The position numbers and the translations under genes are program-made. Of a stretch of 49,255 nucleotides of DNA, positions 1 to 49,255 are shown one piece after another. The notes beneath the pieces were generated by a model. It did no database searches, was not told the DNA's origin, and was given only the letters and a program-made list of their open reading frames with translations. The stretch spans positions 1 to 49,255 of the forward strand of contig CAUJDF010000046.1 in NCBI GenBank assembly GCA_963169045.1. The letters run 5' to 3'. Numbering within the stretch: position 1 is the first letter of the stretch; each line of letters opens with the position of its first letter. This DNA comes from Myxococcota bacterium. GTDB lineage: Bacteria > Myxococcota_A > Bradymonadia > UBA7976 > UBA1532.

Positions 1-136
1 AAGGCAGGGCCGTAGTCCTGTCGAGGGGCCGGAACGGAGCCGAGGCCCTCGACCTGACGGGGCCGTGGGCTCGCCCCGAAGGGGCGCTCGCCTTGCCGGA
101 CAAGCGAGGCGTCGTCCACTTGGATGGCCGCCGCTG
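1..136. other. Non-coding window edge with hairpins
   Basis: I see no convincing gene here. An imperfect hairpin pairs GTCGAGGG (20-27) with CCCTCGAC (46-53). A short one pairs CGCCCC (72-77) with GGGGCG (81-86). Both lie just past the 3' end of the minus-strand gene that stops at 137, so they could end that transcript, but neither is followed by a T tract. Confidence 0.35.
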
Positions 137-1000
137 TCAGCGCACGCAGTAGAGCCCCTCGGCGCATGTGGTGTCGAAGCGGCATGGGGCGCCGGCGGGC
201 TGGTCGTCGCGGCACACGCCCCCGACGCAGTCGCCGACCTCGCACATGCCGGACTCCTTCGGGTCGCAGGCGCCGCCGAGCGCGACCTCGCGCCGGCAGA
301 TCGGCCGGGGACGGTCGCGGCGATCGTCATCGACACGGTCGCAGTAGAACTCCGTGGCGCAGTCGGCGCCGCGCACGCAGGGCTCGCCGTCGACGCCGCG
401 CGGGGCGCAGCGGCCGTCGAGGCACCGGAGGCGGGAGCCGCACGCGTCCTCGTCCGGGTCGCACGGGTCGCCCTCGCCGACCTCGGCCGCGCACCGACCC
501 ATCGCGCGGTCGCCTTCGGAGACGCCGCCCTGACAGAAGAGGGACGTCGCACAGTCGGTGTCGGTCGAGCACGGTCCATCGGCGGCGCTCCGTTGCCGGC
601 ACGTCCCGTCGATGCAGCGGAGCGGGTACAGGCACGAGCCATCGGCCCGCATGCACGCCTCGCCTTCACCGCCCCGGGGACGGCAGACGGGGCGCGGGTC
701 GCGCTGCCCGTCGCCGGTGTGGCGCGCGCAGTACAGGGCATCGGCGCAGTCGCCCGACGACGCACACGCGCCGTCCTCGATGGCCTCGACGACGCACGTG
801 CCATCGATGCAGCGGAGCGGCTCGAGGCAGCTGTCGGCGTTGGGTGCGACACATGCCTCACCCTGGCCGGCGGCGGCGACGCAGCGCCCCTCGAGGCCCG
901 CGGCGCCCTCGGGACCGGCGTCGGGCGCCGGTGCGCCGTCGCTCCCGGGGTCGTTGGCGCATCCCACCGCGAGCCATCCGACCACGAGGACTCGTCGCAT
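137..1000 (-). CDS. Cysteine-rich repeat lipoprotein
   Basis: Predicted exported protein of 287 residues with no enzyme motif. The start at 1000 is chosen because it gives an N-terminal signal ending in a plausible lipobox (LAVGC, Cys14); the longer reading from 1081 adds residues with no signal character. An Asp/Ala/Pro linker follows. The rest is a run of cysteine modules alternating between a form with LRCIDGTC-like spacing and a form with DCA..(Y/F)(Y/F)C spacing, reminiscent of Dickkopf or disintegrin-like repeats common in myxobacterial surface proteins. About 30 cysteines imply a disulfide-bonded envelope or extracellular protein. Its partner and role are unknown. It is divergent from the gene at 1249. 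Confidence 0.8.
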   Translation of the reverse strand: MRRVLVVGWLAVGCANDPGSDGAPAPDAGPEGAAGLEGRCVAAAGQGEACVAPNADSCLEPLRCIDGTCVVEAIEDGACASSGDCADALYCARHTGDGQRDPRPVCRPRGGEGEACMRADGSCLYPLRCIDGTCRQRSAADGPCSTDTDCATSLFCQGGVSEGDRAMGRCAAEVGEGDPCDPDEDACGSRLRCLDGRCAPRGVDGEPCVRGADCATEFYCDRVDDDRRDRPRPICRREVALGGACDPKESGMCEVGDCVGGVCRDDQPAGAPCRFDTTCAEGLYCVR

Positions 1001-1212
1001 GGACCTCGTCCCTCCTGCCTGTCGGGCGAGACATACCACGCGCGCGCCGCTGGCGTCATGTGATCGTCCGTCGGCACCCACGGGGCCTCGACGTGCCCCT
1101 GCCGGCGATGGCGCGTCGCCCCGTGGGCGAGGCTCGCCGACGGCCGCAGAGCGGCACGATGCCTCGCGGAGCGGCGCGTCGGATGCCCCGCGGCACCTGG
1201 CGACCGGCGTCG

Positions 1213-1248
1213 TTGTGCAGCGCCCGGCACCGCGGCTACAACCGCCCC
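1213..1248 (+). promoter_or_regulatory. Putative leaderless promoter for the gene at 1249
   Basis: TTGTGC at 1213-1218 is followed after 18 nt by TACAAC at 1237-1242. Only 6 nt separate the -10-like box from the ATG at 1249, and no Shine-Dalgarno sequence is present, so transcription probably begins at or next to the start codon. Seen by eye only. Confidence 0.4.
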
Positions 1249-2058
1249 ATGACGAACGCGACGACGCCCCTCTGGGACCGCGACCAGTACACGCCCGGCG
1301 GCGGCGCGGCGCGCGTGCGCCTCTTCTGCTTCGCGCGGCGCCCGCTGCGCGACGACCCGCCGCTCGTCGCCGAGACCTACGGCATCCCGTCGGCGGAGGC
1401 GATCCGCGACGCCGACGTGCGCACGGTGGCGTGGGGCGACGACCCGACGTGGTTCGACGCCTGGCGCGGCGGGCCGCTGCGCGCGGTGGCCGCGCACCAG
1501 ATCGGGCTCGACCACCTCGCGCTCGACGAGGCGACCTACTGCCACTCGATCGACATCGCCCGCGACGACCCGCGCGACCTCGGGTACCTGCAGGGCGCGT
1601 GGGGCATCGCGCAGTGCCTCGTCGACCGCGGCGTCACCACCATCCTCGACCTCGCGGCGGCGCGCTGGCACCGCGCCCGCGACGTGCGCGCCTGGCCGGC
1701 GGGGCGCGCGTTCGACGTCGACCGCGAGATCTGGATCGTCGCCGACGGCCCGCTCGTCCACACGCGGGGCTTGTCGAAGTTCGGGCGGCCCGACCTGCTC
1801 GTGCCCGACGTGGAGCCGGCGGCGCGCGACCGCGCGGCGATGGTCCTGCGCTCGCTCGCGACGGCGCTGGCGAAGGGGCGCGTAATGCGCGCGGGCGAGA
1901 CGGCGACGGTGGGCGACAGCGCGATGATGCGCCTGTTGCCCTACCTGCCCGGGATCGAGCTGCCGGAGGTGCACCTCGACAACCCCGGCCTCGTGCTCGC
2001 CGACGCCGACGGCGGGCCGGGCATCGGCGGCGTGCTGCGGTCACTCCAGCGGCACTGA
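1249..2058 (+). CDS. Conserved hypothetical protein (DUF4261-like)
   Basis: A 269-residue soluble protein without signal peptide or membrane segment. The in-frame reading extends far upstream, but that part is Arg-rich shadow sequence; the ATG at 1249 begins the region with normal composition and sits just after a -10-like box. A segment near residues 165-180 (HTRGLSKFGRPDLLV) resembles the conserved block of DUF4261-type proteins, whose function is unknown. No catalytic motif is evident. The 3' end overlaps the convergent MscS gene by 18 bp. The family assignment is a recollection from one motif and is tentative. Confidence 0.75.
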   Translation: MTNATTPLWDRDQYTPGGGAARVRLFCFARRPLRDDPPLVAETYGIPSAEAIRDADVRTVAWGDDPTWFDAWRGGPLRAVAAHQIGLDHLALDEATYCHSIDIARDDPRDLGYLQGAWGIAQCLVDRGVTTILDLAAARWHRARDVRAWPAGRAFDVDREIWIVADGPLVHTRGLSKFGRPDLLVPDVEPAARDRAAMVLRSLATALAKGRVMRAGETATVGDSAMMRLLPYLPGIELPEVHLDNPGLVLADADGGPGIGGVLRSLQRH

Positions 2059-2907
2059 CCGGGGCGCGAGCTCGACCACCTCCGGCCCCTCGGCGGGCGC
2101 GGCGTCGACGGCGCGGACGAGGCGCGCGGGCGGCAGGATGCCGGCGCGCCGGAAGCCCTCGAGCACGCGCTCGGTCACGTCGGTCACGAGGTCCTCTTCG
2201 TAGCGCACGTCGACCACGTACACCTTCGCGCGCAGCCGCACGGCGAAGTACTCGTTCTCGATGACCTGCTGCACCACGATCGTCCACGGCTGCGCCAGGT
2301 AGGCGTACCGGCACGAGGTGAGCGCCTCGGCGACGACGGCCTTGGCGGGCGCGACCGGCTGGTCCGCGCCGACGTGGAAGTCGATGCGGATGAGCATGTC
2401 GAGCTTGCCGGCGCTGCCGCTCGTGACGGTGTCGGTGAGGAAGCGGCTGTTGGGCACCGTCACGAGGCAGTCGTCGAGCGTGACGAGGCGCACCGTGCGC
2501 AGGCCGATGTCGACGACCTCGCCATAGTGGTCGCCGAAGCGGATGCGGTCGCCCACGCTGAACGGCTTGTCGATCAGCAGGATGACGCCGGCCACGACCG
2601 AGGTCGCGAGGTCCTTGAAGGCGATGCCGAGCGTGACGGCGAGCGTGCCGCCGAGCGCCAGCAGCATCTGGTCGGTGAGGTTGAACGACAGCAGGACGGC
2701 CGCGCTGATGGCGCCCGCGTACAGCGCGAAGCGCAGCAGCGTGCCGATCTGCTTGATCAGGAGGCGGCGGTCGGTGAACCGCTCCCCGAGCCGCTCGAGG
2801 AAGCGCGTGACCACCTGGACGACGAACCAGGCGCACGCCAGCACGACGAGCGACGTCAGCAGGCCGCTGTAGCTGAGGAGCTCGAACAGGTTCGTGGCGC
2901 CGTTCAT
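2041..2907 (-). CDS. MscS-family mechanosensitive channel
   Basis: Small-conductance mechanosensitive channel subunit of 288 residues, close to E. coli MscS in size. It has membrane segments near residues 12-32 and 55-75 and a pore-lining TM3 at about 83-112, rich in Gly and Ala. The conserved junction IDKPFSVGD follows, then the beta domain with VPNS near residues 151-154 and a C-terminal alpha/beta domain. The expected role is ion and solute release across the inner membrane when tension rises. It starts 5 bp after the stop of the large ATPase gene upstream, so the two should form one operon, an unusual partnership for MscS. Family assignment is secure. Confidence 0.93.
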   Translation of the reverse strand: MNGATNLFELLSYSGLLTSLVVLACAWFVVQVVTRFLERLGERFTDRRLLIKQIGTLLRFALYAGAISAAVLLSFNLTDQMLLALGGTLAVTLGIAFKDLATSVVAGVILLIDKPFSVGDRIRFGDHYGEVVDIGLRTVRLVTLDDCLVTVPNSRFLTDTVTSGSAGKLDMLIRIDFHVGADQPVAPAKAVVAEALTSCRYAYLAQPWTIVVQQVIENEYFAVRLRAKVYVVDVRYEEDLVTDVTERVLEGFRRAGILPPARLVRAVDAAPAEGPEVVELAPRSVPLE

Positions 2908-2912
2908 CCGTC

Positions 2913-5900
2913 TCAGCTCTCGTAGATGAGGTGCTTGCGCGCCAGGAAGCCGGTGACGGCGCGGAACCAGCGCGTGGTCAGGTGGTAGGCGCCGTCGCGC
3001 GGGTCGATCCGCAGGATGCCGCGGCGCGCCAGCGCCTCGAAGGTCAGCTCGCACCGGTCGACCGGGTAGCCGAGGCTGGCCGCCGCCTCGCCCGGGGTCG
3101 CGTGGTCGTGCAGGACCACCGCCTGCAGCAGGAAACGCTCCTGCTCGGAGAGCGCCTCGAGCGCGGCCTCGCTCGGGGCCTCGAAGAGCCGCACCCGGAG
3201 CCGGCGCTCGCCGTCGGGCACGAGCGACCGCAACCAGAAGTGCAATGCGATCCGGGGGTTGCCCGCCGCATAGTCCCACAGGAGGCGCCGGTACCGCTCC
3301 GCCGTGCGCGCCGCCTCGAGCTCGAGCTCGCCGGGGGCGGCCGCGTCGTCGAGCAGGTCCTCGTAGGTGACGGTGAAACCCGCCTCGGACATGCGGCGAT
3401 CGATGAGCGCGCCGATGTCCTCCTCGCTCCAGCCGTCGAGCCGCAGCACGCGATCGAACGGGTTCAGGCCGCGGAAGGCGCGGCGCACGTAAGCGTGGGG
3501 GTAGGTGGCGAACGCGCAGACCCAGAAGTGGTGACCGGCCGTGCGGCCGACGACCTCGGCGAAGGCGGCGTAGCCGTCGAGGCCGCCGAGGGCGCGCAGC
3601 ACGAGATTGTGGGCGTGCTCGACGAGCAGGAGCGCCGGCGGGCGGGCCCGGAGCGCGTCGGCGAGCCCCTTCGGCGTGCTGGCGGGACCGACGCCGAGGG
3701 CCTCGCCGAGCCAGGCGAGCACGTCTCTCGGGCGCAGGAGGCGCGCGTCGATCGAGAGCTCGACGTGGGGCACGTCGGCGACCCGCTCGGCCAGCCGCCG
3801 CATCCACATCGACTTGCCGCACCCGTGCTCGCCCGTGAGCGCGAGGGCGCTCTCCCCCTCGCCGCCGTCGCGCCAGCGCTCCACCAGCGCGACGGCCTCG
3901 CCGAGCCCCGGGAAGTGGTCGACGGCGAGGTCGCCGGCGGGGCCCTCGTCGAGCATCGCGCACAGCTCGGGCGGCAGCGCGGAGATGTCGGTCGAGCCGT
4001 GGCCGCGCGCCTGCGCGCTCTTCTGGAGCTGCCGGCGGAACAGGAACGCCAATGCCCTGCGTGTGCGGTCGAAGCGGAGCGCCAGGTCGCGCACGTAGCC
4101 GCCGACGCCCTTCACCGCGACGAAGCCGAGCGCCGCCGTGGCGACGCCGAACGACTCGAGGCGGCCGCGCCCGGCCCGCCGCATGCGCGCCGCGAGCCAG
4201 CCGCCGGGGTGCATGCGCAGGTACGCGGCCTCGATGCTGTCGCGCCAGCGCGCGAGCAGCACCACGGCGATGACCGCGAAGCCGAGCCACGTGAAGTCGA
4301 CCGCGAGCCGGTAGAGGTAGCCCTCGCCGACGAGCGCCGCCGAGAGGGTCGTGAAGGTGTAGACGGCGAAGGCGTAGCCGCCGGCGAGCTCGAACGAGCG
4401 CAGGATGCGGCGGCTCAGCGCGACGGTTACGTCGACGCGCCGGGTGCGCGCCGCCGACGTCAGGGCGTGGTGCAGGGTGCCGAGCACGACGCGATACCAG
4501 GCGTACGCCAGCAGCAGCGTCTCGAGGAGCTGCGCCTCCGGCAGCGCGTCCCCGGCGTCGATCGCCGCGAAGAGCAGCTTCAGCCCCACGATGGCGAGGA
4601 GGGGCCGGTCGATCGCGGCGAGCAGGCCGATCCAGCCGGCGAACAGGGCGCGGTGGGGCGAGCGGGCGACGAGGGCGCGCAGGCCGGCGAGGAGCCGCAG
4701 CCGGCGGCGGGCGAGGACGAACCACGCCGCGATCACGAGCAGGAACTGCAGCGTGCGGCCCGTCGTCTCGCCGAGCGAGAGCGCGTCGCCGAGGCGCTGC
4801 TTGAGGGCGGCGAAGACGGCGCGGCGCTGGTGCGGGTACCAGCGCGCGGCGAGCTCCACGAACCGCAGCTCGCGGAGGAGCTGGGCGACGCCGTCGCGGC
4901 CCAGGCCGAGCACACGATCCCGGTCGTCCTCGGCGAGGCGGGGCAGCAGCGCTTGGTGGAACGCGTTGAGGTCGAAGGCGCGCTCGGCGGCGGCGCTCGC
5001 GTGCGTCCACCGCGTCTCGCGCAGGCGCACCGCCAGGGTCTCGTGCTCCGCGCGGGCGCGCTCGAGCGCGGCGCCCAGGGACTCGCGAGAGGTCGCGAGC
5101 GCCGGATCGGAGAACGTCGCCGCGCCGGGGTCGACCGTGGGCTCGTAGGGCGCGTGCGACAGCGGCCCTTCGATCTCGGTCAGAGCCGCGGAGAACGCGG
5201 CGAGCGCGTCGGCCAGCAGCCCGCCCGCCTCGGCGTACAGGCGCCGGGCCTCGTCGGGGCCGGCGGCGTCCGCGCGGCGGCGCAGCGCGGCGAGCGCGTC
5301 CTGGTGTTGGCGCAGCGCGGCGGCGGCCTGCTCGCTGGCGGTCGCCAGCGCGGCCTTCTGCTCCGCGTAGGCGGTCAGCTTCGCCTCGACGCGCGCCCGC
5401 TCGTCGGCCAGCGCGCGCGCGGCCTCGGTGCGGGCCGCCAGCGCCGCCTCGAGCGCCAGGCGGCGGGCCTCCTCGGCGCGCTGGCGCTCCGACTCCGCCT
5501 GGGCGCGCTCCCGCGCCGCCGCTTCCTGCGCGAGCGCAAGGCGACGCTGCTCCGTCTCGCGCGCGAGCAACGCCTCGCGGGCCGCGCGCGGCTGCTCGAG
5601 GACGCCCAGACGCAGGCGCGCGCGCTCGCGCTCCAGCGTCAGGATCTCGAGCGCGAGCGCCGGGCTCTCGTCGGGTCGTGCGGCGGCCGCGTCGAGGCGC
5701 GCGCCGATCTCGTCGATGCGCGCCCGGAGCAGCCGCGCGTGGGCCGCGACCGCGACCTCGTCGAGCAGGTCGACGTCGAAGAGCTGGCGGAGCGACCGGG
5801 TGCCCTCGCCGAGCGCGGCCTGGCGCAGCGCGGCGACGTCGGCGGCGAGCCGGTCCCGCGCGGCCGGATCCGCCTCGGGCAGCTCGAGCGCCGGGGCGGC

Positions 5901-6053
5901 GTCCGGCGCCGCGGCGGTGCCGGCGTCCGCCGCCTCGGCGGGAGCCGCGTCCGGCGACCCCGCCGCGGGCGCCAGCCCGAACGCCAACAGGAGCGCGAGC
6001 GCCCGGGCGCCCGCGATGGAGCATGGGCGCCGTCGCGTCATCAGGAGTCGCAT
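2913..6053 (-). CDS. Membrane-anchored coiled-coil P-loop ATPase, MscS partner
   Basis: A 1046-residue multi-part membrane protein. In order: a hydrophobic signal-like N terminus (about 1-32), an Ala/Asp/Pro linker, a long Arg/Glu/Ala coiled coil (about 125-260), a second helical stretch, roughly six membrane segments (about 430-660), then a cytoplasmic nucleotide-binding domain. Walker A is GEHGCGKS near 739-746. The strand expected to be Walker B reads LLLVEHAHNL near 805, so the usual DE is EH, which may weaken hydrolysis. The C terminus looks like a winged helix (ending KHLIYES). The layout recalls MscK-like N-terminal regions but carries an ATPase, with the pore encoded by the next gene. 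ATG 6053 was preferred to TTG 6110, which would run into the divergent gene; ATG 6041 is also possible. Function unknown. Confidence 0.85.
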   Translation of the reverse strand: MRLLMTRRRPCSIAGARALALLLAFGLAPAAGSPDAAPAEAADAGTAAAPDAAPALELPEADPAARDRLAADVAALRQAALGEGTRSLRQLFDVDLLDEVAVAAHARLLRARIDEIGARLDAAAARPDESPALALEILTLERERARLRLGVLEQPRAAREALLARETEQRRLALAQEAAARERAQAESERQRAEEARRLALEAALAARTEAARALADERARVEAKLTAYAEQKAALATASEQAAAALRQHQDALAALRRRADAAGPDEARRLYAEAGGLLADALAAFSAALTEIEGPLSHAPYEPTVDPGAATFSDPALATSRESLGAALERARAEHETLAVRLRETRWTHASAAAERAFDLNAFHQALLPRLAEDDRDRVLGLGRDGVAQLLRELRFVELAARWYPHQRRAVFAALKQRLGDALSLGETTGRTLQFLLVIAAWFVLARRRLRLLAGLRALVARSPHRALFAGWIGLLAAIDRPLLAIVGLKLLFAAIDAGDALPEAQLLETLLLAYAWYRVVLGTLHHALTSAARTRRVDVTVALSRRILRSFELAGGYAFAVYTFTTLSAALVGEGYLYRLAVDFTWLGFAVIAVVLLARWRDSIEAAYLRMHPGGWLAARMRRAGRGRLESFGVATAALGFVAVKGVGGYVRDLALRFDRTRRALAFLFRRQLQKSAQARGHGSTDISALPPELCAMLDEGPAGDLAVDHFPGLGEAVALVERWRDGGEGESALALTGEHGCGKSMWMRRLAERVADVPHVELSIDARLLRPRDVLAWLGEALGVGPASTPKGLADALRARPPALLLVEHAHNLVLRALGGLDGYAAFAEVVGRTAGHHFWVCAFATYPHAYVRRAFRGLNPFDRVLRLDGWSEEDIGALIDRRMSEAGFTVTYEDLLDDAAAPGELELEAARTAERYRRLLWDYAAGNPRIALHFWLRSLVPDGERRLRVRLFEAPSEAALEALSEQERFLLQAVVLHDHATPGEAAASLGYPVDRCELTFEALARRGILRIDPRDGAYHLTTRWFRAVTGFLARKHLIYES

Positions 6054-6109
6054 GATGGAGAGGAGGGCGTCCGTCCCGCAAACTTCGGACGCGAACGAGA
6101 GGGGGGGCA

Positions 6110-7102
<993 letters not shown>

Positions 7103-7119
7103 CCGGCCCGGTCGCCGGG

Positions 7120-7149
7120 TTGGCGCCGCGGGGCGTTTGCGCGTACAAC
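7120..7149 (+). promoter_or_regulatory. Putative promoter of the Ser/Thr kinase gene
   Basis: TTGGCG at 7120-7125, 18 nt spacer, TACAAC at 7144-7149, then 9 nt to the ATG at 7159 with no Shine-Dalgarno sequence. The -10 box is identical to that proposed before the gene at 1249. This suggests a leaderless or near-leaderless mRNA. Confidence 0.4.
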
Positions 7150-7158
7150 GATTCCCCG

Positions 7159-10100
7159 ATGAGCGGCGGCGATCTTTCGGACAAGGGCGGCAAGGGCGGC
7201 ATCGACAAGCAGCTCGAGGGGCGCCTCTTCGATCTGCTCGAGACGCGCGGGCGCGTGCGCCTGGGCGTGCTCGTGCAGCTGCGGCGGCGCAGCCGGGCGG
7301 CGCACATCACGCTGCTCCAGGCGGCGATCGACGCCGGGCAGGTCGACGAAGGCGTCGCTGCGGAGATCGCGGCGGCGGCGGGCATCCAGGCCGCCGGCCT
7401 CGGGCGACGGGCCAGGCCTGCGGATCCCGCCATCCGCGAGACGGCGCCGCAGGAGGCCATCCCCCTGCCGCCGCCGGTGCCGGTCGTCGTCACGAGCAGC
7501 GCGCCGCCGCCCGTGGTCGTCGATCCATCCGCCTTCGTCGCCTCCGCCGTGACGGCCACCGAGCTCGAGGCGCTCGCGCCCGACGACTCGGTCGAGGAGA
7601 CGGGGCTCGGCGACATCGACGAGATCGACGCCGCGCTCCTCGAGATCGAGGCGCTGCTGGGCGACGACGACCTCATCTCCGACGACGACGGCGACGACCT
7701 CGGGGGCGATCCGAACGACGACACCGGCGCCCACGAAGCGCTGTTCGACGACGAGGACGATCCGAGCACGGCGGGCACCGATCCGCCGCGCCTCGGCCTC
7801 GACACGCCGCGCAGCGAGCGGGTCGACACGGCGCCGCCGCACGTGACGACGATCGCCGGCGTGCAGACGGACGACGCCGACCTGCCGCCGCTGCCGGCGT
7901 CGGGCCTGCAATACGCGCTCGGCCAGGAGCTGGGCCGCGGTGGCATGGGCCAGGTGCTCGAGGCGGAGGATGTGAACCTCGGCCGGCCGGTGGCGCTCAA
8001 GCTGCTGATCGAGCAGGACGACCCGGCGCTGAGCCTGCGCTTCATCGACGAGGCGCGCGTGCAGGGCCAGCTGCAGCACCCGAACGTGCCGCCGGTGTAC
8101 GAGCTCGGACGCCTCGCCGACGGGCGCCTCTTCTTCGCGATGCGGCGCATCGACGGCCGCACGCTGCGCGACGTCATCGAGGACCTGCGCGCCGAAGAAC
8201 CCGAGGTCGTGCGCGCCTACGGCCCCGTGCGCCTGCTGATGGTCTTCGGCCAGGTCTGCCGCGCCATCGCCTACGCCCACAGCCGGGGCGTGATCCACCG
8301 CGACCTCAAGCCCGACAACATCATGCTCGGGGAGTTCGGCGAGGTCACCGTGATGGACTGGGGCCTCGCCAAGGTCGTCGGCTCGGCCGGCGGTCCGGCG
8401 GTGGCGACGACGCGCGCCCGGGGCGAGGGCCGCTTCTCGACGCTGGCGGGCGAGGTCACCGGCACGCCGCAGTACATGCCGCCCGAACAGGCCGACGGCC
8501 GCGTCGACGAGCTCGGCCCGCACAGCGACATCTACAGCCTCGGCGCCGTGCTCTACGAGCTCTTGACGCTCGAGCCGCCGTTCGACGGGTCGACGGCGCG
8601 CGCCGTGCGCGAGGCGGTGGTCAACGACCGCCTCGTGCCGCCGAGCGAGCGCGCGCCGCAGCGCCCCATCCCGCACGTCATCGAGCAGCTGTGCCTGCAC
8701 TGCCTGCGCAAGCGCGCCAAGGACCGCCCGCCCGGCGCCGCCTGGATCGCCGCGCGCATCGACGAGTTCCTGGAGGGCGAGCAGGACCGCGCCCGCAAGG
8801 AGGCCGAGCGCACGCGCCTCGTCGCCGACGGCGCCGCTTCGGCGGCGGCGTACTACGACGGCTACGAGGAGCACCGCAAGCTGCAGCTCAAGACGGCGCT
8901 CATGGCGGCGCGCATCGATCCGTGGGCCTCGATCGAGGAGCGCCGCGAGCTGTGGAAGCAGCAGGATGCCGAGACGACGGCGCGCCTGGCGACGGCTCGG
9001 CACCTCTCCGCGGCGCTCGCCGCCTACCACGCGGCGCTCGGCGTCGACGGCGACCACGCGCCCACGCGCCACGCGCTGCGGGAGCTGTACTACAGCGCCT
9101 TCGAGGCGGCGGAGCGCGAGCGCGACGCGGTGCTGATGGCCCACTACGAGAGCCTGGTGAAGGTCTTCGACGACGAGGGCACCTTCGCCGCGCGGCTGAA
9201 GGGCGACGGCCGGCTCGAGCTCGAGACGCAGCCGCGCGGCCTCAGCGGCACGCTGCTCCAGTACCAGCTGGTCGACCGCGTGCTGACGCCGAGCACGCCG
9301 CAACCGCTGGGCCAGATGCCGGTGCGCCAGGACCCCATCCCCATGGGCAGCTACCTGCTGCGGCTGCACGCGCCCGGCCTCTCCGACGCCGCCGTCCCCG
9401 TCTACATCAGCCGCCAGGAGCAGGTGCGACTGCGGCTGCGCATCTTCCCCGACGCGCTCGTCGGCCAGGGGTTCGCGCATGTGGTCGGCGGCCCGACGCG
9501 GCTCGGCGGCGACCCGCTCGCGCAGCTGGCGCAGCCGGCGCGCGTGGTCGAGATCGACGACTTCTTCATCGCGCGTCGCCCGGTCAGCGCCGGGGAGTAC
9601 CTCGAGTTCCTCCGCGACCTGGCGCTCGAGATCGGCGTCGAGCGCGCGATGGCCTCGGCGCCGCGCGGCTCCCCCGGCGGCCCGCCCGTGTGGCCGATCG
9701 GCGACGACGGCCTGCCGGCGCTGCCCGAGCGCGAGAGCCCCGACTGGCCCGTGGTGAACGTGAGCTGCGACGACGCCGAGGCGTACTGCGAGTGGCTGAC
9801 GTTGCGCACGGGGCGCCCGCACCGCCTGCCCGACGAGGCGGAGTGGGAGAAGGCCGCGCGCGGCGCCGACGGCCGCCTCTTCCCCTGGGGCGACCACTGG
9901 GAGCCGACGTTCTGCCACATGGGCATCAGCCGCGCGGGGCCGCCGTCGCGCGGGCCGTGCGGGGCGTTCCCGACCGACGTGAGCCCCTACGGCGTGGTGG
10001 ACCTGGCCGGCGGCGTGACGGAGTGGACGCGCACCTGGCTCGACGAGGGCCGGACGCAGCGCGTGGTGAAGGGCGGCAACTGGGCGAGCGGGCCGACGGA

Positions 10101-10188
10101 GTGCCGGGCGGCGAGCCGCTTCAGTCAGCCCGTGGACCAGGTCCTGCCGACGATCGGCTTCCGGGTGGCCCGGGACGCGCCCTCCTGA
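7159..10188 (+). CDS. Ser/Thr protein kinase with FGE/SUMF1-like C-terminal domain
   Basis: A soluble 1009-residue bacterial Hanks-type kinase. An N-terminal helical region is followed by a Pro-rich and strongly acidic linker (about residues 95-240). The kinase domain spans about 250-545: glycine loop GRGGMG at 259, catalytic Lys281, HRDLKPDN from 380, and DWG instead of DFG at 400-402, a variant seen in many bacterial kinases, so activity is likely. A helical bridge and beta-rich segment lead to a formylglycine-generating-enzyme-like domain (about 785-1005) with RLPDEAEWEKAARG near 889 and IGFRVAR at the end. The first catalytic cysteine of true FGEs is missing, so this domain is more likely a binding or sensing module. 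No membrane segment is seen. No phosphatase or substrate gene is adjacent. Confidence 0.93.
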   Translation: MSGGDLSDKGGKGGIDKQLEGRLFDLLETRGRVRLGVLVQLRRRSRAAHITLLQAAIDAGQVDEGVAAEIAAAAGIQAAGLGRRARPADPAIRETAPQEAIPLPPPVPVVVTSSAPPPVVVDPSAFVASAVTATELEALAPDDSVEETGLGDIDEIDAALLEIEALLGDDDLISDDDGDDLGGDPNDDTGAHEALFDDEDDPSTAGTDPPRLGLDTPRSERVDTAPPHVTTIAGVQTDDADLPPLPASGLQYALGQELGRGGMGQVLEAEDVNLGRPVALKLLIEQDDPALSLRFIDEARVQGQLQHPNVPPVYELGRLADGRLFFAMRRIDGRTLRDVIEDLRAEEPEVVRAYGPVRLLMVFGQVCRAIAYAHSRGVIHRDLKPDNIMLGEFGEVTVMDWGLAKVVGSAGGPAVATTRARGEGRFSTLAGEVTGTPQYMPPEQADGRVDELGPHSDIYSLGAVLYELLTLEPPFDGSTARAVREAVVNDRLVPPSERAPQRPIPHVIEQLCLHCLRKRAKDRPPGAAWIAARIDEFLEGEQDRARKEAERTRLVADGAASAAAYYDGYEEHRKLQLKTALMAARIDPWASIEERRELWKQQDAETTARLATARHLSAALAAYHAALGVDGDHAPTRHALRELYYSAFEAAERERDAVLMAHYESLVKVFDDEGTFAARLKGDGRLELETQPRGLSGTLLQYQLVDRVLTPSTPQPLGQMPVRQDPIPMGSYLLRLHAPGLSDAAVPVYISRQEQVRLRLRIFPDALVGQGFAHVVGGPTRLGGDPLAQLAQPARVVEIDDFFIARRPVSAGEYLEFLRDLALEIGVERAMASAPRGSPGGPPVWPIGDDGLPALPERESPDWPVVNVSCDDAEAYCEWLTLRTGRPHRLPDEAEWEKAARGADGRLFPWGDHWEPTFCHMGISRAGPPSRGPCGAFPTDVSPYGVVDLAGGVTEWTRTWLDEGRTQRVVKGGNWASGPTECRAASRFSQPVDQVLPTIGFRVARDAPS

Positions 10189-10230
10189 GACCGCGTGTTA
10201 TCCTGTGAGCGACGCCCGGAGGTCCAAGCG

Positions 10231-10794
10231 ATGCTCGCGCATTCCGACTATGAGACGCGGAAGTGGACGGTCGACGAGGTGCTCGCGCTGGTGGAGGCGG
10301 GCATCCTGCGCGAAGACGAGCATTTCGAGCTGCTCGAGGGGGAGCTGGTCGTCATGTCGCCGCAGGGACCGCAGCACGCCCATCTGTCCTCCGTGCTCAC
10401 CGGACGCTGTGTCCGAGCATACGGGGACGACTACGTCGTTCGCATTGCCGCGCCGATCATCGCGGACGAGCACTCGATGCCCGAGCCCGACGTCGCCATC
10501 GTCCGCGGGGATGCTCGTGTCTTCGCCGAGCGCCACCCGCGCGGCGACGAGACGGTGCTCCTCGTCGAGGTCGCGCGCACGTCTCTCCGCCTCGACCGCG
10601 CGAAGGCGGCGCTCTACGCCCGCGCCGGCGTCCCGGTGTACTGGCTGATCGACGTGGTCGGCCGCCGCATCCAGCTGCACGAGGGGCCGCAGCCGAACGG
10701 CGACTACGCGCTCGTCCGCATCCTCGGTCCCGAGGACGAAATCACGCCCCCCGGCCTCGACCTGCGTTGGAAAGTCGCCGACCTGCTGCCCTGA
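10231..10794 (+). CDS. Uma2-family (DUF820) restriction-endonuclease-fold protein
   Basis: A 187-residue protein of the Uma2 family, which has a PD-(D/E)XK nuclease-like fold. Visible core residues are Asp87 in PEPDV, Glu113 in LVEVA, and Lys125 in a helix that precedes GVPVYWLID, matching the family pattern. ATG 10231 was chosen because GGAGG lies 8 nt upstream; a GTG at 10195 would add residues unlike the family N terminus. Family members are abundant in cyanobacteria, myxobacteria and planctomycetes, but their physiological target is not established. It abuts the convergent acetyltransferase gene with no gap. Confidence 0.9.
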   Translation: MLAHSDYETRKWTVDEVLALVEAGILREDEHFELLEGELVVMSPQGPQHAHLSSVLTGRCVRAYGDDYVVRIAAPIIADEHSMPEPDVAIVRGDARVFAERHPRGDETVLLVEVARTSLRLDRAKAALYARAGVPVYWLIDVVGRRIQLHEGPQPNGDYALVRILGPEDEITPPGLDLRWKVADLLP

Positions 10795-11652
10795 TCAGGC
10801 CACGTCGCGCCGGTACCAGGCCCACGTGCGGTAGGTCCAGAAGCCGAGCGCCTGCGTCCAGGCGAGCGTGTCCTCGTCGAGCTGGCTGACGCGCAGCGTG
10901 ACGCCGAGGCCCTCGCCGGCGGCGCGGCGCATCACGTCGCAGAGCAGGCCGCGGCCGACGCCGCGCCCGCGGTAACCCCGCGGGACGCTGAGGCCGTCGA
11001 CGGCGAGCGCGTCGGCGTCGCGGTGCCCGACGACGATGCCCGCGGGCTCGCCGTCGACGAAGGCGCCGCGCGCGAAGGCGCCCGGACCGCACAGGTGGGC
11101 CGGCGTGACCGTTGGGCGCGGCCAGGCGCCGGGCGCGAAGGCGATGAGCCGCTCGATGGCGAGGAAGGCGTCGGGCTCGTCGCGGAGCTCGGCGGCGCGG
11201 AACGCCGGCGGCACGTCGCCCGTCTCGCCGTCCCACCGTTGGTGGAAGCAGATGCCGAGCAGCTCGAACGCGCGGCGCTCGAGGAAGCGGCGCACGCTGC
11301 GGTGCGCGGCGTCGCAGCTCGCGACGAGCGTCGCCTGCCCGGCCGCGAGCCGCTCGAACAGCGCCCGCCCCAGCCCCTGCTTCCGCGCGCCGGGCCGCAC
11401 GCGCACCTCGATGGCCGCGCCCTCCGCCGTCGGCGTGAGCCAGCCGAGGCCGAGGACCTCGCCGCTGGCCAGGGCCGCGACGACGCTCCCGTCGAGCAGC
11501 GCGTCGGCGTCGACCGGCACCACGAACGGGTCGCGCGCGTCGATCGCCGCGAGACACGCGGCGACCCCCTCGCGCAGCCCTTCGTCGGCGCACCGGAGCT
11601 CCACCGTGGTGCTCACGCGAGTCGTGCTCGTCGCGGATCCGATCGTCGCCAC
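10795..11652 (-). CDS. Tandem GNAT-family N-acetyltransferase
   Basis: A 285-residue protein with two GNAT-type acetyl-CoA binding motifs: RKQGLGRAL in the N-terminal half and RGRGVGRGLL in the C-terminal half, the second followed by the usual AL.FW.YRTW-like ending. It probably transfers an acetyl group to a small amine or protein N terminus; the acceptor cannot be predicted. GTG 11652 is favoured because GGGAGG lies about 9 nt upstream; a second GTG at 11616 would remove 12 residues and leave both domains intact. It is divergent from the aminopeptidase gene across a 124-bp gap. Confidence 0.87.
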   Translation of the reverse strand: MATIGSATSTTRVSTTVELRCADEGLREGVAACLAAIDARDPFVVPVDADALLDGSVVAALASGEVLGLGWLTPTAEGAAIEVRVRPGARKQGLGRALFERLAAGQATLVASCDAAHRSVRRFLERRAFELLGICFHQRWDGETGDVPPAFRAAELRDEPDAFLAIERLIAFAPGAWPRPTVTPAHLCGPGAFARGAFVDGEPAGIVVGHRDADALAVDGLSVPRGYRGRGVGRGLLCDVMRRAAGEGLGVTLRVSQLDEDTLAWTQALGFWTYRTWAWYRRDVA

Positions 11653-11776
11653 TTCAGGTACCCTCCCGCACCTTCGGTACGCGCGAACACCCGACCGGTG
11701 TCCCAATCTTCCACCGGAGGGACGCCCCGGGTCAGGATGGCCCGGATTAGACTCCGATCGTCGAGGGAGATTCCAG

Positions 11777-14170
11777 GTGCGCGAGCTCGCCCTCCCCTGC
11801 CCGCCCCACGTGTTCGACGAGCCGGCGGCCCGCGACGAGCGGCGCCGGCCGCTGCCCGTCGTGCCGCAACACGTGCGACTCGAGGTGCGCCTCGATCCGG
11901 CCGAGACGCTCGTCCGCGGGCGGGTGGTCCACACCGTGCGCGCCCGCCACGACGGCCTCGAGACGCTGCCGCTCGACGCCGCCGACATGACCATCCAGTC
12001 GGTCGAGGTGGGCGACACGAAGGCGCGCTTCACCGCCCACGCCGCCGGCCTCGACGTGCACCTGCCGCGGCCGCTCGCCGCCGGCGAGGAGGTGACGTTC
12101 GCCGTCGTGTACGAGGCGCGCCCGACGCTGGGCCTGTTCTTCATGCGGCCCGACGCGCTCCACCCCGAGCGGCGGCCGCAGATCTGGACGCAGGGCGCCA
12201 TGGAGGACCACCACCACTGGTTTCCGTGCTTCGACCAGCCGCACGCCCTGGTCACGACCGAGGTCGAGGCGACGGTGCCCGAGGGCTTCTTCGCGCTGTC
12301 GAACGGGGAGCCCGCCGCGTTCAACGTGCGGGCGGGGCGCGGCCGTCGGCGGTTCCACTGGAAGCACGAGACGCCGCACGCGTTGTACCTGCTCACGCTC
12401 GTGGTGGACCAGGTGGTCGAGGTGGCGGATCGGCGCGGGCCGGTGCCGCTGTTCCACTATGTGCCGAAGGGGCGCGAGTCCGACGCGCGCACGCTGTTCG
12501 AGCGCATGCCGCAGATGATGACGTTCTTCGCCGGGCTCACCGGCAGGCCGTATCCGTATCCGCGCTACGGCCACACGTTCCTGCAGGCGTTCATGTGGGG
12601 CGGGATGGAGAACACCACCCTCACCAGCCTCACCGACACGATCCTGGTGGCCGGCGAGCACCGCCACCAGGAGGACGTGGAGCGCCTGTTCGCGCACGAG
12701 CTCGCGCACCAGTGGTTCGGCGATCTCATCGCCCCCCGCGGGTGGACGCACATCTGGCTGAACGAGTCGTTCGCCACCTACGCCGAGATCCTGTGCATGG
12801 AGGCGCTGGACGGCCCGGAGGACTTCGCGCGGCGCCTGCAGATCGAGCGCGACGGGTATTTCGAGGAGGCGCGCACGCGGTACGCGCGGCCGGTCGTGAC
12901 ACGGCGATTCGCGCACCCGTACGTGCTCTTCGACCGCCACGCGTACGAGAAGGGCTGCCTGGTGCTGCACACGCTGCGGGACCAGATCGGGGACGAGGCG
13001 TTCTTCCGTGGGCTGCGCGCCTATGTGCGCGACATGGCCGGGAGGGCGGCGGAGACGGCGGACCTCCGCCGCACGTTCGAGGACGCGAGCGGCGAGGACC
13101 TCACCGATTTCTTCGAGCAGTTCGTCGAGGGGGACGCCCACGCGAAGGTGCAGGTGCGGTGGACGTGGGACCGCCGGGCCGGCCTCGAGGTCACGCTGAC
13201 GCGGACCGACGAGGGCGCCCAGACGCTGCTGCTGACGCTGGCCGCGGGCGACCACCGCTGGCGGGTGCGCCTGGCGCCGGGGACGCGGGTGCTCGCGGTG
13301 CCGCTGGGCTCGCCGCCGGCGTGGGTGGCGCTCGATCCGGACCAGCACTGCCTCGTCGAAATCGACGAGGACGCGGAGACGGACGCGGCGCTGCGCGCGA
13401 GATTCGCCAATGGTCCCGTGGCGTTGCGGATGCGGACTGCGCGCGTGCTCGCGCGGCGCGGGGCGGAGGCGAACACGGCGGCGCTCGCGGCGGCGCTCGC
13501 GGGCGACGCGGCGGAACCGGTGCGGCAGGAGGCGGCGCGCGCGCTCGGCGAGCACCGCAGCGACGCCGCGCGCGCCGCGCTGCTGCGGGCGGTGACGGAC
13601 GACGCGTCCTTCCGGGTATCCGCGGCGGCCGCCGACGCGCTCGGCACGGGCGGCGATCCGGCGCTCGTCGAGACGCTCGCGGCGCTGCTGCGCGCCGAGG
13701 GCCGCCACCGCGTCCGGTGCGCGCTGCTCGCGGCGCTCGGCAAGATCCGGACCGAGGCGGCGCGCCAGGTCATCCAGGCGCACCTCGACGACGTCTCGCC
13801 GCGCGACAGCGTCGCCGCCGCGGCGCTCGGGGCGCTCGCCGCCCACGAGACCGCCGACACGCTCGACCTGTTCGTCGAGCGCGTCGAGCACGGCCGAACC
13901 GACGGCCTGCGGGCCGCGGCGATCGGCGGCCTCGCGCGCGTCGCCCGCGCCCTAGACGACAAGGCGCGCAAGCGCCAGGCCCGCGAGCGCCTCGAAGCGT
14001 GGCTGCGGCATCCCGACTTCAAGGTGCGCCAGGCGGCCATCCGCGCGCTCGGCGACCTGCGCGATCCGGCGGCGCGCGACGCCCTCGAACGCGCCCACGG
14101 CGCCGAGGTCTTCGCGTTCCTGCGGCGCGCCATCCGCGAGGCGCTCGGCCTGCTCGAGGAGAAGAAATGA
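11777..14170 (+). CDS. M1-family metallo-aminopeptidase with C-terminal HEAT repeats
   Basis: A 797-residue zinc aminopeptidase that removes N-terminal amino acids from peptides. The exopeptidase motif GGMEN is near residue 275. The zinc site is canonical: HELAH at 307-311 with the third ligand Glu330, and the catalytic-type Tyr at about 390 in RHAYEKG. From about 545 to 795 the ERAP-like helical domain is replaced by HEAT/PBS-lyase-like repeats. There is no signal peptide, so it should be cytosolic. The GTG start at 11777 follows GAGGGAG at 11763-11769; upstream in-frame sequence is shadow. Its stop overlaps the start of the next gene (ATGA), so the two are translationally coupled. Confidence 0.94.
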   Translation: MRELALPCPPHVFDEPAARDERRRPLPVVPQHVRLEVRLDPAETLVRGRVVHTVRARHDGLETLPLDAADMTIQSVEVGDTKARFTAHAAGLDVHLPRPLAAGEEVTFAVVYEARPTLGLFFMRPDALHPERRPQIWTQGAMEDHHHWFPCFDQPHALVTTEVEATVPEGFFALSNGEPAAFNVRAGRGRRRFHWKHETPHALYLLTLVVDQVVEVADRRGPVPLFHYVPKGRESDARTLFERMPQMMTFFAGLTGRPYPYPRYGHTFLQAFMWGGMENTTLTSLTDTILVAGEHRHQEDVERLFAHELAHQWFGDLIAPRGWTHIWLNESFATYAEILCMEALDGPEDFARRLQIERDGYFEEARTRYARPVVTRRFAHPYVLFDRHAYEKGCLVLHTLRDQIGDEAFFRGLRAYVRDMAGRAAETADLRRTFEDASGEDLTDFFEQFVEGDAHAKVQVRWTWDRRAGLEVTLTRTDEGAQTLLLTLAAGDHRWRVRLAPGTRVLAVPLGSPPAWVALDPDQHCLVEIDEDAETDAALRARFANGPVALRMRTARVLARRGAEANTAALAAALAGDAAEPVRQEAARALGEHRSDAARAALLRAVTDDASFRVSAAAADALGTGGDPALVETLAALLRAEGRHRVRCALLAALGKIRTEAARQVIQAHLDDVSPRDSVAAAALGALAAHETADTLDLFVERVEHGRTDGLRAAAIGGLARVARALDDKARKRQARERLEAWLRHPDFKVRQAAIRALGDLRDPAARDALERAHGAEVFAFLRRAIREALGLLEEKK

Positions 14171-14550
14171 ACGTCTACGAAGGCGGCTGCCACTGCGGCG
14201 CGGTCCGCTACCGCGTGCGCGTCGACGAGCACATGGCGAGCGACTGCAACTGCTCGATCTGCACGAAGAAGGGCTACCTGCACGTCATCGTGCCGCGCGA
14301 GCGGTTCGAGCTGCTCTCCGGCGCCGACGCACTGACCACCTACACGTTCAACACCGGCACGGCGAAGCACCACTTCTGCAGGACGTGCGGCATCCACTCG
14401 TTCTACGTGCCGCGCTCCCACCCCGACGGCTTCAGCGTCAACCTGCGCTGCCTCGACGGCGACGTGCAGTCGCGCTTCCGCGTCGAGCCGTTCGACGGCC
14501 GCCACTGGGAGGCCGACATCGACCGCCTCCGGTCGCCGGCGGCCGATTGA
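14167..14550 (+). CDS. GFA/CENP-V-fold zinc protein
   Basis: A 127-residue protein of the family named after glutathione-dependent formaldehyde-activating enzyme. Cysteine ligands are visible: CHC at 8-10, CNCSIC at 27-32, and a CRTCG pair in the second half. These normally hold one structural and one catalytic zinc. Many members act on unknown thiol substrates, so the name should not be taken as proof of formaldehyde metabolism. The ATG overlaps the stop of the aminopeptidase gene by 4 nt. Confidence 0.9.
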   Translation: MNVYEGGCHCGAVRYRVRVDEHMASDCNCSICTKKGYLHVIVPRERFELLSGADALTTYTFNTGTAKHHFCRTCGIHSFYVPRSHPDGFSVNLRCLDGDVQSRFRVEPFDGRHWEADIDRLRSPAAD

Positions 14551-14605
14551 CCGCCATCCGTTCGGGGCCGTCGCCCCGTCCTGACGGAGCGCCGCGCCGT
14601 CGGAA

Positions 14606-15466
14606 TCAGACGACGGACGTGCGGATGAGGTCGGCGTAGCCGGCGAGCAGGCGCTGCGTCACCGGGCCGGGCGGGCCGAAGACATGGTCGTCGACGCGCC
14701 GCACCGGCACGATCCCGCGGGTCGAGCTGGTGATGAAGGCCTCCTGGGCGTGCGCGAAGTCGGCGAGGTGGACCTCGGCCTCGCGCGTGGGGAGGAGCGC
14801 CTCGGCGGCGAGCCGCAGCACCTTGCGGCGCGTGATGCCCTCGAGGATGCCGGCGCCGAGCGGCGGCGTGAGCAGCGCGCCGTCGCAGACGAGGAAGAAG
14901 GTCGAGCTCGCGCCCTCGAAGACGCGGCCGTGCACGTCGACGCGCAGCGCCTCGTAGGCGCCGGCGGCGTGGGCGCGCGCCGCGGCGAGCACCGCCTGGA
15001 CGTTGCTGCCCGACTTGACGCGCGGATCGACGCCGCCCTCGCCGCGCCCGCCGATGGCGAAGGTCACGAGCGTGCAGCCGCTGCCCACCAGCTCGGCGCC
15101 CGGCAGCTTCAGCGGCTGCACGATGACCACCCGCGTGGGCGTGCCGGCGAGGGCCGGATCGGGGCTGAGCGGACCGGTGCCACGCGTGACCACGACGCGG
15201 ATGCTGGACTCGCCCTCGGCCACGCGCGCCAGCGTCGCCCGCACCTCGGCGAGCAGGTCGTCGGGGCCGAAGTCGAGGTGGAACTCGAGGAGCGCGGCCG
15301 ACGTCCACAGGCGCGCCACGTGGTCGGCCCAGAACAGCGGCCGGCGCTCCACCGTGCGCAGCACCTCGTAGACCGAGTCGCCGTACAGAAAACCGCGGTC
15401 GAACACCGAGATGCGGGCTTCGGCTCCCGGCGCGACGACCCCGTCGATGCTGACCCAGGTCGACAT
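14606..15466 (-). CDS. Class IV PLP aminotransferase
   Basis: A 286-residue fold-type IV enzyme of the group that holds branched-chain aminotransferase, D-amino acid aminotransferase and aminodeoxychorismate lyase. Lys151 in RVKSGSN is the expected PLP Schiff-base lysine, Glu184 in FEGASS should contact the pyridine nitrogen, and the N-terminal FDRGFLYGD block is typical. The length fits all three activities. I cannot decide between them, although the sequence around Lys151 looks closer to the D-amino acid transaminase/lyase branch. It is a single gene, divergent from the zinc cassette. Confidence 0.9.
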   Translation of the reverse strand: MSTWVSIDGVVAPGAEARISVFDRGFLYGDSVYEVLRTVERRPLFWADHVARLWTSAALLEFHLDFGPDDLLAEVRATLARVAEGESSIRVVVTRGTGPLSPDPALAGTPTRVVIVQPLKLPGAELVGSGCTLVTFAIGGRGEGGVDPRVKSGSNVQAVLAAARAHAAGAYEALRVDVHGRVFEGASSTFFLVCDGALLTPPLGAGILEGITRRKVLRLAAEALLPTREAEVHLADFAHAQEAFITSSTRGIVPVRRVDDHVFGPPGPVTQRLLAGYADLIRTSVV

Positions 15467-15494
15467 GCCCCGATGTTCTCACGGCGGCGACCGT

Positions 15495-15525
15495 TTGACA
15501 TCATATGAAATCGTCTTCATATAAA
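15495..15525 (+). promoter_or_regulatory. Zinc-cassette promoter with ArsR/SmtB operator, probably leaderless
   Basis: A perfect -35 TTGACA (15495-15500) is followed 17 nt later by CATATA (15518-15523). Lying across the spacer and -10 is the inverted repeat ATATGAA (15503-15509), 6 nt, TTCATAT (15516-15522). TGAA-N6-TTCA is the known core of SmtB/ArsR-family operators, and the regulator gene lies in the same operon. The ATG at 15531 is 7 nt after the -10 and has no Shine-Dalgarno sequence. This predicts metal-relieved repression of a leaderless mRNA. Confidence 0.75.
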
Positions 15526-15530
15526 CGTCC

Positions 15531-16511
15531 ATGGGCCACCACCACCATCACCACCGGCACGACGACCACGGCGAACACGCCCACCACGCGCACGATCCGG
15601 GCAAGAGCTCGCGGCGCGCGCTGCTCTGGTCGCTGGGGCTGAACGGCGTGTTGCTGGTCGTCGAGGTCGTCGTCGGCTTCTGGAGCGGGTCGCTGGCCCT
15701 GCTCTCCGACGCCGCCCATATGCTGAGCGACGTCGGCGCCCTCGCGCTGGCGTTCGTGGCCGCCCACCTCTCGGCGCGGCCGGCCACGCCGGGCGCGAGC
15801 TACGGCTTCGTCCGCGCCGAGGTGCTCGGCGCCTTCCTCAACGCGGTGGCGCTCGTCGTCGCCTGCGTCTTCATCTTCAAGGAGGCGATCGAGCGCCTCC
15901 TCAGCGCGCCCCCGCCCTTCGCGGCCGGGCTGGTCCTCGCGGTCGGCGGCGTCGGCCTCGCCGTCAACCTCGGCAGCGCCTGGTTCCTCTGGCGGACCGA
16001 CCGCGACAACATCAACATCCGGGCGGCCCTGGCGCACATGCTGGCCGACGCGCTCGGCTCGCTCGGGGCGATGGTCGCCGCGGCGATCGTCATGCTGACC
16101 GGCTGGCTCCAGGCCGACGCCGTCATCTCGATCTTCATCGGCGTGCTCGTGCTCTGGTCGACCTGGGCCATCCTGCGCGACTCGACGCGCGTGCTGATGG
16201 ACTTCGCGCCGGCGGGGCTCGACACGCACGTGGTCGCCGACGCGCTGCGCTCCGTGCCGCATGTGGTCGAGGTGCACGACATCCACGTGCGCACCCTGCG
16301 GACGGGCCACGCCACCGTGACCGCCCACCTCGTCACCGACGGCGGCGCGCCGATGTTCGAGGTGCTCGGCCTCGCCGAGGCGGTGCTGCGCGAACGCCTG
16401 CACGTGCACCACTCGACGCTGCAGTTCGACGAGCCGGCCAACGCCGCGCGCTGTCCGCAGCGCGGCTGCACCCCCTTCGCCACGGTCGCCGGGCATGGAC
16501 ACTCGCGCTGA
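15531..16511 (+). CDS. Zinc-type cation diffusion facilitator (CDF) exporter
   Basis: A 326-residue inner-membrane metal/proton antiporter with about six membrane segments and a C-terminal cytoplasmic ferredoxin-like domain rich in His. The metal site residues are visible: HxxxD in TM2 (AHMLSD) and HxxxD in TM5 (AHMLAD), the pairing of zinc-selective ZitB/CzcD-like members. The N terminus carries a natural run of six His followed by more His and Asp, likely a metal-collecting loop. It overlaps the downstream sensor gene by 17 bp and follows an operator expected to bind that sensor. The expected role is export of excess Zn, perhaps also Cd or Co. Confidence 0.93.
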   Translation: MGHHHHHHRHDDHGEHAHHAHDPGKSSRRALLWSLGLNGVLLVVEVVVGFWSGSLALLSDAAHMLSDVGALALAFVAAHLSARPATPGASYGFVRAEVLGAFLNAVALVVACVFIFKEAIERLLSAPPPFAAGLVLAVGGVGLAVNLGSAWFLWRTDRDNINIRAALAHMLADALGSLGAMVAAAIVMLTGWLQADAVISIFIGVLVLWSTWAILRDSTRVLMDFAPAGLDTHVVADALRSVPHVVEVHDIHVRTLRTGHATVTAHLVTDGGAPMFEVLGLAEAVLRERLHVHHSTLQFDEPANAARCPQRGCTPFATVAGHGHSR

Positions 16512-16860
16512 CGTCCTCGATCCCGTCGTGCGGGACCAGGCGCTCGCCTTCTTCCGTGCGATCGCCCACCCGGACCGGCTCGTCGTGCTGCTGGCCCTGG
16601 CCGATGGCGAGCGCTGCGTCTCCGAGCTGACCGCGCTGTGCGGCACCTCGCAGTCGTCGATGTCGCACCAGCTGCGCGCGCTGCGCGACGCCGGCCTGGT
16701 GCGCGGCGAGCGCCGCGGCAAGCAGGTCTTCTACGGCCTGGACGACCACCACGTGACCCACATCGTTCGCGACGCGATCGCGCACGTTCGCGAGGATGGG
16801 CGATCCGTGCCCGCGTTTCGTGCCAGGATGAGCGGATGCGACGGCAACTCCTCGTCCTGA
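16495..16860 (+). CDS. ArsR/SmtB-family zinc-responsive repressor
   Basis: A 121-residue winged-helix repressor. The recognition helix region is TSQSSMSHQLRALRDAGLV. In the last helix Asp84, His86, His97 and Glu100 reproduce the spacing of the alpha5 metal site of SmtB and CzrA (D-x-H-x10-H-x2-E/H), which binds Zn or Co across the dimer. The CxC motif of As/Cd/Pb sensors is absent (CVS at 41-43). It should repress the promoter at 15495 until zinc binds. The gene is embedded between the exporter and a lipoprotein, overlapping both. Confidence 0.93.
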   Translation: MDTRADVLDPVVRDQALAFFRAIAHPDRLVVLLALADGERCVSELTALCGTSQSSMSHQLRALRDAGLVRGERRGKQVFYGLDDHHVTHIVRDAIAHVREDGRSVPAFRARMSGCDGNSSS

Positions 16861-18086
16861 CGACGATTTCGCTGGGCGCGTGCGACGCGGGGGTCCTCGA
16901 GGGCGGGCGCCGCGGGGCCACGCTCGACGGCGGGGCCGTCGAGGCCGACGGGGACGTCGCGGCGACCGATGGGACCGCGCCCGACGCGGACACGCCCTCG
17001 CCCGACGCGGACGCGCCCTCGCCCGACGCGGACGCGCCCCCGCCCGAGGCCTGCCCCGGCGGCTGCGGCGCGAACGCCACGTGCGCCGAGGACGGTTGCC
17101 GCTGCCGGGCGGGCTTCTTCCCGGACCCCGATCCGGCGCAGCGCTGCTCCCCGCCCGCCCCCCCCGCCGATCCGTGCACGGGCGTCGACTGCGGGCCGAA
17201 CGCCGCCTGCGACGGCGGCGAGTGCGCGTGCCTGCCGGGCTTCGTCGCGCAGGGCGCCGGTTGCGCCCCCGAGCCGATGGGCCCGCTCGAGGCGCGGACG
17301 CGGGACGAGGTGTGCGGCCGGTGGCGCGCCGACCACCAGCGCGTCGGCCCCGAGTGGACGCCGGGCGACGGCAGCGCGTGCGATCCGGGCGCGGTGCCTG
17401 CGGCGGCGCAGGAGAACGCGCTGCGCCGCACGAACCTCTACCGCTGGCTCGCCGGCATGCCGCCGGCGGTCATCGAGGCGCGCGCGCTCGTCCAGGAGCA
17501 GGCCTGCGCGGTGACGCTGCACGGCCTCGGCACCCTGAGCCACAGCCCGCCGCCCGACAGGCCGTGCTACAGCGCCGAGGGCGCCGCGGGCGCCGGCAGC
17601 AGCAACCTCGCCATGGGCACCGGGCTGGCCGACTCGGTGGACCTGTACGTGGACGACGGCGGCGTGCCGAGCCTCGGGCACCGCCGCTGGGTGCTCGGGG
17701 CCACCCTCGGCGCCACCGCCTTCGGCCACAAGCCGCCGTTCAGCTGCATGTACACGTTCGACATGTCCGGCAGCAGCGACGCGGAGTTCGTCGCCTGGCC
17801 GCCGCCCGGCTATGTGCCCGTCGAGGCGGCGCGCGGCCGCTGGTCGTTCGTGGCCTTGCGCCGCCGGCCGGCGGGCGAGGTGTCGTTCGCCCTCCAGGTC
17901 GACGGGGGCGCGGAGCAGGCGCTCCCCGGCGAGGCGCTGCCGGGCGGCTACGGCGGCTTCGCGCCCACGTGGGCGTTCGATCCGCCGGGCCAACTCTGGT
18001 CGGACGGCCGCGTGGTGCGCGTCACCGTGCGCGGGCTCGAGGGCGGCGACCTCGTCTACACCGTGCGGTTCACGCGCTGCGGTTAG
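16836..18086 (+). CDS. EGF-like and CAP-domain lipoprotein
   Basis: An exported 416-residue protein. ATG 16836 gives a signal peptide with lipobox LGAC (Cys16). Then come an Asp/Ala/Pro linker with a threefold repeat, two EGF-like cysteine modules (about 73-108 and 112-147), and a CAP/SCP-like domain from about 165, with the helix RRTNLYRWLAG and the block SLGHRRWVL that recurs in bacterial CAP proteins. A beta-rich C-terminal region follows. CAP proteins bind lipids or act in the extracellular matrix; a catalytic role is not shown. The gene overlaps the zinc sensor by 25 bp, so it may be co-transcribed with the zinc cassette. Confidence 0.87.
   Translation: MRRQLLVLTTISLGACDAGVLEGGRRGATLDGGAVEADGDVAATDGTAPDADTPSPDADAPSPDADAPPPEACPGGCGANATCAEDGCRCRAGFFPDPDPAQRCSPPAPPADPCTGVDCGPNAACDGGECACLPGFVAQGAGCAPEPMGPLEARTRDEVCGRWRADHQRVGPEWTPGDGSACDPGAVPAAAQENALRRTNLYRWLAGMPPAVIEARALVQEQACAVTLHGLGTLSHSPPPDRPCYSAEGAAGAGSSNLAMGTGLADSVDLYVDDGGVPSLGHRRWVLGATLGATAFGHKPPFSCMYTFDMSGSSDAEFVAWPPPGYVPVEAARGRWSFVALRRRPAGEVSFALQVDGGAEQALPGEALPGGYGGFAPTWAFDPPGQLWSDGRVVRVTVRGLEGGDLVYTVRFTRCG
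16980..17042 (+). repeat. Three tandem 21-bp units in a lipoprotein linker
   Basis: Three near-identical 21-bp units starting CCCGACGCGGAC (16980-17000, 17001-17021, 17022-17042) encode the repeated PDADxPS linker after the lipobox. Being in frame, copy-number change would alter linker length without breaking the gene. Confidence 0.85.
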
Positions 18087-18090
18087 CAAC

Positions 18091-18486
18091 TTAGACGCCG
18101 GGGGCGGCGGGGGCGACGGCGAAGTTCGTGCCGGCGAGGACGGCGCCGGCGGCGTCGCGGACCTCGACGCGCCACTCGCCGGCGTCGGCGGCCGCGATGC
18201 GCTTGTGGGCCCACGTGCGCCAGCGCGGGGCCGTGCCGGCGGTGACGTCGATGCGGTGCACTTCCGTGCCGTCGCGCAGCCACACGACGGTCACCGGCGC
18301 GGGCGGGCCGTCGTTGGCGAGCGTGAGGTGCGCGTAGAGCCGGCCGACGTCGGCGGGGAACCGCTCGCCGGCGCCGACCAGGGCGCGGTCGGCGACCTCG
18401 GTGCCGACGGCGAGCGTGCGGACGATCGGATCGGCGTGGGCGGTCGTGGCGGCGAAGAGGACGAGGGCGAGGACGCTGCGGAACAT
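18091..18486 (-). CDS. DUF2914-domain exported protein
   Basis: A 131-residue protein with a cleavable signal peptide (first about 19 residues, ending AHA). The rest resembles DUF2914, seen as a strand-rich block with YAHLTL, VTVVWLRDG and GEWRVEV patterns. DUF2914 domains occur in secreted or periplasmic proteins of Deltaproteobacteria and have no known activity. ATG 18486 is preceded by GGAGG at about 8 nt; the longer reading from 18582 has no signal. The 3' end is 4 bp from the convergent lipoprotein gene. Confidence 0.85.
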   Translation of the reverse strand: MFRSVLALVLFAATTAHADPIVRTLAVGTEVADRALVGAGERFPADVGRLYAHLTLANDGPPAPVTVVWLRDGTEVHRIDVTAGTAPRWRTWAHKRIAAADAGEWRVEVRDAAGAVLAGTNFAVAPAAPGV

Positions 18487-18790
18487 CGGGGACCTCCGGG
18501 GTTGCTGCTCCGAGTAGATTGCGGGAAACATGCCACCGAGGTGACGGCGGGAATCCGCGGACGCTCTCGACATCCGTGCCACGATTCGTGGATTTTGTTC
18601 AGATTCGCAGCATCACGCACGGGAGGCGCCATCGAGGCCCGCACGCCCCGCGCCTCATCCAGTCGACCCTGGTTCGAGAGCGGCGTGGCCCCGAGGCCGG
18701 GACACGAGACGTGGAGCGCAGCGTTGTGGACTTCGCGGCGCTGCGTGCGAACCTCCGGGGCGGCGAACGACGCGACCGTGGAGAGCGACC
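18487..18790. other. Divergent intergenic region with a palindrome
   Basis: About 300 bp between the DUF2914 gene and the glycosyltransferase. I see no supported gene. It contains a palindrome CCACGA-T-TCGTGG at 18579-18591 next to a locally AT-richer stretch (18590-18610), a possible operator for either flanking gene. No clear promoter boxes were recognised. Confidence 0.4.
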
Positions 18791-20356
18791 ATGAACCACG
18801 CCCCCGACCGCACCGCAACGGCGTCCGGCGCGACGGCCGACGATGCGCCCGCGCCACGCCGCGATCCGCGCCTCGCGGCGAAGCTCGGCGGCGCGTTCGT
18901 CGTGTGGATCGTGCTGCGCGCGGTCTTCTTCGAGGGCCTGTGGGGGTATGACGACCTCTACCACGTCAACTGGGCGGTGCACCCGCGCGCGCCGGCGGAC
19001 GTGTGGGAGGCGCGCGTCCTCTTCAACGGCCTGCTGTGGCTGTCGCACGCGGCGTTCGGCTTCGGCGAGTGGGTGTTCGCGCTGCCGACGATGTTGGCGT
19101 CGCTGCTGATCGCCGGCGCAGCGGCGTGGGCGGCGCGCCGGCTGTACGGCGATGGGGCGGCGGTGTTGGCGGCGCTGTTCGTGGCGACGATGGCCGGCGA
19201 CGTCATCCGCGCCTCCGATCCGATGGCGAACCCGCTCGGCGCCGCGTTCGCGGCCATCGGGACGGCGCTGCTCGTGGCCGGGCAGGGCCGCCGCGCGCTG
19301 CTCGGCGCCGGGGTGGCCCTCGGCTTCGCGGTGTACGCGCACCTGGCGACGCTCTTCTACGTCGGGCCGGTGGCGCTCGCCTGGGCGGTGCACGACCGGC
19401 CGCGCCAGCGCTGGCGCGAGGCCGCCGTGGTGCTCGCCGTCGCCGGCGTGACGTCGCTCGCGCTCGAGACGGGCGTGATGTGGGTCACCACCGGCAACCC
19501 GCTGCTGCACCTCGAGCTCGTGAAGTCGACGCACCTCGAGATCCAGCAGTACGTGGTCGCGCCGCGGCTGGCCGACGGCTCGTGGAACCCGGAGTGGTTC
19601 ACGTGGCCGTTCATGACGTTCTTCTTCTCGAAGGACTGGGCGTTCTTCCTGAGCCTTCCGGTGCTGGTGGCGCTCGCCCGGTGGCGTCGCATGCCGCCGC
19701 CGGCCCGCTTCCTCGTGTGCACGGTGCTGATCGCCTGGGGGTGGCTCAGCTTCGGCACGCAGCACCCGCTCGCCTACGCGCCGCTGGACCACCAGACGCG
19801 CTACTGGCACGCGCTCGTGCTGCCGGCGGTCCTGCTGGCGGTGCACGTGTTCCGGGGCATCCGCGACGGGAGGATGCGCGCCGCCTTCCTGGGCGCGCTC
19901 GTGCTGCCGATGCCGCTCGTGCTCCTGGCTTCGGGGCCGTGGGGGCAGAACGTGGAGATCTCGCGCGAGCTCCTGGCCCATGCCGCCGCGCATCCGGACG
20001 AGATCTTCGCCACCGACCCCTACTCGTACGACGAGATGTACGTCCTGAACGGGTGCGCGCCGCCGGCCAACGTGACGGTGCTCGCCGGCTTCCCCGCGCC
20101 CGAGTTCCACCGTCCCGAGGCGAGCGAGCGGGTCGATCCGGCGCACACCGACGTGCAGGTGCTCTTCAACGCGCTGAACATGGGGCGCGTGCGCACGGTG
20201 GACTTCGAGCGTTACGTCGACGAGAAGCTCGTCAAGCGCCCGATCAGCCCGACCGCGTACCGATGGATCGCCGCCGTCCTGCCGCAGCAGGTCCGCGAGC
20301 GGTCCACCTGGCTCGTGCGCAAGCCGCCGGCCGTGCTCGCGGTCCCCAGGCGATGA
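18791..20356 (+). CDS. GT-C-type membrane glycosyltransferase
   Basis: A 521-residue integral membrane protein with about nine hydrophobic segments. The first periplasmic loop, near residues 53-60, carries GYDDLYHV, the acidic pair typical of GT-C (ArnT/PMT-like) glycosyltransferases that use polyprenyl-phosphate sugars. The C-terminal part is a soluble periplasmic domain. The expected role is sugar transfer to lipid, protein or envelope polymer; donor and acceptor are unknown. Its stop codon overlaps the start of the next lipoprotein gene (ATGA), so they are coupled. Confidence 0.85.
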   Translation: MNHAPDRTATASGATADDAPAPRRDPRLAAKLGGAFVVWIVLRAVFFEGLWGYDDLYHVNWAVHPRAPADVWEARVLFNGLLWLSHAAFGFGEWVFALPTMLASLLIAGAAAWAARRLYGDGAAVLAALFVATMAGDVIRASDPMANPLGAAFAAIGTALLVAGQGRRALLGAGVALGFAVYAHLATLFYVGPVALAWAVHDRPRQRWREAAVVLAVAGVTSLALETGVMWVTTGNPLLHLELVKSTHLEIQQYVVAPRLADGSWNPEWFTWPFMTFFFSKDWAFFLSLPVLVALARWRRMPPPARFLVCTVLIAWGWLSFGTQHPLAYAPLDHQTRYWHALVLPAVLLAVHVFRGIRDGRMRAAFLGALVLPMPLVLLASGPWGQNVEISRELLAHAAAHPDEIFATDPYSYDEMYVLNGCAPPANVTVLAGFPAPEFHRPEASERVDPAHTDVQVLFNALNMGRVRTVDFERYVDEKLVKRPISPTAYRWIAAVLPQQVRERSTWLVRKPPAVLAVPRR

Positions 20357-22308
20357 GGCGCGCCCCGGGGCTCTGCCTCGCGGCGCTGCTGGCGGCCTGC
20401 GCCCTGCCCGCCGCGATCGAGACCGCGCCTGAGGCGCTGCGCCTCGGCACGTTGCGCTGGCGCACGGAGGGCAGCGTCGACGCGATCGTCTTCCGCGGCG
20501 CCGAGATCGTGGTGGCCTCGCAGGAGGGGGGCATCGTCGCGTTCGACGCGGCCTCGGGCGAGCGCCTGCGCCACGTGCCGCCCGCCGGCGAGCTGTGGAT
20601 CGCGGGCGCGTCGCCCGACGGTCGCGTCGTCCTCGCGGACGGCGATGACCGCCCCGCGGCGCTGATCGATCTCGCGCGCGACGCCGCGCCCGTGACCCTC
20701 AGCGGCTGCGTGGAGCGCGCCGCGCTCTCGCCCGACGGCGCGCTCGTGGCCACGACGTGCCGCGAGGGCCCGGCGCGCCTCCACGACGCGCGGACGGGTC
20801 GCGCGCTCGGCGAGCTCGAAAACGCCAATGGTTTCGGCGACGTGGCGTTCGCCGGCCCGTGGATCGCCGCCGCGCGCGGGCCACAGGTGGTGCTCTTCGA
20901 CGCGAAGACGCGGCGGCGCGCCCACGCGCTCCATGCCGAGCAGCCGGCGTTCGCCGTCGACGGCGCGGGGCGCCGCCTCGTCGTCCGGGGGCGCGGGGGC
21001 CTCGAGCTCTGGTCGCTCGAGACCGGCCGCCGCGAGCGCACGCTCCCGCTGCCGCGCGACTACCCCCACGACCTGGCGTTCTCGCCCGACGGCCACTGGC
21101 TCGCCGGCGAGGCCGGGGACCGCTTGCTGTTGTGGGATCTCGAGGGCGGGGGGGCGCCGCGCGAGCTGCCCGGCCTGCGGACCTACGTGCGCGCCATCGC
21201 CTTCTCGCCGGACGGGCGCCTGCTCGCGGCGGGCGGCAACGACGGGCGCGTGCACCGCTGGACGCTGCCGGACGGTGCCGCACAGGACCTCGGCGTGGGT
21301 CACGGCGGGCGCGTGGAGCGCCTCGCCTTCACGCCCGACGGGGCGCGGCTCGTGACGGCGGGCGCCCTCGACGGGACCGTCGCCGTGTGGGACGCACGCT
21401 CCGGCGCCCTGCTGCGGCACCTGCCGTGGCTCGAGGGCGGCGATCCGGTGTTCGCGCCGACGCCGGACGGCGTCGTGGTGGGCACCGCCGCCGGCGGGCG
21501 CCTCGAGTGGTGGGGCTTCGACGGCGCGCGGCGGCGGTCGGTGGCCGTGCCGCCGGACGCCTACGGGACCCCGCTCCTGCGCGCGCTGCACGTCCCGCCC
21601 GACGGCGGACCGCCGCTCCTGATCGCCGGCCGCGGCCTGCACGCGCTCGACGCCGAGGCCGGCCGGTTCCGGTGGTCGCTCGAGCTCGAGGAGCTGAACG
21701 TATACGGCACCATCGCCCCGAGCGGCCGCCGGGCGCTGCTGCGCGACGGCGCGGAGGCCTCGCTGGCCGAGCCGACGGCGATCCGCTGGACGCGCCGCGC
21801 CGCCGGGTGCACCGGGCTGACCGCCTCGGCCTTCTCGCCGGACGAGGCCGCGGTGGCGGTCGCCACGGGCGAGGGCGACGTGCGCCTGTACGCGGTCGCG
21901 GACGGGGCGCCCGGCCCGGCCGTGCGCCTCGCCGGGGCCGACGTCCGCGCGCTCGCGTTCACGCCGGAGGGCGTGTGGGCGGCCACCGACGCGGGTCTGC
22001 GCCTCTGGGAGCCGGCCACGGGCCGCGTGCGGGGCGCCGACACGCCGGGCGCCTGGTCGGTCGCGACGTCCCCCGACGGGGCGCGCCTCGCCGCCGGCTT
22101 CGAGGACGGCACCGTGCTCGTCTGGCCGCGCGAGCGCCTGGCCCTCGCCGGCGTGTCCGCCGCGCCGGCACCGCCGCCCGCCGAAGACGCCGAGTGCCCC
22201 GACGGCGGCGTGCTCGCCACGTTCGCGGGCGGCCTCGGCGGCCTGCTCGGCGGCGAGCCGCCGCCCATCCGTCAGTTCTACGAAGGCATGTTCCAGCCGC
22301 CCGAGTGA
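20353..22308 (+). CDS. WD40-like beta-propeller lipoprotein
   Basis: A 651-residue exported protein with lipobox LLAAC (Cys16). The mature part is made of repeated blades with the WD40-type signature F(S/T)PDG.LA followed by a strand ending LWD, VWD or similar; about twelve blade-like units are visible, enough for two propellers. Propeller lipoproteins usually act as protein-binding scaffolds. It is translationally coupled to the glycosyltransferase, so it may dock on it or on its product. The C terminus is Pro/Gly-rich and ends without a membrane anchor. Confidence 0.87.
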   Translation: MRRAPGLCLAALLAACALPAAIETAPEALRLGTLRWRTEGSVDAIVFRGAEIVVASQEGGIVAFDAASGERLRHVPPAGELWIAGASPDGRVVLADGDDRPAALIDLARDAAPVTLSGCVERAALSPDGALVATTCREGPARLHDARTGRALGELENANGFGDVAFAGPWIAAARGPQVVLFDAKTRRRAHALHAEQPAFAVDGAGRRLVVRGRGGLELWSLETGRRERTLPLPRDYPHDLAFSPDGHWLAGEAGDRLLLWDLEGGGAPRELPGLRTYVRAIAFSPDGRLLAAGGNDGRVHRWTLPDGAAQDLGVGHGGRVERLAFTPDGARLVTAGALDGTVAVWDARSGALLRHLPWLEGGDPVFAPTPDGVVVGTAAGGRLEWWGFDGARRRSVAVPPDAYGTPLLRALHVPPDGGPPLLIAGRGLHALDAEAGRFRWSLELEELNVYGTIAPSGRRALLRDGAEASLAEPTAIRWTRRAAGCTGLTASAFSPDEAAVAVATGEGDVRLYAVADGAPGPAVRLAGADVRALAFTPEGVWAATDAGLRLWEPATGRVRGADTPGAWSVATSPDGARLAAGFEDGTVLVWPRERLALAGVSAAPAPPPAEDAECPDGGVLATFAGGLGGLLGGEPPPIRQFYEGMFQPPE

Positions 22309-22358
22309 CGGGGGCTCCGAACCGGGCGCCGCCACCGCCGGACGGAGACACGACGACG

Positions 22359-23456
22359 TCAGTGGCCCTGGGCGGCGAGGTCGAAGGCGAGGTTGCGGTA
22401 GAAGCGCACGTGGTCGAAGCCGGTGTCGCGGTCGGGCCCGGAGCGCTTCGGCTGGCCGACCTCGTCGAGGTGGTCGCCGGGGAAGCAGCCGCGGAACCGG
22501 CCGAGCTTCGCGCTCTCGACGGTGGCCATCCCATCGTTGCCGCGCGAGCCCATGAGCACGGCCATCGGCAGCAGCGTGGCGTGCAGACGGTCGGCGGTGC
22601 CCCGGTGGCGGAGCTCCCTGCCCTCGCACGCGGCCCAGGCGGCGTCCTTGACGAGGCCGAAGGCGCTGCTCACACCCGCCCACGACTGGTAGTACACGCC
22701 CGCGACGTCCTTGTTCGCCGCGTTGAACGCCGCCGAGGCCGCGACGGACAGATCCGTCAGCGCGCCGGCGACGTCCGTGTTGCCCTCGGCCAGCTCGCTG
22801 AACGTCGTGCCCCACAGCTCGCCGAGCTTGTCGACGAGCGGGTCGGCAAAGCCCGGCAGCACCTTCAGCGCCGCGTCGGCGACGGCGGAGCCGCGGTGCG
22901 GGCTCGAGATCGTCGTCAGCGAGGCGACGCGGTCGCCGTAGCCCAGCGTGCTGACGAGGTAGCGGGCGTCGAGGCCCCCCATCGAGTGCGCGACGATGTT
23001 CACCTTGTCGGCGCCGCTCTGCGCGAGCGCCTCGTCGACGGCGCGCGCCAGGTACCCCGCGCGGACGGCCACGCGGTTGTAGGGCGGGACCGTCGCCACG
23101 TAGACGTCGTGGCCGTCGTCTTCGAGGGCCCCGGCGACGCCGAAGAAGCCCCAGCGGTTCGTGGGGCTGGCGTCGAAGCCGTGGGCGAGCACGATCGGGA
23201 AGCGCGTCGCGGCGCCGACGGGATTCGGTCCGAGCGGGGCGGCGTCGCAGTCGGCGTCGCGCCGCGGGCAGAACCAGTCGCACTCGCCGTCGCCGTACCA
23301 GCCGTGGTGCGCGCACGGGTCGAGCGACCAGTCGGCCTTGCCGTGCTCGGCGGCCTCGGCCACCGACGCCTTCTCCGCGGGCGGCGCCCCGTCGTCGGTC
23401 GCGTCCTCGGCGGCGCACCCCGCGAGCAACGCCGTCGCGTACAGCAGCTTGCGCAT
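22359..23456 (-). CDS. Secreted family I-like triacylglycerol lipase lipoprotein with Cys tag
   Basis: A 365-residue alpha/beta hydrolase. ATG 23456 begins a signal with lipobox LLAGC (Cys14). A short cysteine module (C48, C59, C63, C70, including GWYGDGECD) precedes the enzyme. The catalytic set matches Pseudomonas/Burkholderia lipases: oxyanion LAHGF near 90-94, nucleophile Ser158 in AHSMGG, TTISSPHRGS at 181-190, Asp308 in GNDGM, and His329 in DHLDEVGQ. The expected reaction is hydrolysis of triacylglycerols or esters at the cell surface. Classical family I.1/I.2 lipases need a Lif foldase; none is encoded here. Confidence 0.92.
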   Translation of the reverse strand: MRKLLYATALLAGCAAEDATDDGAPPAEKASVAEAAEHGKADWSLDPCAHHGWYGDGECDWFCPRRDADCDAAPLGPNPVGAATRFPIVLAHGFDASPTNRWGFFGVAGALEDDGHDVYVATVPPYNRVAVRAGYLARAVDEALAQSGADKVNIVAHSMGGLDARYLVSTLGYGDRVASLTTISSPHRGSAVADAALKVLPGFADPLVDKLGELWGTTFSELAEGNTDVAGALTDLSVAASAAFNAANKDVAGVYYQSWAGVSSAFGLVKDAAWAACEGRELRHRGTADRLHATLLPMAVLMGSRGNDGMATVESAKLGRFRGCFPGDHLDEVGQPKRSGPDRDTGFDHVRFYRNLAFDLAAQGH

Positions 23457-23518
23457 CGTCCCCCCCTTCCGCGCGCGCATGGTTGCAGAATTCCGCGCCG
23501 GCCGCACCATGGGTGTCG

Positions 23519-24472
23519 ATGCGCAGACTCGCCCTGCTCCTCCTTTTCGCCGGCGTGGCCGAAGCGGCCGAGACCCCGTGGGCCGAAGCGAAGGACCCGT
23601 CCAGGGGCCGCCCCGCCTCGATCGGCAGCTACGCCAACGGCTGCCTGCGCGGCGGCGTGGCCCTCGCCCTCGACGGGCCCGGCCACACCGTGGTGCGCCG
23701 CCAGCGCCGCCGCTTCTTCGGCCACCCGAACCTCGCGGACTTCCTCGGGAAGTTCAGCGAGGCCGTCCACGGCGCCGGCCTCGCGCGCCGCCACGTCGGC
23801 GACGTGTCCCAGCCGCGCGGCGGCCCGATGCCGAACGGGCACTCGAGCCACCAGATCGGCCTCGACATGGACGTCTTCTTCGGCCAGCCGAAGGCCGGGC
23901 GCCCGCTCGACGCGCTCGTGGAGGGCGACTTCCCGGACCTCGTCGACGACGAGGCGGAGACGATCACCGGCGAGTGGCGGCCGGAGTACGCGACGGTCCT
24001 GCGCATCGCGGCGTCGCAGCCCGGCGTGGAGCGCATCTTCGTCAATTACGTGATCAAGCGGCACCTGTGCGAGACGGTCGAGGGCGACCGCGCGTGGCTC
24101 GGGAAGGTGCGGCCCTGGTGGGCGCACACGCACCATTTCCACGTGCGGCTCGGCTGCCCCGAGGGCGACCGGCACTGCAAGCCGCAGGCGCCGTTCGCGG
24201 CCGGCGACGGGTGTGGCGAGGAGAGGTGGTTCACCCGGGCCGCCGTCGAGGCGCGCATCAAGGCCGGCGAGGTGCCGCCGCCGAAGACGCACCCCACGAA
24301 GCGCAAGCTCCCCGCGGAGTGCGGGGCGGTGCTCACGGCCGCGCCCGCACCGCCGCCGCCAGCGCGGCCAGATCCCCCCGCCGCGGACCCAGCGTCGAAG
24401 GCACCAGACGCGCCCGTCGCGCAGCCCGCGGGATCGCCTCCCGCGCCCGCACCGCCTCCGCCCGCGGAATGA
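23519..24472 (+). CDS. mepA: MepA-like penicillin-insensitive murein endopeptidase
   Basis: A 317-residue periplasmic LAS-type metallopeptidase (M74 family) that cleaves D-Ala-meso-DAP cross-links in peptidoglycan. ATG 23519 gives a signal peptide ending VAEA. Zinc-site motifs are visible: HSSHQIGLDMD (His and Asp ligands) and THHFHVRLGCP (HxH). Two conserved Cys follow. The last about 45 residues are a Pro/Ala-rich tail absent from E. coli MepA and are encoded antisense to the end of the ROK kinase gene. It is divergent from the lipase gene, 62 bp away. Confidence 0.93.
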   Translation: MRRLALLLLFAGVAEAAETPWAEAKDPSRGRPASIGSYANGCLRGGVALALDGPGHTVVRRQRRRFFGHPNLADFLGKFSEAVHGAGLARRHVGDVSQPRGGPMPNGHSSHQIGLDMDVFFGQPKAGRPLDALVEGDFPDLVDDEAETITGEWRPEYATVLRIAASQPGVERIFVNYVIKRHLCETVEGDRAWLGKVRPWWAHTHHFHVRLGCPEGDRHCKPQAPFAAGDGCGEERWFTRAAVEARIKAGEVPPPKTHPTKRKLPAECGAVLTAAPAPPPPARPDPPAADPASKAPDAPVAQPAGSPPAPAPPPPAE

Positions 24473-25283
24473 AGAGGTCGGGCCACGCGGCCCCGATCGT
24501 CCCCAGCACGAACACGTCCGGGTTGAGCAGGTCGGTGAGCATCGCCGCGAGCCGGCCGAGCGCGTCCGCCGAGCGTCCGACGGCCCGCAGCGCCGCCGCG
24601 TCCCCGGCTGCCGCGAGCCGGCAGAGCACCTCGGCGTCGAGGTCCGGCCGCACGGCGCCGTCGTCGAGGAGCCCCGTCGCCTCGCCCACCTGAAGCGCGA
24701 CAAGCGCCTCGGCGCGCGCCAGCTGCGCCATGCCCGGGCCGCTGAGGTAGCCCTCGACGCTGCCGCGCTTGCCGAAGCCCACCGGGCCGTCCGGGTCGAG
24801 CCGGATGTGCCCGATCTCGCCGGCGAGGTCGTCCGGCCCCTCGAAGAGGCGCCCGTCGATCCACAGGCCGGCGCCCATGCCGGTGCTCATCGTGAGGAAC
24901 ACCGCCGTGCAGGCCCCACGCGCCGCGCCCCACCACACCTCGGCCACGACGCTGGCGTTGGCGTCGTTCACCATCGCCACCGGCAGGCCGGTCCGCGCCG
25001 CGAGAAAGTCGCGCAGGCGAAAGCCGTGCCACCTCGGCAGGTTGGGCGGGTCGAGGAAGCGGCCCTCCGCCGAGGACATCGGACCGGGGCACGCGCAGCC
25101 GATGCCCGAGACGACCGCGTCGCCCCGCAGGCCGTCGAGCCGGGCCAGCGCCGCCTCGAGGACGACCTCGGGCGCGGCGAGCGGGTCGACGGGCAGCCGG
25201 TCGTGGGCGAGGACGCGCCCGTCGGGTTCGCCGAGACAGACGCCGATCTTGGTGCCGCCGATGTCGAGACCGAGCAGTGCCAT
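24333..25283 (-). CDS. ROK-family sugar kinase lacking the zinc cysteines
   Basis: A 316-residue ASKHA-fold kinase of the ROK family, probably phosphorylating glucose or a related sugar with ATP. The phosphate loop DIGGTKIG is at 7-14, the catalytic Asp107 lies in VNDANA, and EIGH (156-159) keeps the His that normally binds zinc. The family CxCGxxGCxE motif is altered: all three Cys are replaced (V168, F170, S175), while Glu177 remains. Loss of all zinc cysteines usually reduces stability or activity in studied members, so function needs testing. The 3' end overlaps mepA tail-to-tail by 140 bp. Confidence 0.92.
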   Translation of the reverse strand: MALLGLDIGGTKIGVCLGEPDGRVLAHDRLPVDPLAAPEVVLEAALARLDGLRGDAVVSGIGCACPGPMSSAEGRFLDPPNLPRWHGFRLRDFLAARTGLPVAMVNDANASVVAEVWWGAARGACTAVFLTMSTGMGAGLWIDGRLFEGPDDLAGEIGHIRLDPDGPVGFGKRGSVEGYLSGPGMAQLARAEALVALQVGEATGLLDDGAVRPDLDAEVLCRLAAAGDAAALRAVGRSADALGRLAAMLTDLLNPDVFVLGTIGAAWPDLFIPRAEAVRAREAIPRAARRARLVPSTLGPRRGDLAALAAAVRARP

Positions 25284-25392
25284 CCGCCCATGGTGTCCCC
25301 GTCGCCCCGCCGTCGCAACCCCGCGAGAACATTGGACGTCTTGCCTGTAGAAGCCACGGCGCGCATCATCCCCCGCAGGATCGGAGGTGGGC

Positions 25393-26343
25393 ATGCGCCA
25401 GGTCACGCCCTTCGTCGCGCTGCTGGCCGGCTGCAGCGCCTCGCGCGTCGAACGGACGCCGACCGCGCCGCCCGTGCCCGGTTTCGTCCTCGAGGCGCCC
25501 CCCGGCGTCGATCGGTGGGAGCCGAGCGGCGCCGCCACCCTCGAAGACGAGCTCTGGGTGGCCAACGACCGCGACGGCTGGATCGCCGCCTACGCCCTCC
25601 CGCTACGGCCCGGCATCAACCAGCCGCGCAAGTCGTGGCAACTGCGGACGGGGCTCGACCGCACCAAGTGGGAGGAGGTCGCGCCGGCGCCCGCGGGCGG
25701 CCTCCTCTTGTGGGAGGCGATCAGCCGCAACCTGTGGGCGTGCGCCGATCCCGGCGCCGGCTGCCCCGAGCTGGTGCCGGTCGACAGCTCGCTGTTCCGC
25801 GCGGCGCTCGACGCGGCGCTGCCGTCGCCGGTCGAGTACGTGACCGTCGAGGGCTTCGCGTGCCAGGGCGAGCGCCTGCTCTTCGGGACGCGCGGCCTCG
25901 TGCAGAAGGGCCGCGGCGACGACGCGTTCGAGTGCTGGCCCCGCGTTTTCTCCACCAGCGGCCAGGCGGCCCTCGACGGCGCGCCCTGGATCATCGACGG
26001 CAGGCCCTACGGCATCAGCGCGATGGCGCTCGACGGCGAGACGCTCTGGATGACGTGGAGCTTCGAGGCCCCGCTCGACGACACGCGCCGCGGCGTGAGC
26101 GGCATCCTCGCCCGGGCGATGCTCGGCCCCGACGGCCTCCCCCGACAGCCCGAGTTCTGCCGCCACTTCGAGGGCAAGCCCGAAGGTCTCGCCGTGAGCG
26201 GCGACCAGCTCGTCGTCGTCTTCGACAACGACCTGCGCCGCAAGAACCCCAAGAGCCCCGGGCACTTCCCCATCGCCGGCAACCAGGACTTCGCCGAGGT
26301 GGTCGACAAGGCCGCCGCCTGCCCCGCCCCACCCCCCACGTAG
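25393..26343 (+). CDS. Lipoprotein with propeller-like repeats, unrecognised family
   Basis: A 316-residue exported protein with lipobox LLAGC (Cys16). The body has repeated strand-like segments (LWVANDRDG, LLLWEAISRNLWA, GETLWMTWSF, PEGLAVSGDQLVVVFDND), as in phytase-like or DUF3616-type propellers. Six cysteines lie in the mature part. No catalytic motif is recognised. ATG 25393 is preceded by GGAGG at 25383-25387. It is divergent from the ROK kinase gene across 109 bp. Confidence 0.82.
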   Translation: MRQVTPFVALLAGCSASRVERTPTAPPVPGFVLEAPPGVDRWEPSGAATLEDELWVANDRDGWIAAYALPLRPGINQPRKSWQLRTGLDRTKWEEVAPAPAGGLLLWEAISRNLWACADPGAGCPELVPVDSSLFRAALDAALPSPVEYVTVEGFACQGERLLFGTRGLVQKGRGDDAFECWPRVFSTSGQAALDGAPWIIDGRPYGISAMALDGETLWMTWSFEAPLDDTRRGVSGILARAMLGPDGLPRQPEFCRHFEGKPEGLAVSGDQLVVVFDNDLRRKNPKSPGHFPIAGNQDFAEVVDKAAACPAPPPT

Positions 26344-26396
26344 GCTGGCGTCGCGCGCGCCGATCGCGGACGATGGCCGCTTCGGAGGGGGCCAGC

Positions 26397-26906
26397 GTGA
26401 ACGACAGGCCGCTTGCCGAGCGCTTCCGCGAGGAGGCGCTCGACGCGAGGCAGCGCGCCGACCTGCTCGACGGCGGCATGTGGGTCGACGGCATGCCATT
26501 CCGCGACGTCGAGCTCCTCGCGCGCTTCATGACCGCCTACAAGGTGCCGCCCGGCGCCGTGCTGTTCCGCGAGGGCGACACCGAGCGGTTCATGACGATC
26601 GTGGTGAGCGGAGAGGTCCGCGTCGTGAAAGCGGATTCCCTCGGGCGCGAGCGCGTGATCGCCGTGGTGGGGCCCCACCGGACGCTCGGCGAGATGGCGC
26701 TCGTCGACGGGTGGCCGCGCTCCGCCTCCGCCGTGACCGCCCAGGAGACGCGCTTCCTCGCGCTCAGCCAGCTCGGCTTCGAGCGCATCGCCGAGCACCA
26801 CCCGAAGCTCTGGGGCACCCTGCTCTTGAAGCTCTGCCGCCTGATGAGCCAGCGCCTGCGCCAGACGAGCGGCGTCCTCGTCGACCACCTCGGCGGCGCG
26901 AAGTGA
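26397..26906 (+). CDS. Stand-alone cyclic-nucleotide-binding-domain protein
   Basis: A 169-residue protein whose core is one Crp-type cyclic nucleotide-binding domain: PPGAVLFREGD, IVVSGEVRVVK, and the phosphate-cassette position reading TLGEMALVDGWPRSASAVT. There is no helix-turn-helix after it, so it is not a Crp/Fnr transcription factor; the C terminus is a single helix. It may sense cAMP or c-di-GMP and act through a partner, or have lost ligand binding. GTG 26397 is chosen because GGAGG lies 8 nt upstream; ATG 26373 would add eight residues. The stop overlaps the next gene (GTGA). Confidence 0.85.
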   Translation: MNDRPLAERFREEALDARQRADLLDGGMWVDGMPFRDVELLARFMTAYKVPPGAVLFREGDTERFMTIVVSGEVRVVKADSLGRERVIAVVGPHRTLGEMALVDGWPRSASAVTAQETRFLALSQLGFERIAEHHPKLWGTLLLKLCRLMSQRLRQTSGVLVDHLGGAK

Positions 26907-27532
26907 CGGGCGCGCTGCTGGCGGTCGTTGCGCTGCTCCCGAACGCCGCGCCCGGCCCGACCCGCGAGGGGGCGCGCCTCGCCGAGATCCAGCGCGTGCT
27001 CGACGCCGAGCAGGGCCCGGCGCGCACCTGGTGGTGGTTCTGGACGATCGGCTTCGCGACGGCGGCGGTCGGCGGCCTCGGCCTCGCGCAGGTCGTCGAC
27101 GACCCGTCGCTCAGCGACGGTTTCGCCGTCGGCGCGGTGGGCGCCGCCATCGGCTTCACGTCGATGCTCGTCATCCCGTTCCCCGCGAAGCACGCCGGCG
27201 ATGAAGCGCGCGCGCTGTCCGGCACGCCCGCCGAGCGCCTCGACGCCGCCGAGCGCGTCTTCGAGGACGCCGCGAATCGCGAAGCGTTCGGCGAGGGCTG
27301 GCTCGCCCACCTCGGCGGCCTCGCCGTCGGCACCGGCCTCGCGACGTACCTGTGGCAGGTGCGCGGCCGCCCGGACGCCGCGCTGCGCAACTTCGCGATG
27401 AGCCTCGCCGTCGGCCAGGCCAAGATCCACACCCAGCCGGACCACCTGCCCGACGCCTGGGACGCCTACCGCGCGCGCTGGCCCGAGCCGCCGCCGCCGA
27501 CCCCGCTCTTCGGAATCTCCTTGCGTTTCTGA
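26903..27532 (+). CDS. Small membrane protein coupled to the cNMP-binding protein
   Basis: A 209-residue protein of no family I recognise. A hydrophobic N terminus and about three further hydrophobic segments (near residues 47-65, 75-95 and 138-152) suggest an inner-membrane protein with an ordered C-terminal tail. GTG 26903 overlaps the stop of the cyclic-nucleotide-binding gene by 4 nt, so the pair is co-translated, and this may be its effector. It ends 7 bp from the convergent lipoprotein gene. Confidence 0.75.
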   Translation: MTGALLAVVALLPNAAPGPTREGARLAEIQRVLDAEQGPARTWWWFWTIGFATAAVGGLGLAQVVDDPSLSDGFAVGAVGAAIGFTSMLVIPFPAKHAGDEARALSGTPAERLDAAERVFEDAANREAFGEGWLAHLGGLAVGTGLATYLWQVRGRPDAALRNFAMSLAVGQAKIHTQPDHLPDAWDAYRARWPEPPPPTPLFGISLRF

Positions 27533-27539
27533 CGCGATG

Positions 27540-29084
27540 TCAGCGGGGCGTCCGCCGGACGCCCTCATAGACGTCGGCCCAATAGACGTGGGTGGCGTCG
27601 GCGCGCAGCGCGACGACCGCCTCGCCGACGACGGCGAGCGAGCGCCGCGCGCCCGTCGACGAGACGGCGACGAGGTGGCGCCGGTGGTCGTCGCCCGCGA
27701 TCGGCGCCGCGTCGACGAACACGACCTCGTCGCCGAGCAGCAAGAGGGGGTGCGGCAGGCCGGCGAGGGTCGCCGGCGCGGCGCGGCCGACCTCGCGGGG
27801 CTCGCCGCCGGCCGCGTCGAGGCGCCGCACCGGCCGCTCCGCGCCCTCGATCGCGATCCAGGCCACGCGGCCGCCGTCCGCGGTCACGCCGCCGATCGTG
27901 TCCGACGCGACGGGGAACGGGCTCGCCTGCGGGCACGCCGGGCCGTAGGCGGCGTTCGGCGGGAGGGCGACCAGCCCGCCGCCCTGGTCGAGGTAGATCG
28001 TGCCGTCGACAGCGTCCACGACGCCCTCGTTGAAGCCCGTCGACAGGCAGAGGTTGAGGGCGTCGTCGGCCGCCGGCAGCGGCCAGCGCCAGACGGAGGC
28101 CCCGTCGGACCGCCGCTCCGCGCCGTACAGGAAGCCGCCGGCGGCGCCGAGCAGGCGGCCGCCGAGCACGGCGAGCAGGCCCTGCGGCGGCTCGTTCGCC
28201 GCCGGCCGCAGCGGCGCCCGGAAGAGCGATCGCTGGCCGGCGAAGAACACCTCGGACTCGGTCAGCACGACACCGCCCGCCTCGGCGGGCTCGAACGTCC
28301 GGGCCACCACCACCGGCGCCGCAGCGCCGAAGGGCAGCCAGCGCACCTCGCCCTGCCAGGGCGGCGCCGCGCTCGAGCTCGCCAGCCACGCCACGCCGGC
28401 GGCCGAGACGGCGAGCCCGGTCGCCGATCCCGTGGCGACGACCTCGGGCTCGCACGCACCGCTCGGGTGGCAGTCGCAGACCCGACCGCAGGCGCCGCAG
28501 TCGGTGGCGGTGCGCAGGCCCGCCTCGCAGAAGTCGGCGCCGTCACCGTTGCAGTCGGCGCACGCGGCATTGGCGCAGTGGTCGCCCGTGGTGCAGTCGA
28601 CGGCGACCGCCCCGCGCACGCCCTCGAGCGCGCCGACGAGGTTGAGGTCGGCCCCGGCGGGCGCGCACGCGGCGGCGCAGCGGCGCGCCCAGCAGCCGCG
28701 GAGGAAGAGCGCGGCCGCGAGCGCCTCGTCGCCGGCGGAGGCGACGCAGCCGTCGAGGCACGCCGCGTCGTCTTCGCAACCCGCGGCGCAGCGCATCAGC
28801 ACGAGGCAGGCGGCGCCCCCGAAACAGGCCTCGGCGGGTGCGCAGCAATCGCCCTCGAGGCACGCCAGGCAGGGGGCGTCCGCCACGTGGGAAGCCGCGC
28901 CGCCGCACATGCCGATCGGCGGCGGCGCGGCGTCGGCGGCGGGCGCGGCGTCGGCCCCGGGCTCGCCCGCGTCCGCCTCGGCGGCGCCGCGGCGCGCCTC
29001 GAGCAGGTCCCGGTCGAGGGTGGCCGGCGCCACGCCCTCGACACAGCCGGCGGCGGCGAGCCCCAGCAGCAGCGCGCGGCGCAT
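27540..29084 (-). CDS. Cysteine-rich propeller lipoprotein, last gene of envelope operon
   Basis: A 514-residue exported protein with signal MRRALLLGLAAAGC (Cys14) and an Asp/Ala/Pro linker. A first domain has about 20 Cys (about 58-205), including LACLEGDCC-like spacing, and resembles cysteine-rich stretches of myxobacterial lipoproteins. The remainder is strand-rich with recurring (V/A)YWAD and GEVRWL-like blades, as in a propeller. The start overlaps the stop of the upstream gene by one base (TGATG). Function unknown; surface location inferred. Confidence 0.8.
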   Translation of the reverse strand: MRRALLLGLAAAGCVEGVAPATLDRDLLEARRGAAEADAGEPGADAAPAADAAPPPIGMCGGAASHVADAPCLACLEGDCCAPAEACFGGAACLVLMRCAAGCEDDAACLDGCVASAGDEALAAALFLRGCWARRCAAACAPAGADLNLVGALEGVRGAVAVDCTTGDHCANAACADCNGDGADFCEAGLRTATDCGACGRVCDCHPSGACEPEVVATGSATGLAVSAAGVAWLASSSAAPPWQGEVRWLPFGAAAPVVVARTFEPAEAGGVVLTESEVFFAGQRSLFRAPLRPAANEPPQGLLAVLGGRLLGAAGGFLYGAERRSDGASVWRWPLPAADDALNLCLSTGFNEGVVDAVDGTIYLDQGGGLVALPPNAAYGPACPQASPFPVASDTIGGVTADGGRVAWIAIEGAERPVRRLDAAGGEPREVGRAAPATLAGLPHPLLLLGDEVVFVDAAPIAGDDHRRHLVAVSSTGARRSLAVVGEAVVALRADATHVYWADVYEGVRRTPR

Positions 29085-30307
29085 CACTCCGCCCCCTCCG
29101 CCCGGAAGACGGGCGCCGTGTACAGCGCGAGCTCCCAGGACCACGACCAGAAGGCGTACAGGCCGAGCGGCGCGGGCCCGGCGTCGAACACGGCCAGCAG
29201 ATAGCTCTCGCCGAAGGCGCGACACGCCGTCCGCCCGACGCAGGGCGTCGACGCCGCCGCCCCCGCCCGCAGAGCGTCGGCCTCGGGCAGCTGCGCGGCG
29301 GCGGCCAGGGGCACGCTGACGAGGTCGGTCTCGGGGTTGACGCCGGTGGCGAGCTGGAAGGCCGCCCCCGGCGTCCCCGCGAAGCGCCAGGGGACGTCGG
29401 CCAGCGTGTCCCCCGTGCGGGCGAGCCGCGTGAGCTCGCCCGCCTCGTCCCACCACGCCGCGCCGCCGTCGTTCGCCGTCAGCAGCACGCGATCGCCGAT
29501 CCGACGCGCCGCGACGAGCGCGAAGCCGTCGAGCGCGACCGACCGCGCCGGCCCGTCCCCCTCGACCGCGTACAGGCGCGTGAGGTCGCGGTCGCGGGCC
29601 AGGACGAGGAACCGCCCGTCGGCGATCTCCTCGGCCCAGAGCGGCACCGCGTGGTCGACCGGACGCGGCAGTGCCCGCGCCGCGGCCACCGCGCCGGTGC
29701 CGAGCTCGAGCGCCTCGACCCGGAACGTGGCGCCCTCCGCCGTCAGCCGCACCGCGCGGTCCGGGAGCGCCGAGGGGCCGAGCGCGCCCGCGCAGAGCGC
29801 CCGGCTCCCGGGGCGCGCGCGCAGGGCGTCGCCCGCGAGGTCGAAGACCGTCACGTGCCCGCGCGTGCACTCGACGACGACCGCCGAGGCCACGCCGTCG
29901 ACCCCCGCGGCGCCGCGCGCCGACTCCGGGCGCCGCGGGTCATAGGCCAGGGGCGGCGCGTCCTCGGGGCGCGCGAGGCGCGTCGCCCGCCCGTCGGCCC
30001 CGACGCGGAACCACGCCTCGTAGCTCGCGTTCCCGACGGTGCGGTCGCGGCTCGTCGCGAGGACGACGTTCACGAGCCGCGTGCCGTCCGCGGCGGCTCC
30101 GTGCGCGAGGACGACGCCCTCGCCGAGCAAAAAGCCGTCGCGCGGCACCGACGAGTAGGCCTCCCGGAAGTCCATGACCCGCGTCGCGCCCGGGTCGAGG
30201 TGGGCCTCGACGAGGAGCGCGCTCACGAGGTTCGGGTCGTACACGACCGGCCCCTCGGTGGTGTAACCGCACCCCGCGAGCGCGAGGGCGAGGAGCGCGC
30301 GCCTCAT
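29084..30307 (-). CDS. Uncharacterised lipoprotein of envelope operon
   Basis: A 407-residue exported protein with signal MRRALLALALAGC (Cys13), similar to its downstream neighbour's signal. The mature part is strand-rich, with repeats such as GRFLVLARDRDLTRLYAVEG and GDRVLLTANDGGAAWWDE suggesting a beta-propeller. A Cys pair near residue 365 may form a disulfide. No catalytic motif is seen. ATG 30307 overlaps the stop of the upstream gene by 4 nt, so it is translationally coupled to a likely outer-membrane protein. Confidence 0.82.
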   Translation of the reverse strand: MRRALLALALAGCGYTTEGPVVYDPNLVSALLVEAHLDPGATRVMDFREAYSSVPRDGFLLGEGVVLAHGAAADGTRLVNVVLATSRDRTVGNASYEAWFRVGADGRATRLARPEDAPPLAYDPRRPESARGAAGVDGVASAVVVECTRGHVTVFDLAGDALRARPGSRALCAGALGPSALPDRAVRLTAEGATFRVEALELGTGAVAAARALPRPVDHAVPLWAEEIADGRFLVLARDRDLTRLYAVEGDGPARSVALDGFALVAARRIGDRVLLTANDGGAAWWDEAGELTRLARTGDTLADVPWRFAGTPGAAFQLATGVNPETDLVSVPLAAAAQLPEADALRAGAAASTPCVGRTACRAFGESYLLAVFDAGPAPLGLYAFWSWSWELALYTAPVFRAEGAE

Positions 30308-31623
30308 CGCGACCCTCCGAAGGCGCCGCGCCGGTCCTCGACGGCGCGCACGAGCGGGACGAGCGGCCGCGCCGCCTCGGGCGCGCCGAGCATCACCTGG
30401 AACCCGAAGACGTGCGCGTCGGGGATGGGCAGGAACGTCGCCGTGTCCGGGCTGTTGTAGCTGTAGGCGAGCCCGAACGAGAGCGACCGGAAGTCGCTCG
30501 GCGAGAACAGCGCGAAGCTCTCGCCGGCGACCTCGTACGCGTCCCCCTGGCGGTGCGTGACCGCCTGCAGCCCCACCCGGACCACGGCGTTGCCGAGGCG
30601 GTGGTCGTCGACATAGCCCACCTCGGCGCGGCGGAGCACGGGATCGGGCCGCACGCGCTGCACGACGCGCCAGCGCAGGCCGCCGCCGAGCACGTCCTCG
30701 GAGCCGAAGTCGACCTCGTAGGGCGCCTCGTCCTCCTCCTGCTGCTGGGCCTGGGCCTGGGCCTGCTCCCGCGTGCGCTGCGCGTCGTCGAAGGCCGCGG
30801 CGACCGCCGGGTCGAGGCGCCGCAGACCGACGCCGGGAACCCCAATGATCTCGACCACTTGCCTGGGCAGCGCCCGCAGCGGCTGTAGGTGGGCGCGCAC
30901 GTCGACGACGCGCGTCTCGTTGCCGGCGTAGGCGTACTGCGTGCGCCCGGCCTCGTCGACGGTCGTCTCCGTGACCGGCACGTCGGCCCAGGCCACGGAC
31001 AGGAAGGCCCCGGTCCGGTCCTCGTAGATGCTGAGCACATCGATGAGCCACGCCTCGTCGCTCCCGCCGTAGGCGATCGCGGCGGGCGTGCCCGGCCGGA
31101 ACGACAGGTCGTCCCCCACGGGCCGGTAGTTGCCCCACGGGTCGAGGTTCATCGCGCCCTCGTCCACGAAGTTCTGCTTGCTGGCGAACGTGACCTGGAC
31201 GTCGGCCAGCGCGAGGCCGGCAAAGAGGTAGCTCTGGCCGCCGGCGAGGTTCGAGATGTTCTCGATCGGCGTCCACGCGGGGCCGGTGAAACCGGTCAGG
31301 TCGAGGTTCGCGCCGGCGAACAGCGAGAAACGCTCGAGGGCGCCGAAGCCCGCGCCGAGGTTGAGCTGCGTGCGCGACAGGTTGCCGGCCACCTGCTGCC
31401 CGTCGGCGAGGACCATGCGTCCCGCCGCCCAGCGCGACGTCCAGTTGGCGTACTTGAACGGCGCCCCGTTCGCGCCCTGCGCCTGCAGGAAGCGCAGGTG
31501 CGCGTCGACGACGTCGACGCTCTCCTTCAGGCCCTCGTAGATGTCGCGGCCGCGGAAGAGCGTGTCGGCGCGCGCCGGCGCGACGGCGGCGACGACGGCG
31601 AAGAGCGCGATCAGTCTGAACAT
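30304..31623 (-). CDS. Predicted outer-membrane beta-barrel-like protein
   Basis: A 439-residue exported protein. ATG 31623 gives a cleavable signal ending ARA. The mature chain has many short alternating polar/aromatic strands (for example LRWRVVQRV, VRVGLQAVTH, SFGLAYSYN) typical of outer-membrane barrels, and a Gln/Glu-rich low-complexity loop near 285-300. The terminal residue is not the usual aromatic one, and I recognise no porin family, so the barrel call is inference. It leads two coupled lipoprotein genes and lies 49 bp after a small membrane-protein gene. Confidence 0.75.
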   Translation of the reverse strand: MFRLIALFAVVAAVAPARADTLFRGRDIYEGLKESVDVVDAHLRFLQAQGANGAPFKYANWTSRWAAGRMVLADGQQVAGNLSRTQLNLGAGFGALERFSLFAGANLDLTGFTGPAWTPIENISNLAGGQSYLFAGLALADVQVTFASKQNFVDEGAMNLDPWGNYRPVGDDLSFRPGTPAAIAYGGSDEAWLIDVLSIYEDRTGAFLSVAWADVPVTETTVDEAGRTQYAYAGNETRVVDVRAHLQPLRALPRQVVEIIGVPGVGLRRLDPAVAAAFDDAQRTREQAQAQAQQQEEDEAPYEVDFGSEDVLGGGLRWRVVQRVRPDPVLRRAEVGYVDDHRLGNAVVRVGLQAVTHRQGDAYEVAGESFALFSPSDFRSLSFGLAYSYNSPDTATFLPIPDAHVFGFQVMLGAPEAARPLVPLVRAVEDRRGAFGGSR

Positions 31624-31672
31624 GGACGCGCGGACCATAGGCCGTTGTCTTCGGCCACGGCAAGGTGGGACT

Positions 31673-32182
31673 TCAGCGCAGCAGCCAGGCCGCCAGCAGC
31701 GCCTGCGCGAGGAAGCCGGTGAACGCGGCGACGAGGGCGTGCAGGCGGCGCAGTCCGTAGACGCCGCGCAGCGCGCGCCCGGAGAGCAGCAGCACCGTGA
31801 TCGGCGCCAGCGGCGCGTACCAGCGCATGGCGGCGACGAGCGCGCCGTGGCCGGCGAAGACGTAGACGATCAGGTCGGGGACGACGAAGAGCAGCAGCGG
31901 CGGCAGCGCGAACGCCGGGCCGAGCGCCGCCAGCGCGTCGCGCCACGACCCGCCGCCGCCGAACGCGCGCGCCGCGCGGTGCGAGGCCGCCGCCGCGATG
32001 ATCCAGAGCACGAAGTAGAGCGGGATCACGTATATCGACGCGACGCGGTAATAGCTCTCGGCGGCGACCGGCAGCCCGGCGGCGAACGACGGCCGGTGGC
32101 CGTCGGCGGCGAGGATGGCGAGCAGGGTGGCGTGCGCGACGCCGAGCGCCCCGACCGCCGCGAACGCCCGACCGAGCCTCAA
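31673..32182 (-). CDS. Multi-pass membrane protein, TTG start
   Basis: A 169-residue protein with about five hydrophobic segments covering most of its length, somewhat like Yip1-type small membrane proteins; no family is assigned. TTG 32182 is chosen because it overlaps the upstream stop by 4 nt (TTGA) and starts just before the first membrane helix; upstream in-frame sequence is Arg-rich shadow. Co-transcription with the lipoprotein upstream is therefore likely. A weak hairpin (31640-31656) lies between it and the next gene. Confidence 0.7.
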   Translation of the reverse strand: MRLGRAFAAVGALGVAHATLLAILAADGHRPSFAAGLPVAAESYYRVASIYVIPLYFVLWIIAAAASHRAARAFGGGGSWRDALAALGPAFALPPLLLFVVPDLIVYVFAGHGALVAAMRWYAPLAPITVLLLSGRALRGVYGLRRLHALVAAFTGFLAQALLAAWLLR

Positions 32183-32604
32183 GGCGCGGACAGCGTCAGG
32201 GCGCAGGCGCCGCCGGGCAGCGCCGACGCGTACGCGGGCTGGTCGTTCACGTAGCGGAGTCGCAGCGGCAGCGTGCGCGCCGCCCCCGGCTCGACCTTCA
32301 GCGCGAGGATGCGCCCGACGAGACATTCCGGCGGGTCGGCCCCCTTGCGGCCGACGCGCCGCAGGCCCGAGTACCGCTCGACGGTGCCCCGGTCCCGGAA
32401 GTGGACCTCCACCTCGAACGCGTGCTCGCTCTCGAGCTGCGCGTGGTCGCCGGCGGAGAGCTCGAGGCCGCGACAGCCGAGCTCCCCCCCGACCTGCGCG
32501 AGCAGGCCTGCGCACAGCGCCTGGTCCTGCGCCGTCGGGGCCGCCGCGGGTCCCCCGCCACAGGCCGAAAGCACACACCCGAGGACCGCGATCGATGCGC
32601 GCAT
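32179..32604 (-). CDS. Small lipoprotein, first gene of envelope operon
   Basis: A 141-residue exported protein with lipobox LSAC (Cys15) followed by a Gly/Ala/Pro spacer. Four more Cys lie in the mature part, which has about six strands and no recognised family. ATG 32604 fits the signal peptide; the longer reading from 32637 has none. It is divergent from the Lrp-gltBD operon with 110 bp between the starts. Confidence 0.8.
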   Translation of the reverse strand: MRASIAVLGCVLSACGGGPAAAPTAQDQALCAGLLAQVGGELGCRGLELSAGDHAQLESEHAFEVEVHFRDRGTVERYSGLRRVGRKGADPPECLVGRILALKVEPGAARTLPLRLRYVNDQPAYASALPGGACALTLSAP

Positions 32605-32676
32605 GGGCCGCGAATCTACTCCATCCGCGCGTCGCACGGGAGCGTCTTGACACGCTGCGGCAAGAACCCGATGGTA

Positions 32677-32712
32677 TTAACCACATTCATCAACTTCCCT
32701 AATTTCGTTAGG
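32677..32712 (+). promoter_or_regulatory. Putative promoter and Lrp-type operator of lrp-gltBD
   Basis: TTAACC (32677-32682), 17 nt, TAATTT (32700-32705) form a plausible -35/-10 pair ending 9 nt before the ATG at 32715. The -10 lies inside a 15-bp palindrome, CCTAA (32698-32702), 5 nt, TTAGG (32708-32712), the size of Lrp/AsnC half-sites. The patch is strikingly AT-rich for this genome. No Shine-Dalgarno sequence is visible. An upstream TTGACA (32647-32652) with TATTAA (32675-32680) is too widely spaced. Confidence 0.5.
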
Positions 32713-32714
32713 TC

Positions 32715-33229
32715 ATGGTGCTCGACGACATCGATCGACAGCTCCTCGTGGCGCTTCAGGCCAACTGCAAGACGCCGCTGCAGAAGCTCGGCGACACGGT
32801 GGGGCTCAGCGCCCCTGCCGTCCTGGAGCGCGTCCGCAAGCTCGAGCAGGCCGGCGTCATCACCGGCTTTCACGCGCTGGTCGACGCCAAGAAGGTGGGG
32901 CTCGACATCACGGCGTTCGTCGGGGTGGGCATCAACTACCCCAAGAACATCGCGGCGTTCGAGCGGGGCCTGAACGGCATCGCCGGCGTGCTCGAGAGCC
33001 ACCACGTCACCGGCCGCTACTCGCTCATCCTCAAGGTGCGCGCCAAGAACACCGAGGCGCTCGAGCACCTCATCAGCCGCATCCGGAGCGTCGACGGCGT
33101 CGAGCGCACCGAGACGATGGTGGTGCTCTCGACGCGGACGGAGCGCGTCCAGCAGCCCATCGAGACGCCCCTTCCCGCCCCCGCCCCCGAGAAGCCGCGG
33201 ACGCGCAAGCGCCGAGAGGAGATCACCGA

Positions 33230-33233
<4 letters not shown>
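32715..33233 (+). CDS. Lrp/AsnC-family transcriptional regulator
   Basis: A 172-residue regulator with an N-terminal helix-turn-helix (about 3-55, starting LDDIDRQLL) and a RAM ligand-binding domain (about 65-140). After the RAM domain there is a Pro/Lys/Arg-rich tail of about 25 residues that typical Lrp proteins lack. Members bind amino acids and control amino acid metabolism. Its stop overlaps the gltB start (ATGA), so it is translationally coupled to glutamate synthase and probably controls its own operon through the palindrome at 32698-32712. Confidence 0.92.
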
Positions 33234-37471
<4,238 letters not shown>

Positions 37472-37472
37472 G

Positions 37473-38909
37473 ATGGGCAAGCACAAGGGATTCTTGAAGT
37501 ATCCACGGGCGAAGCTGCCGAAGCGGCCCATCGCCGAGCGCGTGCGCGACTGGCGCGAGGTCGAGGGCGATCTCTCGCCCGACAAGCTCCGCACGCAGGC
37601 CACCCGCTGCATGGACTGCGGCGTGCCCTTCTGCCATCAGGGATGCCCCCTCGGGAACTACATCCCCGACTGGAACGACCTCGTCCATCGCGACGAGTGG
37701 CGCGAGGCCATCGATCGCCTGCACGCCACCAACAACTTCCCCGAGTTCACCGGCCGCACCTGCCCGGCGCCGTGCGAGGAGGCCTGCGTCCTCAACATCA
37801 ACGACGATCCGGTGACCATCAAGCAGATCGAGAAGCAGCTCGTCGACCGCGCCTGGGCCGAGGGGTGGATCGCGCCGCGCCCCGCCGGGCAGCGCACCGG
37901 CCGCCGCGTCGCCGTCGTCGGATCCGGCCCCGCCGGCCTCGCCTGCGCCCAGCAGCTCGCCCGCGCCGGCCACGACGTCACCGTCTTCGAGCGCGACGAC
38001 AGGCCGGGTGGTCTGTTGCGGTATGGCATCCCCGATTTCAAGATGGAGAAGGGTCATATCGATCGCCGCGTCGAGCAGATGATCGGCGAGGGGGTCACCT
38101 TCCGGACGGGGGTCGACGTCGGCCGCCACCTCACGGTGCCCGACCTGCGCGCGCAGTTCGACGCCGTCTGCCTCGCCACCGGGGCCCAGCGCCCGCGCGA
38201 TCTGCCGGTGCCCGGCCGGGCGCTGAACGGCGTCCACTTCGCGATGGAGTTCCTGACGCAGCAGAACCAGGCGGTGGCCGGCGATCCGCCCGACGACCAG
38301 ATCCACGCGGGCGGCAAGCGCGTCGTCGTCCTCGGCGGCGGCGACACCGGCGCGGACTGTCTGGGCACGGCCATCCGGCAAGGCGCGAAGGAGGTCATGC
38401 ACTTCCACTACAAGCCGGCGCCGCCCGAGTCGCGCGGCGCGGACCAGCCCTGGCCCTGGTACCCGATGATCCTGAGGGACTCCACCTCCCATCAGGAGGG
38501 TGGCATCCGTGGCTGGAGCGTCGTCGCCACCGGCTTCTCCGGCACGGAGACCGGACGGCTCACCACGATGCACTGCCAGCGCGTCGACTGGGTCGGCGGC
38601 AAGATGATCGAGCTCGCCGACGGCGCCTTCGAGCTGCCGGTCGACCTCGCGCTCATCGCCGTGGGCTTCGACGGTCCGGAGCCGGGCCCGCTCTTCCGCG
38701 ACCTCGGCCTCGAGGTGCGCGCGCGGATCCCCTCCGACGCGCGCTTCGCCACGCCGGTGCCCGGCGTCTTCGCCTGCGGCGACGCCCGCCGCGGCGCCTC
38801 GCTCGTCGTCTGGGCCATCTGGGAGGGGCGCGAGGCCGCGCGCGCCATCGACGAGCACCTGATGGGCCGCTCCGAGCTGCCCACCCTGCCCGACCGCAAC
38901 CCGCTGTAA
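37473..38909 (+). CDS. gltD: Glutamate synthase small (beta) subunit
   Basis: A 478-residue NADPH-dependent FAD/4Fe-4S protein that feeds electrons to GltB. N-terminal cysteine clusters [14 protein letters not shown] (about 46-59) and CPAPCEEAC (about 97-105) hold the iron-sulfur centres. The FAD motif GSGPAGLAC is near 149 and the NADPH motif GGGDTGADC near 290. The C-terminal [15 protein letters not shown] closes the FAD site. Length and motifs are typical. It follows gltB by one base and ends the operon; a PilZ gene converges from 30 bp away. Confidence 0.97.
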
Positions 38910-38939
38910 TCGATCGACACCCGCGCTCGGAGAGCAGGC

Positions 38940-39701
38940 TCAGCCGCGAACGCGGACGACGCGCACGCTCGGCGCCTCGCGCTCCGGGGCCTCGGGCGCG
39001 AGGAAGCGGGTCCACGCGTCGGCGGCGATGCCATCGGCGAAGCGCACCCCGACGGCGCGCTCGGCGGCCGAGATGCTGTCGACCGCGCTGACGACGCAGC
39101 CGCGCAGGTCGAAGAAGCGGCCGCCGCTCGGGTGCACGATGCGCACGATCACGGGCGAGCCGACCGGCAACAGGCGGTAGCTCAAGAAGAAGGCGCCGCG
39201 GTGCTGCGCCACGTGGCGCTCGAAGGCGGCGAGGTCCGCCGGCTGCGTGTCGAGCAGGAAGACGACCGCGTGGCCCTCCGCCGCCGGCGGCGTCCGCACG
39301 GCGGCGCGCCACGTCGATCCGAACAGGCGCGCCGGCGCCACGATCGGCGTCGCCGGCGGGGCCTCCTGCGGGACGACCACCGGCGGCCGGGAAGCGTGCG
39401 CGCGCCGTACCAGGGCCACCCAGCGCGCCTCCGCTTCGGCGGCGTTGTGCTTGAGCACGAAGCCGAAGCCCTCACCGGCCGCCGACCACGTGGCGAAGCC
39501 GAGCAGCTGGATCGCCCCGCCGTCCGCCGGATCGCGCACCGTCAGCCGCATCATCTGATTGGTCTCCGGCGGCTCCGGCGCGACGACGTACATGCCGTGC
39601 AAGCCGACGTCCCGCGTGCGACCGGCGAAGCCGCTCCGCGCCCGCCGGAAGCAGACGTCCACGCCGCAGTCCACCCGCTGTGAACGCCGACGCTCCTGCA
39701 T
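38940..39701 (-). CDS. Tandem PilZ-domain protein
   Basis: A 253-residue cytosolic protein with two PilZ-like domains of the myxobacterial paralogous type. The first has the c-di-GMP binding RxxxR (RRSQR, residues 5-9), but the second half of the signature reads DVGLHG rather than (D/N)xSxxG. The second domain (about 130-245) has the fold pattern (VGVRFAD) but no RxxxR. At most one domain is thus likely to bind c-di-GMP. ATG 39701 is preceded by GGAGG at 6 nt; the 87 extra upstream residues of the open frame are shadow sequence. Confidence 0.87.
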   Translation of the reverse strand: MQERRRSQRVDCGVDVCFRRARSGFAGRTRDVGLHGMYVVAPEPPETNQMMRLTVRDPADGGAIQLLGFATWSAAGEGFGFVLKHNAAEAEARWVALVRRAHASRPPVVVPQEAPPATPIVAPARLFGSTWRAAVRTPPAAEGHAVVFLLDTQPADLAAFERHVAQHRGAFFLSYRLLPVGSPVIVRIVHPSGGRFFDLRGCVVSAVDSISAAERAVGVRFADGIAADAWTRFLAPEAPEREAPSVRVVRVRG

Positions 39702-39907
39702 CCCATCCTCCGTTGCCCGACCATTGCATTGGATGCCCGATCCGCAACATGGGTGCGCCCGCGTCGCGACCGAAATGCTCGTGATTCGCCGCGACCCTCG
39801 CCGCGCCCGAGGTGTCTCGAATCGGCCGGCCCGTTCGGGCCGCCGGGCCGTCTTCCGGGCGACGCGGTGGGGCGTCGCCGAGGCAATTCGATCAGAGGGA
39901 GGGACCC

Positions 39908-41893
39908 ATGGGTATGGGTGGCCGACACTCGTTCTGCGTCCTCGCGCTCCTCTGTCTGGCATGCAACGAGGTTCGCCTCGGCGACGACGCCGAAGCTGCC
40001 TTCCGCACCAAGGCAGGGGCGCGGCCGGTCACGCTCTCGCTCCAGCAGGGCGTGGGCGACTACACGGGGACCGTCGACACGACGCTCAGCAGCGTCGACT
40101 GGACCTGGGTGCCCGAGTCGCGCGGCAGCTTCGGCGGCAGCGAGCGCCTGCGGGTGCTCGAGCGCGACGGGCGCCACGCCCTGCTGCGCTTCGACCTGCG
40201 CGCCCTGCCCGCCGGCGCCCACGTCGTCTCGGCGCGCCTGCGCCTCTTCGTGGAGCGCGTCGACTTCCCCGTCTCGCCCGCGCTCGACCTGCACCGCCTC
40301 GAGGAGGAATGGATCGAGGGGCGCTGCGCGACGCAGTATGCCTGCGCGCCCGACGGCGCCACGTGGCGCAGCCGGGGACCGGGCCGCGCGAGTTGGCGCC
40401 GCGCCGGCGGCACGTACGGCGAGCGCGTCGCCACGGGCGCCATCGCCGCCGGGCGCGCCGCCGAGTTCGACGTGACCGGCGTCGTCGCCGAGTGGGTCGC
40501 CGGCGCCCGGCCCAACCACGGCCTGCTCCTTCGCGGCACGCGCGACGGCGTGAACGACGTCTCCATCGCCTCGTCCGAGGCGCGCGACGCGGCGCGGCGA
40601 CCGCGCCTCGAGATCGCCTGGTTGCCGGCGGAGGCGGCGCCACCGCCCGCCTCGGCCCCGCGGCCCGTCGCCTCGGCCCCGCCGCCGCCGGTCACGGCCC
40701 CGCGGCCCGTCGCCTCGGCCCCGCCGCCCGTCGCCTCGGCCCCGCCGCCCGTCGCCTCGGCCCCGCCGCCCGTCGCGCCCGCCGACTTCTGCCCGCCCTA
40801 CCCGCAGTCCCCGCTCTACCGCCCGCGCGCCCGCCAGATCGTCGTCGGCCCCGCCGACGACTGGAAGCGCACCATCGAGACCGCGGCCCCGGGCACCGAG
40901 GTCCTGCTGCGCGACGGCGAGTACCGCCTCGGCGAGACCTACGCCGTCCGCATCCGCCGCGACGTCACCGTCCGCGGCCAGCGCGGCGATCGCGCCCGCG
41001 TCGTCATCCGCGGCGCCGGCTACGGCGTGTGGAGCGAGGGCCTGCAGATCCTCGGCCCCAACGTCACCATCGCCAGCCTCACGATCACGCAGGTCCGGGA
41101 CCACGCCGTCTCGATCAAGGGCGAGACCGGTGCCCAGGCCCCGCACCTGTATGACCTGCACCTCGTCGACATCGGGACGCAGCACGTCAAGCTGACGCCC
41201 GGCGGCATGGCGGGCGGCGTGGTCGCGTGCTCCTCGATCGGCTTCTCGCCCGGCGGCGTGCGCGGCGACTACATCGACGGCGTCGACCTGCACGGCGCCA
41301 TCGACTGGGTCATCCGCGACAACGAGTTCTACAACATCACCGGCGACGGCAGCGGCTGCGCCGTCGACGTCTCGTGCGGGACGTACATCAGCGGCCCCGC
41401 CGTCCTCGTCTGGAACGGCGCGCGCGGCACCGTCATCGAGCGCAACGTGTTCGTCGACAACTTCCGCAACATCGCGCTCGGCCTCGGCCGCGGCCACACC
41501 GGCGGCGTCATCCGCAACAACTTCATCTGGCGCGCGGGACCGGGCGACGCGGGGATCGAGCTGCAGACCGCCGACGGCGCGCTCGTCGCCCACAACACGG
41601 TGCGCGTCGGCGGCTACCCCGCCGCCATCGAGGTGCGCGACGCGCGCGGCGTTCGCCTCGTGGGCAACGCGCTCGGCAGCCCCGTCTGGAACCGCGGCAA
41701 CGCCGTCTTCGAGGCGCGCGGCAACGTCGAGCGCGTCACCGACGCCGACTTCGCCGCCCCCGGCGACTACCACCTCAGCGCGCGCTCCGCCTGCCGCGGC
41801 GCCGGCATCGCCCTCGCCGAGGTGCCCGCCGACATCGAAGGCGAGACGCGCGGCGCCCGCCCCGACGTGGGCGCCGACCAGTCGCCGCGCTGA
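39908..41893 (+). CDS. DNRLRE and right-handed beta-helix exported protein
   Basis: A 661-residue secreted protein. ATG 39908 follows GAGGGAGGG. The signal ends near Cys19 (LCLAC), an imperfect lipobox, so lipidation is uncertain. An N-terminal DNRLRE-type beta-sandwich domain (about 35-235, with LLRFDL and FDVTGVVAEWVAG) resembles carbohydrate-binding CBM96 modules. A Pro/Ala/Val repeat linker (about 240-292) leads to a parallel beta-helix (about 300-660) with coils such as NVTIASLTI, VIRDNEFYNI, VIERNVFVDN and LVAHNTVRV, similar to polysaccharide lyase 6-like folds. Polysaccharide binding or cleavage is likely, but no catalytic residues were identified. Confidence 0.87.
   Translation: MGMGGRHSFCVLALLCLACNEVRLGDDAEAAFRTKAGARPVTLSLQQGVGDYTGTVDTTLSSVDWTWVPESRGSFGGSERLRVLERDGRHALLRFDLRALPAGAHVVSARLRLFVERVDFPVSPALDLHRLEEEWIEGRCATQYACAPDGATWRSRGPGRASWRRAGGTYGERVATGAIAAGRAAEFDVTGVVAEWVAGARPNHGLLLRGTRDGVNDVSIASSEARDAARRPRLEIAWLPAEAAPPPASAPRPVASAPPPPVTAPRPVASAPPPVASAPPPVASAPPPVAPADFCPPYPQSPLYRPRARQIVVGPADDWKRTIETAAPGTEVLLRDGEYRLGETYAVRIRRDVTVRGQRGDRARVVIRGAGYGVWSEGLQILGPNVTIASLTITQVRDHAVSIKGETGAQAPHLYDLHLVDIGTQHVKLTPGGMAGGVVACSSIGFSPGGVRGDYIDGVDLHGAIDWVIRDNEFYNITGDGSGCAVDVSCGTYISGPAVLVWNGARGTVIERNVFVDNFRNIALGLGRGHTGGVIRNNFIWRAGPGDAGIELQTADGALVAHNTVRVGGYPAAIEVRDARGVRLVGNALGSPVWNRGNAVFEARGNVERVTDADFAAPGDYHLSARSACRGAGIALAEVPADIEGETRGARPDVGADQSPR
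40660..40775 (+). repeat. Pro-rich linker tandem repeats
   Basis: Imperfect 21-bp units built on CCCGTCGCCTCGGCCCCG encode (P)PPVASAP repeats between the two domains of the beta-helix protein. The last three units are nearly identical, which marks recent slippage. All are in frame. Confidence 0.8.
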
Positions 41894-41984
41894 TCCCCCC
41901 GGCCGTACCCCGATCGGGGGATTGCCGGTGCCCCCGCGAGATCCGAAGACTAGGATTCCTGTGCGCCACGGTCGGAGCGCCCCC

Positions 41985-42917
41985 ATGAGCCGCCCGCTCG
42001 TCTTCCTCTTCCCGGGCCAGAGCGCCCGCGATCCCGAGATGTTCGCGCGGCTGTCGGCCGTCGATCCCGCCGGCACCGCGGCGATGCTCGCGCGCCTGCG
42101 CGCCCTCGGCGTCGAGCCCACCGGCGAGCTCGAGACGAACCGCGCCGTGCAGCTCGCGGTGTTCGGCGCCACGCGCCTCTGGGCGGACCTCGTCGCCGCC
42201 GCCGGCCTGCGCGCGACGGCGTCCGCCGGCCACTCGCTCGGCGAGTACAGCCATCTCGTCGACCTCGGCGCGCTCGAGGCCGCCGCCGCGCTCGCCCTCG
42301 TCGCCGCTCGCGGCGCCGCCTGCGACGCCGGCCCTTACGGCGCCATGGCCGCCGTGCACCCCGTCGGCGCGCACGACCTCGCGGACCTGCTGCCCGATCT
42401 CGGCGAGGTGTGGATCGCCTGCGACGACGCCCCGACCCAGGTCGTGCTCGGCGGCGCGCAGGCCGCCCTCGACCGCGCCATGGCCCGGCTCGCGGAGGAG
42501 CACTTCGCCCTCTCGACGGTGATCGAGCGGCGCATCGCCATGCACACACCGCGCTTCGCGCCGGTGAGACCGCACCTGCGCCGCGCCCTCGAGCGTGCGC
42601 CCTGGTCCGACGTCGGCGGCACGTACTGGTCCAACGTCCTCGGCGGCCCCGTCGACACGCCCCCCGCCGCCACGGTCGTCGACCTGCTCACCCGCCACCT
42701 CGCGGAGCCCGTGCGCTGGCGACAGACGGTCGAGGCCCTGCTCGCGCGTCACCCCGACGCCGTCTTCCTCGAGGTGGGCCCGTGCCGCGCCCTCACGGAC
42801 CCGCTCCGCCGCTGGATGCCGGACCTCCCCATCTTCGCCGTGGACCCCGTCTGCGACCCCGCGGAGGCCCCCGCCCGCTTCGCCGCCGTGCTCGAGGAGG
42901 TGCAGCGCGCCGCCTGA
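41985..42917 (+). CDS. Orphan FabD-like acyltransferase
   Basis: A 310-residue acyltransferase of the malonyl-CoA:ACP transacylase fold. The N-terminal FPGQS (9-13), nucleophile Ser84 in GHSLGE, Arg109 (the residue that binds a carboxylated extender in FabD) and His187 in AMHTPRF are present, so it probably loads a malonyl-type unit. The usual fatty-acid partners (fabH, fabG, acpP) are not nearby, and the gene stands alone between a surface protein and the large SUKH/WD40 gene. It may serve a remote polyketide or lipid pathway. Confidence 0.9.
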   Translation: MSRPLVFLFPGQSARDPEMFARLSAVDPAGTAAMLARLRALGVEPTGELETNRAVQLAVFGATRLWADLVAAAGLRATASAGHSLGEYSHLVDLGALEAAAALALVAARGAACDAGPYGAMAAVHPVGAHDLADLLPDLGEVWIACDDAPTQVVLGGAQAALDRAMARLAEEHFALSTVIERRIAMHTPRFAPVRPHLRRALERAPWSDVGGTYWSNVLGGPVDTPPAATVVDLLTRHLAEPVRWRQTVEALLARHPDAVFLEVGPCRALTDPLRRWMPDLPIFAVDPVCDPAEAPARFAAVLEEVQRAA

Positions 42918-43143
42918 CAGGGTGTTCCCTCTCGCCCACCACCGTCCGGTGGTCCGCCGCGTGCGCGAAGGCGGAGCGGGGTGTCAGCGCGAGGCGCCGC
43001 AGCGCGTTTCAGCGGGCGACGACGCATCCGCCGACCTGCGGCACGGGCGAGCGACCGGTGGGGCGCCCGCCGCGGCGCGACGCGCTGGACACTCCGGCGG
43101 TCCGTCGGCTCCAATGCGCGCCGTCCGAAGAGAGGATCGCCCG

Positions 43144-46100
43144 ATGCGACTGCAGCGCCTCACCGCCACAGGCCTCGCGTTCCTGGAGCTCGCCGTCGAG
43201 GGACATGTGCTCGTGCGCCTCGCGGGCGACCGTCCCGACGCGCTCGTCGAGACCGGGCGCGAGGCGTTCCCCGACGCCGAGGCCGCCGCGCGGGCGCTCG
43301 CCCTGGCCGCCGCACGGGCGCAGGCGGAGGGCGCCGAGCTGCCGATCGAGCCCGCCGCCGAGGCGCGGGCCTTCTACGAGAGCGAGTTCTTCGCGCTGCT
43401 CGAGGCGGAGTACGGCGCCACGAGGCGCAAGACGCCGCGGCCCATCCTCGCGGACGCCGAGGCGCGCTACGGCGTGACGTTCCCGCCGGATCTGAGGGCG
43501 CTGCTCTCCTTCGTCGAGACGCACGACCTGCGCCGCACCTGTTTCGGCGAGTGGCAGGGCCTCGAGTGGGGCCTGCCGCCGCTGAAGCCGGGCGCGAACG
43601 AGCTCGCCGAGCGCATCGCCCTCGACCGCAAGAGCGCCCTCGGCACCGCCGTGCTCGAGATGCTCTGCAGCCTCGTGCCCATCGGACAGGCGCGCAACGG
43701 CGACGTCTACTACGCGTACGTCGACGTGGCGCACCCCGAGGCCTGCGAGGTCTACCTCTGGGACCACGAGGAGCGCTCGCTCCACGTCTTCGCCGACTCG
43801 ATCGCGACGCTGGCGCGCCTGAACTGGCTCTACGAGGTGGACGCCGGCGACATCGAGGTGGAGGGCGACGTGCTCGAGGTCGTGCGCGCCGGGCTCGGCG
43901 CGATCGCCGACCGCGTGTCGCCGAGCTGGCACTTCCGGTCGCTCGTGGAGAACGCCGGCGTGGAGCCCGCGTTCCGGTCGCGCCTCCCGGTGCTGTTCTG
44001 CTATGGGCGCGGCCAGTGGATCGACGCGCTCACGAGCGGCCGCGGCAGCGACGTCGCCGCCCACGCCAAGGGCCTGTTCTTCCAGGTCCTCGAGGATTGG
44101 CACGCGAAGGCCACGTGGGAGGAGGCGACCCGGTCGCCGCGCTGGCTCCGCTCCCCGATGGCGGTCTACTGGCTGTTCTACGTGACGTTCTTCGGGCACG
44201 ACGAGCGGCTGGCGGTCGCGTGCGAGCAGCTGGCGCGGTCGTCTTCGTCGTTCACGCGCGACGCCGCCGCGCTCTTCGCGGCGCTCGACGCGTCGCTGCG
44301 CACCGGCGAGAAGACCGCGTCGCTCGGCAAGATCAAGAGTGTGCCGGCGCTGCTGAAGAAGTTCGCCAGGGCGGAGACCCACGGCGCCCGTCTGCGCCGC
44401 GAGCAGGCGGAGGCCGAGGCGCGCGAGGCGGCGCGCGCGAAGGACGCCGCGTTCGCCGAGGCGTTGCTCGCGAAGGGCGGCGACCTCGACGCGGCGGCGG
44501 CGGCGCACACCAGGCGCCCGGCGGTGGTCGAGCGGCTGTTCGCGCACATGGCCGCGGGCGACGAGCGCCTCGCGCGCAGCATGGCGCGCCTCGACCTGCT
44601 GGCCGACGGCGATCGCTACCGGGACCACGCGGCGGCGACCGCGTGGCTGGCGGCGCACGGCTCGCCGCGACTGCTGCCGCTGCTCCGGGCGCGCGGCGAC
44701 GACCCTCTGGCGAACCGGCTCGCGCCGCCCGCGCCCGAAGCGCCGCCCGCGCCCGCGGCCATCCCGTCGTTCGACATGCTGCGGATCGCGGCCACGCGCG
44801 ACGCCCTCTGGGCGCTCGCCCACCACGGCTCCGACGAGGCGCTCGCGCGTCTCGACGCGGCCCTGGCGCGCCACCGCGGCGACTCCGTGTTCACGCTGTT
44901 CGAGCGGCTGTTCCGCGAGGCGCTGGCGGCGCGCGCCGGGCGCCCGGTGTCGCTGCCGGTCGTGCGCTCGGCCCTCGCGGTCGTCACCTCGGACCAGGCG
45001 CGCACGTCGCAGCTGCAGCGCGTCGCGCTCGGCCTGCTGGCCCGGCACGCGCCCGCCGACGAGGCGCGCGAGACGCTCCTGCGCTTCGTCGGCTGGGATC
45101 TGCCCGCGGTGCGCGCGACGGCCCGCGCCCTCCTCGCGGAGCTCGGCGTGCCGGACGCCACGCGCGTCGTCGACGCGCTCGAGGCCGACGCGATCTACGC
45201 CCGCGACGGGCTCGAGGGCCTGCGCGCCGCGCTCGCCGACCCCTGGACGCTGCCGCTCCACACGGCCATCGAGAAGGCCGCCGCCGAGGGGCACGGCGAG
45301 GCGATCGCCGCCGACGCGGTCGCCGCGTTCGAGCGCCGCTACTTCGGCTACACCCGCGGCCACGGCTACTACTCGGGCCGCTACGACGTGATGATCCGCG
45401 CCGCGGAGGCGATCGCCGCGCTGCCCGGCCCCGCCGTCGACGCGTTCGTCCACCGCATGGTGAACCACGTCTCGCCGCTGCTGCGGCCGGTGCTGAGCGA
45501 CGTCGAGCACCAGAACCGGGCCCGTGCGGTCGGTCCCCCGCAGCCGTCGGAGCACGGGATGTCGCGGAGCGTCTTCGCGGCGCGCCCGTTCGCGCTCGGC
45601 GCCACGGTGCACGGGCTCGCGTTCGCCGGCGGCGGGGTGGTGGCCGGCGGCAACACGCGCTCGGTGTTCTTCGACGCCGACGGCGCCGCCACACCGCTGC
45701 CGCCCGAGGTCGCCGCCGGCTGGTGTTACGACGTGGACGTCGATCCGAGCGGCCGTTACGCGGCCTTCGGATACCACGGCTGCCACGTCGTCGTGCTCGA
45801 CGTCGCCACCCGGACGATCGTGGCGCGCCGCCAGCTCGGCGGCGTCCCGAAGGGCGTGCGCAAGCTGAAGTTCTCGCCGGACGGACGCTTCCTCGCCACG
45901 GCGTCCGACGACCGCACGCTGCGGGTGCTCGACACGTCCACCTGGGAGACGACGCTGCACCACGTCGAGCCCTACGACGTGAACGGCGTCGCGTGGATCG
46001 ACGCGGAGACATTGGCGTTCGTGACCGACCACCACCTCGGCGTGCTGCCGCGGACGGGCGGCGAGGCGCGGCGCCTCGACGTCGGCGGCGGCGCCGACGT

Positions 46101-47289
46101 GCGCTTCGAGGGCGGCGCGATCATCGCCGGGACGCAGAAGCTCGGGCTCGTCTTCGTCGATCCGGACACGCTCGCGGTCCGGCGCAAGCTCCCGGCGGCC
46201 GGCGTCGCGCGGACGCGCCTGTCGGCCGACGGCGAGACGCTGTGGGTGGCCTGCTACGCGGGCGAAGAGGGCCTGTGGCGCTGGACGCTCGGCAAGAAGC
46301 CGACGGCGACGCACGTGATCGCCGGCGAGTCGCTGTTCGCGCTCGCTCTCGACCCGCGCACCGGCGGCGTCGTTACGGGCGGCAAGGCGGGGGGCGTCCA
46401 CCGCGCGGGCGCCGATGGCGTGCTCGTCGCGCCGCCGTCCGAGACGCACGGCGCGGGCATCGTGCGGCTCTTCGACGCCGGCCCCGGCGCGTTCCACGCC
46501 CTCGACGCCACCGGCAAGGTGCTGCGCTGGTCCCTCGGGAGCGGGCGCGCGGAGCGGCCCTGGCCGGCGCAGCGGCCCCACGACGACGCGCAGGCCGCGG
46601 CGGTCCTCGACGACGGCGCGCTCGTCGTCTCGGCGTTCAAGGCGGTGAGCATGACCCCCGCCGACGGCCCCGAGCGCTTCCGCGTCGAGCTCGGCCGCTC
46701 CGAGGCGGTGGTCGCGGCGGGCGACGTCCTGGTCGTCGGCGACGGCCCGGCGCTGCGCTGGATCGACGCGCGGAGCGGCGAGACGCTCGCCCGCGTGCCG
46801 GCGGGGGTGCGGAGCAGTTGGGTGCGCCACCTGATCGCGCTCGACGCCGACACCTTCCTGGTGGTCGGCTACGACGACCCGAAGATCGCCCTGTGGAGCG
46901 TCGGCGAGCGCCGCGCCCTCCTCGAGGCGACGTTCGATGCGCGCCACGACGACGGACGCTACGCGCGCAGCTACGGCGTGTGCCTCGGGCGGCACTTGTA
47001 CGTCGCCCACTGGAACGAGACGGTCGAGATCATCGACCCGCGCACGCTCACGGTGGACGCGGTCCTCGACGTCGAGACGAGCTACGAGTGGCTCGCGACG
47101 GATCCGGACGAGCGCTGGCTCCTGGCGAGCACCGGCCGCTTCGTCGATGTGTTCGAGATCGCGACCGGCCGGCGCCTCGGGCGCACCCTGCTCGACGCCG
47201 AGGTAAAGGCGCTGCGCGTGATTGGTGAGCGCGAGGCGGTGGCCGGCCTCGCGAGCGGCGACCTCGTGCGCGTCGTCTGGACGGCCTGA
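43144..47289 (+). CDS. Large SUKH/helical-repeat/WD40 mosaic protein
   Basis: A 1381-residue soluble protein with no signal peptide. Residues 1-75 look like a degenerate WGR domain. About 95-225 resemble an SMI1/KNR4 (SUKH) domain: AEARYGVTFPPDLRALL, VPIG and YLWDHE. The middle (about 230-790) is helical, partly HEAT-like, with a charged Ala/Glu/Arg stretch near 410-440. The C-terminal part, from about 806, is a WD40-type propeller with LKFSPDGRFLATASDD near 900. SUKH proteins act as immunity proteins or scaffolds; WGR domains occur in DNA-related and Ter-associated proteins. I do not know this full arrangement. ATG 43144 is preceded by AGAGGA; ATG 43114 is an alternative. Confidence 0.82.
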   Translation: MRLQRLTATGLAFLELAVEGHVLVRLAGDRPDALVETGREAFPDAEAAARALALAAARAQAEGAELPIEPAAEARAFYESEFFALLEAEYGATRRKTPRPILADAEARYGVTFPPDLRALLSFVETHDLRRTCFGEWQGLEWGLPPLKPGANELAERIALDRKSALGTAVLEMLCSLVPIGQARNGDVYYAYVDVAHPEACEVYLWDHEERSLHVFADSIATLARLNWLYEVDAGDIEVEGDVLEVVRAGLGAIADRVSPSWHFRSLVENAGVEPAFRSRLPVLFCYGRGQWIDALTSGRGSDVAAHAKGLFFQVLEDWHAKATWEEATRSPRWLRSPMAVYWLFYVTFFGHDERLAVACEQLARSSSSFTRDAAALFAALDASLRTGEKTASLGKIKSVPALLKKFARAETHGARLRREQAEAEAREAARAKDAAFAEALLAKGGDLDAAAAAHTRRPAVVERLFAHMAAGDERLARSMARLDLLADGDRYRDHAAATAWLAAHGSPRLLPLLRARGDDPLANRLAPPAPEAPPAPAAIPSFDMLRIAATRDALWALAHHGSDEALARLDAALARHRGDSVFTLFERLFREALAARAGRPVSLPVVRSALAVVTSDQARTSQLQRVALGLLARHAPADEARETLLRFVGWDLPAVRATARALLAELGVPDATRVVDALEADAIYARDGLEGLRAALADPWTLPLHTAIEKAAAEGHGEAIAADAVAAFERRYFGYTRGHGYYSGRYDVMIRAAEAIAALPGPAVDAFVHRMVNHVSPLLRPVLSDVEHQNRARAVGPPQPSEHGMSRSVFAARPFALGATVHGLAFAGGGVVAGGNTRSVFFDADGAATPLPPEVAAGWCYDVDVDPSGRYAAFGYHGCHVVVLDVATRTIVARRQLGGVPKGVRKLKFSPDGRFLATASDDRTLRVLDTSTWETTLHHVEPYDVNGVAWIDAETLAFVTDHHLGVLPRTGGEARRLDVGGGADVRFEGGAIIAGTQKLGLVFVDPDTLAVRRKLPAAGVARTRLSADGETLWVACYAGEEGLWRWTLGKKPTATHVIAGESLFALALDPRTGGVVTGGKAGGVHRAGADGVLVAPPSETHGAGIVRLFDAGPGAFHALDATGKVLRWSLGSGRAERPWPAQRPHDDAQAAAVLDDGALVVSAFKAVSMTPADGPERFRVELGRSEAVVAAGDVLVVGDGPALRWIDARSGETLARVPAGVRSSWVRHLIALDADTFLVVGYDDPKIALWSVGERRALLEATFDARHDDGRYARSYGVCLGRHLYVAHWNETVEIIDPRTLTVDAVLDVETSYEWLATDPDERWLLASTGRFVDVFEIATGRRLGRTLLDAEVKALRVIGEREAVAGLASGDLVRVVWTA

Positions 47290-47409
47290 TCCGCCCACCG
47301 GCGCATCGTCCGGGACTTCCGCCTCGAGTGGCTTGCCCCCGAAGTTCCGCGCGCTTCGTCGCGGCCCTCGGCCCCCAGGTCTGCGTCACGAGCGCGCCCG
47401 GGGACCCGG

Positions 47410-47438
47410 TTGACACTGCGCGCGCCGGCGGATACGTC
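47410..47438 (+). promoter_or_regulatory. Putative leaderless promoter for the gene at 47445
   Basis: Perfect TTGACA (47410-47415), 17 nt, TACGTC (47433-47438; the overlapping GATACG is an alternative). The GTG at 47445 lies 6 nt downstream without a Shine-Dalgarno sequence, the same layout as the zinc-cassette promoter. Confidence 0.45.
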
Positions 47439-47444
47439 GGTCGA

Positions 47445-47915
47445 GTGGACACCGACGTCGAGTTCCGCGAAGTCCAGCGATTCCGTCAGCGGTGGCTCTG
47501 GGCGCTGATGCTCGGCGTCCTGCTCGCCGAGTGCGCCGCGCTCGTCGGCGTCGTGCGCGCGGAGGCGACCGTGGCGCTCCCCGGCGTCGCGTTCGGCGCC
47601 GTCATCGCCGTCGGCGTGCTGGCGCTGCTGTGGTCCGCGCGCATGGAGACCGAGGTCCGCGCCGACGGACTTTACGTGCGCTTCGTCCCGTTCCACCGCA
47701 CGCCGCGGCGCTTCGCGTTCGCCGACATCGCGCGCTGCGAAGCGCGGACGTACCGGCCCATCGCCGAGTACGGCGGCTGGGGCCTGCGCGGCGGCGCCTA
47801 CAACGTGAGCGGCGATCGCGGCGCGCAGCTCCACCTGCGCAACGGCGACGCGATGCTCATCGGGTCACAGCGGGCGGAGGCGCTGGCGGAGGCCGTCAAC
47901 CGCCACCTGTCCTGA
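47445..47915 (+). CDS. DUF6141-like small membrane protein
   Basis: A 156-residue protein with two adjacent membrane helices (about 17-37 and 41-62) followed by a PH-like soluble domain. The block RPIAEYGGWGLR, followed by LIGSQRAEALAEAV, matches DUF6141-type proteins, whose function is unknown. GTG 47445 is preferred because it directly follows promoter-like boxes and starts just before the first helix; the reading from 47328 has an unusual extension. Its end overlaps a doubtful minus-strand frame. Confidence 0.78.
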   Translation: MDTDVEFREVQRFRQRWLWALMLGVLLAECAALVGVVRAEATVALPGVAFGAVIAVGVLALLWSARMETEVRADGLYVRFVPFHRTPRRFAFADIARCEARTYRPIAEYGGWGLRGGAYNVSGDRGAQLHLRNGDAMLIGSQRAEALAEAVNRHLS

Positions 47916-48264
47916 TCGGGACGGGGCGCGACGCGCCCTCGGCCTTCTCGTCGCTCGCAGGCGCCAGGCACGCGGCGGGCGCCGCCTCCGACGACGCGGC
48001 AGCGCTCGGCGGGGCCGCAGTGCGCGTCGTCGGGGTCGACGCAGGTCGGGCGCGGCGGGGCTGGTCGGCCGGCTCGCAACAGAGCGCGAGCTGGAGGAGC
48101 CGGCGGCGCCCGCCCGGCGCCGCGGCGCAGTCGGCGTCCACGCGGGCGTCGGCCGCGATCCAGGTCCGGACGGAGACCGGCGCGATGAGCCCCTGGCCGC
48201 GGTCGCCCACCGTGCCGGCGGCCGCGCAGACACCGACGCCTGCTCGACGTCGATGAGGGCGCAT
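47896..48264 (-). CDS. Doubtful Cys/Arg-rich small ORF
   Basis: A 122-codon frame with high third-position GC and no recognised domain; ATG 48264 or 48267 could start it. It is the best candidate in a 506-bp gap (47916-48421). Near 48060 the protein-like character shifts to another minus frame, which reads CVDPDDAHCGPAERC, so this may be a frame-shifted remnant of a Cys-rich exported protein. I see no promoter or ribosome binding site. Treat as unproven. Confidence 0.25.
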   Translation of the reverse strand: MRPHRRRAGVGVCAAAGTVGDRGQGLIAPVSVRTWIAADARVDADCAAAPGGRRRLLQLALCCEPADQPRRARPASTPTTRTAAPPSAAASSEAAPAACLAPASDEKAEGASRPVPIRTGGG

Positions 48265-48421
48265 CATCGTCGTTGCCGATTTCGCGGGGTGTGCCTGGCT
48301 GCTTGATCGCATGGACGTCCCATACGACGCGGAGTCACAGCGCGGCGCTTGACAGCGGCTCCTACCGCGGCGACCCTCGTGACACTCGTGAGACAAGACG
48401 CATTCCACCTGGGAGGAGCGA

Positions 48422-48825
48422 ATGAGCATTGGACCCTCCGTGCGCAACGCGAGGTGCGCGATGATCTGGGCGCTGGCAGCGACAGCGGGAGCGTCGTCCG
48501 CAGCCTCGGCGGCGCCCCCGAGGCCGGGCGCCTCGACTGCGACATCCCCAATGCCTGCGTGGCCAATCAAACGACAGACGTGACTTTCACCTTCCGTCGA
48601 CCGATCGACCTCAAGGGCGGCGTGGTTTACGGCATCGAGCTCGTCTTGGTCGGTTCCGGCAACGGCATCAATTGGCGGCGGAGCTCGTACCCGAAGGACG
48701 TCATCGACCCCTATCGCGGCGGCAAGGTCTGGGTGGCGATGCCGGGCCCCTCGCCGGAGGCGCCGATTTGGATGCCCAACGACGGCATCGACCTCGCATT
48801 CCGCGTCGAGGGCTGCCGCCGCTGA
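48422..48825 (+). pseudogene. Frame-broken secreted protein remnant
   Basis: A strong Shine-Dalgarno GGGAGGAG (48411-48418) precedes ATG 48422, which opens a signal-peptide-like N terminus (MIWALAATAGASSAASAA inside it). That frame stops at about 48583. From about 48480 the previous frame encodes a protein-like C-terminal domain (VVYGIELVLVGSGNGINW, then DPYRGGKVWVAMPG, then DLAFRVEG) ending at 48825. It resembles the end of secreted sugar-binding-type domains but lacks a normal N-terminal half. The simplest reading is a frameshift, perhaps with a deletion, that separated signal and domain; an assembly error is possible. Confidence 0.6.
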
Positions 48826-48956
48826 CCTGACTGGTATCGCGCCCCGACCGACAGCACCCGTCCCGGCTGGTGGCTCATCAAGAGTCGGAGGGGCGGGCGT
48901 CTCATTGCTCATGCGCGAGTGGCTGGGTCCGTCTTCGTCCGACCCGCTCGCCGCCC

Positions 48957-48999
48957 CCGCGCCCCGACCGCCGACCGTCCGTCGGCGGTCGGGGCGCGG
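48957..48999. terminator. Perfect 19-bp hairpin between convergent gene remnants
   Basis: Arms 48957-48975 and 48981-48999 are perfectly complementary, with the 5-nt loop CGTCC. It lies 131 bp after the broken gene ending at 48825 and 47 bp after the minus-strand reading that stops at 49047. No T tract follows on either side, so it may block exonucleases or act as a bidirectional attenuator rather than a standard intrinsic terminator. Confidence 0.55.
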
Positions 49000-49046
49000 T
49001 GACGAGCTTCAGCCAGCACGTCGACGCGTCCCTGGCGCCTCTCTCG

Positions 49047-49255
49047 TCACTTGAGCGTGGGCTCGCTGTAATACGTGCCGCCCGGCCGCTCGCACTTGCC
49101 GGAGCTGGCCTTGTACCGTAAGTGCTCGCCCCGCCCCGTCTGGGCGGGCGCGGGTCGGACGTAGTACGGGTGGGCGGTGGCGGGCGTGCGTCAGGTGACG
49201 GTGCTGCGCTCGCGAGCGAAGTCGGCGGGGAGCAGGACGGCGCCGGGCGTGGCAA
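49047..49255 (-). pseudogene. C-terminal gene fragment with an in-frame TGA
   Basis: Entering from the window edge, one minus-strand frame reads ATPGAVLLPADFARERSTVT and stops at TGA 49193-49191. The same frame continues with coding-like composition and nearly all G/C third positions for 47 more codons (HPYYVRPA, LRYKASSGKCERPGG, TYYSEPTLK) to TGA 49049-49047. No ATG, GTG or TTG exists between the two stops, so the second part is unlikely to be a separate gene. The gene is cut by the window edge and its family is not recognised. Confidence 0.45.

Follow-up and report, generated by a model that had tools for sequence, protein, structure and literature searches.

Background

MscS channels are the textbook example of tension-gated valves. 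In the E. coli channel MscK (KefA), the channel core is surrounded by a peripheral bundle made up of TM1-6, and external potassium is needed in addition to tension (PMC9653487), which makes the statement in an earlier note on the DNA described here, that MscS channels are normally gated by tension alone, too strong. Other members of the superfamily also have a regulatory domain fused to their MscS pore, which in bCNG is a cyclic-nucleotide domain (PMC4560390).

We analysed a stretch of 49,255 nucleotides from a Myxococcota bacterium (contig CAUJDF010000046.1; hereafter the window), in which a gene for a large membrane ATPase directly precedes an MscS gene. Taken together, the two products resemble MscK in having a signal, a large and probably periplasmic helical domain, an MscS core and, probably, peripheral membrane helices. 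MscK is a single polypeptide without an ATPase, whereas the pore of the pair lies on a separate gene and belongs to another MscS clade; and an AAA+ domain with a winged helix follows the membrane domain of the ATPase at the point where MscK ends in its MscS core. The pair thus lacks the one-chain layout with a terminal MscS core that typifies the MscK family. In contrast to bCNG, the presumed regulator would be a separate AAA+ membrane protein. No description of the ATPase-MscS pair was found in a literature search that covered mainly openly accessible journal papers, suggesting that the pair may be undescribed, although MscS channels with added domains are already known.

Results and discussion

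A compact ATPase-MscS gene pair

The translated coordinates bear out the layout given in the earlier note, with a 1046-residue ATPase followed by a 288-residue MscS protein after a spacer of 5 bases (2908-2912), the MscS gene being the downstream one (Table 1). The ATPase occurs once in the 9.0 Mb source genome (G000), in which a count by Pfam profile yielded 6 MscS-type genes in 9 Mb. Elsewhere in the window, at about 7105-10188 on the (+) strand, an open frame displays protein-kinase motifs followed by an end resembling the formylglycine-generating enzyme, as read from its translation.

Table 1. Positions of the two genes and of the features recognised in their products (window coordinates)
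Feature	Position	Strand	Residues	Basis and remarks
ATPase gene, first of the pair	2913..6053	(-)	1046 aa	Start codon ATG at 6053, last base of stop codon at 2913; translation
Secretion-signal-like N terminus	5961..6053	(-)	1 to about 31	Hydropathy and model helix 14-26; putative cleavage site
Long helical/coiled-coil region	4779..5876	(-)	about 60-425	AlphaFold helix 156-262 (107 residues)
Membrane domain, MscK-like	4074..4772	(-)	about 428-660	Charge and hydropathy pattern; MscK match
AAA+ domain, Orc/Cdc6/TnsC-like	3174..3986	(-)	about 690-960	PF13401, E 5e-7; Foldseek and VIA-align matches
Walker A, GEHGCGKS	3810..3833	(-)	741-748	Sequence
Walker B acidic pair, E-H (GAGCAC)	3615..3620	(-)	812-813	Sequence; reads LLLVEHAHN
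C-terminal winged helix	2934..3167	(-)	about 963-1040	AlphaFold model
MscS gene, second of the pair	2041..2907	(-)	288 aa	Start codon ATG at 2907, last base of stop codon at 2041; translation
MscS beta domain	2422..2610	(-)	100-162	PF00924, E 4e-20

Constancy of the pairing

Relatives of the ATPase were gathered by similarity to the ATPase alone, their flanking regions were retrieved, and MscS was then sought in these flanks by profile; the loci derive mostly from metagenome assemblies. In the discovery set of 89 family loci, an MscS gene was directly downstream and on the same strand in 83, that is, in 83 of the 88 loci with room for a downstream gene, the locus lacking such room (L158) being left out. 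All 40 held-out loci with room showed the same arrangement, bringing the combined figure to 123 of 128 ATPase loci with enough downstream sequence, and none of the 11 generic AAA controls with room had MscS downstream. Given that the source genome carries merely 6 MscS genes in 9 Mb, an adjacency kept in 123 of 128 loci goes beyond chance. The question raised in the earlier note, whether the neighbour of such homologues is always MscS, can thus be answered with "nearly so", and we do not regard the few homologues without an adjacent MscS as overturning its proposal.

Apart from L158, the loci departing from the pattern fall into several situations. In L121 and L068 an MscS gene lies 3.6 and 2.1 kb further on, respectively, on the same strand; in L005 MscS is absent from the 705 bases left before the contig end; and in L134 it is absent downstream of the ATPase homologue. 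In L152 (1753-4254, (-) strand) the ATPase homologue is fused in frame to a C-terminal MscS part (E 1.5e-13) that is not called by Pfam and lacks the pore, and this may be genuine, may be what a deletion left behind, or may have arisen in assembly. A further apparent exception, L157, proved on follow-up to have MscS beside the ATPase. Two loci display two tandem MscS genes behind the ATPase (L045:6301-8195 of genome G047, and L227:7200-9043 on a Caulobacter plasmid), for which heteromeric channels are possible.

A reverse search with the window MscS protein against 57 related genomes gave a concordant picture: all matches down to E 7e-40 adjoin an ATPase homologue, one of them being a second tandem MscS, and matches of this strength are absent from those of the 57 genomes without the ATPase. 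Among the weaker matches, one (G052:C601) falls inside the clade of ATPase partners described below and its contig ends just upstream, while another (G042:C13) falls outside this clade. Together these observations constitute strong grounds for a functional link between the ATPase and MscS. A search for related loci with a single protein as query gave no match, and an alignment of mixed relatives contained no conserved stretch.

The MscS partner

The window MscS protein has the pore helix and beta-domain homology by which the MscS superfamily is recognised, and solved MscS-type channels match it in phmmer searches (best E 1.6e-13). Three hydropathy segments (7-40, 54-79 and 91-113) correspond to the three membrane helices expected ahead of the beta domain in this superfamily. 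We designate as type A those relatives in which the ATPase has a coiled coil and membrane domain like those of the window protein. In the tree, the MscS partners of type A form one clade with support of 100/95, separate from E. coli MscS, YnaI, YbdG and YbiO, from the MscK pores, and also from the other five MscS proteins of the window genome. A literal descent from a "split MscK", with the window MscS as its severed pore half, is rejected on account of this distinctness from MscK pores.

N-terminal and membrane regions of the ATPase

The AlphaFold model of the full ATPase (mean pLDDT 82.8), together with the hydropathy profile, upholds the signal-like N terminus and long coiled coil that the earlier note had read from the sequence. 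Of the roughly six membrane segments claimed there, five are clear, while a sixth (632-660) is marginal by its charge pattern. If the coiled coil is periplasmic, as is probable, and the AAA domain cytoplasmic, an odd number of spans is needed; five clear spans with a marginal sixth are compatible with this topology.

The membrane part probably is homologous to the peripheral helices of MscK. When a profile built from 32 type A sequences was compared with nine MscK-type proteins, residues 438-601 aligned with residues 514-676 of E. coli MscK with a probability of 95% on full inputs (P 2e-8 for that one comparison), against 2-6% for reversed controls and 0.1% for an antiporter decoy; with inputs trimmed to the membrane part alone the probability was 16-43%. 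Structural comparison of the membrane domain modelled in isolation (pLDDT 90.4) with MscK paired residues 408-604 with 487-680 at a Z of 6.5, tied with unrelated helical proteins, and the registers from profile and structure agree within three residues. A Foldseek search with the membrane domain alone returned no match at E <= 0.001; MscK ranked 41 with E 9.8, yet had the highest query TM-score of the list (0.32). The MscS_TM profile (PF12794) had no HMMER match in the source genome at E 0.001. The resemblance to the N terminus of large MscS homologues proposed earlier is thus backed by a consistent MscK register, while the scores behind it are weak.

The AAA+ and winged-helix module

The Pfam AAA_22 profile (PF13401) spans residues 733-820 above its cut-off, and in structure comparison Orc/Cdc6 and TnsC match the AAA+ domain together with the winged helix at a Z of about 14-15. 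The features of an Orc/Cdc6/TnsC-like ATPase, namely the AAA+ fold, Walker A and winged helix, are all present, in agreement with the nucleotide fold and winged-helix end suggested by the earlier note, and the MarR_2 profile was matched in the C-terminal winged helix of 7 of 32 relatives (best E 3.5e-7). Orc1/Cdc6 and TnsC act on DNA, whereas the domain described here, at an identity of 9-15% to them, is the tail of a membrane protein encoded beside a channel gene. We also noted a sub-threshold Pfam match to NACHT (E 0.013) in the window ATPase, while nSTAND profiles are matched by some of its relatives.

The Walker A lysine is retained in 40/46 type A sequences and in 22/30 sequences of a second group, type B, whose antiporter-like N terminus is described below. 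The canonical Walker B acidic pair is absent from the window ATPase, which has E-H in its place. Type A relatives mostly have D-D and the E-H pair is peculiar to the window sequence: the second position is D in 33/46 type A sequences and D or E in 35/46. As GAGCAC differs from GACGAC merely by a swap of two adjacent bases, a sequencing error may underlie the E-H pair, which may equally be a real variant. The 35 type A sequences that keep the second acid rule out that a non-hydrolysing Walker B is general to this type, and the hint of a non-hydrolysing role that the earlier note drew from this pair does not extend to the family. Given the retention of Walker residues in type A, nucleotide binding is likely in its members, judging from sequence. 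In type B the second acid survives in only 4/30, and many of its members are probably non-hydrolysing; with the Walker residues degenerate in much of this antiporter branch, ATP hydrolysis cannot be general.

Variants of the module

Across the variants, the AAA plus winged-helix module and the MscS gene are constant, and it is the N-terminal membrane part that varies; MscS is downstream in all of them save for the loci listed above. Type B proteins (L059-L063, L065-L068, L133, L137, L143-L156), which have mostly lost the catalytic residues, begin with a Na/H-exchanger domain (PF00999, E down to 5e-22), here termed KefB-type, followed by a long soluble region and the AAA plus winged-helix module, with the MscS gene next. 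This exchanger domain is shared with the KefB/KefC antiporters, but the C terminus of known Kef proteins is a nucleotide-binding RCK (TrkA-N) domain where type B has its AAA+ module, and we know of no pairing of them with MscS. In L148 (4574-9775) and L157 (4136-8968), the AAA module is fused instead to a domain of the amino acid permease type (PF00324, E about 1e-45; possibly SLC12-like), and an MscS-like gene comes directly after it in both.

Functional implications

On balance, we lean towards the two genes forming one module, in which an MscS-type osmotic release channel would be served by a dedicated AAA+ regulatory subunit. From sequence we infer that the ATPase may bind MscS and that nucleotide may control gating. 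Export of the ATPase would place its coiled coil in the periplasm, and its MscK-like membrane bundle would lie beside the MscS heptamer much as the peripheral helices of MscK sit around their own core. The cytoplasmic AAA+ and winged-helix module would dock on the cytoplasmic cage of MscS, and its nucleotide state or ring assembly would set how easily tension opens the pore. In the sister branches the place of the membrane sensor would be taken by a cotransporter of the permease type or by a KefB-type cation/proton antiporter. As the sensor is swapped for transporters there, the shared theme would be to couple solute release both to nucleotide state and to ion or osmotic state. More tentatively, and a little short of an even chance, we propose that the entire family is an undescribed class of two-component osmotic valves. 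In these, the nucleotide state of an AAA+ ATPase, which carries an MscK-like sensor, a KefB-type antiporter or a permease-type cotransporter as its N-terminal part, would govern a dedicated MscS pore.

Adjacency alone can mean co-expression without contact, and the pair might thus be co-transcribed osmotic or ion-balance proteins sharing only their regulation; the winged helix, which resembles MarR-type and Orc-type domains, might even act on DNA while tethered to the membrane. Against this, the adjacency is kept across phyla, the MscS partners form a dedicated clade and the two genes are absent together, all favouring a closer coupling, and winged helices often have a structural role in AAA+ and STAND proteins; we therefore consider shared regulation alone unlikely. 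A STAND/NLR-like switch, in which N-terminal sensing would lead to oligomerisation on nucleotide exchange and MscS would be the effector that depolarises or empties the cell in defence or programmed death, seems to us no more probable. The nSTAND and NACHT profile matches of some relatives, the plant NLRs among the weaker structure matches, and the variable N-terminal modules on a constant NTPase do recall the STAND design. But the variable part consists of ion transporters or an MscK-like bundle rather than ligand-binding repeats; PADLOC yields merely a coiled-coil match (E 0.27) for the ATPase and none for MscS; and the wide, vertical-looking inheritance with usually one or two copies per genome would be unlike that of defence islands.

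We rate as slightly less probable still an assembly or quality-control factor, that is, an AAA+ protein that would insert, assemble or remove the MscS heptamer instead of gating it. AAA+ proteins often are remodelling factors, the AAA domains of membrane FtsH are among the structure matches, and separate genes with tight translational coupling would suit a dedicated chaperone; however, the nearest folds are of the initiator type (Orc/Cdc6, TnsC) rather than unfoldases, and the fact that complete transporters also carry this module in fused form is a better fit for regulation.

If the regulatory-subunit reading is true, many bacteria would couple osmotic release to their nucleotide or ion state by means of a separate subunit, and the natural separation of pore and regulator would make the role of the large N-terminal parts of MscK-like channels directly testable. 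It would also offer a candidate function for proteins annotated merely as "ATP-binding protein" or "AAA family ATPase".

Phyletic distribution

Of 329 genomes sampled from the phylum, 106 contain the ATPase at E <= 1e-20. Named carriers among the relatives are Lujinxingia vulgaris and assemblies of Lujinxingiaceae and Bradymonadaceae, so that an uncultured relative of the Bradymonadales is the most likely source of the window. The held-out set contained three alphaproteobacterial plasmid records: in those of Caulobacter sp. NIBR2454 and of Novosphingobium pentaromativorans US6-1 (plasmid pLA3) the NCBI annotation itself lists an ATPase and then a mechanosensitive channel gene, and in that of Novosphingobium sp. 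PP1Y MscS was found beside the ATPase by profile. Among the loci retrieved, L164 (2010-6647, (-) strand) carries a frame of 1546 aa, unrelated to the pair, that combines a protein kinase, a possible cyclase remnant, AAA_16 and TPR repeats.
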